NCBI GenBank assembly: GCA_030247885.1
Contig: JAPDRO010000007.1
Coordinates: 1 to 64,000 of the forward strand
Direction of reading: 5' to 3'
From: Taxawa tesnikishii (nom. ined.)
Taxonomy: Eukaryota; Ascomycota; Dothideomycetes; Dothideales
DNA length: 64,000 nt
Shown here: in pieces, positions 1-64,000 of the stretch
Layout: each line of letters begins with the position of its first letter
Numbering within the stretch: position 1 is the stretch's first letter
Notes under the pieces: generated by a model
Databases searched by the model: none
What the model was told of the DNA's origin: nothing
The model's input: the letters and a program-made list of their open reading frames with translations, nothing else
Translations under genes and position numbers: made by a program

Positions 1-129
1 CCCTAACCCTAACCCTAACCCTAACCCTAACCCTAACCCTAACCCTAACCCTAACCCTAAACCCAACCCTAACCCTAACCTAAACCTAAACCCTAAACCC
101 TAACCCTAACCCTACCTAAAACCCTACTT
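1..129. repeat. Telomeric repeat array (CCCTAA)n
   Basis: Perfect CCCTAA units fill about the first 60 bases. Degenerate units such as CCCAAC, CCTAAA and CCCTAAA follow up to about base 129. This is the C-rich strand of the TTAGGG telomere repeat of filamentous ascomycetes and shows that the window begins at a real chromosome end. The degenerate inner part is the usual proximal telomere border, where old repeats are no longer renewed by telomerase. Confidence 0.98.
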
Positions 130-501
130 AACTATAACCGAATATTTAGTAGAGTTAACTATAACTTATTAATTAATTTCGCTATTTATAATAGTAGCTA
201 AAAGATAAAGAGATTTCTTACTTAACTTAATAAGTTATATAACTATCTATCTAAACTAAGTAGTTATTATCTTATAAAATTTTCTATTATTTTACTTATA
301 TATCTTTCTTTTACTTTACTCTTTTTATTTCTTTTTATTTTACTTTTATTCTTTCTTTTTACTTTATCTTTACCTTATTTCTTTTACTTTACTTTTACCT
401 TTTTCTTATATTTTATTAGCCTTTATATACTCTTTATATATATAATTAAGAGTAGTAAACTTTAACTTACTAAATATTTATTTATATATATTATATATAT
501 A
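130..501. other. Subtelomeric AT-rich spacer, no gene
   Basis: RIP-like AT-rich DNA with no reading frame of interest. Roughly bases 262-417 carry almost no G on the plus strand (long runs of T and C, such as TTTCTTTTAC repeats), a strong strand asymmetry. The expected 5' part of the A2 transposon, into which C1 is inserted, is not found here. Confidence 0.7.
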
Positions 502-2348
502 ATATGTTTTATTACTAAGTAGCTACTTCCTACTAAGTAGCTACTCCTTATTAATATCGTAACTATTATAGACTATTATAATAATACTACTATAATATAA
601 CGCGTAATTTACTTATAATAAAGGTATACTATACCTTACTATTAAGGCTACTTAAGTAACTCTTCCTAATAGTATAAAATACGTATCTAAGGTATATAAC
701 GTCCCTTAAATAACGCTAAGATAATAACGTAATAAAAAGTTCGTACGACGTAACTATAAGCTTAACTTAAAGAAGCTAAAGAAAATAAAGGAAGAGGTAA
801 TAATAGTACGTATACTCGAGTTAGACTTACGAGGAATAAGCGTTATAAGGACTATAATAAAAGAAATAACTAATAATCTACTTACTATATATAGTAAAGG
901 ACCTATTAGTAAATACTAGGTAAATAGGTTTAAGACGTATATTAAGGAAGTTAAGCTTTAACGTAGTTATTTATACGATTATTAGTAAGCCTTAAACGAA
1001 GACGTACGCGTTATAATATATTAATTCGAGCTAGTTAAAAGATAAAGAAAAAGTATAATATCTTAGACGAAGATATATATAACTTTAATAAGTTTAAGTT
1101 TATAATAAGTATAATTAACGCTTAAATAGTCTTTATAGGCTCTAAGAAATAAAGTAATCTTAAAAGATATAACTAAGTAACTAGGAGTAAGTTATAATTA
1201 TTTAAAGTATTTACGCTATTAGGTAAGTTATCTTACTCTTTATTATCTTTAGTAGTAAGGTCCTTATATCGAGCTAGTACGTCGGCTTACCTCGCGATCA
1301 AGTAATTAAGACTAGTACTAATAGCTAGACGATAAATAAGTTTACTTTAAAGTAGTTAAAGTACTTTAACGCATATATAAAGGCGCGTTAAGTAGGTATA
1401 TATTACTTACTAATTATAGACGGCTATAAGAGTTATAGTAGTTATAATTTCTATAACTATTATAAAGAATAAAAGATTATTATTCTTTATATACTCTTAT
1501 ACTCGTTATACTTATTATAGCTACTTAACGTAAGCTATTTTACTTCCTTAAAGTAAGCGTATAACGCGGAGATTAATAGTTAGTTATAATACTCTATTAC
1601 GTAAGTTAAGAAAGAGGCCTTCTTACTAGCCTTTTATACCGCTTTTAATAAGGCGATTATAAAGGAAAATATCCTAGTAAGTTTTAAAGGCGCTAGTTTA
1701 GTTCCTTACGACTTAGAGTAAGTATTATTAAAGCTTAACGTAGTACTTTATATACTAATATTCGTACTATTAGAAGTTATTTTATAAGAGTCTAAAATAC
1801 TAGTTAACTTAAAGGAAATAAAGGCGTAAATAACGCTAGTTTACGAGCGAATATAATAGTATAAAGAATCGCTTATTTTACCTTTCTTATAAGTTATAAA
1901 TTCGCTTACTAAAGGCGTAGCTATTATAAGTTATAAATTAGAGTTATAAATAAGGGAAATTATAAGTCTTCGGAAGTCGATTAAGGCGTTAATAAAGTAG
2001 TATAGTCGTAAAAGAAAGTATATTTAAATAGAGGAGAGCTTAATAGTAAGTAACGTATAGAATTTAATAGCCGAAAAGAATAATAGTAGTAAGGAGAGTA
2101 CTAAATAACTTATAAAGAAAGTACGCGCGTAAAAGTACTATAGACGTTATAGTAAGACTAGCTATAATACGCGTACTTATACTATAGAAATAGTAAATAT
2201 AAATAATAGTAACGCTTCTAAATAGTATTATAAGTTAGAGTATATCTTTATATAGTATTATAGTACGAAGGTAATAGTTTATAATAGTCGCGATATTAGT
2301 AAGGAATAGCTACTTAGTAGGGAGTAGCTACTTAGTAATAAAATACGT
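502..2348 (+). mobile_element. RIP-mutated Fot1/pogo-like transposon C1
   Basis: A 1,847-bp element flanked by TA at 500-501 and 2349-2350. Its TIRs read ATATGTTTTATTACTAAG at the left and match the reverse complement of the right end (ACGTATTTTATTACTAAG) with transitions only. Each TIR contains two direct copies of a 17-bp unit of the type TACTAAGTAGCTACTCC. The interior is colinear with the intact Fot-like transposase at 14.7 kb: the degraded counterpart of the NFDESG block is near 1080-1110 and that of the DGH block near 1420. No open frame survives, because nearly all CpA and TpG have become TpA. It is a sister subfamily of family A. It lies inside A2, whose sequence resumes directly after the right TA. 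Confidence 0.85.
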
Positions 2349-2485
2349 TATACTTAAGTTACGAATATAATAAAGCTATTTATATAATTACTAGTAAGTT
2401 ACTTATAAGAACTTAGTAGTTATTTAGCCCTAGTTTACGCTTATTTAGTTAATAAAGGTAAAGTATAATATTATAAATAAAGATA

Positions 2486-5400
2486 ACGTATTTTATTACT
2501 AAGTAGTTTACTATTACTAAGTAGTTCGCTCTTACTAATATCGCGACTATTATAGACTATTATAATAATACCTTTATAACGTAATGCGTAATTAACTTAT
2601 AATAAAAGTATATTATACCTTACTATTAAGGCTACTTAAGTAACTCCTCTTAATAGCTAAAGATACGTATCTAAGGTATTTAATATCCCTTAAATAACTC
2701 TAAAACGACGACGCGACGAAAAGCTTATATAATATAACTATAAGCTTAACTTAAAGAAACTATAAAAGATAAAGAAAGAAGTAATAGTAGTATATATACT
2801 GAGTTAGACTTATAAGGAATAAGCGCTATAAGGACTATAGTAAAAGAAATAGCTAATAATTTACTAGTTACGCGTAGTAAAGGGCCTATTAGTAAGTACT
2901 AGGTAAATAGGTTTAAGACGTATATTAAGGAAGTTAAGCTTTAACGTAGTTATTTATATAATTATTAGCGAGCCTTAAATAAAGACGTACGTATTATAAC
3001 GCTCTAGTTCGAGCTAGTTAAAAGATAAAGAAAAAGTATAATATCCTAAATAAAGATATATATAACTTTAATAAGATAGGCTTTATAATAAGTATAATTA
3101 ACGCTTAAATAGTCTTTATAAGCTCTAAGAAATAAAGTAATCTTAAAAAGGTATAATTAAGTAACTAGAAGTAAGTTATAATTATCTAAGGTATTTACGT
3201 TACTAAGTAAGTTATCTTACTCTTTATTATCTTTAGTAGTAAAGTCCTTATATTAAACTAGTATATAGACTTACCTCGCGACTAAGTACTTAAAACTAGC
3301 GCTAATAGCTAGACGATAAATAAGCTTACTTTAAAGTAGTTAAAGTACTTTAACGCGTATATAAAGGCGCGTTAAGTAAGTATAATACTAAGATAAAAGT
3401 ATCTAATAATTAGTTACTAGCTTCTATTTAAAGCGCTATACTATTAAATAAATTACTCCCTATATAGTATATATATATTAAGATAGCTTATAGATTTGTC
3501 TAAAGTATATATAAGTCCTAACGATTATAATAGTATATTTAAATCGTAAAGATACGTTTAAAATCTAGTATACTAGCCTTTTAAATTAATAATAGCCTAA
3601 ATCCTCTCCTCTATAGATAGGTAATAATTATAGATTATTTCTAGCTTAATTATTAACTATATATATACTAAAGAGTCCTTTATCCTTTTAACGATTAATA
3701 CTTTAAATCCTAACTAAGTTTTAGTATCTAGAAAGAGCTAATATAACTTTTCCTTTAAAATTAACTAAAGATACTTAATTAAATTTAAATTAAGTAAGTA
3801 TAAAAGCTAGCTATCGATTAGATTAATATCTATTTCCTTTAACTAAGCTTTAGTTTTACTAGCTATATATATTAAAGCTCTATCTTATTAATAGAGTATA
3901 TTTAGCCTCTAGATTTATAGTATAATATAGCTAATTACGTTAAAGTATAATTTAGCTATATACTCCTACCTTTTAGAAGTAATATCTCTTCGTATAACTA
4001 TTAGATTAGACTTCTAATTATCGTAAATTATACTCTATACTATAATACGTATATCCTTATTCTTATTCCTTATTTAAACTTTATTTAATTAGTAGCCTTT
4101 ATTCGGTTTCCGAAAGACTTATAACTACTTATAACTAGCTTTACGTTTAACTAAATACTCGTCTAAAAAGATAACCTTTAACTATTAAAACGTACTTTAA
4201 TTCTTATAATTCTTAGCTTATTTAAAACGTAATTATATAGTCTTTACTATTAAGAGAAGACGTAACTTTACTATCTATTTTCCGATTATAAAAGCTTATA
4301 GAGCTCGTTATATAGTTTTAGTACTAATAGCTAGGTAGAGCTTACGTTTAACTATTATATACGTTATAAAGGGGTTCTTTTATATATAGCAAATAATAGA
4401 TCGATTATTACGCTTTATAAGCTTTTATAAACATTTAGATTTCTTATATAATTCTCTATATAGATAGTTAAGTACGTTATTAACTATATTATAAATAGTA
4501 GAATATAATAGCTAGAAATTATATTAGATTCTTACGTATATATTTCTATAGTTTTTAACTAAAACAATTTAATTACGTATATATAGACTAAGCTCCTTAT
4601 TACGACGGTTATTACGCTCTATTTAAGTAGACTAAAGCCTTTATTATAGTATAATTACGTCTTTAATTTATAGTATAACTATTAATATATAAAGCTAGTA
4701 GCTAATTATTAGATACTTCTATCTTAGTACTATATATACTACCTACTAATTATAGATAGTTACGAGAGTTATAATAGTTATAACTTCTATAACTACTATA
4801 AAGAATAAAAGATTATTATTCTTTATATACTCTTATACTTATTATACTTATTATAGCTACTTAATATAAGCTATTTTACTTCCTTAAAGTAAGTATATAA
4901 CGCGGAGATTAATAACTAGTTATAGTACTCTACTATATAAGTTAAAAAAGAGGCCTTCTTACTAGTCTTTCGTATTACTTTTAATAAGGTAATTATAAAG
5001 GATAATATTTAGGTAAGCTTTAGAGGCGCTAGATTAGTTCCCTATAACTTAAAGTAAGTACTATTAAAGCTTAACGTAGTACTTTATATACTAATACTCG
5101 TACTATTAGAAGTTACCCTATAAGAGTTTAAAATACTAGTTAATTTAAAGGAAATAAAGGCGTAAATAATACTAGTTTATAAGCGTATATAACTATATAA
5201 GAATTCGCTTATCTCGCCTCTTTTATAAGCTATAAATTCGCTTATTAAAGGTATAGCTATTATAAGTTATAAATTAGAGTTATAAATAAGGGAACTCGTA
5301 GGTCTTTAGAAGTTAATTAAGGCGTTTATAAAATAGCGTAGTCGTAAAAGAAAGTATATTTAAATAGAAGAAAGTCTTATAATAAGTAACGTATAGAATT

Positions 5401-5684
5401 TAATAACTAATAAGGACGATAGTAGTAACGAGGGTACTACCTAGCTTATAAAGAAGGTACGTACGTAAAAGTACTACGAACATTATAGTAAGACTAACTA
5501 TAATACGCGTACTTATACTATAGAAATAGTAGATCTAAATAATAGTAATACTTCTAAATAGTACTATAAATTAAAGTATATTTTTATATAGTATTATAGT
5601 ACGAAGGTAATAGTTTATAATAGTTATAATATTAGTAAGGGCGAACTACTTAGTAATAGTAAACTACTTAGTAATAAAATACGT
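2486..5684 (+). mobile_element. RIP-mutated Fot1/pogo-like transposon C2, interrupted by D
   Basis: Second copy of the C family, flanked by TA at 2484-2485 and 5685-5686, with the same paired 17-bp subrepeats in both TIRs. Total span is 3,199 bp. Removing the 1,350-bp D element and its TA leaves about 1,847 bp, the length of C1. Left part (to about 3382) and right part (from about 4735) align base for base with C1 apart from transitions. It is inserted in A2 in the same orientation, at a site that is CA in the intact A copy and TA in the RIP-mutated copies. It carries no usable frame. Confidence 0.85.
3383..4732. mobile_element. RIP-mutated TIR element D (about 1.35 kb) inside C2
   Basis: Begins TAATACTAAGATAAAAGTAT and ends with the inverted copy, giving TIRs of about 40 bp that differ only by transitions. 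It is flanked by TA on both sides. The size, TIR length and TA target fit the Tc1/mariner superfamily, but the coding sequence is too degraded to recognise a DDE triad, so the family is not assigned. Removing the element and one TA restores the C-family sequence exactly as seen in C1. Confidence 0.75.
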
Positions 5685-6784
5685 TATATATAACTTTAAT
5701 AAATCTAACTTTTTAATAAGTAAGATATTATCTTAGCTAGTTATTATAGGCTTAGAGAAACTTACTAAATAAAAGAAACTATAGTTTAATAATTACAAGT
5801 AAGTTACCTTAATATAAGGTATTAAAGTTATAGGGCGTATTATCTTACTCTTTATTATCTTTATAAGTAAGGTCCTTATCTTAACTTAGTTTAATAATTT
5901 ACCTTATAACTAAATTATTAAGGTCTCCTTTACTAGCTAGACTAATAATAAGCTCGCGCTTACGTAGCTTAAGTACTTTAATACGTATATAAAGACTTAT
6001 ATTATTAAGGTATATAGGCTACTTATTATTAATAGTTATAAGAGTTACTACTTAGTCGAATTCTAAGATTACTATAAGGAAAATAATATTATAGCTCTTT
6101 ATATACTTTTATACTTCCTATACTTACTATAGCTACTTAATATTATTTACTACTTACTACTAAAGCGCTTATTTAGCGATAAGATCTTAGCCTTAGTATA
6201 TAATTATATCTACTATATTATAAAAGAAACCTTCTTAATTACCTTTAAAGTAACTTTTAAGAACGCACTTATATAGGAGAATATTTACGTAAGAGTTTAA
6301 GGTACTAGGCTAGTCTTATATAACCTAGAGGCTATATTATTAAATCTAAATATAAGGCTATATATACTAATACTACTTATACTAAGTATAGTTAAATAGG
6401 AGGCGAAAATACTACGTAATACTAGTAAAATAAAGGCGTAGTTAACGCTAATTTAAAATCGTATATAAAAACATTAAAAGTCTTTAGTAAGTTCTTTAAA
6501 TAAGTAAGTTAAGTAGTTAACTAAGGGTACTTAGTAAATAGTATATAAGATAGTATTAATACGTAAAGAAATAGCGCGTCTATAAGATATAATTAAGGTA
6601 ACTATAAAGCGTAAGAGTCGTAAAAGGTAATACGTATAAATAAAGGAGACTTTAATAGTAAGTAAGATAGCTAATTTAGTTACTACTAAGGAGGGTAGTA
6701 GTAATAATAGCGAGAAACTTATAAAGAAAGTACGCGTAAAGTAGCGTTATAACTATTATAGTAAGACTAAGTATAACTCTTATA

Positions 6785-8629
6785 ATATAGTCTATAGGGA
6801 TATAAGTTATATAAAGTAGTAAGTTAATAAATCTCTACCCTTTTAACTCTATTAATTATCTACGTATTATAACTATAATATAATTAGTATTAGAGTTACT
6901 AAGTAAGTTCTTAAGTAGCTCGTCTTCTTCCTCCTTAATTATTTCTTTTACCTTATACTTACATAGCTATCTACGAGTCTTTTCTTTACTATCTTTACTT
7001 TTATTACCTTTATTATCTCGAGTACTTCTTACGTACTAAATATAAACTTCCCTTTTAATATAACTTACTTACTCTTTATTTAAGCCTTTCGAGTATTAAA
7101 AGTCTCTCTTATTCTTTTACTTACTTACGTAAAGTAATAAGCTTATTATACGTCGATTTAAAAGCGTAAGTTATTTACTTTATATATTACTTTACTAGAG
7201 ATAAAACGTCCTAGATAGCCTTTATTATAAAATTAAGTAGTATATTTACTTTACGTAGTTTAGTACTATTTAATAATAAGCTATAAAGTAGTAATAAGTC
7301 TAGATCGAGTTACTAGAGTAGTATATATAATAGTAAAGTAGCTAAAGTTATCCTAAAAGGTAACTTTTTAAGTATAAATATCGGGCTTAGTAATACTAAA
7401 CTAGTACCGCGCTATCTAGCGAGAATATTATAAGTAGTAAGTGCCTTATACTTTACGCGGATATATATCTTAGTTTATTTTATATATAATATACGACTAG
7501 AATCGACTCGTAAAGTAACGTTAGTCTCTAAGGTTAGCGTATACTTAAGTAGCGTAAATACGCTAATATTAAGTAGTTAAAGGATATATAAATAATAAGG
7601 TAGTAGGATTATTAAGTTAATCTTATTTTATATATAGAAGGTAATTACCTTACTAGTAATATAGCTACTATAGTCGTTTATAATTAGTAATCTCCGAGTT
7701 ATAAGGTCCTTTAATTATATTAAAGGCTTAAATATAATAGTTAGTTACTTATAACTATAGCTATTAAATGTTTAGCTACTATTACTAGTTGAGAACCTTT
7801 AATTTAAAGGCGTATATACAAGTATTTATATAGTATTCGTATGTTTTACCTTATAAATTAATAAGGGTAAAATAGCTAGGCTAATAGCGCTTACGTACTT
7901 AATTATAATTATTTTTTTACTTACTAATAATTTGCTTTTAACTATTATCTTTACGTATATTAACTAATACTCTTAATAACTAACTTACTTTAACTATAAA
8001 GCTAGACTCGTTTATATTATAAACGTACTCTAGTATATATTAATTTTATATTTATATCTCTATTACTACGTTAAATTACTTCTTTACGTTCTTATAGCTT
8101 ATTACTTTAAACTATACGCTATTAATCTAACGTATTTAAATACTTATAATCTTAAAATAATAAGCCTTAAAGTAATCGAGTTAATACTTATTAATTAGTC
8201 GAAGAGTTAAAGCGAAAGTCTTAGAAAGTTAAATGCGTCTACGTTATATTTCCTTAATTATTTATAGAGTTAATATAAGTAAAGTAGAGAATCTAGTACG
8301 CGTAAGATATATAATTTATCGTACTAATGTCTTTTCTTCTAGTATAAAAAGAAGCTACTTATCTTAGTACGCTATAGCGCGTAAAGTTTATTTAAATATA
8401 TAATACTATAGCGTTATATTTAGGACCTTAAATACGAGGGTAACCTTATAAACTAATAAGTATTTATTATTTTTAATAGTAGAAATAGCCTTCTAAATAT
8501 CCTCTTTTATATAAGTCTATTTACTAGGTATAAAAGTACTTATAATAGTTAGAAGTAATAGTAGAAGATTAGAAGTTTATAATATAGTAACTTACTACTT
8601 TATATAACTTATATCCTCGTAGACTATAT
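6785..8629 (-). mobile_element. RIP-mutated pogo-like transposon B inside A2
   Basis: A 1,845-bp element with TIRs of about 41 bp (left ATATAGTCTATAGGGATATA; right, inverted, ATATAGTCTACGAGGATATA), flanked by TA at 6783-6784 and 8630-8631. Its TIRs differ from those of A and C. On the minus strand, degraded counterparts of the pogo DGH...SH block (about 7.65-7.72 kb) and of the PPHSSH..QPLD block (about 7.56-7.61 kb) can be read through the transitions, so it is a separate pogo-like family in the opposite orientation. It sits at a position that is CA in the intact A element. Confidence 0.75.
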
Positions 8630-8805
8630 TACTTATAAAGTAGAAATAGATAATATAAAAGATAGTAACGTTTCTAAATAATTATATACTATTCTATAGA
8701 CTACTATAAAGTATTATAGTATTATATAATACTACTACGTAAATGTTCTAGTTTTATAAGGTAGTTAACTTACTTAAGTAGTTAACTTACTTATAAAATA
8801 CGTTA

Positions 8806-9202
8806 TTTACTTTATATTTTCTATATTAATACTAGATATATAATAGTATCTTTTATTTATTTATACCTTTATACTTATATTAAAAGGTATTAATACATAG
8901 TTCTTAAACTAGTAAATATAATTAAGTAGACTTAGTCCTTTTAAATACTTTATATAATTTTATACCTTTTTAAATATAAAGTACTTTTATTACTTTATAC
9001 TTAATATTAATAAATATGTTTAATATATCTACTTTAAATAGTACTTTATTAGTAATTATATCTTTATTTATAAAGAAGTAAATAAAATATATTTAACTTT
9101 ACTTAATAATAATAACTTAGACTTTATAAAATACTAAATACTTAATATAAACTATATTACTAAGAGGAAGTTATAATATTACATAAAGAAAAGTAATATA
9201 AT
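8806..9202. other. AT-rich spacer between A2 and A3
   Basis: About 400 bp of AT-rich DNA with no recognisable element ends or reading frame. CpA and TpG are rare but a little more frequent than inside the transposons. Confidence 0.6.
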
Positions 9203-9204
9203 TA

Positions 9205-11051
9205 ACGTGTTTTATAAGTAAGTTAGCTACTTAAGTAAGTTAACTACCTTACGAAACTAAAATACTTACGTAGTAACATTACGTAATACCTTAATAATAT
9301 AACGTATAATATACTTATACTAAAGGAAATATATACCTTACTATCTCTAATATTATATCTAAGTAAATTTAAAGTAAGAGACGCGCTATAGTAGTATATA
9401 TTATACTCTAATTAACGCTATAAGACTAATACGCTAAATAGCGCTCTTAATATAACTACGAGCCGAAATTAAAGCGCCTTATAAAACTAAAAGAGGAGGT
9501 AATAATATAGCGTATATTAGACGAGAGTTTACGTAGTATATTACCCTTAAAGGGAAATATATAAGATATAATAGATAAACTACTAGGAGAGCATAATAAG
9601 AAGCCTATTAGTAAAAACTAAGTTAATAACTTTATTAAGTATACGCCTAAGTTACGAACGTAATAAAGTCGTTCGTACAATTACTAGTAAGTTACTTATA
9701 AGAATCTAGTAGTTATTTAGCTCTAGTTTACGCTTATTTAATTAATAAAAATAAAGTATAATATCTTAAATAAAGATACTTATAACTTTAATAAATTTAG
9801 CTTTTTAATAAGTAAGATATCGTCTTAGCTAGTTATTATAAGCTTAGAGAAACCTAGTAAATAAAAGAAACTATAGCCTAGTAATTGCAAGTAAGTTACC
9901 TTAATATAAGGTATTAGGACTATAAGGCGCGTTATCTTACTCTTTATTATCTTTATAAGTAAAGTCCTTATCTTAACTTAGTTTAATAATTTACTTTATA
10001 ACTAGATTATTAAGGTTTCCTTTACTAGTTAAACTAATAATAAGCTTACGCTTACGTAGCTTAAGTACTTTAATACGTATATAAAGACTTATACTATTAG
10101 GGTATATAAGCTACTTATTATTAATAGTTACGAGAGTTACTACTTAGTTAAATTTTAAGATTACTATAAGGAAAATAATATTATAACTCTTTATATACCT
10201 TTATACTCTTTATACTTACTATAGCTACTTAATGTCGTTTATTACTTACTACTAAAGTGCTTATATAGCGACGAGATCTTAGCCTTAGTATATAGTCGTA
10301 TTTATTATATTATAAAAGAAACCTTCCTAACTACCTTTAAAGTAACTTTTAAGAAGGTATTTATATAGGAAAATATCTACGTAAAGTTTCGAGGTACTAG
10401 GCTAGTTTTATATAACTTAGAGACTATATTATTAAAGCTAAATATAAGGCTATATACGCTAACGTTACTTATACTAGGTATAGTTAAATAGGAGGTAAAA
10501 ATACTACGTAACGCTAGCAAAATAGAGGCGTAATTAATGCTAATTTAAAATTATATATAAAAATATTAAGGGTCTTTAGTAAGTTCTTTAAATAAGTAAG
10601 TTAAGTAATTAACTAAGGGCGCTTAGTAAATAGTATATAAGATAGTATTAATACGCGAAGAAATAGCGCGTTTATAAGATATAATTAAAGTAACTATAAA
10701 GCGTAAGAGTTATAAAAGGTAATATATATAAATAGAAGAAACTTTAATAGTAAGTAAAGTAACTAATTTAGTTACTACTAAGAAGAATAATAGTAATAAT
10801 AATAGTAAGAAGGCTACGAAGAAAGTATATATAAAGTAGCGTTATAGTTATTATAGTAAAACTAAGTATAATTCTTATATTTATAAAGTAGAAATAAAAG
10901 ATATAGAAGATAGCGACGTTTCTAAATAATTATATACTATTTTATAAACTACTATAAAGTATTATAGTATTACGTAATATTACTACGTAAGCGTTTTAGT
11001 TTCGTAAGGTAATTAACTTACTTAAGTAGTTAACTTACTTATAAAATACGT
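9205..11051 (+). mobile_element. RIP-mutated full-length Fot1/pogo-like transposon A3
   Basis: 1,847 bp, flanked by TA at 9203-9204 and 11052-11053. It has exactly the same length as the intact copy at 14622-16468 and aligns with it along its whole length where I compared it, differing by transitions that turn CpA and TpG into TpA. TIRs begin ACGTGTTTTATAAGTAAG against ACGTGTTTCACAAGTAAG in the intact copy. No net insertion or deletion has accumulated, so RIP alone appears to have destroyed it. It can produce no transposase. Confidence 0.92.
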
Positions 11052-11053
11052 TA

Positions 11054-11942
11054 TAGTAAAATAGAAGTAATTATAAACTATTATATAAAAGATTCTATAT
11101 TATTACTTCTTACTATTAACTTAAATACTTAATATACTTAGTAGCTTCTTATATTTAAAAAGCTTATTATACCTTAATTCTACTAATTACTAAGTCTAAT
11201 TATCTAATCGTTCGATGTCTTTATATACCCACTAGGTATTAAGGTTAATAAGGCTAGATTGGCTAGTAAGTAATAGAGCCTCCCTTCCTAGAAATAGTTT
11301 GTAGCGCTAGTAGCTAGGATATGCTGAGTACATCGTGGGTCTCGCAGTTTCGTGTCAACAACACCGGCTGCCTTCTCACGTCTCCCGCTTATGCGCGCAA
11401 AACATCCTGAGTTATGTAGCCCGTATAAGATCAAAGAGTGGTAAGGCTACGCGTGTGGGAGATAGTAGATGTCATCCTTCAATTTCTTGTGAGGTTTGCT
11501 TGTTCAACAATGAATTTCTTGGCCCTTAGACTAATTCGACATCTGCAAGACAAGCGGGATAATAGCGGCCGCACGAAAGAGCTTTGGCAATGTTTGCCCT
11601 TGAGGTGTCCAGCAGAAGCGGGAGGACTATGAGAACGAGCATGCCAAATGTATTCTCCGTACTGTCGTCGCTACGGCAAGTTTTGATGTTCCAAGCGCAG
11701 CCCGGGTAGCATGATGAGGTATGCAAGCTCTTGCGTCGCCATCACCCGACCAATTTTCTCGACTTCCAAGAACTTGTGTGTTGATGCCGCAGGAAGCGGC
11801 CCTAGCTCGTTTTCGGATTCGATGCTCTTGTCACCGGTGGAAGGTAAGACCCGAAGGTGTGTTCAGCGCTCTCCTCCATATGCGCGCAGCATGCCATGAG
11901 GAGTCCCCAGTTTGTGTTAAGGCCAATGTATCCACTCTTTTA
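11054..11942. other. Transition from RIP-mutated to normal-GC DNA, no gene recognised
   Basis: AT-rich until about 11,230, then normal GC. Short frames on both strands (for example a plus frame from 11721) show no recognisable domain. I see nothing I can name here. Confidence 0.5.
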
Positions 11943-12174
11943 CTAAAATTCATTGGGCCAGCACTTCTCCTTGGTCCAAATGTCAGGATGCGTGTTGGCG
12001 TGGTCCTCGAGATTTTTGAGGTTGGAATTGACAAGCTCCTTCTTGCAAAAGGCGCAGATGGAGGTTGGTTTCGGGGCTTTTTAGGAGTTCCGTTGGGGTT
12101 GACGGGGACGCGGGTGCCGGCGGCCTCGGCTTTTTGTGCTCGCGCTGTATACGGGCTTTCTTGCTGATGGGCAT
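11943..12174 (-). CDS. Small Cys2-His2 zinc-finger protein (77 aa), frame interrupted twice
   Basis: Starting at the ATG at 12174 the minus strand reads MPISKKARIQREHKK, then AEAAGTRVPVNPNGTPKKP in a second frame, then a C-terminal finger in a third frame that ends at 11943. The finger has Cys-x2-Cys, 14 residues, His-x3-His (ICAFCKKELVN then HANTH) and ends in WPNEF. The layout, a basic lysine-rich head followed by one compact finger, resembles short conserved fungal zinc-binding proteins; function is unknown to me. Both frame changes coincide with homopolymers (T5 at 12131-12135, G4 at 12073-12076 on the plus strand) and are each explained by one missing base. It is therefore either an assembly error or a young pseudogene. 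Its upstream region is cut by element E 140 bp away. Confidence 0.6.
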
Positions 12175-12314
12175 AGTGAAGACGTATGATGGTTGGGGTA
12201 TTTGTGGTGGTTGTGGTGGTTATGATCGAGGTGGAATGTAGAGTAATTGCGATACGATGAAGAACAAGTCGGTTGTTGACGCTGCACAAAATCGGGGTCT
12301 GGAAGAAGATTTTA

Positions 12315-12425
12315 TTCTCGCGTTTAAAAGGTCCGGTCTCGAGCGGGAAAATCCGCTATCCGCCCCGCCAAAAACGCGTTTTTAGCCCGGTTGATGCCCA
12401 TTTTCATTGTTTTTCTAGATATAGT
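12315..12425 (+). repeat. Left terminal inverted repeat of element E
   Basis: GC-normal inverted repeat matching 17985-18094 in reverse complement with about nine differences, mostly transitions. The RIP-saturated interior begins immediately inside it. Confidence 0.8.
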
Positions 12426-14621
12426 CAACGAATACTACTATTATAGCTATTATACGTATCTAGAGTGTTGTTTTACTATAGATTCTACCTCTTTTAATAC
12501 TCTAAAGGCTAGTAACTAGTTAGAGGACATTTCTATAAGTACTTAGGAAATTAATAATTTTACTAACTAAATATACGAAGGTACTATTAATATAGATTAC
12601 TAAGCTACTACTTAGTTATAGAAGGAGTCGTATATAGTTAAAACTAGTAAGGAAAATAAGGTAAAAGTTATAAAAAAGTAAAGGTAATTATAAAAGAAAT
12701 AAAAGGTAATAAACTAGCTTAAAAAGTAACTTTAGAAAATATAAAAGGTAATATTAAGGTTACTATATACTACTAGAAGGCTATTTTAGCTAGTAAAAGA
12801 AGTAAAAAGGTAGTTTCCTTCGATAATAAAGTAAAAGAAGATTTTAAAAGAATTATAAGGCGCTCTATATATACTAGTATTAGTAAGTACTTTATAAGAC
12901 TAATTAAAGAAGTATTACTTATATACCCTTAGAGAATTTAACTAACTATAAGTAAGCCTTTAAAAGGTACTTAAAAGGATATAAAGGCTAGGAGGAAAGT
13001 TACTAGAACTTAGTTAGTAAAAACTAGTAATAATAAACGCTTTAACTAACTAGAAAGTAATTTATATTTAGTAACTTATTTAATAAGTAACTACTTATAA
13101 TACTTACGTAGTTAGCCTCGAAGAGATAGTTAAGTTAATAGTCTAGCTAAAAGTAGTTATTATTTATACCTTAGTTATTAAATCGAACTACTTAGTAAAA
13201 GTAGCGTATTAGTTAAAAAAAAGGAAAAATTACGAAGGAAAAAAAAGAGTTATAAAAGAAGAAAGATAAGTTACGTTAACTATTAACTAAAAAAGAAGCC
13301 TTAAAAACTACGCCTTTTACTTAAAAGGATAGTAATATAAGTAAGACTTAAATAACTTTAGTATTACTTTAAAGGACTCCTTAGCCTTATTATAAGTTAG
13401 TTATACTTATAAAGATAAAGTTTAAGGCTTACTATAATTACCGACTTATCTTTTATACTAATAGTATATTAAATACTACTTCTAAGGACCTTTAAATAAA
13501 CTAATATAAGCGTACTAATACTACTATTATAAAGGATATTACTTTACTTAATAAAACAAAGCCTAAGCTCTTTTACTATTATAAACGTATAACTATTATT
13601 ACCTTAGTAGTAGTTATACGTCCTTCGGGTACTATAATAAATACTATTAATACGCTAAATAACTAAGAAGAATAGTAGAGTATTATTAACTATATATAAT
13701 TTAACGAAGTCGCTAAATATAAAGTTTACTTTATTATAGTAGTAAATATTTATTCTTTTTAACTAAATAGATCGCCTCTAAAACTAGTACTAACTTTAAT
13801 ATTAGTCTTATTACCTTAATTACCTTAGTTACCTTAGCTACCTTAGTTATCCTTTAGTAACTTTATTACTTCTTTTAATACTCCTCTAATATAGCTAAAT
13901 TAATAGCGTAAGGAAAAGTAAAAGAAAAAGAAGGAAGTTAGTAAGAAATCGAAGAAGTAATCGAAGTAATATTATAGTAAGTAAGGCTCTTTTAAGAGGA
14001 GATCTAAAAGTATTATAACTATAATAATAGCTAGTATTACTACTAGCCTTATATTATAGCCTATTTTTACTATTTTAATTTATCTACTAATTAAAATAAG
14101 TACTTTATTATCTTATTATAAATAAGTAGCTACTAGAGAAGAGTAATTAATAATAATATAAGTAGTACGATAAAGAAGCCTTTAAAGACTATTATTATAA
14201 ATATCCTAAAGGACTATAAATAAATACTTAATAAAACTATAAAGAGTAAGTAAAAGCGTTAATAGTAATAGTTATAAAATAGTAGTCTATTAGTTATATA
14301 TAATATTACTAGATAGAGTAACTAGTAACTACCTTAATAAGTACCTTAATTAAGTCCTTAACCCTCTTTTTTAATAGACTCTTTTAACTAGCTAATAATA
14401 CTTTCGTACTACTTAGAGCCTCTAGTAAGTAGCCTTCTACTAATTACTACTATAAATCCTTTATAACTACGACTTTTCTTTAACTAGTTAATATTATAAG
14501 TTACTTTAACTATATAATAAAAACTAGAGAACTATTATAACTTACTAAAAGAGAGTTTCTAGACCTTAAAGTTAATAAGAAGAAACTAAGATAATAAGTT
14601 AAAGGAAATTATTAAGGAATA

Positions 14622-14702
14622 ACGTGTTTCACAAGTAAGTCGGCCACCCAAGTGAGTCGGCCACCTCGCGAAACTAGAACACCTGCGCAGCAACATTGCG
14701 CA
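14622..14702 (+). repeat. Left TIR of A4 with paired 17-bp subrepeats
   Basis: Contains AAGTAAGTCGGCCACCC directly followed by AAGTGAGTCGGCCACCT, then CGCGAAACTAGAAC and GCGCAGCAACATTGCGCAA. Tandem sites of this sort in a TIR are candidate transposase binding sites. Confidence 0.85.
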
Positions 14703-16346
14703 ATGCCTCAACAACGCAACGTGCAATACACCTACACTGAAGGAGATATATACCTTGCTATCTCTGATATTACATCCAAGCAAATTCAAAGCGAGAGACG
14801 CGCTGCAGCAGTATATACTGTGCCCCGATCAACGCTGCAAGACCGACGCGCTGGACGGCGCTCTCGACGCGACTACGAGCCGAAATCAAAGCGCCTTACA
14901 AAACTAGAAGAGGAGGTGATAGTACAGCGTGTGCTAGACGAGAGTCTACGTGGCGTACCGCCCTCGAAGGGAAACATACGAGATATGGCGGATAAACTGC
15001 TAGGAGAGCGTGATGGGAAGCCTGTTGGCAAGAACTGGGTTGACAACTTCATTAAGCGTACGCCTGAGCTACGAACGCGATGGAGCCGTCCGTACGATCG
15101 CCAGCGAGCTGCCTGCGAGGATCCGGCGGTTATCCAGCCCTGGTTCGCGCTTGTTCAGTCAATGAAGGCGAAGTATGGTATCTCAGATGAGGACACCTAC
15201 AACTTTGATGAATCTGGCTTTCTAATGGGCAAGATATCGTCTCAGCTAGTTGTTACAGGCTCAGAGAAACCTGGTAAACAGAAGAAACTACAGCCTGGCG
15301 ATCGCGAGTGGGTTACCTTGGTACAAGGCGTCGGGGCTACGGGGCGCGTTATCCCACCCTTCATCATCTTCGCAGGCAAGGTCCTTATCTCAACCTGGTT
15401 CAACGATCTACCTCGTGACTGGATTGTTGAGGTCTCCTCTACTGGCTGGACTAACAACAAGCTCGCGCTCGCGTGGCTTAAGCACTTCGATGCGCATACG
15501 AAGGCTTATACTGTTGGGGCATATAGGCTGCTTATTATTGACGGCCACGAGAGCCACTGCTCGGTCGAATTCCAGGATTACTGTAAGGAGAACAACATTA
15601 TAGCTCTCTGTATGCCTCCACACTCCTCGCACCTACTGCAGCCACTTGACGTCGTCTGCTACTCGCTGCTAAAGCGCCTGTATGGCGACGAGATCTCAGC
15701 CTTGGCACGCAGTCGCGTTTACTATATCACGAAAGAAACCTTCCTAACTGCCTTTAAAGCAGCTTTTAAGAAGGCGTTCACACAGGAGAATGTCTGCGCA
15801 GGGTTTCGAGGCGCTGGGCTAGTCCCATACAACCCAGAGGCTGTGTTATCGAAGCTGGATGTAAGGCTGCGTACGCCAACGCCGCCTGCACCAGGTACAG
15901 TCGAATGGGAGGCGAAAACACCGCGCAACGCCAGCGAAATAGAGGCGCAGTCAACGCTAATTCGAAATCGCATGCAAAAACATCAGGGGTCTCCAGCAAG
16001 CTCTTTGGATGAGCAGGTTAGGCAGCTGACCAAGGGCGCTCAGCAGATAGCGCATGAGATGGTGTTAATGCGCGAAGAAACAGCGCGTCTGCGAGACGCA
16101 ATTGAGGCGGCCACAAAGCGCAAGAGCCGCAAAAGGCAATACGTACGGGCAGAGGAGACTCTAACAGTAGGTGAGGTAGCTGATCTGGTCGCTGCCAAGG
16201 AGGGTAGCAGTGGTAATGACGGCGAGAAGGCTGCGAAGAGGGTGCGCGTAGAGCGGCGTTGCGGCCGTTGCGGCGAGACTGGGCATAACTCCCGCACCTG
16301 TAAAGTAGAAATAGAGGATGCAGAAGATAGCGACGTTTCTGAATAA
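14703..16346 (+). CDS. Fot1/pogo-like transposase (DDE endonuclease)
   Basis: Single-exon 547-aa transposase from the ATG at 14703, just inside the left TIR. An upstream GTG at 14652 opens the frame but is unlikely to start translation in a fungus. The N-terminal 130 residues hold the helix-turn-helix DNA-binding part typical of pogo/CENP-B-like proteins (RLTKLEEEVIVQRVLD, then PVGKNWVDNFIKRTPEL). The DDE catalytic domain follows: Asp169 in YNFDESGF, Asp280 in LLIIDGHESH and Asp316 in LLQPLDV, with 35 residues between the last two. The C-terminus has a coiled-coil-like stretch, a basic region and a zinc knuckle Cys520-x2-Cys523-x4-His528-x4-Cys533. Length is close to Fot1. It would cut and paste the element at TA sites in the nucleus. 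Confidence 0.95.
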   Translation: MPQQRNVQYTYTEGDIYLAISDITSKQIQSERRAAAVYTVPRSTLQDRRAGRRSRRDYEPKSKRLTKLEEEVIVQRVLDESLRGVPPSKGNIRDMADKLLGERDGKPVGKNWVDNFIKRTPELRTRWSRPYDRQRAACEDPAVIQPWFALVQSMKAKYGISDEDTYNFDESGFLMGKISSQLVVTGSEKPGKQKKLQPGDREWVTLVQGVGATGRVIPPFIIFAGKVLISTWFNDLPRDWIVEVSSTGWTNNKLALAWLKHFDAHTKAYTVGAYRLLIIDGHESHCSVEFQDYCKENNIIALCMPPHSSHLLQPLDVVCYSLLKRLYGDEISALARSRVYYITKETFLTAFKAAFKKAFTQENVCAGFRGAGLVPYNPEAVLSKLDVRLRTPTPPAPGTVEWEAKTPRNASEIEAQSTLIRNRMQKHQGSPASSLDEQVRQLTKGAQQIAHEMVLMREETARLRDAIEAATKRKSRKRQYVRAEETLTVGEVADLVAAKEGSSGNDGEKAAKRVRVERRCGRCGETGHNSRTCKVEIEDAEDSDVSE

Positions 16347-16387
16347 TTATATACTGTTCTATAGACTGCTGTAAAGTGTTGTAGTGT

Positions 16388-16468
16388 TGCGCAATGTTGC
16401 TGCGCAAGCGTTCTAGTTTCGTGAGGTGGCCGACTCACTTGGGTGGCCGACTCACTTGTGAAACACGT
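16388..16468 (-). repeat. Right TIR of A4 with paired 17-bp subrepeats
   Basis: Inverted copy of the left TIR. Both 17-bp subrepeats are the consensus form AAGTGAGTCGGCCACC(C/T). It starts shortly after the transposase stop codon at 16346. Confidence 0.85.
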
Positions 16469-17984
16469 TATAGTATTCGTTATATTATTCTTAATTACTT
16501 ACTAGTTTATATATAGAACTTAAGCTACTATATCTCTATAAGTAGCGATAGTAGTACTAGTAGTAGTAAGAAGGCTTTAAATAGTACTAGTAGCTAGGAT
16601 AATAGTAGTAGTAAGGAAGAAAATAAAGATAAGGTAATAGTACGTAGTATTTAAAGATAAAGATAAAGATAAAGATAAGAACGAAATAAGTTAAAAGATA
16701 AGTTAAAGAATAAGTTAGTAGTACGTAATATTTAAGGATAAAGATAAGATAAGTCGAAAGACGAGTTAGTAATACGTAATATCTTATAGCGTTTTAATAG
16801 TAATCTTAAACTTATATATAACTCTTTTAAATAACTCTTTAAAGTCTACTTTCTTATTCCTTTAAAAGTAATTATAAGCGTCCTTAAGGAACCTTTTAAA
16901 CTACTCTTTATAGTACTCTTTACTATAGATTAAATATAGCGCTTAATTACGTTATAGCTACTACTTTAATAAATAAAAGGTTAACTTAATAAAGTTATAG
17001 TCTAGTAAGTAAAGTAATAAAAACTTTACTTTAACGCTAAACTAACTATAAAGTACCTCTACTTTTATTAGCTAATAAGTTTTATAATTATCTATTATTA
17101 TTTACTTTTTAAATCCTTATAACTATAATAATATATACTACTTTAACTAGTAAAGGAATATCTCGGCTATAATAGAGCCTTTAATAACTAGAGTAATACT
17201 CTCTAAGTAACTATTAATAGTAAGTACTAATAAGATCGAATACTAAGTAATATACTTTAAAGTTTTAATATTAATATATAGCTAACTTCTTAGTAACTAG
17301 CTATTATGCTTATATAGCGTTTTTTACTATTATTACTTTCGTCTACGTATATTAACTAGTCTTCCTTTACGCCTTATAACTACTTATTAAAAATAGCGCG
17401 CTAAACTAAATTACGCTAAGTAGCTATACGTTACTATACCTTATTAATAAGGTCTAGTCTTACGAGCGTATAAGACATTATAGGCCTTAATATTTAGACG
17501 TTAAAACGTATAGTTAACTCTTATATTAACTTATCTTAATAAGTATTTTACTTTATATTATCCTTCTTAAAGAGTAATTATATAATATAATCCTCTATTT
17601 TCGGAGTAATAACTAGTAATCTTTTACCCTTTAATAGCGTAGCTAAAGGTCTTATAATACTTCTATATACATTAAAGTTTTCCTTTTTATAATAAAACGC
17701 TATCTTTAAGTCTTTACCTTTAAATAACGCTATAATTTAACTTCTTCTAAATTAGCTATCCTCGAAATACCCTTATAGCCGTACCTTATTATAAGGGGTA
17801 AAGGGAACTATAGTAATTACTAGTAAATAGTTATCTTAGCTAGTTATAACTTATAGTAATTATATTAAATACTTATATATTATAGAAGGCTATAAAACTT
17901 ATATAACTTAGTAGATTTACTCGCTAACGTTAAAAGAGCTTAGAGACACTATATTTAGAAGGTATTACTCTATAGTTAAAGGGC

Positions 17985-18094
17985 TATATCTTGAAAAACA
18001 ATGAAAATAGGCATTAACCGGGCCAAAAACGCGATTTTGGCGGGGCGGACAGCGGATTTTCCCGCTCGAAACCCGGACCTTTTGAACGCGAGAA
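17985..18094 (-). repeat. Right terminal inverted repeat of element E
   Basis: Inverted partner of 12315-12425, followed by TA at 18095-18096. It keeps intact CpA and TpG although the DNA directly to its left has almost none. Confidence 0.8.
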
Positions 18095-18095
18095 T

Positions 18096-18336
18096 ACGCG
18101 GCAATCTGTGCCAAGCTTCGATCTGGCTTTGAGAATCTGACGTGGATTCTTGACATTGAGTGCCATAAGGTAGATGGAAAACGCGACAAGCACAACAGCG
18201 GTCACTGGATCGAAGCGGCCTTGAACGCAGTGGGCGACTCCGATGCTGCAACATGAAGCGGTAGTATGTGGAGCACAGGGATAGCAACTGTCTATATCTT
18301 GTCGTCCATTGCCGTCTTCCTTCCGTAAATATTAGC
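18096..18336. other. Normal-GC flank of element E, no gene
   Basis: Frames crossing this stretch read into the TIR of E and have no recognisable domain. It probably was downstream sequence of the ankyrin locus before E inserted. Confidence 0.5.
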
Positions 18337-19305
18337 TCAGTGCTCAACAAGTCTGTCGATAATCAGGATGGCTTCTTTGCATCTGGCATGCCGGCCGTGA
18401 AAATGCGAAACAAGTGCTGTTGATTCAAGGTCCGGGTAGTCCACGTCCATGCCTACTTGTAGAAGGAATTCTATAACGTTTGACTTCCCCTTCCCACAAG
18501 CGTATGCTTGCAGACTGCTGGCTCTTCGATCGCCATACTTTTTCGAAAAGGTGAATTGACATCCAGGCCGTATTCGGTGATGAGATATCTAAGCGTTTCG
18601 AGGCCATTGTCTTCGCGTGGGTCTAAGACTCCCTGCAGGAAGTCGTCTACGAATGGAGAAGGCAGTTTCGGTGCTTTACTAGCTAGAAACTTAAGCATCG
18701 CGATGTCATTTGACTCCATTGCTGCCTCGTAATGTCTACTAAGTCCCACTGATGAGACGTCGAGCCTATAGCCAGCACTTAGGGAAACGTCGATGGCTTC
18801 AATGCTTTTGCACACAGGGATCGTATGGTCGGGAATGACAGGAACCAACCACTGTTAGAGTTCGGGAATCGCATTGTTTCCAGCAGCGAGCCTAATAGCC
18901 AGGGTGCGGTCTTCGGAAGAGGCTCCAGCTTGAAGCAAGATACCGATGGATCTGGCGTATCCATTGGAAGGGTAATGCCGAGTCCACCTGACAGCAACCT
19001 GGATTGCTGTGATACTGTTGCTCTCTGCGAAATCCCACAGAACGCATACCCTTGCCCTCATTGAAGGAGGCACTCCGTGCGAGAGAATCAAGCGAACGAG
19101 CTCGGTGAAGGGACCGCCGAGGGAAGCGGCATGTAGCATTGCACTTCAGGCACTGTTTACCCTATCGTTGCCTAGTAAAGATGCAGTTACAATCCAGGGG
19201 TCCTTTTGCCTTGCAATGTTTTGCCCTTCATCCGCCAAGCTAACTCGATCTCCTGCCTTGGTAAATCTGAGCAGCTCATTTCCACGTGCGCTAATCCAGT
19301 CCTTC
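18337..19305 (-). pseudogene. Ankyrin-repeat protein gene, decayed
   Basis: Reading leftward from about 19305, one frame carries ankyrin-type stretches (ITAIQVAV, GILLQAGAS, LAIRLAAGNNAIPEL, then EAAMESNDIAMLKFLAS, LRYLITEYGLDVNSPF and, in the next frame, SNVIEFLLQVGMDVD), ending at the TGA at 18337-18339. Two in-frame stops interrupt it, one near 19137 (TGA) and one at about 18855 (TAA, where CAA or CAG is expected). One frame change falls in a run of four A at 18546-18549. The stops are C-to-T type changes, as RIP leaking from the neighbouring repeat block would give. Ankyrin proteins bind other proteins; nothing more specific can be said. No start region is identifiable. Confidence 0.6.
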
Positions 19306-19312
19306 GTGTTTG

Positions 19313-20134
19313 CTACATCCTCTTCTGCGAAAAGGAAGCGTTCCTTAATTCCAAACTTATATTCAGGGCAACACAGGTAGTCTCAGGATTTAGCCATAAC
19401 AGATCCTCCGCCCAAGTCGTAGGATGGGTCGAGGTTGGTGGTAGGGTATGGTTTCGCACACCAACGCCTCCTGTGATTGTAACGACCACTAAACCCTCGA
19501 CAACGTCATAGCGATTGTTCAAAAGAAGGGATTGGTAGAACTGAGACCGTCCAACTGTACGCTGTCGTCCTCGGTCATACCACGGTCTCTGTTCACTGTA
19601 GGCGGGTGGCGTAGTGTTGCCAAGGTTGATATAATTTCGGTACTGAATATCGAATACGCTCGCGACAGTCAAATTTTCGGCACCGGTGGCACTAATGAAA
19701 GGTTCTGTGATGTTCGATGCCACGCTACGAGACAACCATAGTCGGGAGTCATTCCACCTGACTGTATAACTAGTTTCTGTGATCGAAGCCGTAGACTGGT
19801 TCCAGTTGGCTTCTTCGGGGATTTGGCTGTTGTTGAGAACTACTTCGTAACTGCTCCAACTGCCCGGACAAGCGACCCAGAGACCGCAAGCTCCTCCAAC
19901 GATATAGTCACCGTGGAACGGAGTTGCTTGCCCGATAGGGGACTGATCCTCGACGTAGCGAAAAGGCACGAGCGCAGGTGAAGCTGCATGGAGTGTATTG
20001 TGATAGACCTAGCGGAGTGATGGCTGACACGACGCCAAGCAATATGACGCCCAAAGTTGATACAATTGACAAGCCGCATATTTTTCGTTCAGCTTGAGTA
20101 TGGCTGCAGTGTCTGTTGAGAGAATGCGAGGCCA
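19313..20134 (-). pseudogene. Remnant of a fungal integral-membrane protein gene
   Basis: The minus strand first encodes a membrane helix (CGLSIVSTLGVILLGVVSA followed by ITPLGLS at about 20.0-20.08 kb), then, after one frame change, a 218-codon extracellular-type stretch from 19969 to 19313 with several N-x-S/T sites and motifs such as VPFRYVEDQSPIG, GGACGLWVACPGSWSSYEVV, YDVVEGLVV, GVRNHTLPP and NPETTC. From memory this pattern is found in an expanded family of uncharacterised ascomycete transmembrane glycoproteins that normally continue several hundred residues further. Here the match stops after the NPETTC region and ankyrin-type sequence begins, so the 3' half is missing. Most likely a truncated relic. 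Confidence 0.5.
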
Positions 20135-20194
20135 ACTAGAGTTGTTCACCAGACGACCTAAGACAGACCTACAAACGCAGTTTGTGAGTATATC

Positions 20195-20314
20195 CTATAG
20201 CCGGCACATGTTGGGTTTGTATAGGTGAGGGCAATACCATGTCACCGCGTTAGTCCGCTTCTGCAGAGCGCTGGCTGCTAAGAAGGCAATGAGGAGTGGG
20301 AATGTGAACTTCAC
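20195..20314 (-). other. Possible relic of a small secreted cysteine-containing protein
   Basis: A 39-codon stretch begins with a signal-peptide-like sequence (a hydrophobic core, LLIAFLAASAL) followed by a short tail with two Cys residues. Small secreted proteins of this form are common in fungal subtelomeres. The stretch looks broken and could be a chance frame. Confidence 0.25.
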
Positions 20315-21580
20315 TACACACTTGTTAGTGTCCAAACATCACGTGGCCCTTCCGAGTACCAAGTAGTTTCGCTACGTTGATGACGGCAGCAGCCTCTGCG
20401 ACCGTGATGCCAGTGTGTGAAATCATCCTAGAGAATCAAAACGTAAGATTCTGTCAAGTCGACTAATGAAAGATGGTGTACAGTTTCCGAAACTCGTACT
20501 TATTGACCAGATAAAAATTTGCTGTTGTGAGGCCGCCGAGGTGGGAGATAGGTTCGTCTTATCCAGGGGCATCCAGTGGTCTCCTTCGGTTGCAATACAT
20601 GAACCAGGAACAAGGCTGTGGTCTCGCTCCGGCTTGGAGAACGCCATGGTGCCTGGAACGGTGCTTAAAATCATGCCGTACAGGCTATGTCCTGCGTTCT
20701 ACCATATGTGGACGGGACCCTTGCTACTCAATATTCATCAAGGGGGCTGTGCATCACATGCAGTTGGAACGCTAGTTGCCAATCCACACGAAGCGGTCGC
20801 ACAGATCCTATGGCGCATCGCGTATCCCCAGATGAGTAAACTTGCCAAGGTTTGGGGCTCATTGCTTTGGCTCAGGAACGGTCAGCCGTTTGACAATGCA
20901 ACTCATAATCTTTACAGGACGTGACCGGAGTGTTAGTGTATCACCAGCGATTGTCGGGTGCGGCTTCGCGTCCCCTTTGGCGGCTTTTGAGAAGCTCTGC
21001 TGGAGCTGTGTGGTTGTGAGCAACGTGCGAAATCAGGGAGGTTCTCTCTTTCTCGGGCAGCTTCTTCGATGCAGCGACCCACAAATTGGGAGACGACATG
21101 TTGATGTGTCGGGGCGCGTCTCAGCGCCTTGAGACGGACAATTTTGCTTAAGGCTTTGCGCAAAGCTGGCCAGGCGGCCTTGATGCGAAGAGGAGGCCAG
21201 AGTGAGTGCCTTTTAGGGTTCATCCAGCCTTGTGTGCTCGCACGAGCAGGAGATGATGCCGCTAGCTAACAAAGTGTGTAAAGGGGACGCATGTTCTATA
21301 TCCCTGTCGCCATCTCCGCCTTACGTCTCATCTGAGTGGCGGTGTCATGTACGTCGACCTGGCCCATAGTCGTGGTGTTGGGCGGGAAAGCAGGGTAGAA
21401 GGGCTTGGCATTGATGACGTGAGCGCGACTCCTGAGGCACGGATCGCGGCGGAACTTAGCAATTACCACGTCCTCAGATTCCTCCAAACAGTAGTTTACA
21501 CTGCTGATTCCAGCGACGCACTGCTCTCTCCTCCGGTGACCACCAGAACGACAGACGCACGAAACAGAGGAATCTTGGGC
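20315..21580. other. Gene-poor stretch
   Basis: Several frames of 75-150 codons exist on both strands (for example plus 20466-20924 and minus 20423-20674), but none shows a domain or intron structure I can recognise. Confidence 0.4.
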
Positions 21581-22201
21581 ATGACGAGAATCGATCTCGA
21601 GCGCTCCGAGCCTGCAGCGCTGCCGGCGAAGACAGGCGGTCCTCTGTCGCGGAAGTGGGAATACGTGCTCTTCTACGTCTTCGCCATCCTATCCTGGTCG
21701 CTCGAGATCTGCGCAGCGGCTACGGGCAGTCACTATGGCGGGTCGAGTTATATCTTCGTCGGAATCGTGGTCGGCTGGCTCGCATGTCACTTTGCGGCAA
21801 TGCTGCAGACTTGCTGGATCATGGCAACATCGGTCCGGAGTACCTTCGACGAGCGCATGGCGTACTTGAACCTTGCCATCAGGCTGCAACGCCTTCTGGC
21901 GGTAAGTCGATTTCTTTGTTCAGCGTCGCGCAAGATATGATGAAATCTGACAAGGAACTTGAAATGCCAGCCCTCAGCGCTCATCGGCATGATAACCTGG
22001 GCTATCGCTTACTCCTACCGCAAGGAGGCCAGCAGTGTCGCGTACTGGATCATCTTTCTCGCTCTATGGATCTTCGACACCTGCGCATGCATCATGAACG
22101 TATACAACAACATCAGCTGGGAGACAGACGTGTTATACGAGATGGCGCCGGACAAGGTGCCCCATGGTGGGAAATGGAGGGTGCACAGCCTTGGAATTTG
22201 A
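21581..22201 (+). CDS. Hypothetical four-helix membrane protein
   Basis: Two exons, 21581-21901 and 21971-22201, joined across a 69-bp intron (GTAAGT to CCAG, phase 0) give 183 residues. The ATG at 21581 is preferred because the in-frame sequence upstream has no membrane-protein character. Four hydrophobic helices are clear: around YVLFYVFAILSWSLEICAA, IFVGIVVGWLACHFAAML, ALIGMITWAIAY and VAYWIIFLALWIFDTCACIM. Short loops and a short C-terminal tail complete it. The arrangement resembles small tetraspanning fungal proteins such as MARVEL-like ones, but no diagnostic motif is present. Function unknown; probably a plasma-membrane or endomembrane protein. No frame damage is seen. Confidence 0.65.
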
Positions 22202-23697
22202 GCAGGCGGTCCGAGGAGTTTCACTGGAGTCGCATTGACGAGAACCCTTTGTAGCGATGGAGGCAGGAAGAAATAGCATGGCGACCAGCGAGCGGGACAC
22301 ACTGGGCGAGGATAACCTGATATGAAAGGAGAATGTAAAGAGATAGACCCTGGCGTTAGGGACCCCAGCTTGATGTGCGGGAAGGATGACACAGACGCAT
22401 TGCTGCCCAAGGGAAGATCTATTCGGCGAACGCCCATTCCCGTGCCTATCAGGGTCTCACACTCGAAGTCTTCATTCTTCATCCGGCACAAAAACTCATC
22501 ATGATCAACGACGCCAGCATTGCCTACACTCTCTGGTCGCCAACCGAACAAATGGCGCATAGCAGCAGCATAGTCCACGACAGGATGTTCGCTTTGCCTT
22601 CGCATTGTTAACGGCCGCACCGCCTGTGGAGACACTGACCGGCGCATCGATCGATGATCTAAGCCTCAGGGATCAGATGAATTCCAAGCACACTCCCGAC
22701 TCAGAGCACCGTCAGACCGTGCGTGGTGCTCTTCACCCCAGGAATGTATTCCCTTACGGCCTTGTCCTGGACGGACAATATCGTGGAATGATGAATGAAG
22801 GCATGTCTCCGGGATTCCACGTTTGGAGTGCCAAATGAACGCCTTCCTGGTTGGCTCACTGGGTATCTATTACACCCACGCCATACCAATAAAAAATTAG
22901 CTGGCAACCAGAATGTGGCAAAACCAGTCAGTCTGCTGTGAAACCTTCAAAGGAAGAAGATACATCAAGCTTCCCCAGCCAGCACGAACACCGCCGAACG
23001 GATAGGAACGCGCCTCGATGACATCAATTGAACCATGTCACGCCACGAGTGTACCTGTCGTACAGATATCCGCCGATGATAGCATAGATACCCTTATGTA
23101 CGATGTCAATGATCCTCTCTCAATCACCGATCGCCCGTATACTCAATCAACTGAACCGACCTATTTGCTGCTTATTGATCGGTTGTGCCTAGGGCGGAGG
23201 GCTTGCGCCAAGCTCTAAGGTCGACACTCTGATCCGCGGCTATCCTAATACAATGAAGACGAAGTCGGCCAAGGGGCTTCTGGTACAGTAGTAAGACAAG
23301 ACGGTATGGGCCGGTGCAGTAACAATCTCTATGCTGAAGTGGTGGAAGTTGTTCACTCAAGCAGAGGACAGTGGCACTCAAAGACAAGAAGGTTTCCCGT
23401 AGCTGTGGCAGCGACGCACGAATTTAGTCCGTCTGTGATGGCATGCTCGGTCCTCTTCGTACCTGGTATGTTGCCCGGAGGCGCGAAAACGCGTATATGT
23501 GAGCTACTTGAGGTAGTTGAATGAGCCCGAAGGCTTTGCTTCAGGCCAAAAGCAATCCCTCATTCCCTTTCCCATTGGTTGGCAGTCTGCACGTCCAAAG
23601 TACCTCAGCTCCACTGAAAGTAAAGCAAACCTACAATGTCCTCAATGCAATTTTCCCATCCCATCACATCGCCCTATCTTCTTTCTCACCGACCTTC
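22202..23697. other. Intergenic, no gene recognised
   Basis: Only short overlapping frames without domains. Nothing identifiable. Confidence 0.4.
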
Positions 23698-25060
23698 CTA
23701 TCCTTCTCCACCCAAATCCTCACGCGTGTTCTCACCTAAACCCGGATGCGTTGGCGTCTCGCACAAGCGAACCTTCCATCCACTCGCAGACCATCTCTCA
23801 TCTCTCTTGCTCGCTTCTTCAGAAACCCACTCCTCACCACCTACGACCTCATCAACAAGTCTGCGCGCTTCAGACTCTCGATGGAACACCACCATGGCAC
23901 TGTCCCTGTTGTCCATCGAAGCGATGAGGGAAGTGTGCATGTAGATCGCTGCCTTGATCGCGTGTGCCGAGGCCGTGAGGTTGGAGATGCCGGAGACAAC
24001 GTCGGAGAGGCGCGTGCCAGGCAGGACGCCGGTGACGATGACCGTGCGGAAGATGTTCATGGGTTCGGAGCCTGGGTTGTAAACCACGGACTGGGTTGCA
24101 GGAGAGGCGGAGTCGAATTCTGCGGCCATGATGTCGGCGCTGTAGTCGGGCAGGAACGGGTGTGGGATCAGGGCCGGGGTGAGCTGAGGTTCCATGGGGT
24201 AGGGTGGGATTGCAGCGGGATCGGTAAGGTCGATCAGGTTGGATGGATCGTAAGAGAAACTGTTCGCATGCATCGCCGCGTGTTGTTGACGCAGTTGTAG
24301 GCTGGCCTGGTGAGTGCGGCTGGTGGCTTCTTGGACACGTCGAACGGTTCCGCGACGAGGAGATCCATCATTAGGAAGCAACGGCACGCTGAAGGTCGGG
24401 ATAGCGTGATAATAGGTTGGCTCATTTAGGGCGACGGAAGCACCGAGATGGGGTGGGAAGGTAGTGGCCGTAGACTTAGCTGGTGTGTAGATGCCCGGGC
24501 AGACGGGGTAGGAAGCCACGGGTTCGGGTGGATCAGCAATGGCGAGGGACTGGAAGTAGCGCTCAATTGAAGTACGCAGCGGACTGCGAAGATCGCGAGG
24601 AGGGTTTAAGGGAATATCCCTTGGATGCTTCAAGATGAGGCCGTCGTTCGAGTCGCTCACAGTCCTCAGCTGACGATTCGTCATCTGCTGGCCGTGTTGG
24701 AGGGCTCAAGTGGACAAGAGGTCCCGACCTGCTGGCGGTAGGATCAGCATTCTTGGTGATCGCCGGGCCAGCTTTGAACGCGCAAGGGGTCAGAGAAGCG
24801 ATGTCGCGGGATCGCTTGATGAAAAGCGTGTTGGAAGATGTGGTACGAACGGACTCGGTCGGCGTGAGGAGGCCCTTAGCCTCTTCCGCGATACCAGGAG
24901 CAATTCCGCCTCCAGAGATCTTGCCTAAGGATTGTACGATCTCGTCAGTGCCCGCTGGGCTCACTGGTCTGTCAACGACTTGCGCGGTCAGGTCATCGTC
25001 GTCGTACTTGAGGGGCTCAGGACTACCCTCGTGGACGGGCTTGTCCATGTCCCACTCCAT
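23698..25060 (-). CDS. RRM-like RNA-binding protein, gene model with one unresolved frame change
   Basis: Two overlapping minus-strand frames belong together: 25060-24563 (starts MEWDMDKPVHEG) and 24684-23698. The first half is low-complexity, rich in Ser, Pro, Thr and acidic residues. The second half has SPLRTSIERYFQSLAIADP and a C-terminal fold beginning FRTVIVTGVLPGTRLSDVV and continuing through IKAAIYMHTSLIAS and SAMVVFHRESEARRLVDEV. This reads as the beta-alpha-beta-beta-alpha-beta order of an RNA recognition motif. The frame must change by +1 between about 24690 and 24563. That would need an inserted base, two lost bases or a small intron, and no splice pair I tried worked. About 450 residues in all. 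It is divergent from urease, 1.8 kb away. Role: probably RNA binding. Confidence 0.55.
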
Positions 25061-26902
25061 GTTTAGAGCTTGGTGGAAGATGGTGCTACTGGGGCGGAGA
25101 AAGTTAGTGCTTGATGATGGAAGAACTAAGAAGAGGTAGCAGGAAGTGAAGGGTTACGTCACCTCTTGAATCTGAGGTATCTTGTGACTGAAGCTATGAC
25201 AATGCAGAAGTGAATGTTTTGGGGCACACAGAATACCAGTAACATAGCGGAGAAAGTGAATAGTGGTAGGGAGATACGGGAAGACAAGTATCGAGAAAAG
25301 TCTGGGTGCTTCATTACGATAGTGAGAAGGTCTTTACAATTGGTACAAATTGAGACAGTGCATCACATATTTTCTAATGCATCGTTGATATTGGAAAGGA
25401 TATTCGGTACTATCGTGGGCCGTCACCTCACAAACACTCTGGATAGTAAAGGGATACCCCTCATAACATTCCTCGGCGGTATAGCATGTGAGGTGAATCG
25501 GACAGTTTGAATGTAAAGCGGCGGCAGAGAGATCAGCAACCGCGGGGCCTGAGATTGACAGACATACCGATAGAGGGTTCCGAGGGCATATGGCCGCACT
25601 GGCCCGTGGTGAGCCGTAGGTGAAAGAGAAAATCTAATTTCCAGGATGCTTCTTTGCATTGGGGTAGTGGGTTTTGCCTCAATGATGTTCAGTTCATGAG
25701 ATGTCCTTCTACTTCTGGTTCAGAAGTCTTGAAGGGTAAGCGACCACGCTACGGCTTGTCAGGCCGCCGTCCGAAGGAAGCGTATTGACCTTCATTTTGC
25801 TGTTCTGCATTAAGACAGTATACTATGACCGAAAGAGCCTTTGTCCTTGAAGTCGTCAGATGAATTTACTTGAAGCGCCCTCAAGGCCGCTAGGAGCCTT
25901 AAGCAGGAACTCTCTACCATGGATGACAGCATCTCGATTCTCCGAATGCCTGTTGACGTTAAGACAGTACATCATGCCTTGAACAGCTGCTTGCTTTGAG
26001 AGCGTTTGAGAATTCGGTATAGACGGCCCACCAGACGACCGGCACCGTTGGATAGGACATTGCAGACCACAAGCGTAGACGTCTCTGTCTCTGACACATC
26101 TGTTCGAATTGACATGGGATACTATGACCAAAAGAACAGTCGCTTGTGACGGGTCCAGAAAAAGTTGACATAGCTCGAATAGCAGCAGATGGATCCTCAG
26201 TGGACGCATATTTAATTTTAAGGCACTTGTCTGATTCTGGATGGCAGCTTTCAAACAGGAAAGTCTAGACTTAGAGCAAGCTTCGACAAGTCAGATTTTG
26301 CAATCCGGAAAGGGACTGCAAGGGTTGGGGAAATGATGACGAACCCATAAATAGGTATTGTAAGCATCATTGTGGTCTCTCGCAAATTTGTTGATTGTCT
26401 TGTGACTGTTCCGCAAAAGCGCTGTAGCCCTCGGGGTCGAGATGCATAGTGCGGGTATTGAGTACAAACAAGCTTGTACCCGGGCTCTACATTCTGATGG
26501 AAAGTAACATGTCGCTCCTTCACCTTTTTCGAGAGGCTCGGGGGCACTTTCGGCGATGAGATAATAGCAGGTCGACGAGCTGCCGTGTTTTGACAAGGAT
26601 AGTATCCTGAAAATGTCTTCGCAATGCAGGCAGGGCAGTGATTCCCCACATCAGCTCGGGGATCTACTGCAATCCCCTGCAAACTTTCAAGAAATTGTAT
26701 ACAATCAAAAGCGCCCCTGCGAGTCTTGAGCGGGGTAAGCAACCGCGGTCGCCTTGATCCGCACTTACAAGAGCCTTTGCCATCGAACCGCTCGTTGTTG
26801 CTTCTCATCAAGTTCGCATTGTGTTTTATACGCGCGGCCCAATACTCTCGTGGAAAAGTTGCAAGCTTCAACGTTCCTATTGTCATTACCTAAAACCAGA
26901 AG
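25061..26902. other. Intergenic between RRM-like gene and urease
   Basis: A 1.8-kb stretch holding the divergent promoters of both neighbours. A minus frame at 26251-26886 (211 codons) has no recognisable domain and I regard it as chance. One GATA-factor type site (AGATAA) is at 26559-26564. Confidence 0.45.
26559..26564 (+). promoter_or_regulatory. Possible GATA-factor (nitrogen regulator) site upstream of urease
   Basis: AGATAA about 340 bp before the urease ATG fits the HGATAR site of AreA/NIT2-type regulators, which control urea use in many fungi. A six-base match is weak evidence alone. Confidence 0.25.
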
Positions 26903-29900
26903 ATGCATCTCATACCACGTGAAGTGAGTCGTCTCGCCATCTTCAAGATGCCGTCCCGATACAGCTTACAGATGATAACTTTGTAGCTTGACAAACTTGT
27001 CATCACCCAGGTTGGGCTCCTTGCCCAACGCAGACTTGCACGAGGGGTCAAGCTCAATCATACTGAGGCTACTGTATGACTCGATCGCCTTCGACTGAGC
27101 TGTCACCCTTCTGAACGGTGCTACAGGCTCTCATCGCGCATGTCTTACAAGAAGTGCGTTCTGTACCACTATGCAACCTTGGAGCCATTTCCACTGAATG
27201 CACTGCAGCTGATTCGCGACGGTAACCACTCAGTGGCTCAGCTCATGACGTTCGGAAAACAGCTGCTCGGCTACCAACATGTGCTGCCCTCCGTCACTTC
27301 AACCCTGACCGAGCTTCAGGTCGAGGGTACCTTTCCAACCGGGACCCATCTCGTGACTGTGGACAAACCCATTAGTAGTGATGGCGACCTCGAGAAGGCT
27401 CTTTATGGCAGTTTTCTGCCTGTTCCGTCGAAAGACACATTCAGTATGCCAGAGAAGGCTGAGTACGAAGAGGAGAAGATGCCGGGAGCGATTATCCCGG
27501 CGAAGGCGGAGAAGATTGTGCTAAACCAGGGAAGAAAAAGGCTTAGGCTCAAAGTGACTAACAAGGGTGACAGACCGGTGCAAGTATGTCGTTCGGGGCT
27601 CTATCACTAATAGACCTGCGAAGTATATGTAGTGCGAAACTCGGTTTGACTGACTCGCGAGTGACAGGTCGGATCCCACTATCACTTCATCGAGACCAAC
27701 CCTCAGCTTCATTTTGACCGTATGAAGGCGTACGGATTTCACCTCGATATCCCCGCTGGAACCTCTGTGCGCTTCGAGCCAGGCGACACTAAAACTGTCA
27801 CCCTCGTCCAGGTTGGGGGCTCAAGTCAATCAAAGGCGGCAGCAGTATCGCGCCAGGATCTATCGATTACTCTCGATCCAGCGATATTCTCCGCCGCATT
27901 GAGGAAGAAGGATTTTCGCATTCGCCAGAATCCCATGATGTGGACGAAGACCCCATCAAAGCTTGTGAGATAGATAGGCGAACCTACGTGACGATGTTTG
28001 GGCCTACCGTTGGAGACGTCGTTCGACTCGGAGCGACGGATCTTTGGGTAAAAGTCGAATACGATTTCACGGTGCATGGAGACGAATGCACCTTCGGCGG
28101 CGGAAAACCATAAGGGACGGAATAGGTCAAGCAACCGGCCGAGCTGATGCCGAATGTCTGGACCTTGTGATCACCAATGTGCTTGTGATTGACTGGACTG
28201 GAATCTACAAAGCTGACGTCGGTATCAAAGAAGGTATTATCGTGGGGATTGGGAAGGCAGGAAACCCTGACACAATGGACGGGGTGAATGCATCCTTGAT
28301 AATTGGCTCGAACACGGATGTCATTTCGGGTGAGGGGAAGATAGTCACTGCCGGCGGTACCGACACGCACGTCCACATGACCTGTCCTCAGCAAGCCGCC
28401 GATGCACTTGCATCTGGGATCACGACAGTGGTTGGAGGAGGAACGGGTCCGAGGTGAGAAACGCTACCGCTGACCGCTGGAGAGGTCGCTGATCAACTAG
28501 TACGGCGTCTGTTGCAGCAAACTGTACCCCGAGCAAAACTTATATCCGACACATGATGCAAGCTTGCGATCAACTGCCAATCAACTGTGGCATCCTTGGG
28601 AAGGGCAGCGATACCGGAGCACATGGCCTACGTGATCAATGTGAAGCTGGAGTCGCGGGCTTGAAGCTACATGAAGATTGGGGCTGTATGCCATCGACTA
28701 TCGACAGTTGCCTCAGGTAAATGGATTACGCTCGAGAAATCGACCTTGCTGATTGGGGTTTTCAGTATTTGCGATGAATACGATGTCCAGTGCGAGATAC
28801 ACACCGATACCCTGAACGAGTCGGGCTATGTCGACCGAACCGTGGCAGCTTTCAAGGGCCGTACGGTTCACGCCTACCACATTGAGGGCGCTGGAGGTGG
28901 CCACGCCCCAGACATCATGGCCATCGTCAGACACCACAACGTACTGCCCAGTAGCACCTCGCCTACCATGCCCTACACCACCAACACCATCGACGAACAT
29001 CTTGATATGGTCATGGCTTGCCATCATCTTTCGAAAAACATCCCCGAAGATATCGCGTTCGCAGAGAGTCGTATCCGTGGCGAGACCATTGCCGCGGAAG
29101 ACGTTCTCCATGACACAGGGGCTGTCAGTCTCATGTCTTCCGATTCGCACGCTATGGGTAGATGTGGTGAAGTCATTCTTCGCACGTGGAACACCGCACA
29201 CAAGAACAAGGTCCAGCGTGGCCGACTGCCAGAGGACGAGGGAACTGGTGCCGATAACCACCGGGTAAAGCGATACATTAGCAAGTACACAATCAACCCA
29301 GCCATCACGCAAGGGATGAGTCACATCATCGGTAGTGTCGAGGTAGGGAAGTTGGCCGACCTAGTCATCTGGGAGCCTGCGAACTTTGGCGCCAAGCCGG
29401 CTATTGTGCTCAAGGGCGGGCTTATTGCTGCCGGATTAATGGTACTGCTTCCGATACATCTGTTGAATCCCCGCTATGGCAAACTCGGCGCTAACAATGG
29501 CTGTAGGGAGACCCAAACGCATCGTAAGCCGCCTAGCTTTGGGAATGACATGGAATCTCCAAGTGTAACCTTTCTAACACTACACCAGCATCACCACGGC
29601 CCAACCAATCGTGTTCAGACCAATGTACGCTGTAAGTCAACAGACTCACGGCCTTTCTGCTGTACCGCTCATCTGAGGTTACAAAGCCATTGTCACCGTC
29701 AGCGAGCGTCATGTTCGTCTCGAAAGCCGGCCTGGAAAGCGGCGCCGTCCAATCCTACGCTCTGAAGAAACGCATCGAGGTTGTCAAGCACTGCCGCAAC
29801 GTAAGCAAACGCGATATGAAGTTCAACGCGGCAATGCCTGAGATGAAGATCGATCCGGAGACCATGGTGAGTTCCCTCAAATCTCCATGAAGACGTGTCG

Positions 29901-30026
29901 GCAGATCCATCGAACACTGCTAACAAGCAACACCTATCGATGTAGACTGTCGTCGCGGATGGCATGGAATGTAAAGCGGAGCCAGCAGAGTGGCTACCAT
30001 TGACGCAGCAGTACTTCGTTTACTGA
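26903..30026 (+). CDS. Urease
   Basis: Cytosolic nickel enzyme splitting urea into ammonia and carbamate. Eleven exons joined by GT-AG introns give about 836 residues, the normal length for a fungal urease: 26903-26923, 26987-27073, 27127-27153, 27209-27583, 27668-28453, 28501-28716, 28766-29441, 29507-29523, 29589-29631, 29687-29866, 29946-30026. The order is gamma-like ([27 protein letters not shown]), beta-like ([19 protein letters not shown]) and alpha-like. Active-site parts are present: HVH metal ligands, GLKLHEDWG with the carbamylated Lys, [16 protein letters not shown], the flap CHHLSKN and the Asp of SSDSHAMGR. The protein ends PLTQQYFVY. The frame slips in the G5 run at 27815-27819 and the A4 run at 28104-28107; one added base in each restores family sequence. 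Catalysis otherwise looks intact. Confidence 0.93.
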
Positions 30027-31254
30027 TTGGGCGTTTACTGATGGGAGCTTACGGAGTCGATGAGAAAACGTGGTTGCGCTGTGGGGAGCGTTGGTGTTAC
30101 AGCTGTTTGCAGCTCTTACGTGATGATATCTTCATAGTATATGGAATCATCTTCAGCCAACATGTGAAAGGTTTTGCGCGCCCTTAGAAGTGCAAGGAAA
30201 TAGCAGACGGAGTGTCCCAGGCGGCCTCACCCGGTCGACCAGTATTGGGCACCGCAGCCTCCTGCTACGCCGTCCACTCCATGAGCGTGGCAACGTCTTC
30301 CTTCGAGACTCGGTCACTGTTGTTAACATTCAGTCCAGCCGAACCGATGGAGAGCTACCACAAGGCAGGAGTATCGCGAGGTATGCACCAGAACACCCAG
30401 ATGCCGGATTTCTGTTGCACTCAAGAGGCTGCCGCTCTCAGGAGTCGCCGCTCAGGACGGGAGATAGACACGGCGGACTCCAAATCCAGGCGCATCGCAA
30501 GCGTACAGTAGAGTTGGAACCATGGAGGCATTGCGAGAGCAGTCGATCAGTCCAGCCGGGGTGTGTTGATGAGGGGACGGGATGGAAGGAAGAGAGATGC
30601 GTACCGCAGATGAACCAAGCCGAGGCGCAGTGGCTTGAGGAGTGAACTAAGCCGCATTGGACCTGGGTCTGGCGCTTCTCCACGGGGAAAGAACGCCGCC
30701 AGCCTTCCTTCAAGCTCAGCGAAGACGCGGACGAAGCACAACACAAGCACGACGGATTCGGATGCGTGGCTTCGGTGTTTCAGCTGCGCTGCACTGCACC
30801 ATCTCTTCTCTCCGTCTCTCCAATCTCGACAAGACGCGAGGATGGAGGATGGCCATCTTTTCCATCCTGACAAAAGCTCGATGATGGACGGCAGATCACT
30901 CATGCATCGGCACAAAGATGCATCGAGACCGCAAATGCCGCGGTCGAGGCTTCCAGACTTGGCAAGCGGCTTCATCTTGGCATCTCCACAACTCCTCCAC
31001 ACTTCTTTCGTCGATGGCGCACATTGATTGGGCGGGCCATATCATGGGCGATTAGCAAGAGAGATATGACAGCTGCCATTTGCTGATCGCATCTGAGCGG
31101 GAAGACGTGGTGGGATGCATATGTAAGCCACTGCAACTCCCTCTCGGCCCAATATCTCTCTCCCTCAACCCGCTCCCCTCTCCACTGCCTTTTCTGTCTC
31201 TCTCGGATACGATCGCGCGCTGCCGAGCAGGTATACTGACCGCGGCACCACAAC
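30027..31254. other. Intergenic between urease and MFS permease
   Basis: About 1.2 kb without recognisable gene. It ends in the pyrimidine-rich leader of the permease gene. Confidence 0.5.
31137..31205 (+). promoter_or_regulatory. CT-rich leader upstream of the MFS permease
   Basis: Long CT-rich tract (CTCCCTCTCGG, ATCTCTCTCCC, TTTTCTGTCTCTCTCGG) 50-120 bp before the ATG. Such tracts mark transcription start regions of many highly expressed fungal genes. Confidence 0.4.
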
Positions 31255-33220
31255 ATGGCAGCAGACAGCGACAGCAACCGCAGTCCCGTCGACGCGGAGA
31301 AGAAGATCGGCCACGCCGCCGAGGCGGTCGAGAACGCGAACCTGCCCGCCGACCCCGACGCTGGCTTGAGCGATGAGGAAAGAGCTCGCATTGTACGGAG
31401 CTCACACCCAAGCCCATACAGGTTGCGCCAACATGCACTGACTCTGCTGGCATCCAGGACAAGGCGCTCGTGCGGAAGCTTGACTTCAAACTGATTCCTT
31501 GGGTTTGTCCCCACCCCATCTTATGCCATTTCTCTCCCGCTTTTCGGTATCTGAGCAGTTCGACTCGAAGACTGATGCGAGCGAACGCAGCTGTGTTTCC
31601 TGTACCTGATCTCCTTCCTCGACCGCACAAACATCGGCAATGCCAAAGTCGACGGCCTGCAGACTGATCTCCACATGACGAACGGCCAGTACAATGCCTG
31701 TCTGTCCATCTTCTTCGTCTCGTACGCCGGTTTCGAACCCTTGACCAATGTCCTGCTCAAGCGGTTGCGCCCGAGTGTCTTCTTGCCCATCATCATGGTC
31801 GGATGGGGTATCTGCATGGTAAGTGCTGCCACCATCAACCGCAGGGAATGATCCAGGAATCGGTGAGCTGACGGGTGCACTCGACAGACATGCATGGGAC
31901 TGGTGCACAACTTCTCCGGTCTAGCGGCCGCACGCTGGTTCCTGGGAGTGGCAGAGGTGAGCTCCGAGACCTTGACCCGCCCGTTCGAGTATCCGAGTAT
32001 TGTACTGACAGCAGTTCCAATTGGTGCAGGCCGGTCTCTTCCCGGGCGTGAACTACTACCTCTCGTGCTGGTACAAGCGCTCCGAACTCGGCATCCGCGC
32101 CGCTGTTTTCTTCTCCGCCGCCGCCTTGGCTGGTTCGTTCGGTGGCTTGCTTGCGGCTGGAATCGCGCAGATGAGTGGAGTTGGCGGGAAGAAGTGAGTT
32201 CTCCGCCCTTTCCTGTCCTTATCCTTCATTTCCCAGTGAGAACGTGAAGCTGACCGTATCCGTCGTGAAGGGGCTGGGCGTGGATTTTCATTCTCGAGGG
32301 ACTCGTCACCATCGTCGTGGGTGTCATTTCCTACTGGATGGTCCATGATTTCCCGGACGATGCACGCTTCCTTTCGGACGCGGACCGCGCCCGCGTGATC
32401 CGCCGTCTGAAAGCGGATAACCAATCCTCGGCCGAGCACGAAGAGTTCAAGATGGCGTACTTCTGGGCCTCGGTCAAGGACTGGAAGACGTGGGCTTTCG
32501 CCATCATATACATGGTAAGACGTTTCTCATCAACCCTCCATAACCGCTCACAATGTTCTTTCCTTGATAATGCTCACTTCGTTCGCACTGCAGGGCTGCG
32601 ACGGCGCCCTCTACGCCTTCTCCCTCTTCCTTCCCACCATCATCGCCGCCCTAGGCTACACCGGCACAACCGCAAACCTGCTCTCCGTGCCTCCCTACGC
32701 GGCCGCCGCCGTCCTGACCGTCTTCATCGGGTGGCTCGCGGACCGAACGCAACGCCGCGGCTGGTGCAACGTCGGCATCTCTCTGATCGGCATCGCCGGC
32801 TTCTCCATGCTGCTCGGGAGCACGCGACCAGGCGTGAAGTACGCCGGAACGTTTTTGGGGGCAATGGGCATCTACCCCTGCGTCAGCAACACCGTCACCT
32901 GGAGCGCCAACAACGTGGAAGGCGTCTACAAGCGCGGCGTCACCATCGGCTTCGTCATCGGTTGGGGCAACTTGAACGGAGTCATGTCGAGTAACATCTA
33001 TCGCGCAAAGGACAAGCCAAATTACAGAATCGGACATGGTGTCGTGTTGGCGTATATGGTGCTCTTCCTTTTGGGCGGAAGTTTGGCGACGCACTTTGCG
33101 CTGGAGAGGGAGAATGCTAAGAGGCTCCGAGGTGATAGGGACGGTTGGGTTGAAGGGAAGAGTGAGGAGGAGGTTGAGATGCTTGGAGATAAGCGGCCGG
33201 ATTTCATTTACGTTACCTGA
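31255..33220 (+). CDS. MFS transporter, anion:cation symporter family (allantoate/nicotinate permease type)
   Basis: Seven exons (31255-31392, 31458-31502, 31591-31818, 31888-31956, 32030-32193, 32271-32514, 32594-33220) give 504 residues with no frame damage. Features of the Dal5/Tna1 branch are visible: KLDFKLIPW before helix 1, LCFLYLISFLDRTNIGNAKV in helix 1, the NGQYNACLSIFFVSY stretch, GLFPGVNYYLSCWYKRSELG around the cytoplasmic loop, and a C-terminal half with SVPPYAAAAVLTVFIGWLADR and YPCVSNTVTWSANNVEG. About twelve helices and a short acidic tail. Members import allantoate, ureidosuccinate, nicotinate, pantothenate or small carboxylates with protons at the plasma membrane. The exact substrate cannot be read. 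Urease lies directly upstream on the same strand, which would suit nitrogen-compound uptake. Confidence 0.88.
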
Positions 33221-34385
33221 AATTCATGGTTCGCTTGAGAGGCGGGCTTGGGATGACAAAGAACGAATTTGATGACTAGGGACGCGGTATATGGAGAAAA
33301 CGATATGATTACATTACTGCAATGCCCGAGTACGTGTGACCTTCTGTGCTGAGTCTGAGCGCTGAGGATGTCGCTTTTGTATAGCAGGGATGAACTCCGC
33401 AACTCCTAGATTTCCGAACCAGCAACGAAAGAAACGCCACCACGGCCTCGGAACAACATCTGTGTTACGGCCCGCAATGCTATCAGCGGAGTCATCAGCT
33501 GCGATCCCAACATGCGACCAAACCACCTTCCCTGTCTGCGTGATACGTCTGCGCCACGCGCGAAAGCGCCCAGTCGTACGCACCAGCCAAGGTCGTCCAA
33601 CTCGCTTGTAGTGCACGCGTCCGAACTGCGTCCATTCGCCTCCCCTTACAATCTTCAGCGCAGGATCTCCCAGCTCCGATGCAACCGACCCTAATCACCA
33701 CCACGGCAGCTGTTGTCTTCCCCTGCCTTTTGCCTCCAGCCCCCACTCTTCCACCTACGCGCGCCCGTTGGCTCCCGGAGCAGGGACGGTGCGCACGATC
33801 GCCGCCTCAGGGAATCTGCTAAGAGAGGGGTGTATACCCTCTACGAGCACATACGGTGCTCTGTTCCATTGACGACCGGAAGCGAACGGTTCAGGGAGAG
33901 CTCGGGCAAGCTCGAGTGAAGCTAGGATACGGCTCCAGTAGGGAAGAAGTGAGGGCGAAGTAAGTGAAGGCTGATGTGAAACGGTTGCCGGCGTTCCCAG
34001 TCTCAGTGGAACGGGATAGTACAGCCCGAGGTTTACTGGTAGACATGCCCGGCGTGCCAAGGTCAGAAGAATGTGGTGAGAGTGCGCTTTACAGCGAGGG
34101 CATGGGGCCTACATTGTGGTTCCAGGGCTGGCTGCGTGGTACCCGGATCTTCCGGCGGGAACGGTCGGATTTATTTTGCCGCTAGGGAGAAACAGCATGT
34201 CATGTGCTCTGTTTCAGCGAATTTGTTACTCGTCCCCGGTGCCACGTATCTGTAGGGCTAGAAAAGTTAGAAGCCCCGCGTCCTAGGTCAAGCCCGTGAG
34301 CACCGTGATCACACGAGCAACGCAAACAACCCGTCGAAAGCGTCATCTCCCGATTCCTCATTCCTGCGGAGGGCACACCTGCTCC
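33221..34385. other. Intergenic between convergent genes
   Basis: Contains the 3' regions of the MFS permease (plus) and the F-box gene (minus). Short frames only; nothing recognised. Confidence 0.5.
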
Positions 34386-35895
34386 TCAATACCAATCGTT
34401 CCCCTCCTCGCCCTTCTTCTCATTCTTGGGATTCAAGCTCAGCAGTCTCTGGCCGGGCGCATGATCGCCACCGATCGTGCTCTCAAAACACCCACTGACG
34501 GCTCTGCGTCCGATCTCGATAAACGAATTATACGGCGTGGTATTGATGCCGTTGATCGCTGCCCACTCCTTACTCCCCATCGGCGTGCTTCCATCGCCCA
34601 GATCCGCCCAGCGCGTGACGACAATGGCCTGCTTGAAGCGGGCGAAGTTGTCGTTCTTGTCCTCGACGAGACGCAGCTCGACGAGGTATTCGGTCGGACA
34701 TTCCGGGCATCGACGCATGGGACGGCAGAACTCGCACAGGGTCACGACCTGCGGTCTCGCGGCGATGAACCTGACATTCTCCGTTCCGATGCGCTCGCGC
34801 AGTTTGGGGATGTGCCCCAGCGCGCACTTGCACACCGTCATCAGTTCGCCGTCCTGCCAATGCGCGCACATGGAGAAGTACGGCGTGTAATCCTCCCGAC
34901 TATAGAGCAGGTGTCGCATACTGCTTGCTGTTTGGTTCGGGCCCGCGAAAGACGTGCTCACGACGCGCATCAGAAGGTGGTTGTTGTAGACGCAGAAGCG
35001 CGATGTGTGGCTCCACTCCGTGTCGGGTTCTTTCCAGCGCCGGGTGATCCTATCGATTGGAATGCCGTGTTCCGGGCCGTAGCGGTGCGCGCGCAGAACG
35101 AGTTGCACAAAGGTGAAGGGGAGGGTGCGTCCGGGGTGATGCGGGTTCGGGGTGGGATTAGGGTGGCGACTTGGGCGTTTGGACAATCGAAGAGCGGGTT
35201 CAGAACGTTGGTTGCTTTGAGAGATTCGAGTCCGGGTTGGATTCGGAGGTGATATTTGGCGCAGATGAAGCAGAAGAGGTGGCGAGGGAGGGTACTCTGC
35301 AAAGAATTCAGGAATTCGACGCGGTCTTGGTAGTTCTCCGGCAATGCAAGCGCATCCCAAGGGTCGTAGCCAAGTCGCCATAGCAGCGTTTTGCTGGCGT
35401 AGGCGAGGCTGGCGGCGTCGCGTGGGCTCAGCAGGCTTGAAATTCGCTGCCACAGGCCCGAGGGCAAACTGGCGACGGCGGGCTCTCCAGGTTTGCGTCT
35501 AGCCAGGGCGTCTTCAGTATACAAGATGGACTCGTCGGATTCGCGGTGTTGCAAGCCATGCATCAAGACGGTGAGATCTTTGCGTTCTCCAGTATCTTTG
35601 TCGATGGCGCTGCTGTTGAACTCCTCCTGGCGTTCGGAAAGCGTCTTGAACTCTGGCCCGAACTGGGCGGTAAACTTGCTGTTCTTCCTGGAGCTCGGCT
35701 CATAGCTGTACTCGGAAGCGCTGTACCTTGACGGCGCACTGGATAGAGACGGAGCGAGTTTGTTGTAGTCTTGCAGCAGATACTCGGGCGGGGAGCGAAC
35801 TCGGGCGGCGGCTGTTTGGTCAACTTCTTGCTCTTCTTGCCGGAGCTGCCCGCCGGCTTCGCCTCTGACTTGCGTCTGGACCCGAAGAGGCCCAT
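34386..35895 (-). CDS. F-box domain protein
   Basis: Intronless, about 503 residues, starting MGLFGSRRKSEAKPAG at 35895. A basic head is followed by PPEYLLQDYNKLAPSL, a polar linker, an F-box (LPSGLWQRISSLLSPRDAAS, then LAYASKTLLWRLG), a cysteine-bearing segment (LFCFICAKYH) and a conserved C-terminal domain with MRHLLYSREDYTPYFSMCAH, CEFCRPMRRCPECPTEYLVE and ending EEGNDWY. This layout belongs to a family widely kept in ascomycetes. F-box proteins recruit targets to SCF ubiquitin ligases; the target here is unknown. The frame slips twice, at G4 runs (plus strand) 35792-35795 and 35133-35136. One added base in each restores a continuous family-like protein, so I treat it as a probably intact gene with assembly errors. 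Confidence 0.8.
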
Positions 35896-37465
35896 GATTG
35901 ATGGTTTTCTGGGGTCTATACAGATGTTGATGGCATCGCTGTCTGAAGGTGTAGCTGTGGATTGTTATGAGATGAATCTGCAACGCTACATGTAAGCAAT
36001 GACGTCGGCCCGCACACTTCCGGTCTCCGAGCTTCTGGGGAACACGTGAAGCGCGACATGTTCGCGTTTCTTGGCCACTCGATCGCTTGTCAGCAGAGTA
36101 CATATTCTTGGTCAGATCTCTCAGCCGCTGTCGCACGAAAAACACACTGCACGGCTTCAGTCGCGTATGAGACTGGCAACACCAATCCGTGAAGCGGAGG
36201 CGATTGTCCGGCAACCGCAGCGAGCCATCGGCTGTCGGATATGATGATCCCCGGATATGTTAACATCCTGCACTATCAGAGACAGGAATGGCCGTTAGGC
36301 ATGAGATGGAAGTTCGCGACTATCCGGACGTGCGGCAATCGCCAAAGACGTTGTCTCATCATCCTGCAAGAGGAAGAAGCATGAAGAGGAGGACATTGGT
36401 GCCGGGAAGTCACTTCCATGCTGGTGAACAGATTCAACGAGGTCGTGCATGAAGTAGGTGATTGTGTCAATCGGGGCATCGCAGGGAGATGAGCGAGGAT
36501 ATGCACCGTTGGCGGCACGGAGAAAGGCTAGCGAAACTGCAGAGCAGAGCGACAGACGACAGACGGAACATGAGCAACAACTCGGGGCGACGAGGAGATA
36601 CAAGCAACGGCTCCGTGAAATGGGGATAGTTTGGTCCATGATGAGATAGTCTGATCCTTCCTCATCTGCCCTTGCAATGCATCTATACCCACTGTTCTCA
36701 TACACACCCTGGAATATATGCTTATCTATCCCTTTGTTTATGCTCCTCCCGTCTTTGAGTCTCTTCAGCTACTGTGGTGCAAATTGGATTCGCTTCTTCC
36801 CATCAACTCGATTTCACAGTTGCTGCGTTCCTCATCGTGCCCAGAGCGACCTAAACCGTTTTGAACGGAGTCGTTGATGAGGCGTTTTGACACGTTCCCA
36901 GTTCGTCGTAGTCGGTGTACGTCGCTGCTCTTCCGGTGGCACCCCGCTGGATGCGCCAAGGCGCTGGCGGATCTGATAAACCCTATCTGATCCGCTAGTC
37001 CTAGGTTCTCCGCTGGTCCCACCGCTTCCTGTTGCACCTTTCCATCTTTCGACAAGCTGAACGCCTCATTTTCCTCTTTGCGCCCGCCGTCTGCTGGGCA
37101 TCGGTACGAACCTCAACATGGCGCCATTCACGGCGTGCGACATCGGACGCTCTGGTCCAATCACATGGACGGAGACCCACATATTGTACAAGCTATCAAC
37201 GCTATCAATCTAATCAGATTGAACGAGTCCGTGTCGAAGGATCGCACGTCTTCTTGGCGTCCACGGAATGCGTCTGCTAACGAGCAGTCCACGATGGAAG
37301 TACGTAAATCGCTGCCGGTACGGTTGCATCTGTCGAAGCGACGTCGCCAGGGTAGGATCGCTTGGGGTACATCGTGTTCAGCCGGCCCTTCTACATATGC
37401 CGCACCGTCCCTTCATCCCGAATCTTATCAGATCATCTTTATTCCGCCTCCCTTCTCCAAGTTAC
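35896..37465. other. Intergenic between divergent genes
   Basis: Holds promoters of the F-box gene (minus) and the FAD oxidoreductase (plus). No gene recognised. A short inverted repeat, GGATCTGATAAACCC/TATCTGATCC, lies near 36.97 kb. Confidence 0.45.
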
Positions 37466-39252
37466 ATGCGCACCATGACTTCGCTACCACTCACACCGCC
37501 CCCAGAGACGAATAACCAGGCCCCATGGAAAGTGCTCGTTGTCGGAGCTGCATACGGTGGCTTGAATGCCATTGTCAACCTTCTTGAGTACGCGGATGGG
37601 AACCCTGGCCGTCCTCATCACCTCACATTACCGGACTTCAAGGGCGCACGGCCGAAAAGAGGGCTTGAGGTTGTCGCACTTGACGAACGTGATGGCTTCT
37701 GTAAGCTCTTCCCTGAACAGCTCTCCACAACGCAAACCGCTCTACAAGCACGTGAGCTGAGAGCAGCAGTCCATTCCGTCGGCGCACCCCTCGCCCATGT
37801 GGCAAAGCACAGCACCGCCTCATCCTGGAAGCAATTCAGCCAATTGCGCGAATTGCAGCATCCAGCACTCGAACTCGTACGCGGCAGCATTCGACATGTG
37901 GATTGCGAGGCACGAAGCGCTACCTATTTCTGCTCTGAAAGCAAGGAAGAACGCAGCATATTCTACAACTATCTCATTCTTGCTACCGGGTTGAAGCGAG
38001 CGTGGCCAGTGGTGCCGCGTGTGGATTTGAAGGATGACTATGTGGAGGACGCATTCGGCTTCATCAACGCCATCGAGCGGTCTGCAAATGGACGGGCCGT
38101 TGTTGTCGGTGGCGGTAAGTCTTTGGCCTTTCGGTGTTCCTTGCCTGTTCCTGCCGCGTTGGAGTCCTCTTCATCATCTCTTCGAGTCAGGCGACACTGG
38201 CTGGAGACGCATACGCTGACGTTGGCAAGGTGCCGTCGGGATCGAGTTTGCTGCCGAAATCGCTCTCAACCATCCATCTTTGCACGTCATACTTGTCCAC
38301 TCAAGAACTCAGCTTCTCTCTTCGGAACCTTTACCTGGCGAGTTCAAGGCAAGGGCTCTTGATGTGTTGCGCGAAGAAGGCGTTGAGGTGATCCTTGGCC
38401 AGAGAGCGCACATTGAGAAGGCCGTCGATGGTACGTCCAAGGTGACTTTGACAGATGGAAGCGTCATTGAGGTGGGTGCCGTGTTTGATGGCAGGAGCGG
38501 AGTCGTGCCGGTCACACAGTGCTTGCCTTCCGAAGCGCTGGACGAGCATGGTTATGTTAAGATTTTGCCCAAGTACGTGATCACCCTTTGCGGCCGTTTC
38601 CGCATCTTCGTTCGAAGCCCCACGGATCTGGCTTCATTGCGTCTCTCGGAAACGCGGTCGCCGGTTAGATTTCTGATATCCGCTGACACGCCTGCTTTGC
38701 AGCCTCACACTTCCAACCACAGTACCGAACGCATCTTCACATCTGTGCATCGGAGATATATGTGCCTGGTCTGGAATCAAACGGGCGGGTAACGCTCTGT
38801 CTATGGGACATCTCGCCGCAGCGAACATTTTCGCCTCGATACTATCGACAGAAGCCACGAATCTCCAGCACACCAAGGATCACAGCTTCGCGCTACACGA
38901 CATGGGCGCCGCTCTCCCCACACCTGGTTCTGAATCGCCCTCATACACCCCGGCGTCAGTGGAAGCGACAGAAGATGCGCCATCACCGTCGTCAGAGGAC
39001 CAGTCCGTCGATGCTATGCCACCAACCGCACTCCCCACAGAGACAAACACGCAACTCCCGCCCTTGTTCCCGCAAACAGAGTTCCCTGAGATCCCCGCGG
39101 TGATGGGGCTCGCGGTGGGCACGCAATGCGTTACGTGGGACGGGAAAGAAGTCAAGTGGGGGAAGGAGATCATGGAGCAGAGTTTCGGTAGTGATTTGGG
39201 GTGGGCGAACACGTTGAAGTATATGAAGTTGACCGGTTTGGAGGATGAGTAG
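37466..39252 (+). CDS. FAD-dependent pyridine nucleotide-disulphide oxidoreductase, AIF/AMID-like
   Basis: Three exons (37466-38114, 38230-38572, 38703-39252) give 513 residues, undamaged. The ATG at 37466 or the one at 37475 may start it. Two Rossmann folds are clear: WKVLVVGAAYGGLNAIVNLL near residue 20 binds FAD, and AVVVGGGAVGIEFAAEI, split by intron 1, binds NAD(P)H. A third FAD contact block, CIGDICAWSGIKRAGNALSM, follows in exon 3. An acidic, Ser/Pro-rich insertion (EATEDAPSPSSEDQSVD) comes before the last domain. Family members (AIF-like, FSP1/AMID, type II NADH dehydrogenase relatives) reduce quinones or act in stress responses. No targeting peptide is obvious. Its substrate and any link to the neighbouring cleavage dioxygenase are inference. 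Confidence 0.85.
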
Positions 39253-41380
39253 GCGCTTCGCCGGTTGGCTGATATTGCGAGGCTAAAGTCATACGTACAG
39301 AGCACCTTCCTGGTCGTGAGCATCGGACAACGGTGCTCAAGAACTTCTTGCTATCGATCGGTGGACCCATCACTTTGCTTCAGAGTCGTGGCCATTGGAG
39401 CAGATGACACTTGTCGAAATCATCCTATCCGACAACGATCCATCCGGAAAGGTCAGATTTGGCCGTATGGTGACTCGCGTTCGGGTGACGACAACCTCGT
39501 TACGCGACACGGCACGCTACACGTCCGGTTCTAACCGTTTCCGTAGGTCTTTTACTGGCCTGTCCTCGTCTGCGAGCAGGACAAGCAGACTGAGATCGCT
39601 TTTGTATGCGTGCATTGCATATTCAGCTCTGGTCATCGTATCCTTTCCATGACTCCGCCCGTACCAGGATGATTACTATGAGGGAACATCGGCCGGGAGA
39701 GTCTGTGGTCCAAGTAAGGATTGCCGGTGCCCTGCAAAATTCTCAGCCGTCGTCTGTGAAAATACCACACGGCACTCCTAGTAAAGCCCGGCGATCAAGA
39801 GGGCTGTTGATCTTGTCATGTAACCAGTGCAGGCAACGGACTGTCTTCTCATGTTCGCCGCAGCTTGTCACTCCCGGTTTGCATTGACGCGAAGCTCCGA
39901 CTGGCTTGCACATCAGCACCCAATATTCGCCTTAGGGTCCTAAACTGTATTTGTCCGCTGCGGTGCACAAGGGGTTCCGGACGGTGAATGAAACGGCATC
40001 CAGGAATGGCTACTAGCACCAAACCTCCGCTCCCAGCAGTGATGTCCGTGGCGTGCCGCTCCGATGATGTCGAAAGGTCCCCAACGCTGCCACGCTGCGC
40101 AAGGCCAGTCGTCTATCCAGCGACTCGAAGTGTGGGTTTCCCAGTCTGTAAAGCGTGTAGCTTTCCAGGCTGCTTACGGTTCATCCCTAGCTCGCTGGGA
40201 AGCAACGGACCCAGCCCTGCCGCTTCCCCTCCTCCGTTTATCTTGTTTGCAACCTCTGCTGCAGCGGCGGCGTTGTCTTCTCTCCTATCACCGGTAGCTT
40301 GTTCAAGTTTTGTCAGACGACTCGGGAGCTTTCGGAATTTGAGGTGATATCATGCCCCCTTTCCATCCCCTGCGACCGGATCCTTGAACAACCCCGCCAG
40401 AGCTCCGTCAGATGAGATACGCGGATATACGAGCAGCTCAGCCGGTTGACTGCGAAGCAATCCTTACAGAGGCGTTGCAACGCAGTTTCATGCTCTTCAA
40501 CCCTCCCATTCCGCGGTCCGCCGCCATGTGACATCTCGGCGAGTGCGAAGGTACCCCTGTCCAGCTTGACTTGCGTATCATCTGAAGGAGGTATGCTCTC
40601 CTTTCCGAACACGCTCCACCTATCCAACGGAGCCAGCTTCAACATCTGGGCGGCGCTGAGGCAGCCGAGAGCTAGGCAGGAAGCGGCAACGTGTCGAGGG
40701 AAAACTTTCGGTTCTTGAGAACTGGTTGCTCTGTCCGAACACTGATACCAAGACCAAACAAAACAACGGCCGGCGATTCCAAATCCCTATGGCCTGACTT
40801 GCATTTGAACTCTTGCAGCATTAGCCGGCTCACCGTTTCCGCTGGAGATGGGCTCAAGAAAGGCTGGTGTATGGTAACAGAAGAATGGCTCATCCGCCTA
40901 CCCTTGGTCCTTCTAATACTGGCATCGGAGAGATGCGAACGAGAACCCCACCGCACCCTGCTGTCGTGTCCGGAGGCGCTCAACCTTCCACGTCCCTCTT
41001 ACCTCTCCGGCAAGCAAATCAGCACGCAATGCCCCGGAACAAACCTCATTGACCTTGTGCTTCTCGCTCCGCGAAAGCAATATTATCTCGCTTAGTGAGT
41101 GTTTCCTACCTTGACTCGCACCGAAAGCCACTCTCCGTGTCCGAAGTGTAGATGCGAGCGCGATGCCAGTGCCAGTTTTATGCCGAGTAGCGCCTTGCCG
41201 CAGAACTGGGAACTGCCAAGGCTTTTCCAGGCCCCTGTGCCTGACCGGTACCTGTCTACCATGCGAGAGTGACAGACTCAAGAACGCTCAGCCAACACCA
41301 GACATAACCAACAAACCCCTACTTCTCACGAACGGAGTTCATGCCGTTCCAGCCCCGCCCAAATCAGTCCACAGCCATAC
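39253..41380. other. Intergenic, no gene recognised
   Basis: About 2.1 kb between two convergent genes. Frames such as plus 40691-41095 have no domain. Nothing identifiable. Confidence 0.4.
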
Positions 41381-43901
41381 TCAGCGCACCCCGTTAATCG
41401 CATCCTCACCATCGACGCCGTCCGTGTTGCCATCTCCGTTGCCGTCAACACCATCTCCATTCGTACCATCCCGCTGCATCTCGACCTGCCAAGGAAGCGG
41501 TCCCTCAGCCACCTTGACCGGTCCCACGCTCCCTCCCTCCTTCCTTCTGTCCTCCCAATCCCGTATCTCCCTGCTATCGACCCAATTGCCATGCAACCCC
41601 AACCTGCCCACACAGAGTCAGCCACACGCTCGCAGTCCTCAACAGTCAACCCCCACCTCTCCCCTCCAATCCCACCCCAAGACGTAACCCCCAGGAGAGG
41701 CAAAAAAGAACCATAAACTCACCTCAACCTCAGCGGCAGATGAATGACAGCAACCGGTCCCTTGCTCACATCCAACGCGTCGAACACAGCGACGTCATTG
41801 CGCAGGACGTCGAGATGATTCAGCAGCGCAATGAGCCAGCCCTCGCCTTCCTTTCCGCCTTGGCGGGGAATGAACGAGGGCTCTTGGAACGTGCTACAGG
41901 GCCCCGCCCACCAGACGTCCGAGACCCTCTCCCTCTCCCTCTTCCCCTCTCCCTTTCCCTCTCCATCAGCTCCGGGTGCACCGCGGTCACGTCCGGCGGC
42001 TGCGTCGTCCTCCGCGCTCCACTCAAAGTGGCCGAGGCTGTTGAAGAGCCCTCCGGCGGGCGGGCCGCACTTCTGGAAGTCGTAGTCCCTTGTCGCGTCG
42101 ACGACGCACTGCCAGAAGTGGCGGTACGGCTTTGTGACGGCGCGGTCGTCGATGCGGGAGAATTCGCCGTTGGTGGGGAAGGTGGCCGAGGGCGTGTGCA
42201 GGTCGCGCGAGTACCGGTACGAGCTGCCGTCCGGGGCGGGCGTGGTCGGGGCCGAGGGGTCGAAGATCCAGCGCGCGGTGGGCGAGTTGAGGCGGTTGCG
42301 TTTGGCGATTGTCGAGTTGGCTTCGCCTGAGAGGGGGTCAGCAGGGGGAAGGGAGGGGTTTCCACTGCGGGAGATGTGTGGCTGTGAGGGTTGCGTGGTG
42401 TTGACGGGTGGGTGGGGGAAAGAGTGATGTCGCCACGTGGGCGTGCCGGACTGCGTGCGGACTTGTCCCTACGGAGCTCGAGGCAAGCGGTCGGGTCTGC
42501 TTGGATTGGCGCAGCAGTCCGAAGAGCCATGTGCGTCAAAAGGGCAGTCGAGGCTGGGTGCACTGAGCACTCTGTAGCAGACAGCGTATTTCAAGCCATG
42601 CATTTGTCCTGGCACAGCGTGCACGACAGCACCCGCGTTCAATCACGGCCGCAGTGCACATGCAGGCTACACCCGTCCCCAGACATACTAGGTGAGGGGC
42701 GAGGGACGAGAGAGAACAAGAAAAGCGACTCACCCTCGGGAGGAAAAAGAAGAAGACATTCCCATCCGCATTAGTGCAGTCAAAGACGACCTTGCCGTCC
42801 TCCGTCTCATAGCAACCGGCCGTGTGACCGTGGAACGCTGTATCCCGTCAGCTGTATTTCCTCCTCATCTTCGCACCTCCATCGATCTTGCAAGCCCCAT
42901 CCATCCACTCCATCACCGGACCATCCAAACAGTCGAAAAGGGCAGTAGGAAGTGGTAAAGCAGATTGACGACTCACCGTTCGGCGCCCTAAACCAGATGA
43001 TGTCCTCGGCCCTCCCACCCCTCCTCGGCACCAAGCCGTAGAGCTGTTCCTGCTCCGGGTCCCACGCCCAATGATTGCCACCCTTCTTCAACCGGTCGAG
43101 AGAACACTTCAGCGGCGTCATGGGCAAGACGACCCAGTTCTTCGAGATGCCGCAGTCGTGTATCATGCCGCACCACGGCGCCTTGTACCAGCACTCCTCG
43201 GTCTTGACGCCATCCGGGCTGACGGTCCAGACGGCGATATCGAGTGAAGCGTCCTGTCCGTTGCCGCCGGCCTCGTAGGCAAAACAGATCATCTCGCCCG
43301 TTTCGGGGTCGATTTTGGGGTGCGCGGTCATGGTGGGCGCGGCGATCTGGCCGTCGAAGTCATACCTCCCGATCGTGTCGAGGGTGACGGGGTCCATGGC
43401 GTAACTGGGGCCGTCCTCTTTGGCCGCGAGCAGCATGCCGCGCCAGAAGGTGACGTTTGTGTTGGAGGCGGTGCGGATGACGCCTTTGACGGCTTCGTTG
43501 TCTGTGAAGGGGTTCCTGTACCGGCCGAACAGCGCTCTGCCCGCCTGGCTCTCGTGCTTGAACCGATCCGTGCGCACGTAGCGGTGCTTGAAGTGCGCAT
43601 GTCCGTTGCTGATGCGGATGGCGGTGACGGCCCCGTCGCCGTTGAAGTGGATGTCGTCTTCGAAGATGGGCGGGAAGCGGTGATCCGGTTGGATGCGGTA
43701 GAAGGTGCCGTCGATTTCTGGCGGGAGCTCGCCGTCGATTTCGAGAAAGGTGATGTCGCCCTCGAGACGGCTGGGCTTGTTGAAACCGGTGAACACTGAC
43801 GTCTCCGGAAATTTTGGTTGCGAGCTTGCCTTCTTGCCGTCGATGTAGTTCGGTGAGTTGTTCGCGTTGAGGGTCTTGGCGATGTCGAAGATGTGCGCCA
43901 T
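41381..43901 (-). CDS. Carotenoid/stilbene cleavage oxygenase (RPE65-like, iron-dependent)
   Basis: Four exons on the minus strand (43901-42977, 42837-42734, 42326-41723, 41603-41381) give about 618 residues. It cleaves a C=C double bond of a carotenoid or stilbene with O2 and gives two carbonyl products. The four iron-binding His are present: His194 (TMTAHPKID), His248 (GMIHDCGIS), His311 (AFHGHTAG) and His549 (LGLHGNWV). [11 protein letters not shown] and HFNGDGAV near the N-terminus are also typical. Between the third and fourth His lies a low-complexity acidic/basic insert ([13 protein letters not shown]), and after the usual end there is a Gly/Asp-rich tail. The frame slips once in the G3 run (plus strand) 42738-42740 at the end of exon 2; one added base joins LPEGEANST properly. 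Fungal relatives include Neurospora CAO-1-type resveratrol-cleaving enzymes and lignostilbene dioxygenases, and I favour that branch over carotenoid cleavage. Confidence 0.88.
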
Positions 43902-44899
43902 GCTGAACAGGGAGCGGAGCGTTGACGCTCCTAACCCTCCTGAATCTGGATGTTTTGACGGACAAGCGGGGATTATGCAACGAGGGCAGCGGCAGGAGGG
44001 AGGTTTTGCTAGGGCAGCGGCAGTCCTAATCCTCAGCGACGCGACACCGGGTTGCTAGGATACAATGAGGGCCGTGAAGGCGAGGCACAGGAGCGAAGCT
44101 GCGCAACAAGCGGTGCCGTCACTGTTGAGTTGTATCTGAGAGGGCAAATTGCTGTTGCTGATCTAGAACATTATACGTGACCGAGCCGATGGAGACCGTG
44201 TGCTCTTTTTCGGTGGTGATGTTGGTAAGACCGAGGGCACTGAAGGTGATACACAGAGCCTAGATTGAGGACATCCAAAGGCGCAGGACTGTTTCCGGCG
44301 ACAGCACCTCTGATATTGCCGCATCATCAAGCAGCAAGTCCAATAGAAAATCACCTTGAGAGTGTACGGGAGCTTCGCGGTATGCCTCCGCGCTCTGGAC
44401 CTGTTCATCTTCCCCAAACCCCGCATCTGCCCCGCACTGGGGCAGGTTGGCATGCAGGAACACATGTCAAGGGTCTCCATATAGCGTGGTTCGCCTCGAG
44501 CTGCTTGAACTGCCGGCTATAACGTGGGGTTTGTTTACCAACACTGCGGGGAACTGCATTGGAAAGCAGCGTTCTGCAGGTGATTTAGCCGATTCTGCGT
44601 GTGATCCACCGGAAGAGAGATTGCCCGAGAAGCCCCCAGCAGCGGCTGCGTTCCGAAGGATGCGAGGGGACGGTGCAGTACTAGCAATGGTTGTTGGAGA
44701 CACAGAGGAGAAAAGAGAGATAAGCTGTCAACTGCGCGCTTGTGGGTAAGTACCTGAAATTGTTCTTCTGTGTGCAACAATCCTACCCTCGACGCACTCT
44801 TCTCTGGTGACCGACGAACGAGTCTTTGAACAAGTTTCCGGAGGTGTGGTAATGCTCCTCACAGACAACACCGGGACCGGATCCAAATCGCAGCCAGAC
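43902..44899. promoter_or_regulatory. Shared 1-kb promoter region between cleavage oxygenase and SnoaL-like gene
   Basis: The two genes are transcribed away from each other across this interval, so they may share regulation. I see no named operator. Short frames are not coding-like. Confidence 0.45.
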
Positions 44900-45846
44900 A
44901 TGTCGACCGAAGACCTGATCAAGAAGGTCGAACTGCTGTCGGCGCAGGTCGAGAAGCTGACTAGTAAGAAAGCCTGCCTTCTACTTACCAGGATGTGAAC
45001 ACCCGACTACGCAATGCTAACACTGATGCTGCAGTCGAATCCGAAGTGCGCAAACTCCACCACAAATACGGCTACTACATGGACAAGTGCCTCTACAAAG
45101 AGGTAGCAGATCTCTTCGCCGACCACGCCGAAACGTCGGTGCAGTTCCTTAACGGCATCTGGCGCGGGCTACCCGGCATAAAGAGCCTGTACATCGAACG
45201 CTTCGCCAAGGGCTTCGTAGGCGGGCGCAACGGTCCCGTCCAGGGTTTCCTTCTAGACCATCTGATGGCGCAGGACATTGTCGACTACGATGCGTCCACG
45301 GGACGCGTGCTCATGCGCGCACGCACGTTCATGAGTGCAGGCACGCATGAAGGGATGCCCGAAGGACTCCAGATTCCCCCGGAAAGAGGCAGTGGTGGGA
45401 GGGGAGTATGTACGAGAACGAGTGAGTATCTGCTGGGGAGTGGCCCATGCTGGATTCGCGAGCCATGTCGGAAGTTTTCGGTGTTGTTCTGACCCGTGCA
45501 CAGGTACATCCGCGACTCAGACGGCAAATGGCGGATCCTGAAACTGCGATACTTCCCCTTCTGGCACGGTACATTCGAGCACGGCTGGCGGTACACGAAG
45601 GAGCAGTTTGTGCCGTTCATGACGAAGAAGAAGGGGGATGAGGGTGCAGACGCCAACGCTCCGGATGAGTTACTCGAGGAGGCAATGCTGTGGCCCGATA
45701 CGAGGGTTGTGCCGTTCCATTATCCGCATCCGGTTACGGGACGGTGGACGGAGGAGAAGGATCTGAGGGCGCCGGTTATTGGAACGGACGAGATGGAGGC
45801 GAAGCCGGCGTTAGATTTGTACAGGGTGTTCGCGGAGAAGAGTTGA
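44900..45846 (+). CDS. SnoaL/NTF2-like domain protein
   Basis: Three exons (44900-44963, 45035-45421, 45504-45846) give about 264 residues, starting MSTEDLIKKVELLSAQ. An in-frame ATG upstream at 44852 is possible. The fold signature is a helical head (VRKLHHKYGYYMDKCLYKEV), then ADLFADHAETSVQFLNGIWRG, a loop with IKSLYIERFAKGF, then strand-rich MAQDIVDYDASTGRVLMRAR and WWEGSMYENEYIRDSDGKWR. This matches SnoaL_4-type proteins of fungal secondary metabolism and aromatic catabolism, which act as small dehydratases, cyclases or hydrolases. The catalytic residues cannot be assigned. The frame slips in the C5 run at 45376-45380; one added base restores IPPGKRQWWEG. It lies divergent from the cleavage oxygenase and upstream of the aldehyde dehydrogenase. 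Confidence 0.75.
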
Positions 45847-46850
45847 GTTTGAGGGGTTTTGTCCGATGGCCGAATGATAGATGAGCTTGCCTCTGGTCGT
45901 CGTCGTCGTTTCCCTAGGTGGGCGTAGGCGAGCGTGACGGTATATGGCCGTTTGGTTCTTCGGTTAGTCGGGCAGTGTCTACCTGTGTCTACCTGTATCT
46001 CTGGATGCCAAAGTCTAGAGCAGGGGCTCGCAGATCACTACACGTCCCAGTTCTATCAGTATGCGAAACGAGCTTCTCCCAAGTCGCCTGCTGTTCGCGC
46101 GCCGGCCTCCCTTCCCCTTGTTCCGTCCCTCGCCTCTCCCGGCATCTGGCTAGCGAGGCCCTCCGCATCAGGAGGATGCATGCATTCAATTCACTTGGAC
46201 GAGTCGTAACACGGGAGAGAACGGCGGCTGCTGTGTCAGCCGCAAGATATCGGCAGTTGGCTTGGGCCACCAAAGACGGAGGAGAGGCGTGTTCGGGACG
46301 TGCGGTGCGGACGGAGTTGGTCATTGCTCGATTGCTCCTTCCCGATCCCGACTGCCCCACAATCTGCTCGTCGACGAGCTGCTGCCCGCTGCCCGCTGCC
46401 CCGCACCTTCCACATTGGATTGTGATTGTTGGAGAAAGCAGGCGCCAAGATGTTCCAGCTGTGGCGCGGTGGGGGTTCGGAATGGAACCCTCCACGCGCC
46501 GTCTCCAGCAAGCAAGCAGCCCGTCTCCAGCAGGCAAGCGGCCCATGTCCAGCAAGCGAGCAGCCCATCAACAGAACTGCCGATATACAACACGGGGCCT
46601 GCATTAGATAAGCGAACAACGATGATGGCTACACCGTGTTGCCATGCGGCAAAGGGGCCAAGTCGCTCTCGTCGACTTCCCAGCTAATCTTGCGTCGGGG
46701 AACATCCAACACCACAACAATACCGCAACAACACCGCAGCCTCTTCGAACGGCAGTGACCCTCCTCATATCGGCCATTGAACACCGCCTTCACCCGTCCT
46801 CAGCTCCAAAACACACTATCGCGCATCTCGAAGAAGCAGATAACGACAAA
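45847..46850. other. Intergenic before aldehyde dehydrogenase, with a short minisatellite
   Basis: No gene recognised. It contains the 22-bp tandem repeat at 46499-46567. Confidence 0.5.
46499..46567 (+). repeat. Minisatellite, about three units of 22 bp
   Basis: Successive units of the type CCGTCTCCAGCAAGCAAGCAG with a few differences, about 300 bp before the aldehyde dehydrogenase ATG. Confidence 0.7.
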
Positions 46851-49057
46851 ATGGCCGCACCGGAGAAGATCGAGACGCGCCTCTTCATCAACGGCGAGGT
46901 ACTCTACCACCATCACCACCACCACCACATCAGCCTCCGGCCCGCCCGTCCGCAGCAGAGAAACCTGTACTGACAACATCCCCCACTCTCCCAGTTCGTC
47001 GAATCCTCCGACAAAAAGACCTTCAAGCTCCTCGCGCCCGCGACCCGCAAGCTCGTGGCCGAGGTCTCCGAAGCCAGCGCCGCCGACACCGACCGCGCCG
47101 TCTCCAGCGCCAAATCCGCCTTCCCGTCCTGGTCCTCCCTCTCCCCGCCCAACGCGCCCCCTACTTCAAAAAGCTCGCCTCCCTGCTGCGCAACCCGGAC
47201 ACAGTGCAGGAGCTCGCATGGCTCGAAGCGAGCAGCATGGGCCGGCCCGTGAGCCAGTACTTCGATGCGTACTTGGCCGCTGATGTTTTCGATCATTACG
47301 CCGAGGCTGGGTGGGAGGCGCAGGGGACGAGCAGCTTGAACACGCCTGGATATATGTGTAAGTTCACTGATGGACTGGTGGGGTGATGCGAGAGAAAGAG
47401 GTTTGAAAGTGCTGGAAGTGCTGCAAGGGATGGGAGGGTTGGCAGAAGGAGGTGCGGGTGTTCGATACGGGTTCTTTGATCTGGTGGACTGCCTGCTTGA
47501 CTGCCCCTCTACGGCAATCGCACGTACAGGGTAGCGAGCAAAGCCAGCTGGATCTGTCAGGCGGCGCGTCTCTCGAGGCCTTTCCCCTCCCCAGGACTCG
47601 ACGATGCCGCCAAATGACCTGTTTCGAACACCGACCGGCGCTTGACAGTCCCAACCCTCTCGTGGGCCACGCCAGAACGCTCATAGTATTATACTGACCT
47701 CGTGCAGGCATGACGCTTCGCCAGCCTTACGGCGTCGTTGCGGCAATAATCCCCTGGAACGTGCCCCTCCTCTTCTTCGCCAACAAAGCCGCAGCAGCGC
47801 TGGCAGCCGGCAACACGGTCGTGGTCAAGAGCAGCGAAAAAGCTCCCTGACATCCGCCCGTATGGCCGCCCTGATCAAAGAAGCCGGCTTCCCACCCGGC
47901 GTCATCAACGTCCTGAGCGGGCACGGAGCCGTCTCCGGCGCCGTCCTCAGCTCGCACATGGACGTGCGCGCCCTCTCCTTCACGGGCTCCGGCCGCACCG
48001 GCCGGCTGATCACAAAAGCGGCCGCCGACAGCAACCTCAAGAAAGTCACCCTCGAGCTGGGCGGCAAGTCTCCCAACATCGTCTTTCCCGACGCCGACCT
48101 CGAGAGCGCCGCCGAGGGCACCCAGTACAGCATCCAGTGGAACTCGGGCCAGGTGTGCATGGCCAACTCGCGCATCTACGTCGAGGAGAGCGCGGCGGAG
48201 CGCTTCGTTGACCTCTTCAAGGCCAAATTCGGCGCCGTCAAGGCCGGCGATCCCACCGATGGGAAAGTCGATCACGGGCCGCTGGCCGACGAGGCCCAGT
48301 TCAAGACCGTGAGTGGGTACTTGCAATTGGGGCAGGAGAGCGGCGCGCAGCGCATCCTCGGCGACGAACAGGGCGACGAGGGAAGCCTGACCGTAGCGCC
48401 GACCGTCTTCACCAACGCGCCCGAGGGCAGTCGGATCATGAAGGAGGAGGTGTTTGGGCCCGTCGTTGTCATCAATACGTTCAGGAGTGAGGAGGAAGTG
48501 TTGAAGAAAGGTATGCCCTTGTCTCTCTCCCTCTCTCTCTTTCTTTCTCTTTCGCCAACGCCAAAAGAAAAAAGAGGAAAGATGTGGAGAGAAAAATTTG
48601 TGTCGAAGCTGACCATGGTGATCACAAAAATTAGCCAACGATACGGAATACGGACTCTACGCCTCCGTCTACACCAAGGATCTGGATAGGGCGATGAGGT
48701 GTGCTAAGGCGTTGGAGTCGGGTTATGTGGGCGTGAACTGCACGAGGTGAGTGCGGACTTCTAGCCCTCCCCCACCCTTTTTTTGGTTCGTCTCCTCGGC
48801 CTGGTTTGTAGTGGTTGCACGTGGATGCGAGACAAAGACGAGCAGGATGGCAGAGTCAAAGACGAGCAAAAACCGGGTGCGCAAAGGTACGGAATCGATG
48901 CTGACGCGAAGTGAAAAACCAGCCCGAACACCGCGAGAGATATGCCGTTTGGTGGATACAAGGCCAGCGGCGTCGGGAGGGAGGGATTCGGTATTCAGGG
49001 AGCATGGGCAATTTTCTCGAGACCAAGACCGTGATGATCAAGGTCAGTGGGCTCTGA
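46851..49057 (+). CDS. Aldehyde dehydrogenase (NAD(P)-dependent)
   Basis: Five exons (46851-46898, 46995-47357, 47708-48510, 48635-48746, 48923-49057) give about 487 residues, normal for the family. It oxidises aldehydes to acids. Motifs in order: LFINGEF at the N-terminus, PWNVPLLFF, the cofactor loop [16 protein letters not shown], the general base in [14 protein letters not shown], the nucleophilic Cys in [20 protein letters not shown], and [14 protein letters not shown] before the C-terminal oligomerisation strand. The frame slips three times, at C3 47148-47150, C3 47845-47847 and G3 48998-49000. One added base in each gives continuous family sequence. Introns 1 and 3 hold a CAC/CAT microsatellite and a CT-rich tract. 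Clearing aldehydes made by the neighbouring cleavage oxygenase is a reasonable inference. Confidence 0.92.
46906..46930 (+). repeat. CAC/CAT microsatellite in aldehyde dehydrogenase intron 1
   Basis: Run of CAC units with a CAT interruption, wholly inside the 96-bp first intron. Confidence 0.7.
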
Positions 49058-49548
49058 GTTCCCCAGAGAGAACTGCGTGAGCTGTTGTGGTGGGCGGAAC
49101 GCATTGATCCTTTGGCGATGGATGCGGTTTGCCCGTTCGGCGAGTTGTGGGTTGTGGGATGTGGGATTTGGTCGTGGCGAAGATGGACGCAGTTGTCAAG
49201 ACGCAGATCGCGTCGTGTCTGAAGGGTAGGATGCCAGAGCATCTGATGTACATAGGATGGCAATGTCAGAACGGAACAAGACACACTCCTCGTCAGCCGA
49301 TTCGAGTAGCACTTCACGGTGCCGTCATCTGCGGAAAGAAAGAGGGATAGACGGAAATGGGTATAGATCATGACATCTCAGCGATTGATGAATCCGAGAC
49401 TGATCCTGCTGAGCTGCGGAAGTAACAACCCCTTCAGACGTCGCGTATCATAACGCTGTGAGAATGCTCATCCCACACGTCTTAACGCTCGCCCATTTTC
49501 CCACGCATCCCTGCTTTGTTCTTATCGACTCCCCGAACCCTTCGTCGC
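49058..49548. other. Intergenic between convergent genes
   Basis: About 490 bp separating the ends of the aldehyde dehydrogenase and the acyltransferase genes. Nothing recognised. Confidence 0.5.
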
Positions 49549-51271
49549 TCACCACCCATACCTCACCCTCACCCTGTCCACCAGACTGAAACCCAAAGGC
49601 GACTTGACGAACGCTCCACGCACAGCAGCATGATCCTGCCAGTACATGAGCCCATGACTCCGCACCGTAGCCATCCACACGTAGCCCAGACCCCTATTCC
49701 TCGTCAGCGTACATCTCCCATGAGCGTTCCGGGAAGAGACGAAAGATGTACAGCACGCACCTCCAGTACCAAGCATCCTGGAACCCGACGCGCTTCCCGA
49801 GCAGCACGGCCTGATCCTCGACGAAGATGACGAGGACCTGCTGCATATAGTACCAAAGATCCCCGCTGTGGTCGCCGCCGGCGATGAAGGAAGCGTAGCC
49901 GTGCAAGGCGTAGGCGACGGAGAAGGCGACGAGGACTTGGGCGTAGTTGCTCGCGAAGGAGCCTTTGCGGAGCTTGAGCACGGAGCTGGATCGGGGTGCG
50001 CATCAGTTCAGTTCACTCTTCCTCTTCACCTCCCCGCCCCCCCCTCCCCCCAAAAAAGAAAAGAATGAAACCCGGTGGCCGTGCATGCGTCGAACGTATC
50101 AAAGCCTCCCTACCCGCCCACCGTATGCAGACCCGGTTCAAAATCCGATGGGGAGAAATCGGGATATACAACTCACCGCACGAGCCATCTACTCGGCGGA
50201 GCGGCCGCGCCGCGCATCATCTGATGCCAGGTGAACTTCCAAAACCGGCGGACGGTGTAGGCCTCGCGCAGCGGGCCGAAAAGCGGCGGCCACTTTGCCG
50301 GATCGTGGAGCCCCGTGCCCACGCTCACGGCGGCGAGGATGCTGAATAGCAGTTCCATCGTCCAGCGGCTGGTGGTGTAGAGGATGCAGGCGAGGAAGAG
50401 GCCGTGGGGGCGCGGCATGTCTGGGATGGGGTGATCAGAGTTCTCTTTATCCGGCAGCAGGGGGATTGATGGGACGGATGGTATGGAATGTACGGATGGA
50501 TGGGTGGATGGATGGGGGAGTTTTGTTTTGTACTCACCTTGCATCCTCTGCGTGACGGGCAGCGTGCCCAGGGGTGTGGATCGGATATACGAGCTGGCCA
50601 AGTCGATGGCGAGGACGCGCCAGAGAGCGCCTCGGAGCATGTCGCGCACGAACTTCCAGCGAGGGTACGTGGGCGGGACGCCGGGGACGGAGATGCGGAC
50701 GCGGAAGTTCCAGCCCACGCCTCTCGCGGTCATGAAACCGAGCTCGAGCGCGTCCAATACCGTCGTCAATACCCGCCTCTGTTTTTTCCGTCCCTCAACA
50801 ACGGTCTTGCTGCTCCTCCCGTCACGGCTGACCTCCTTCGTTACTGTTGCTGCGTCGTTTTTCTTCCTCTCCGCGATCGCCCTTGCCTCGTTCGCGGGCA
50901 CGCTCCTCTGAAACTCCGTCGCATCTTGCAGGAAGTTGATGCAGGCGATCCTCCACGTCTGGTTGAACAGGGTCGTCCCGAAAATATATACGGCCATGTA
51001 GTCTCCATTGACCTTTGTTTCAGTCGCCCGTCAGCTTGGCACCGGGGAGAGAGCGAAGGGACCCGGATGGACTCACCGTCGGGCGGTTCAGCGAGTAATA
51101 TACGAAGAAATAGAGTGCGTACGCCAGAGCGAATGTCTTGAGCGGCTTGCTCTGCGTTACGCCCGCGAAACCGCAGAGCAGCTGCAGGCTGGGGCCTAGC
51201 CAGCTTGGCGCCGTCGTAGTGGTTGGGGTGATGGTGATCGGGGCTTCTGCCGTCGAGATGTTGGTGTCCAT
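49549..51271 (-). CDS. Wax-synthase-like membrane-bound O-acyltransferase (MBOAT)
   Basis: Five exons on the minus strand (51271-51077, 51012-50538, 50420-50177, 49985-49761, 49699-49549) give 429 residues with no frame damage. The family hallmark is the block PAKWPPLFGPLREAYTVRRF followed by WKFTWHQMMR, which carries the catalytic-type His. Hydrophobic helices surround it (FALAYALYFFVYYSL, MELLFSILAAVSVGTGL, VLVAFSVAYALHGYASFIAG). The last intron is only 61 bp (GTGCGT to CGAG). Without it the frame ends early at 49694 (YADEE); with it the protein continues RNRGLGYVWMATV to the usual C-terminus. Fungal relatives acetylate terpenoids, polyketides and trichothecene-type alcohols in secondary metabolism, and others make wax or sterol esters. 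The substrate is unknown. Endoplasmic reticulum membrane is likely. Confidence 0.82.
50465..50520 (+). repeat. GGAT-type microsatellite in acyltransferase intron 2
   Basis: Imperfect GGAT/GGAC repeats (GATGGGACGGATGG, GGATGGATGGGTGGATGGATG) inside the intron. Confidence 0.7.
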
Positions 51272-53537
51272 ACTGAGCCACCCTTGTCCGTTGACCGGTT
51301 CGATAGGCGCTGTCAGACCAGGTTACGCGAGCACGGGCGATGTTGACGGTAAAGAGATTGGTCGCTGGTGAAGCGCGACCGGCATGCGTGTCGGTGCGAG
51401 CCTTTGCAAGATGGGATTTGGGAGGCTGCGGAAAGCCTCTCCATGCAAGAGAACGAAGACACAGATGCGACAGCTGAGGAGATGAAAACTGGAACACCCA
51501 CACATGCACGAATAGACCGCTTACCTTTATCCTATCACTGTTATGCAGGATTCATATGAAGCGCGCTATTTGTCGATCATAGCCCGCTCCGCTTACGTGA
51601 GGTGTTTGAGTGCAATTGCTGGATGTCGCTTAGCGCTCTTAAGGCAATCCGAACCCGAGCCTATATCGTGGTATACGGAGGATGAACTTGTGTACTCTAG
51701 GCGGTGTGTTCACCGAGGTTTGCGGGTCTCTGTTTCGGGCCTGACGCATTCCATCAATCGACAAGGATCACGTTCTTTTGAAGAGGGAAGGTCTGGGTGT
51801 GCAAGAACCGAGTCCGGGGTACCGGATCTGCGGGCGGCAACCCTGCCGAAGATGCCCCGGACGCGTCTCCTTGTGTCTTCTTGCGCCATTCTTTGTTCGG
51901 CCACTTCCTCGTCAACCACCAGTATGTCATGATCCGAGTCTTTAGCAACTGCCGATGCAAATGCCAACGACGTGAAATGCTCAAAGGTCGAGTGTCGTTT
52001 AGCACTCATGCCAAACTAGCCACGGACGCATCCGATTATGTGCTCCCCTCCGCGTCTTATGTATAGCCTCGTTCGCACCAACGTTGGCCATTTCAAGAGC
52101 CGGATCGTTATCAAGACGCTACTTACGTCGGAAGAGTTGACCGATCGGAAACATCGAGGGGGATATACGCTTGTTCGTGAGAGCCTTCCGAAGGGAAGGA
52201 GCTTCCGGCCTGAATAGGAGAACGAGGGTTAGACAACCGTGCAATGTAGGTGAACAGGTTGCATCAGTGGTCTCCGACGCCGTCTCCACGTTCGATCAGA
52301 CATTGACTGTACTGTTACAATCGCTCTCATGGTTGGTTCGGTCAGTCATCCTACACTGGAAAGAGGAGTGCGAAGCGGTCAGCAAGTATCACAGACAAGG
52401 AGTGTGAGAGTGAGAAACACAAGACAAGGATAGCCAGCAGCTGTGCGAAAAAGTCAGGCGGTCGGTGACGAGAGGAACCATAAAGACTCGGCGGCCCGCA
52501 AAGCCAAGAAGACGATGCGCGGTCGGCGTCTGGAGAGCGTTTGGGCGGAGATGGTGGTTCTCGGTCGACGCTGGAGCTCGCGGTGTTGAGTAAGAGTGGA
52601 GATGAGAAGGGAGAGCCCGCAACGAACTGGAGGAGGAGCTGAGAATGGAGAGAGCTGGAGGAGCTGGAGGAGCCGGAGGAGCAGGGCGGAGATGGGATGG
52701 GAGAAGAGTGGGTACGTTAATCAAACAGTGGACCAGTGAACCAGCGGACACTGGGAAAGAGGGAACAGGGAAGAGTGGAGTCGCATCTGACAATGAATGA
52801 TGGCGGTTTTACGAGTTCGTCTGCGCGATATACCAGGTTTTCTGTGTTGCGGTAAACGGCTGACGTCCTGCCCTGTCTCCGTTGCGCGGTTGGTGATATT
52901 GACCCACTACTTCGACCTGTTTGGCACGGTATAGCGCACGCTTGGACGCGGTATACGCTCGCTGCTCGTCATTGGGAAGTCGCGGATTTCCCCATTGGAC
53001 GAGGTGGGGCAAAGTCGCCCGCCCGGCATCTTCCAGCACTTCCCAGCTCTGCCATACTCTGCTGGTTTGGGAAGGGACGATTCGAGGGCCCACTGCGGCT
53101 TAGGCCATCCTGGCATCCACCGAAGTTCAGCCACTCCAACTTCCGGCGACCGGCAGAACTTTGACCCTGGCTCATGTCACATTGCCTGCCCTGGCCCTGG
53201 AGCGCCAAACCCGCGCACACACAGACCCCCGCAGCCACCCCGTGATACATCTACACGAGTCAAGGCTCCACCTACGTCAGTCGGTGAACGATAGGGCATG
53301 CACTTCGCGACTCGTACCAAACGCCGACGCATCGTCGTCCTGACCAATACAGATAGTATATATACATCGTCAACGTCCCGGCCCATCTTCTTTTCTGTTT
53401 TGTTTCAAATCCGTAGATCAGACATCAGGCATACACAACAAAATCCATCCGACACCGCGCCAGGGGTTCGGTCACAAGCACCGCTCTTCGTTCTTCACTT
53501 CCATCCTGGTTCCTGGCACTGCTCGCATACCACAGCC
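51272..53537. other. Intergenic upstream of the sugar transporter
   Basis: About 2.3 kb between divergently read genes. A GGAG/CTGGAG-rich stretch lies near 52.6-52.7 kb. No gene recognised. Confidence 0.45.
53357..53366 (+). promoter_or_regulatory. TATA-like element of the sugar transporter gene
   Basis: GTATATATAC sits about 175 bp before the ATG. It is compatible with a TATA box and a leader of about 140 bases. Confidence 0.35.
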
Positions 53538-55345
53538 ATGGCAAGCTCATCGAATCACAACGAAAAGGATTCCCTCGACAAGGGGCATTCCGTCGACAAA
53601 AGCCGCCAATCCGGCGATGTCGCCCATCTCGAACATACCGAAACAATCGGGCCAATCCCCACCGCTGAACTCCCCAATGCCCTCGCCGAGCAGGTCTCCT
53701 ATGGCGAGAGTGGTGTTCGCGGTCTCCTGTCATCCCCTACGTCTTCGGTGCCGCCTTCCTGGCTTCCCTGGGCGGCTACTCCTTCGGCTACGACCAGGGC
53801 GTCATCTCCATCATCAACGTGATGCCGCAGTTCATCGATGCCTACCCTGAAATTGGCAAGGGCGGCTTCTACACAGGATTCATGACTGCCATGCTCGAAC
53901 TCGGCGCTTTCATCGGCTGCTTCTTCATGCCTAAGCTCGCGGATAAGATCTCGAGGAAATGGGCGCTGAGCGTGGTCGTAGTCATCTTCACGATTGGCGC
54001 CATCATCCAGACTGCTGCTCCCAACTACGGCGCCCTGGTTGCTGGTCGCTTCATCTGCGGTATTGGTGTTGGTACCCTTGCTATGGTTCGTTCCTCTGGC
54101 CAATCAGTCACCCCTTCCACTCCTCCCAGTCCTTTTTGCTTACACGACACAGGGCGCACCAATCTACATATCTGAAATCGCTCCCCGCATCTCCGCGGCA
54201 CCCTCCTCGTGCTTGAATCCATCTCCATCGTCACTGGTGTGGTCATGGCCTACTGGTTCGTCTTCCATCCCCTCTTTCCCATGCCTGTCCGCTAACACTG
54301 ATTTTCAAGGATAACCTACGGCACCCGCTATATCTCCTCGGAAGCATCCTTCCGCCTCCCATTTGGCCTCCAGATGATCTGCTCCACGATTTTGGGCGTT
54401 GGGATCCACCTCTTCCCCTACTCCCCGCTGGCTCGCCATGGTTGGCCGCAAGGAAGACACACTCACCACCATCGCCAAACTGCGCCGTTTACCCACCACT
54501 GACGAACGTGTGCAAACAGAATGGCGGGGCATCATCGCCGAGACAGAATTCCAGCAATTGATCCTAGAGCGCATGCACCCGGGCAAGACCGGCCTGAAAC
54601 TGGAGATCGCGACCTGGCTGGACCTGTTCAAGAAGAAGAACTGGCGCCGCACCGCCGTCGGCTGCGGTGTGGCCTTCTTCCAGCAATTCTCTGGCATCAA
54701 CGGCTTCATCTACTACGCGCCAATCCTGTTCCGCTCGATCGGTCAGTCCGACGAATCATCCCTGGTTCTCTCGGGCATCTTGAACATCGTGCAACTGGTC
54801 GCGGTGCTCGCGTGCTTCTTCATCATCGACCACGTCGGCCGCCGGCCCTTGGCCATCTGGTGCGGCTTCGGCATGGCCGTGCCGTACATCATCATGGCCG
54901 CCCTGGTGGGACTGTATTCGGCCGACTGGGCGAGCCACGTCAGCGCAGGCTGGGCGACGACGGCAATGGCCTTCATCTACATCTTCACGTACGGCATCTC
55001 CTATTCCCCGTTGGGGTGGGCGTTACCCCCGAAGTCTTCAGCAACGCCTCGCGCGCAAAGGGTGTCGCGCTCTCGACCGCGACCGTGTGGTTGTGCAACT
55101 TCATCGTCGGCTTGATCGTTCCACCCATGATCGAACAGGCCGGCTTCGGTACGTACGTTTTCTTCGGAATCATGTGTATCCTGAGCGGCCTCTGGGCCTG
55201 GTGGCTAGTGCCCGAGACAAAGGGCAAGACGTTGGAGCAGATGGATAAGGTATTTGGCGATGACAGCGCTGCGCAGGAGAAGGAGATTATGCGCGAGGCG
55301 GCCATGCAGGCGCGCCGGGAAGCAGCTCAGGTTGAGAAGGTCTGA
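53538..55345 (+). CDS. MFS sugar transporter (hexose/sugar:proton type)
   Basis: Three exons (53538-54085, 54153-54255, 54310-55345) give about 563 residues and twelve helices. Family signatures: FLASLGGYSFGYDQGVIS in helix 1, AGRFICGIGVGTLAM and PIYISEIAP around helix 4-5, FQQFSGINGFIYYAP in helix 7, DHVGRRPL after helix 8, and WWLVPETKGKTLEQMDKVFG at the C-terminal end, followed by an acidic/Ala-rich cytosolic tail. It moves sugars across the plasma membrane; which sugar cannot be read. The frame slips four times, each in a C run: 53735-53738, 54183-54186, 54423-54426 (two bases lost) and 55026-55030. Restoring them gives unbroken family sequence, so I regard it as a functional gene affected by assembly errors. 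Confidence 0.88.
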
Positions 55346-58300
55346 TCGCACCAATCACTTTTGAGCGATGATTTGAGTTTGCATAGAGGAGCTTTTGGAT
55401 GATGTTTGCCTTTGCGCGGAGTTTGGACACCTCTCTCTCTCTCTTGCTCTATTGTTCTATACCCTGAAATCAAGCCCTCGAGTCTGTTAGGAATTCCTCT
55501 TCCGCTACGTTGCTTTTCTTTGGACGTGTCGATTCTCCATGCAGACTCCACAGACTCCCAATGATTGTTGCAGCAAATAACGCCCACGCACTACCATAGA
55601 CGTGCCTGATTACGCCCAACGCGGCTGCAGCACCGCGTACGTATCCACTCAGGTGAAAACCCTTCGCGATCGCCTTCCAAGCTGCTTGCGGAGCCGCACG
55701 GGGACATATCATGGCCAACCACCACTCGCACACCGGATCCTTCCCCGCGAGGATCGACAGGAGGCAGGGTACCACGCCATCTCTCCCAGAAAATCCTAGG
55801 AAATGTGCAAGGCCCGGCAAGAAAGATCCGCGCTCTTCCCTCGCCATGCCGCCCGAGCCGGTGAGCAGATGTCACAAAGGTCACATCTGGAAGACGTATC
55901 TGTACCGCTCTGAGCTTCTGACGCCTCAAGTGTTTGCGAGTCGGTATCGATATCTCCTTGCCATTTTCGGTCTCTGCTTGCGGCTTGGATTGGAGACGGC
56001 GGTCAGGTCCGGCGTGTACGGGCTGCGAGCATACGACTTGATCATCCGACAGTACCTTCGCCGATAGCACCATGGCTGTTCCTATACGAAGAGTTCGGGC
56101 AGCTGAAGCTGGAATACGGGCATGGTTGGCGCTGAATCTCGACTGAGAAACGGAGATGGATTAATGATGAGAAGGCGTTCCGTTCGCATTCATCTGGCGT
56201 GCCAGGCCTACCCTGGGGGACCAGCAAGGGTCGGAGGCATCACTATTGAGGAGAATTCGCATGCGTTGGGCAATGTTCTCTTCGGTGTTGATGCTTGCAG
56301 CATCTGGGATGCGGACTATAACGCTGTGCTCGAGTGTGAGCAGGGTTGGCAACAACTGAGTATTCAATCGGTAATATTCAGTGGAATTGCTGGATATCCA
56401 GCACCGAACACTCACTTATTCAGTTATTCAGTACTGGACATACTGGATGAAACCGGTTGAGTATTCAGTCACTGCCAACAACGCTGGACGTCAGCCGCGG
56501 ATCCGCCGTTTGCTGCATTATTTCCAGCGTCTCGATCGATCGTGTACGGTCGTGGGCGTTGAACGGAACATTGTTTGAATTCTCCTGTTCAATGTGTTGT
56601 TTCCATTATGACACCTCGACCATTTCGCTGTGTCGGACTATACTCGTTGCTGCCTACATGCTTGCGCGCCGATCATCGTTCTCTAGGGAGAGACTTTGGT
56701 CAAGACAACCTCCCACCCACGGGCACTCTTGTCAGCATGAAGAGCTTGCAGGCGCATCTACAGGGTGGTGCATCAATGTCTCTGGAGCGGTGTTATCCTG
56801 AAGGCGAAACTTATCCTCGTCCTCTGAAATCTCTGCAGGAAGCAACTCAAAGAGGTCGGACTGAGGAAGACCAATCACATCGATTTTGCCGCATACCGCC
56901 ACCCTTGGAACCAGAGAGGTCGACTTCTCTGGAGACAACTGTGCAGCCCTTGAAATGCTTAAAGCGTGCACTTCTCTCAGCGCTCTCACCCCGCCCGTGC
57001 TAGCGTGGCTTCCGGTAGATCTCGAGCTTTGTGGCTCCGGATAGCACGGCCTCCCCGATCCTCATGGCTGCTCCCGGCTCCGGAATGTCGCTCAGTCCGT
57101 CCCGGAACTGAGGTCGGTCGAGAGATCCAGAGAAGTCGACTCCGGGCCTCACAGGCTTTATAACCATGTACGCTACGGTAAGTTTGATCAAGATGATTCC
57201 AACTATTGGAAGGTCTCTAGGACGACGACTCGCTGGCTGGTTGCTTGAGCTGATGAAGAAGAGACCGGTTATCGTGCTAGGCGCGCAAGACGGAGTAAAA
57301 TGGGTGTGCGAGGACGAAGGAGTGGATGATTCAGGCATGAGGGTAGATGGAAGGGAAGGGTGGATGGCTTATGGACATGACATCGGTCTGATAAGGAATT
57401 CGGGACATGAGGTGAGCGGCATTTGATACATTAAGGCCCTGCACGGCGCTCTTGTTGGCGTCTTTCCGCCTCTCTGAACTGATGGGGCGTGGTTGGATGG
57501 AAGAGAGATGGTATGGTGATCGAGTGTAATGGTCTACGTGCGTACAGGGGCTTAGGCTGGGGTTAACCAGTATTTCTGGGCATCACAAAGTACAGTCCTG
57601 CGGTGGCAGTCTTTGATGTGAGTACCGCGCCCGTTCATTCCGAGGGTTGCTTCAAGAGTTTGATCAAGTTACCTACCGTTGGGTTAGCTGATGGCAGTTC
57701 GTTCTGTACTTAGCGACATCCAGATGTCTGATCTTGTCACGTTTGGCTTCACCAGTCCTCCCGACGACATTGACACGAGCCGTCATTTTGACGGTCTGAA
57801 GCCTGAGAGGAGCCTAGAAGCGCACGTGATATCCCTGAGGGACTGGTTAGCAGGCAGCCGTGATCGCTGTCATGTTGCATGGCAGAAGGTGTTTTTGCAG
57901 ATGCATGTGGACTGATCTCCTCCTTGTCACAAATGTGACAACCGTCACGCCAGAAAAGACAAGCGGTACGGTTGAGCTCGACCGTTCGATGAACGAGCGT
58001 GCCGTTTCGGCTGTAGGTTCCGAATGGAATGTCGTAGATCAGGAGATGATTTTCAATCAACAGTCCGTAAAGAGATGGCAGACACCGGTCGGGGATCAAG
58101 TTTGAGCAGTGGTGAAGGTTGCGTGGGAAAAGCGGCCACCTCGGCCTCTGAGTCGCTTGCCGTGCTCTGGTATAGTGTACTGGGGTCCTTTGGCGCGATT
58201 GTCTCCGGTAAGAATGTTTCGTAAAGCCTTTGGAGACCATCTCTTTGATGGGAGACACGGAAACGACATACCGTGTGCCCTCGAAAGCACCCATATCTGC

Positions 58301-58587
58301 TTCACACCTTCACTATGGTTCAAGCCTGCGATTGTTGGCTGATCTCGATGCAAATCGATTCCATCAGTCGAGCTGTGAATATTGTGACGTAGCTTGTCAC
58401 ATGGACAAACGCAACCTGGTATTCACAACTGACAAATCCAATGTAGCCAAAGCGAACAACCAAGGAAACACTAAATCCACTTACCGTCCTCCGAGAATTT
58501 CTACCCTTCCAGCTTGAAATCGCTCGATTTAGGAACCACCTACACTGACCTTCCGCTCCCTCCTTTAGACTCCTCAGCAGCGTCAAG
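55346..58587. other. Long gene-poor interval
   Basis: About 3.2 kb without a recognisable gene. A CT microsatellite lies at about 55,430-55,446. Repeated ATTCAGT words and a perfect 14-bp palindrome (GCTGGATATCCAGC) lie at 56.36-56.48 kb. Minus frame 57749-58294 (181 codons) lacks domains. Confidence 0.45.
56389..56402. repeat. Perfect 14-bp palindrome among ATTCAGT repeats
   Basis: GCTGGATATCCAGC reads the same on both strands. Within about 120 bp around it the word TATTCAGT or close variants occurs five times. Role unknown. Confidence 0.5.
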
Positions 58588-59712
58588 ATGGGTGGAACAG
58601 GCAGGCGCGCCGCGAAGAACGTGGAATCATACCCAGCCGAAGTGTACAGCTCTTCGGACAAGCAGTCGGTTGTTGGATGGCCCCTGTCGATGGCGCAGTC
58701 GAAGCAATTCGCGGGCAAGGAAAGATCCGCACTTCCGAACACCAGTCAGAAGAAAGGCACACTCCCGTCAAGATTCTCCTACCGTCAGTCGGCCCGAGCA
58801 GGCCGTCCAGGCTTGAGCTCCTACGATCGGTGCTGCTACTTCGACAAGCTTCCGCCTGAAATCCGTCTCATGATCTGGGACGAACTGTTCGCCTTCGAAA
58901 AGTCCAGTTTCCCTATGACGGGTCAATCTGCGAAGCGCCAGATTCAGATGTGCCATAACGCCTACACCAAGCGAACTCCAGGCCTCCTTCTCCTCTGGAC
59001 GTGCCGAAGCTGTAGGACTTTGGTCCTGGATGACAGCTTCCATACCTGTCTCGACCCATCAGCGCGCTTCCCGGCGGGTACCTTCAACATCTTGGCTGTT
59101 TGCAAGGATTTCTACAATGAGATCAAAGAGCACTTTTGGAACAACATCAGCTTCGTCGTCCCTAACACTCGCGCTCTCATCAACCTTGCTGCTATACTCA
59201 GAAGTAAGGGCAATTGCCAAGACAGCTGGAAGAACCTCCAACATCTCGACCTCGAAGGTTGGGGCTACCGTGAGCGCGGTCAGCACAACTGGGACACCAA
59301 CGCCGAAGCCATAGTCTTGCTGGCTGAATGCACCTCACTAAAGACATTGACGCTCCGCATTCCACTAGACCAGCTTCTCATCCGTGACGTATATCGCAGA
59401 CATCATCGTCTTCGACACGGCACCGTCCGAGTTTTCAACATCGCGTTCATCCGGTGGATCAATCAGTATTATCCCAATGCGCTCCGGGGCTTGCTCCGTG
59501 TGGACTTCAAGCCGAGTATCTGGAGTCACTGGTCAGAAAACGTCAGAGCGCGCACTATAGATGAGAGCATACCCGCGGCCAAGTTTCTTCGAGATCTCTT
59601 CATGCGGCCGCGCAAGGAACACAGGGAGGATGAGATGCAGGTGGACGAGGGCAAGGTTGAGGAGAGGCGTGATTCCGCACAGGCGTCTGGCCTGAGTTAC
59701 CGGAAGCCCTGA
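58588..59712 (+). CDS. LPPEIR-motif protein (F-box-like head, uncharacterised fungal family)
   Basis: Intronless, 374 residues, undamaged. After a basic, Ser-rich head of about 90 residues comes FDKLPPEIRLMIWDELF, the hallmark of a very large group of uncharacterised ascomycete proteins with an F-box-like start. The middle contains FNILAVCKDFYNEIKEHFWN, the usual follow-on helix in that group, then leucine-rich-like segments (WKNLQHLDLEGWGYRERGQ, CTSLKTLTLRIPLDQLLI). The tail is charged (EMQVDEGKVEERRDSA). Such proteins are highly expanded and variable in Dothideomycetes and other Pezizomycotina. Function is unknown; protein-protein interaction is likely. Confidence 0.8.
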   Translation: MGGTGRRAAKNVESYPAEVYSSSDKQSVVGWPLSMAQSKQFAGKERSALPNTSQKKGTLPSRFSYRQSARAGRPGLSSYDRCCYFDKLPPEIRLMIWDELFAFEKSSFPMTGQSAKRQIQMCHNAYTKRTPGLLLLWTCRSCRTLVLDDSFHTCLDPSARFPAGTFNILAVCKDFYNEIKEHFWNNISFVVPNTRALINLAAILRSKGNCQDSWKNLQHLDLEGWGYRERGQHNWDTNAEAIVLLAECTSLKTLTLRIPLDQLLIRDVYRRHHRLRHGTVRVFNIAFIRWINQYYPNALRGLLRVDFKPSIWSHWSENVRARTIDESIPAAKFLRDLFMRPRKEHREDEMQVDEGKVEERRDSAQASGLSYRKP

Positions 59713-60506
59713 GTCGTTGTTTCTCGGAAAATGTCTGACGGAGGGGATGAGATAGAGGTAGCGCTGCTAGAAGCTCAATGATGGTTTCGTGAGAGGTGAG
59801 AGGGCAGAATTACTGGTGCGAAAGCAGCATTCGCGTTATACAGTTAGCAAACTCATTGGTTCGGCGGCAGACCTGATACTTTGCATGAAAATCCCACGGT
59901 CTAGGCCTCCACAGCAGCGCATAGTCAATGTTCTCAACATCCTGCTGAAGGATCAATGGGGCACTATCACAATGCTGATTGCGGCGTGCACGACGTTGGC
60001 GTACATCTCTATTGCATCCCGCTCGCTACTCTTGCGGCTTCTAAATTTTCGTTGCCAACTGGGGTACTCTCAGCGGGAGTTCACAAGATTGAATAGCTTC
60101 GCTTGATACAGCATCACCAGGCAGTGTTGTTGTTGAGTGAGCACTGCTAACACAGGATTGTCACTGATTCGCGCTATTACAGCCCCGGCAAGTGCTGATG
60201 GTCAATCGTAAGATCTCTGGTGCTTTACATGTAGAGAGGATGCAAACGACGCCGCATTATGGTTGCCTTGCAGCAGTAGTATGTCTGTGTTCTCCATTCC
60301 TCCTGAGGCATGGATGCGTCAGCGGTAACCAACCGGCCTCTGTATCTTTGCGACCGACAACGACGCAAGCGTCAGGTACTCTCTATAGTTTGCTGAACCA
60401 ACCGATAGTTCATCATCAAAATGCGATAGTCCCTCAAGGTGGGCATCATTAGCACCCGATTTTTGCCAGCTGGATAGAACAACTACCGTCACGGATGATA
60501 GCCCTA
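59713..60506. other. Intergenic between convergent genes
   Basis: About 800 bp; short frames only. Nothing recognised. Confidence 0.5.
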
Positions 60507-63180
60507 CTAGAAAAGCGCGCAGAGCAGACTCAGACCCAGTGCCCATACCTTCGTCCACCCCACCGCCGTACATGATTCTAAGCCAATGGCACTGCCCGTG
60601 AATGGCTCCACAGTCGAGCCTGCCGTCGTTGACGCGCTAGTATCCGCAGTACTCGGGCCATTTAATCCACTCATGATAGCACCTCCAATTCCCTCAGTAA
60701 CCCTCGCCGTACCACTCCCTACTACTATATCCGAGCCATCAGGTGCCAGACTGATGATCTGCCCCGCAATCGTCACGCCGGCGCTCCCAGGATGCAGTGT
60801 TTGCCCCGCCACAACCACACCACCGGCGAGACCGGTAAGAGGAGTAACTGCGAAGGTTTGAGAGCCGATTGTCACCGAGGCTGTATACTGCAACGTGGCT
60901 GTGGAGGTAATGCCGCCGCTCGCGATGAAGAGTGACCCGCCGGACGCTAGGCTGAGGGTTTGGCCAGCGGCTGTGATGGCTGCACTACCGGGTAGGAGTG
61001 TTTGACCAGCAACTATGATACCGAATGCGTCGACTGCAGACTCGAGTGGCGAAATCGGTACTGTCTGGCCGTCGACTGTGATGGAAGTCGCAGCGGCGAT
61101 AACGGCGGTCGATGTTGTTGATCCGCTCGCAACAACTAGAAACCCGCCAGGCGCTAGACTGAGAGTTCGTTGGCCTGCTGTTATGGCGGACCCACCTGCC
61201 GAGATGATCTGACTGCCGACAACAACGGCGTCCTGTGTTGTCGTTGCGGGAGAGTACGATACAACCTGCGTGCCCAGTGTGATGAGGCCAGCAGTCGGCA
61301 TCGCTGCTGCCGCACTGATCGAGCCTGGAAAAGCGTTTGGTGTACCATTGACCAGGATCGCAGTAGGGGAAGGGGGCAGAGAGTAAGTAGTGTCTGAGAC
61401 GATCACGGCTGTTCCACCGGCTATGATGGTCTGGCCGCCCACCACTGCCTCTGACGGAGCAATGGAGACGGGCGTAAGGGTCGCATCCCCGGCTGTAAAG
61501 GCTGCGGTCCCATCTAATGCAGAGGATGGTATTGGAGTGGCGAAGCTGTTGATGATTAGTGCTGTTGCAGAAGGCGCCAATGAGAATACCGATCCCGAAA
61601 CAGTGATGGGAGGGCCAGCAGGTGTCAGAGTCTGATCTCCAATCGCGATGCCTATGCCCGGTACTGGTGTGACAGCGACTGCAACCGCATCTCCCGACGG
61701 AGTCGTAGCTGTACTCTGTACGACTGTTGGTGGAGGACGTGCTGAGCTCAGCCCACCAGCGGACGGCGCCGTCGGCTCCACGTTTCCGGGAGATGGCGTC
61801 GAGCTCTCCTGTTGCGCCAATCTTGACAAGCCTGCCAAGATAGCTCCGAGTCCCGAGCCCTCAGTTGTGCTCGGAGGCTGATCCGATGCGTTTCCGGGCT
61901 CATCTAGCGTACCAATCGCGCCACGGTCTTGGGATGCTGCTGGGACTGCAGCACTAAAACTCGACTGAGGTGCCTGTAGTATTGGGGTGGAAGGTCGGGT
62001 AGGCGACCCAGCATTGTCACCACCCTGTGCGGTCTCAGACGCAGTCGTAGATGCAGGTTGCTTCGCATCAGGACCTGTCTGTGGCAGTGCGAGGCTCATC
62101 TTGGAAGCTTGCATGGATGCTCCAGATGCCTCGCTGAAACTCGCCTCCGTTGTTTCAACGTGGGCACTGACTGGGACTGGTGTGGGCACTGTAACGCCAG
62201 AGACTGAGGTAGGAGATACCGCAGCCGATGGAGATGCGAGGCTGCTTTCTTGTATCTCCGTATGTGCAAAACCCAGCGTCGGGTTTGCAGTGGCATCGTC
62301 AGGCTCGTCCACGTAAGATTTAATGGTCGCGGTAACATAGTCCGCAGGCGCTTGCCATACTGCTGGCAACACGCATCGCGGCTGACATTGTTGGAATGGC
62401 AATTCATTCGGGAATTTGTCCACGATCCAGTCAAGGTCCATACATTCACCCCGCCAGTCCAAGCCATATCTACGTCCGGTAGAGTCGTTTGAGACAGGGG
62501 TCGGAATTGGGGTATATGGCGGATGGGATGGAAACTGAGACAGTGTCCAAGTACCCGAGGACGTTTCCTGGACGGGCGTGCAAGTGGTAGCGTTCAAGCT
62601 TCCCGACCACTTATATGCGCTTGCATAACTAGATGCGACCTCAGGAAAGGTGCTGCAAGTCATAAGCTCAAACTTCCACATTCGCTGACTTGTCGCTCAC
62701 TTACAGTGTTGAGTATCGGGTCGTATTATCCCCGTAGCCGATGGGGAAACTTTGGATAACCGTACCCTGAGAGTTGACAGGGAGGACGTTCGAGGGCAGT
62801 TCTTGCTTCTCTGTCACGGTTTTGGTAGTGTTGGTACGATTGTTAATGATGACATGCTCGACAAAGGCTGTCACCGTAGATATCGGGCCGGTGTAGTAGC
62901 TCCATGAGTAGTAGTGCACTTCCGGTACAAAAACCTGGCATGCCGGAGCGCTTGAACCGCATACTGGTGCAGCGCCTACGGAAGAAGCCGCCGAGGAGTG
63001 TGTCGATATGGGGACTGCGCTAGTTGTCTGAGCCATAGCAAATAGAGAGGAGTTCGTGTATCGGCCTTGCCCGCGTATCAGCTTGATGCTTCGCACTGTG
63101 TGGATTTTTCCAGGATTACCATAATTCTGACAGAGCGCCCGAGGGATGGAAGCGCAAAGAAAGAACGTCACAGTTTTCAT
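60507..63180 (-). CDS. Secreted, repeat-rich cell-surface protein
   Basis: Two exons on the minus strand (63180-62705 and 62652-60507) with a 52-bp intron give 873 residues. The start MKTVTFFLCASIPRALC looks like a signal peptide; a second possible start is MAQTTSAVP further in. The N-terminal third has cysteines and N-glycosylation sites (NNRTNTT, NATTC). A Ser/Thr/Pro/Ala-rich linker follows. The C-terminal half has five related modules of about 45-70 residues, built on VVAGQTL.PG, AITAAGQTLSLA and a hydrophobic strand such as VVASGSTTSTAVI. The protein ends in a hydrophobic segment, TKVWALGLSLLCALF, as expected for a GPI-anchor signal. It is probably a cell-wall or surface adhesin-like glycoprotein. 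No frame damage. Confidence 0.75.
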
Positions 63181-63710
63181 GCTGGAGCACGCAGGCTGAG
63201 AAATGTGTTTGAATGGAAGAGTGTGTATAGAGAGACAAGAACCATGTCAAAAGCGCGGTGAATAGATAGGTAAGATACCGCAGTTCATCGAGCGAGCAAC
63301 TCTTGAAGGGTCGGCGGTGGCTTAGCGCAAAGGGCCTGTCACTCCACTCCTTGTTTCGCATACTTTACCCAGCCAGACGAGGCATATACGTGTGTTGTGC
63401 CGATTATAGTGTCATGGCGTTGTGGGGTGATGTCCATCTGCACATGCCATTGGTACAGCCTCGTGTGCCCAGGTCTGGGCTTCCTTGGCAGCGCACGATT
63501 CCCTGCAAATGTGCTACAGCTCCAGACAGTGTGTCACCAATGGGCGTTTAGCTCCATCCGAAATTAGGTACACTGTACCGACTCAAGAAGGATTGGACTG
63601 TAGACGGGTTGGTAAAGGTTTCTAGTTGGGTTCCATCTTGATAGGGCACTGAACTTCACTTCATCCCACTGCTCCTATTACTGCGGAGAAAACTCCCTCC
63701 AACCCTCCAC
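63181..63710. other. Promoter region of the surface protein, no gene
   Basis: Only short frames are present. It contains the upstream sequence of the minus-strand surface protein gene. Confidence 0.4.
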
Positions 63711-64000
63711 TCAAGTGCAGACCTCCAGTTCTGTGCTGCTAGTGTTCCGCATGTTGTCAGTCATGTTGATCAAAGACACAGTCTTCGACGAGATATGGCT
63801 CACCACGAGCGTCGCCGTGAGCTCTTTCTTACGTTGGACCTCAGCGCGACAGTAGGGGTTCAAAGTGGCTTTGGTCATCCATCAGCAAACGCGTAACATG
63901 GACAACAATTGAGGTTCCATACCTTGTAGCGGAACACGAGGGCGGTGGCAGGACCAAGGCAGGCGCCGAAGAAGCCCATGAAGCTAGTACGCTCCCAATC
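63711..64000 (-). CDS. Possible 3' end of a gene running off the window edge
   Basis: The minus strand from 64000 reads a hydrophobic segment (FMGFFGACLGPATALVFRYK) up to a good splice donor at 63922 (GTATGG). A possible acceptor lies at 63869. The following sequence could end soon after in one phase, or continue to a stop at 63711 in another (TLNPYCRAEVQRKKELTATL). The splicing phase cannot be decided without the rest of the gene. Possibly the last exons of a membrane protein. Very partial. Confidence 0.3.

Follow-up and report, generated by a model that had tools for sequence, protein, structure and literature searches.

Did the transposons nested inside a RIP-mutated element land on target sites that RIP itself had made? 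The question arises in the window, a stretch of 64,000 nucleotides of Taxawa tesnikishii (contig JAPDRO010000007.1), where a dead copy of transposon family A, termed A2, is interrupted by two further elements, C2 and B. The initial annotation proposed that both landed on TA dinucleotides that had been CA before RIP.

Architecture of the locus and its elements

The ORF of the intact A copy in the window contains the Pfam domains DDE_1, HTH_Tnp_Tc5 and HTH_psq, each above cut-off, and the inverted arms of the element (14619-14713 and 16377-16471) are 92% complementary. Each of the 29 A copies, of which 15 are un-mutated, has TA on either side, and none of these 15 is flanked by CA or TG. By its domains, inverted repeats and TA duplication, element A appears to be a Fot1/pogo-type Tc1/mariner transposon. 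Element C is related to A at the DNA level over its whole length, and its copies are mutated; 29 of 31 are flanked by TA on both sides, the remaining two having an unclear or cut end, and L053, a C copy with GC-rich flanks, is TA-flanked as well. Families A and C both have 2-base TA duplications. A search for an un-mutated C copy by its repeat end turned up nothing beyond L053, with 0 mismatches at either end, and L051, with 2 mismatches at the one end that matched; L053 was rejected as such a copy, its interior being mutated, and an un-mutated C-like stretch was later found on the genome contig labelled C2. For family B, an iterated profile was rejected after it drew in the related A and C, and sequences collapsed to purine/pyrimidine were compared instead; the TA duplication and ends of B were read in a single copy, that of the window.

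The arrangement of these elements is given in Table 1. Aligned to the intact copy, A2 shows exact TA duplications around C2 (2484-2485 and 5685-5686) and around B (6783-6784 and 8630-8631), so that the annotated nesting of both within A2 stands. C1, however, had been left out: its right end lies exactly on A2 at A positions 15059-15060, an ancestral TA that is present in the intact copy, and its left flank is non-A sequence, which makes the junction one-sided. C2 is moreover itself split by a fourth element, D, which dates nothing, since its site is a TATATA tract found in 29 of 29 aligned C copies. A2 is RIP-mutated, as annotated, but is not simply the mutated form of the intact copy, from which it has 14 non-RIP differences over 1409 positions.

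Table 1. Transposable elements and target-site homologues in the window.
Feature	Position	Strand	Remarks
C1, RIP-mutated family C element	502..2348	+	right end adjoins A2
A2, left piece	2349..2485	+	aligns to A 15059-15195; terminal TA (2484-2485) duplicated by C2
C2, RIP-mutated family C element within A2	2486..5684	+	split by D
D, element within C2	3385..4730, ends approximate	.	site in a TATATA tract
A2, middle piece	5685..6784	+	aligns to A 15194-16296; both outermost dinucleotides TA
B, RIP-mutated element within A2	6785..8629	+	inverted ends ATATAGTCTA.../...TAGACTATAT, read directly
A2, right piece	8630..8805	+	aligns to A 16295-16470; first TA is the second of B
A3, unbroken RIP-mutated A copy	9203..11053	+	TA at both sites
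Intact A copy, including flanking TA	14620..16470	+	ORF 14652-16346
Homologue of the C2 target (site 1)	15194..15195	+	CA in intact copy
Homologue of the B target (site 2)	16295..16296	+	CA in intact copy

Across 14 mutated A copies, CpA was changed in 3247 of 3330 cells (98%), CpG in 1538 of 3857 (40%), CpC in 529 of 2630 (20%) and CpT in 713 of 3850 (19%). Differences of other kinds are few; A3, for instance, has 522 RIP-type differences from the intact copy and 0 others. Such C-to-T and G-to-A changes, favouring CpA, are the mark by which RIP is recognised. In the window, the mutated stretches consist of repeats, and GC content is ordinary from about 18 kb onwards. RIP is linked to a RID-type DNA methyltransferase gene and operates premeiotically, during the sexual cycle; the genome holds three DNA_methylase loci, and RIP-like DNA makes up roughly 15-18% of it.

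Target sites in the window and across the genome

Of the 15 full-length un-mutated A copies listed, all have CA at site 2, as does L016, and all but one have CA at site 1; TA at both sites, the finding that the initial annotation had named as refuting, occurs in none of the 15. The annotated contrast between CA in the intact copy and TA in the RIP-mutated copies is borne out at both insertions.

In the genome containing the window, 15 two-sided insertions had an un-mutated relative of at least 95% and were scored. The target TA was CA, TG or CG in 11, ancestral TA in three and neither in one (L023), so that RIP-made target sites, supported at both window insertions, generalise beyond them. Un-mutated inserts in mutated hosts comprise five on derived and one on ancestral TA, the five being A copies (L002, L003, L007, L010 and L011). 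Because these five inserts are un-mutated, the RIP of their hosts came first, and mutation of a CA after insertion cannot explain their targets. One-sided junctions on A hosts weigh against a predominance of RIP-made targets, with two derived (L060, L072) and three ancestral sites (C1, L061, L074). Five insertions whose relatives reach merely 88-95% (L024, L033, L004, L041, L043) fall outside the 15; L014 was dropped for having only a self-match, and the truncated A copies L063-L071 and L073 were left unscored, as their break is not at an A, B or C inverted-repeat end.

RIP-like, AT-rich DNA contains or borders 12 of the 15 un-mutated A copies, five of which (L001, L006, L008, L009, L012) could not be scored; the relatives of L001 (7 of 7), L006 (9 of 9) and L008 (1 of 1) have TA at the target, and every one of them is a mutated copy. 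Deducing ancestral states from mutated copies alone was rejected and kept as support only: calibrated on family A, it makes 0 false calls in 1468 and recovers just 1045 of 3986 derived sites (26%). A site missed in this way is the target of L007, TA in 29 of 29 aligned C copies, yet CA in two GC-rich relatives. As support of this kind, CA occurs in at least one copy at three of five targets in family C hosts. Misplacement of targets within TATA tracts was also rejected, the position being fixed by the element ends; uninterrupted relatives of L001, L002, L005, L006 and L008 have the same spacing at the target.

Order of events at A2

Very probably, TA sites made by RIP in the dead A2 were later used by TA-specific elements, and the locus would be a layered subtelomeric transposon graveyard. 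A2 would have inserted and then undergone RIP, with CpA on both strands turned into TpA and part of the CpG changed too; TA in A2 would thereby have risen about fourfold, and TATA-context TA (TA beside TA) six- to eightfold. TA-specific elements would then have landed in proportion to the available TA, mostly on RIP-made sites, and been mutated in turn. In killing a copy, RIP would thus make its corpse a dense landing ground. The initial annotation had A2 mutated before C2 and B landed, with at least two rounds of RIP. This has its parallel in the un-mutated inserts elsewhere; at A2 itself we infer it, because C2 and B are themselves mutated, and the order in the window draws on TA specificity together with that parallel. 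What the two sites inform on is the order of events rather than preference: as 71-77% of TA in mutated A copies is derived, two derived sites are unremarkable as preference.

Two other histories would dispense with this order. In one, the ancestor of A2 was a natural variant with TA at both sites already, and RIP was unneeded; the 14 non-RIP changes noted above leave room for such a variant, and the un-mutated L015 does read TA at site 1. L015, however, reads CA at site 2, like all other full-length un-mutated copies. Its 35 non-RIP differences from A2 over 1409 positions make it a worse fit than the best relative, and near site 1 it conflicts with A2 at three positions (554, 578, 655). The best fit there is L028, un-mutated and reading CA, with 1 non-RIP difference over 257 positions; L016, the remainder of the same interrupted copy, fits the other half of A2 no better than the intact copy (14/1124). 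A TA-bearing ancestor is hence very improbable. In the other history, C2 and B inserted at off-target CA in a still un-mutated A2, and a single round of RIP later mutated host and inserts together, turning the CA duplications into TA. With CpA changed in 98% of cells, such duplications would indeed read TA today, and one fungal study, in the part considered here, places only 61.6% of Tc1/mariner copies in TA sites (PMC2836289). Against it, TA stands on both sides of every un-mutated A copy and of the GC-flanked L053, and a single round is unavailable for the five un-mutated inserts on derived TA, which refute it for A. We consider it quite unlikely at A2, and retain the layered order.

Supply of TA sites and its consequences

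The number of TA per A copy rises from 105 in un-mutated to 363-416 in mutated copies (3.5-4-fold), which confirms for element A the annotated increase in landing-site density, and TATA-context TA rises from 19 to 111-153 (6-8-fold). The anticipated excess of derived sites beyond base composition did not appear: with L023 excluded, 11 of 14 targets are derived against 9.5 expected from TA supply (P=0.29), so that supply explains the derived-site bias. The elements favour TA beside TA (48 of 54 against 37% of 4643), and this context was absent before RIP in 11 of 12 scored TATA-context targets (10.2 expected). The effect is one of site supply and context, without attraction to derived sites as such.

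Insertions might alternatively concentrate in mutated DNA through chromatin targeting or selection against genic insertions, rather than through TA number. An estimated 50-57% of TA lies in RIP-like DNA, and the 12 of 15 un-mutated copies found there are somewhat above this (P 0.02-0.06). In the parts considered, a Zymoseptoria paper holds that purifying selection probably confounds such associations, and copies of a recent burst are reported there to overlap large RIP-affected regions less (PMC9970103). Once the TATA preference is counted, however, supply predicts by arithmetic estimate about 81-84% of insertions in RIP-like DNA, near the 80% seen, and the comparison within hosts, where genes play no part, fits supply as well. 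Chromatin or selection as the cause thus seems rather doubtful; the supply tests leave room for some part of either.

As in other ascomycetes, RIP here changes C to T on either strand, most strongly at CpA, falls in repeats in the mutated stretches of the window and yields TpA; it is known for inactivation and AT enrichment, whereas here its product is the insertion site of later transposons. Compared with fungal Fot1/pogo-type elements such as the DAHLIAE elements of Verticillium (PMC3441728), what differs is not element A but its landing place, namely mutated repeats and mostly RIP-made TA. ZB prefers AT-repeat targets, and Sleeping Beauty and Bari are said to be similar, according to the portion of PMC7913693 consulted; the preference for TA flanked by further TA is alike here, unlike the origin of that context, which is largely a RIP product. 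In Aspergillus flavus, A+T-rich DNA is said to grow as transposons enter the same regions again and again, in passages that do not connect the mutation with how the target dinucleotide arises (PMC9910759). The feedback had been annotated as undescribed, and we found no earlier account in one open-access library, which does not by itself prove absence.

RIP thereby gains a second, measurable influence on transposon dynamics, in that a killed copy is a better target for TA-specific elements, and this would help to explain the continued growth of mutated AT-rich compartments through nested insertion. Layers can also be dated in this way, because insertion into a RIP-made TA has to postdate a round of RIP in the host. 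It is tempting to speculate, at somewhat less than even chances, that RIP is a two-stage defence, which kills copies and builds from them a decoy of preferred sites that draws surviving TA-specific transposons away from genes. If so, newcomers would be diverted into DNA where they are mutated in turn, and about one-sixth of the DNA of this genome would, as a rough estimate, hold about four-fifths of the preferred TATA-context sites. TA-specific elements are predicted to be more concentrated in mutated DNA in fungi with strong CpA-directed RIP than in fungi that lack RIP.

Element A and its mutation by RIP

The window opens with CCCTAA repeats, marking a chromosome end, and corresponds to positions 1-64000 of contig C32 in an assembly of 29.4 Mb and 34 contigs; its AT-rich repeats lie at about 1-11,000 and 12,425-18,000. 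RIP and the kinds of element present suggest a filamentous fungus. Element A, a Fot1/pogo-type transposon, is present there both intact and mutated. Eight further A copies (L002-L009) are within one base or gap of the window's intact copy (ORF 14652-16346), and A has therefore been active recently.

Copies of element A in the window
Feature	Positions	Description
Intact A	14620-16470	flanking TA; 564-residue ORF with DDE_1, HTH_Tnp_Tc5 and HTH_psq
A2	2349-2485, 5685-6784, 8630-8805	three pieces, split by elements C2 and B
A3	9203-11053	522 RIP-type changes from intact A, zero others

Across 14 mutated A copies (A3 and those of 13 loci), 98% of CpA, 40% of CpG, 20% of CpC and 19% of CpT cells are changed, and TA per copy rises from 105 to 363-416 after RIP. 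Derived TA, for which an un-mutated relative reads CA, TG or CG, makes up 71-75% of the TA in mutated A copies and 77% in A2. The genome holds three DNA_methylase loci. The intact copy lies in a 5.8-kb repeat (12326-18082), whose 99-base inverted arms, 89% complementary, stay GC-rich around an AT-rich interior. The contig bearing the window (C32, 1328100 long) has a family C copy near each end (504-2348 and 1326274-1328091).

Two target sites in A2

The initial annotation had placed C2 and B in A2 at positions equivalent to 15194-15195 (site 1) and 16295-16296 (site 2) of intact A, and this placement held: the breaks are exact, with a clean TA duplication at each. Site 2 reads CA in all 15 full-length un-mutated A copies fetched (the window's included) and in L016, and site 1 reads CA in 14 of these 15 and in L028, with TA in L015; L028 and L016 are the two halves of a single interrupted A copy on contig C2, not to be confused with element C2. 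Near site 1, A2 has one non-RIP difference from L028 in 257 positions, against four conflicting positions for the intact copy and three for L015; over the L016 half, A2 matches L016 no better than it matches the intact copy (14 non-RIP differences in 1124). CA is the best reading of the ancestral state at both sites. The L028/L016 copy (C2:104990-108924) is itself interrupted at A 695-696, its overlapping ends being TA, by an insert with its own DDE_1 match (C2:106383-106856).

By this reading, A2 would have inserted and then been mutated by RIP, C2 and B would have landed on the TA so made, and a second round of RIP would have mutated both. Element D, which sits within C2, dates no further round, because the TATATA tract in which it lies is common to all 29 aligned C copies. 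The case for C2 and B in the window depends on TA specificity together with the analogy to un-mutated inserts. Among 61 insertions listed, TA was found at both ends of 29/29 A copies (15 un-mutated) and of 29/31 C copies (28 of 30 loci plus the window's C2), the exceptions being L034, one end of which is altered, and L058, which the contig end truncates; the ends of B were read in the window copy alone, and B is outside this count.

Both RIP-made sites were each struck in another A copy too: A 575-576 (window 2484-2485) in L060, by a C element of opposite orientation, and A 1676-1677 (window 6783-6784) in L072 (C9:35320-35420), by a C element in place of the window's B. They are possible insertion hot spots.

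Survey of empty sites

Each empty site, that is, the joined flanks minus one TA, was collapsed to purine/pyrimidine and compared with a set of 331,734 bases made up of the window and the loci fetched. For 19 of the 61 insertions this gave a GC-rich relative at 88% or better; for the remaining 42 it gave none. With relatives of at least 95%, ten targets are derived, from CA (L003, L007, L010, L011, L026, L057, C2 and B) or TG (L027, L048), L046 and L050 are ancestral, with TA already there, and L023 (AA) is neither. Relatives of 88-95% read CG (L004, L033), CA (L041) and TA (L043), or conflict (L024). L014, which matched itself, was excluded. Host searches (L001, L002, L005, L006/L008) and short stretches settled two more, L002 (CG, derived) and L005 (TA, ancestral), giving at the higher standard 11 derived, three ancestral and one neither (n=15). 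Weaker points are L007, whose reference shows 14 non-RIP differences over 401 columns, and L057, for which one of two references, L053, is partly mutated itself. The loci are the best-scoring copies of two families, a non-random sample; the sequence read amounts to about 1% of the genome, and the un-mutated references often come from a single contig, C2.

A derived target might also arise if a CA duplication were mutated after insertion. Un-mutated A copies occupy mutated hosts at former CA, TG or CG in L002, L003, L007, L010 and L011; from how RIP works, an un-mutated repeat inside a mutated host implies that the host's RIP came earlier, and a later-mutated CA duplication is therefore excluded for these five. 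The reference for L010 and L011 is element A itself, since both sit within mutated A copies. L005 is the counter-example, an un-mutated A in a mutated host at an ancestral TA.

One-sided junctions in A hosts are derived in L060 and L072 and ancestral in L061 (C, 132-133), L074 (A, 150-151) and C1 (440-441), which adjoins A2 at 15059-15060, TA in the intact copy, and has its right junction alone in A; the far sides of L061 and L074 border sequence other than A. With the four two-sided cases in A hosts, 6/9 are derived, near supply. Several elements are bordered by A at one end and by unrelated DNA at the opposite end (window 502-2350; L061/L062; L074/L105), which suggests recombination between copies or lost host flanks. 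The mutated A copies L064 (C24:165660-165790) and L070 (C19:499500-499630) break at about A 253 and 480, adjoining a common end sequence of no assigned element, at a target that looks unlike TA.

Contig C2 (1,163,921 bases) carries 123 (hand count) of the 150 DDE_1 matches listed genome-wide, most with long open frames; several mutated hosts also have their un-mutated relatives there. The contig looks like a refuge for transposons that escaped RIP, and is perhaps an accessory chromosome.

Target context and the supply of TA

In AT-rich flanks, a second TA directly adjoins 48/54 targets, compared with 37% of 4643 other TA there, and 14/54 targets are TATATA, compared with 5%; seven of the 61 insertions were excluded (B, two whose ends are unclear and four whose flanks exceed 36% GC). 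A preference for palindromic AT-repeats is described for ZB in PMC7913693, where Sleeping Beauty and Bari are said to be similar. RIP raises TATA-context TA in A from 19 to 111-153; 12 of the 14 scored sites now have this context, and 11 of those 12 were without it before RIP (10.2 expected).

Genome-wide, 40 random 42-base points were drawn from 29 contigs whose lengths are known, which make up 27.2 of the 29.4 Mb. The rule applied classed six as RIP-like, and one more (L141) has seven TA and zero CpA or TpG; together the seven carry 60/105 TA. AT-rich DNA adjoins at least one side of 12/15 un-mutated A copies (both sides in 11, the right only in L012), P 2e-7 against area (7/40) and P 0.02-0.06 against TA share (0.50-0.57). 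TATA-context TA numbers 84.9 per kb in mutated flanks versus 3.4 per kb in ordinary DNA of the window (45 kb). Supply including this context arithmetically predicts about 0.81-0.84 in RIP-like DNA, close to the 12/15 seen, an estimate based on a small point sample and an ordinary rate from a single stretch.

In the accessible parts of the open-access literature searched, which mostly leaves subscription papers outside, we found no description of RIP creating transposon target sites, and priority is not established (compared were PMC4188875, PMC3441728, PMC9910759 and PMC2836289, besides PMC7913693 and PMC9970103). In the Zymoseptoria study (PMC9970103), TE copies are reported to show no overall association with large RIP-affected regions, and burst copies, the families named being retrotransposons and a MITE, overlap them less.

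The initial annotation had looked to an excess of derived sites over base composition. With the expected derived fraction at each site taken from the rest of the TA in its aligned stretch (0.41-0.81 across 14 sites), 11 derived sites were observed against 9.5 expected (n=14, P=0.29), and five against 4.4 for the six un-mutated inserts (P=0.49), so that no such excess emerged. The supply of TA suffices to account for the derived targets.
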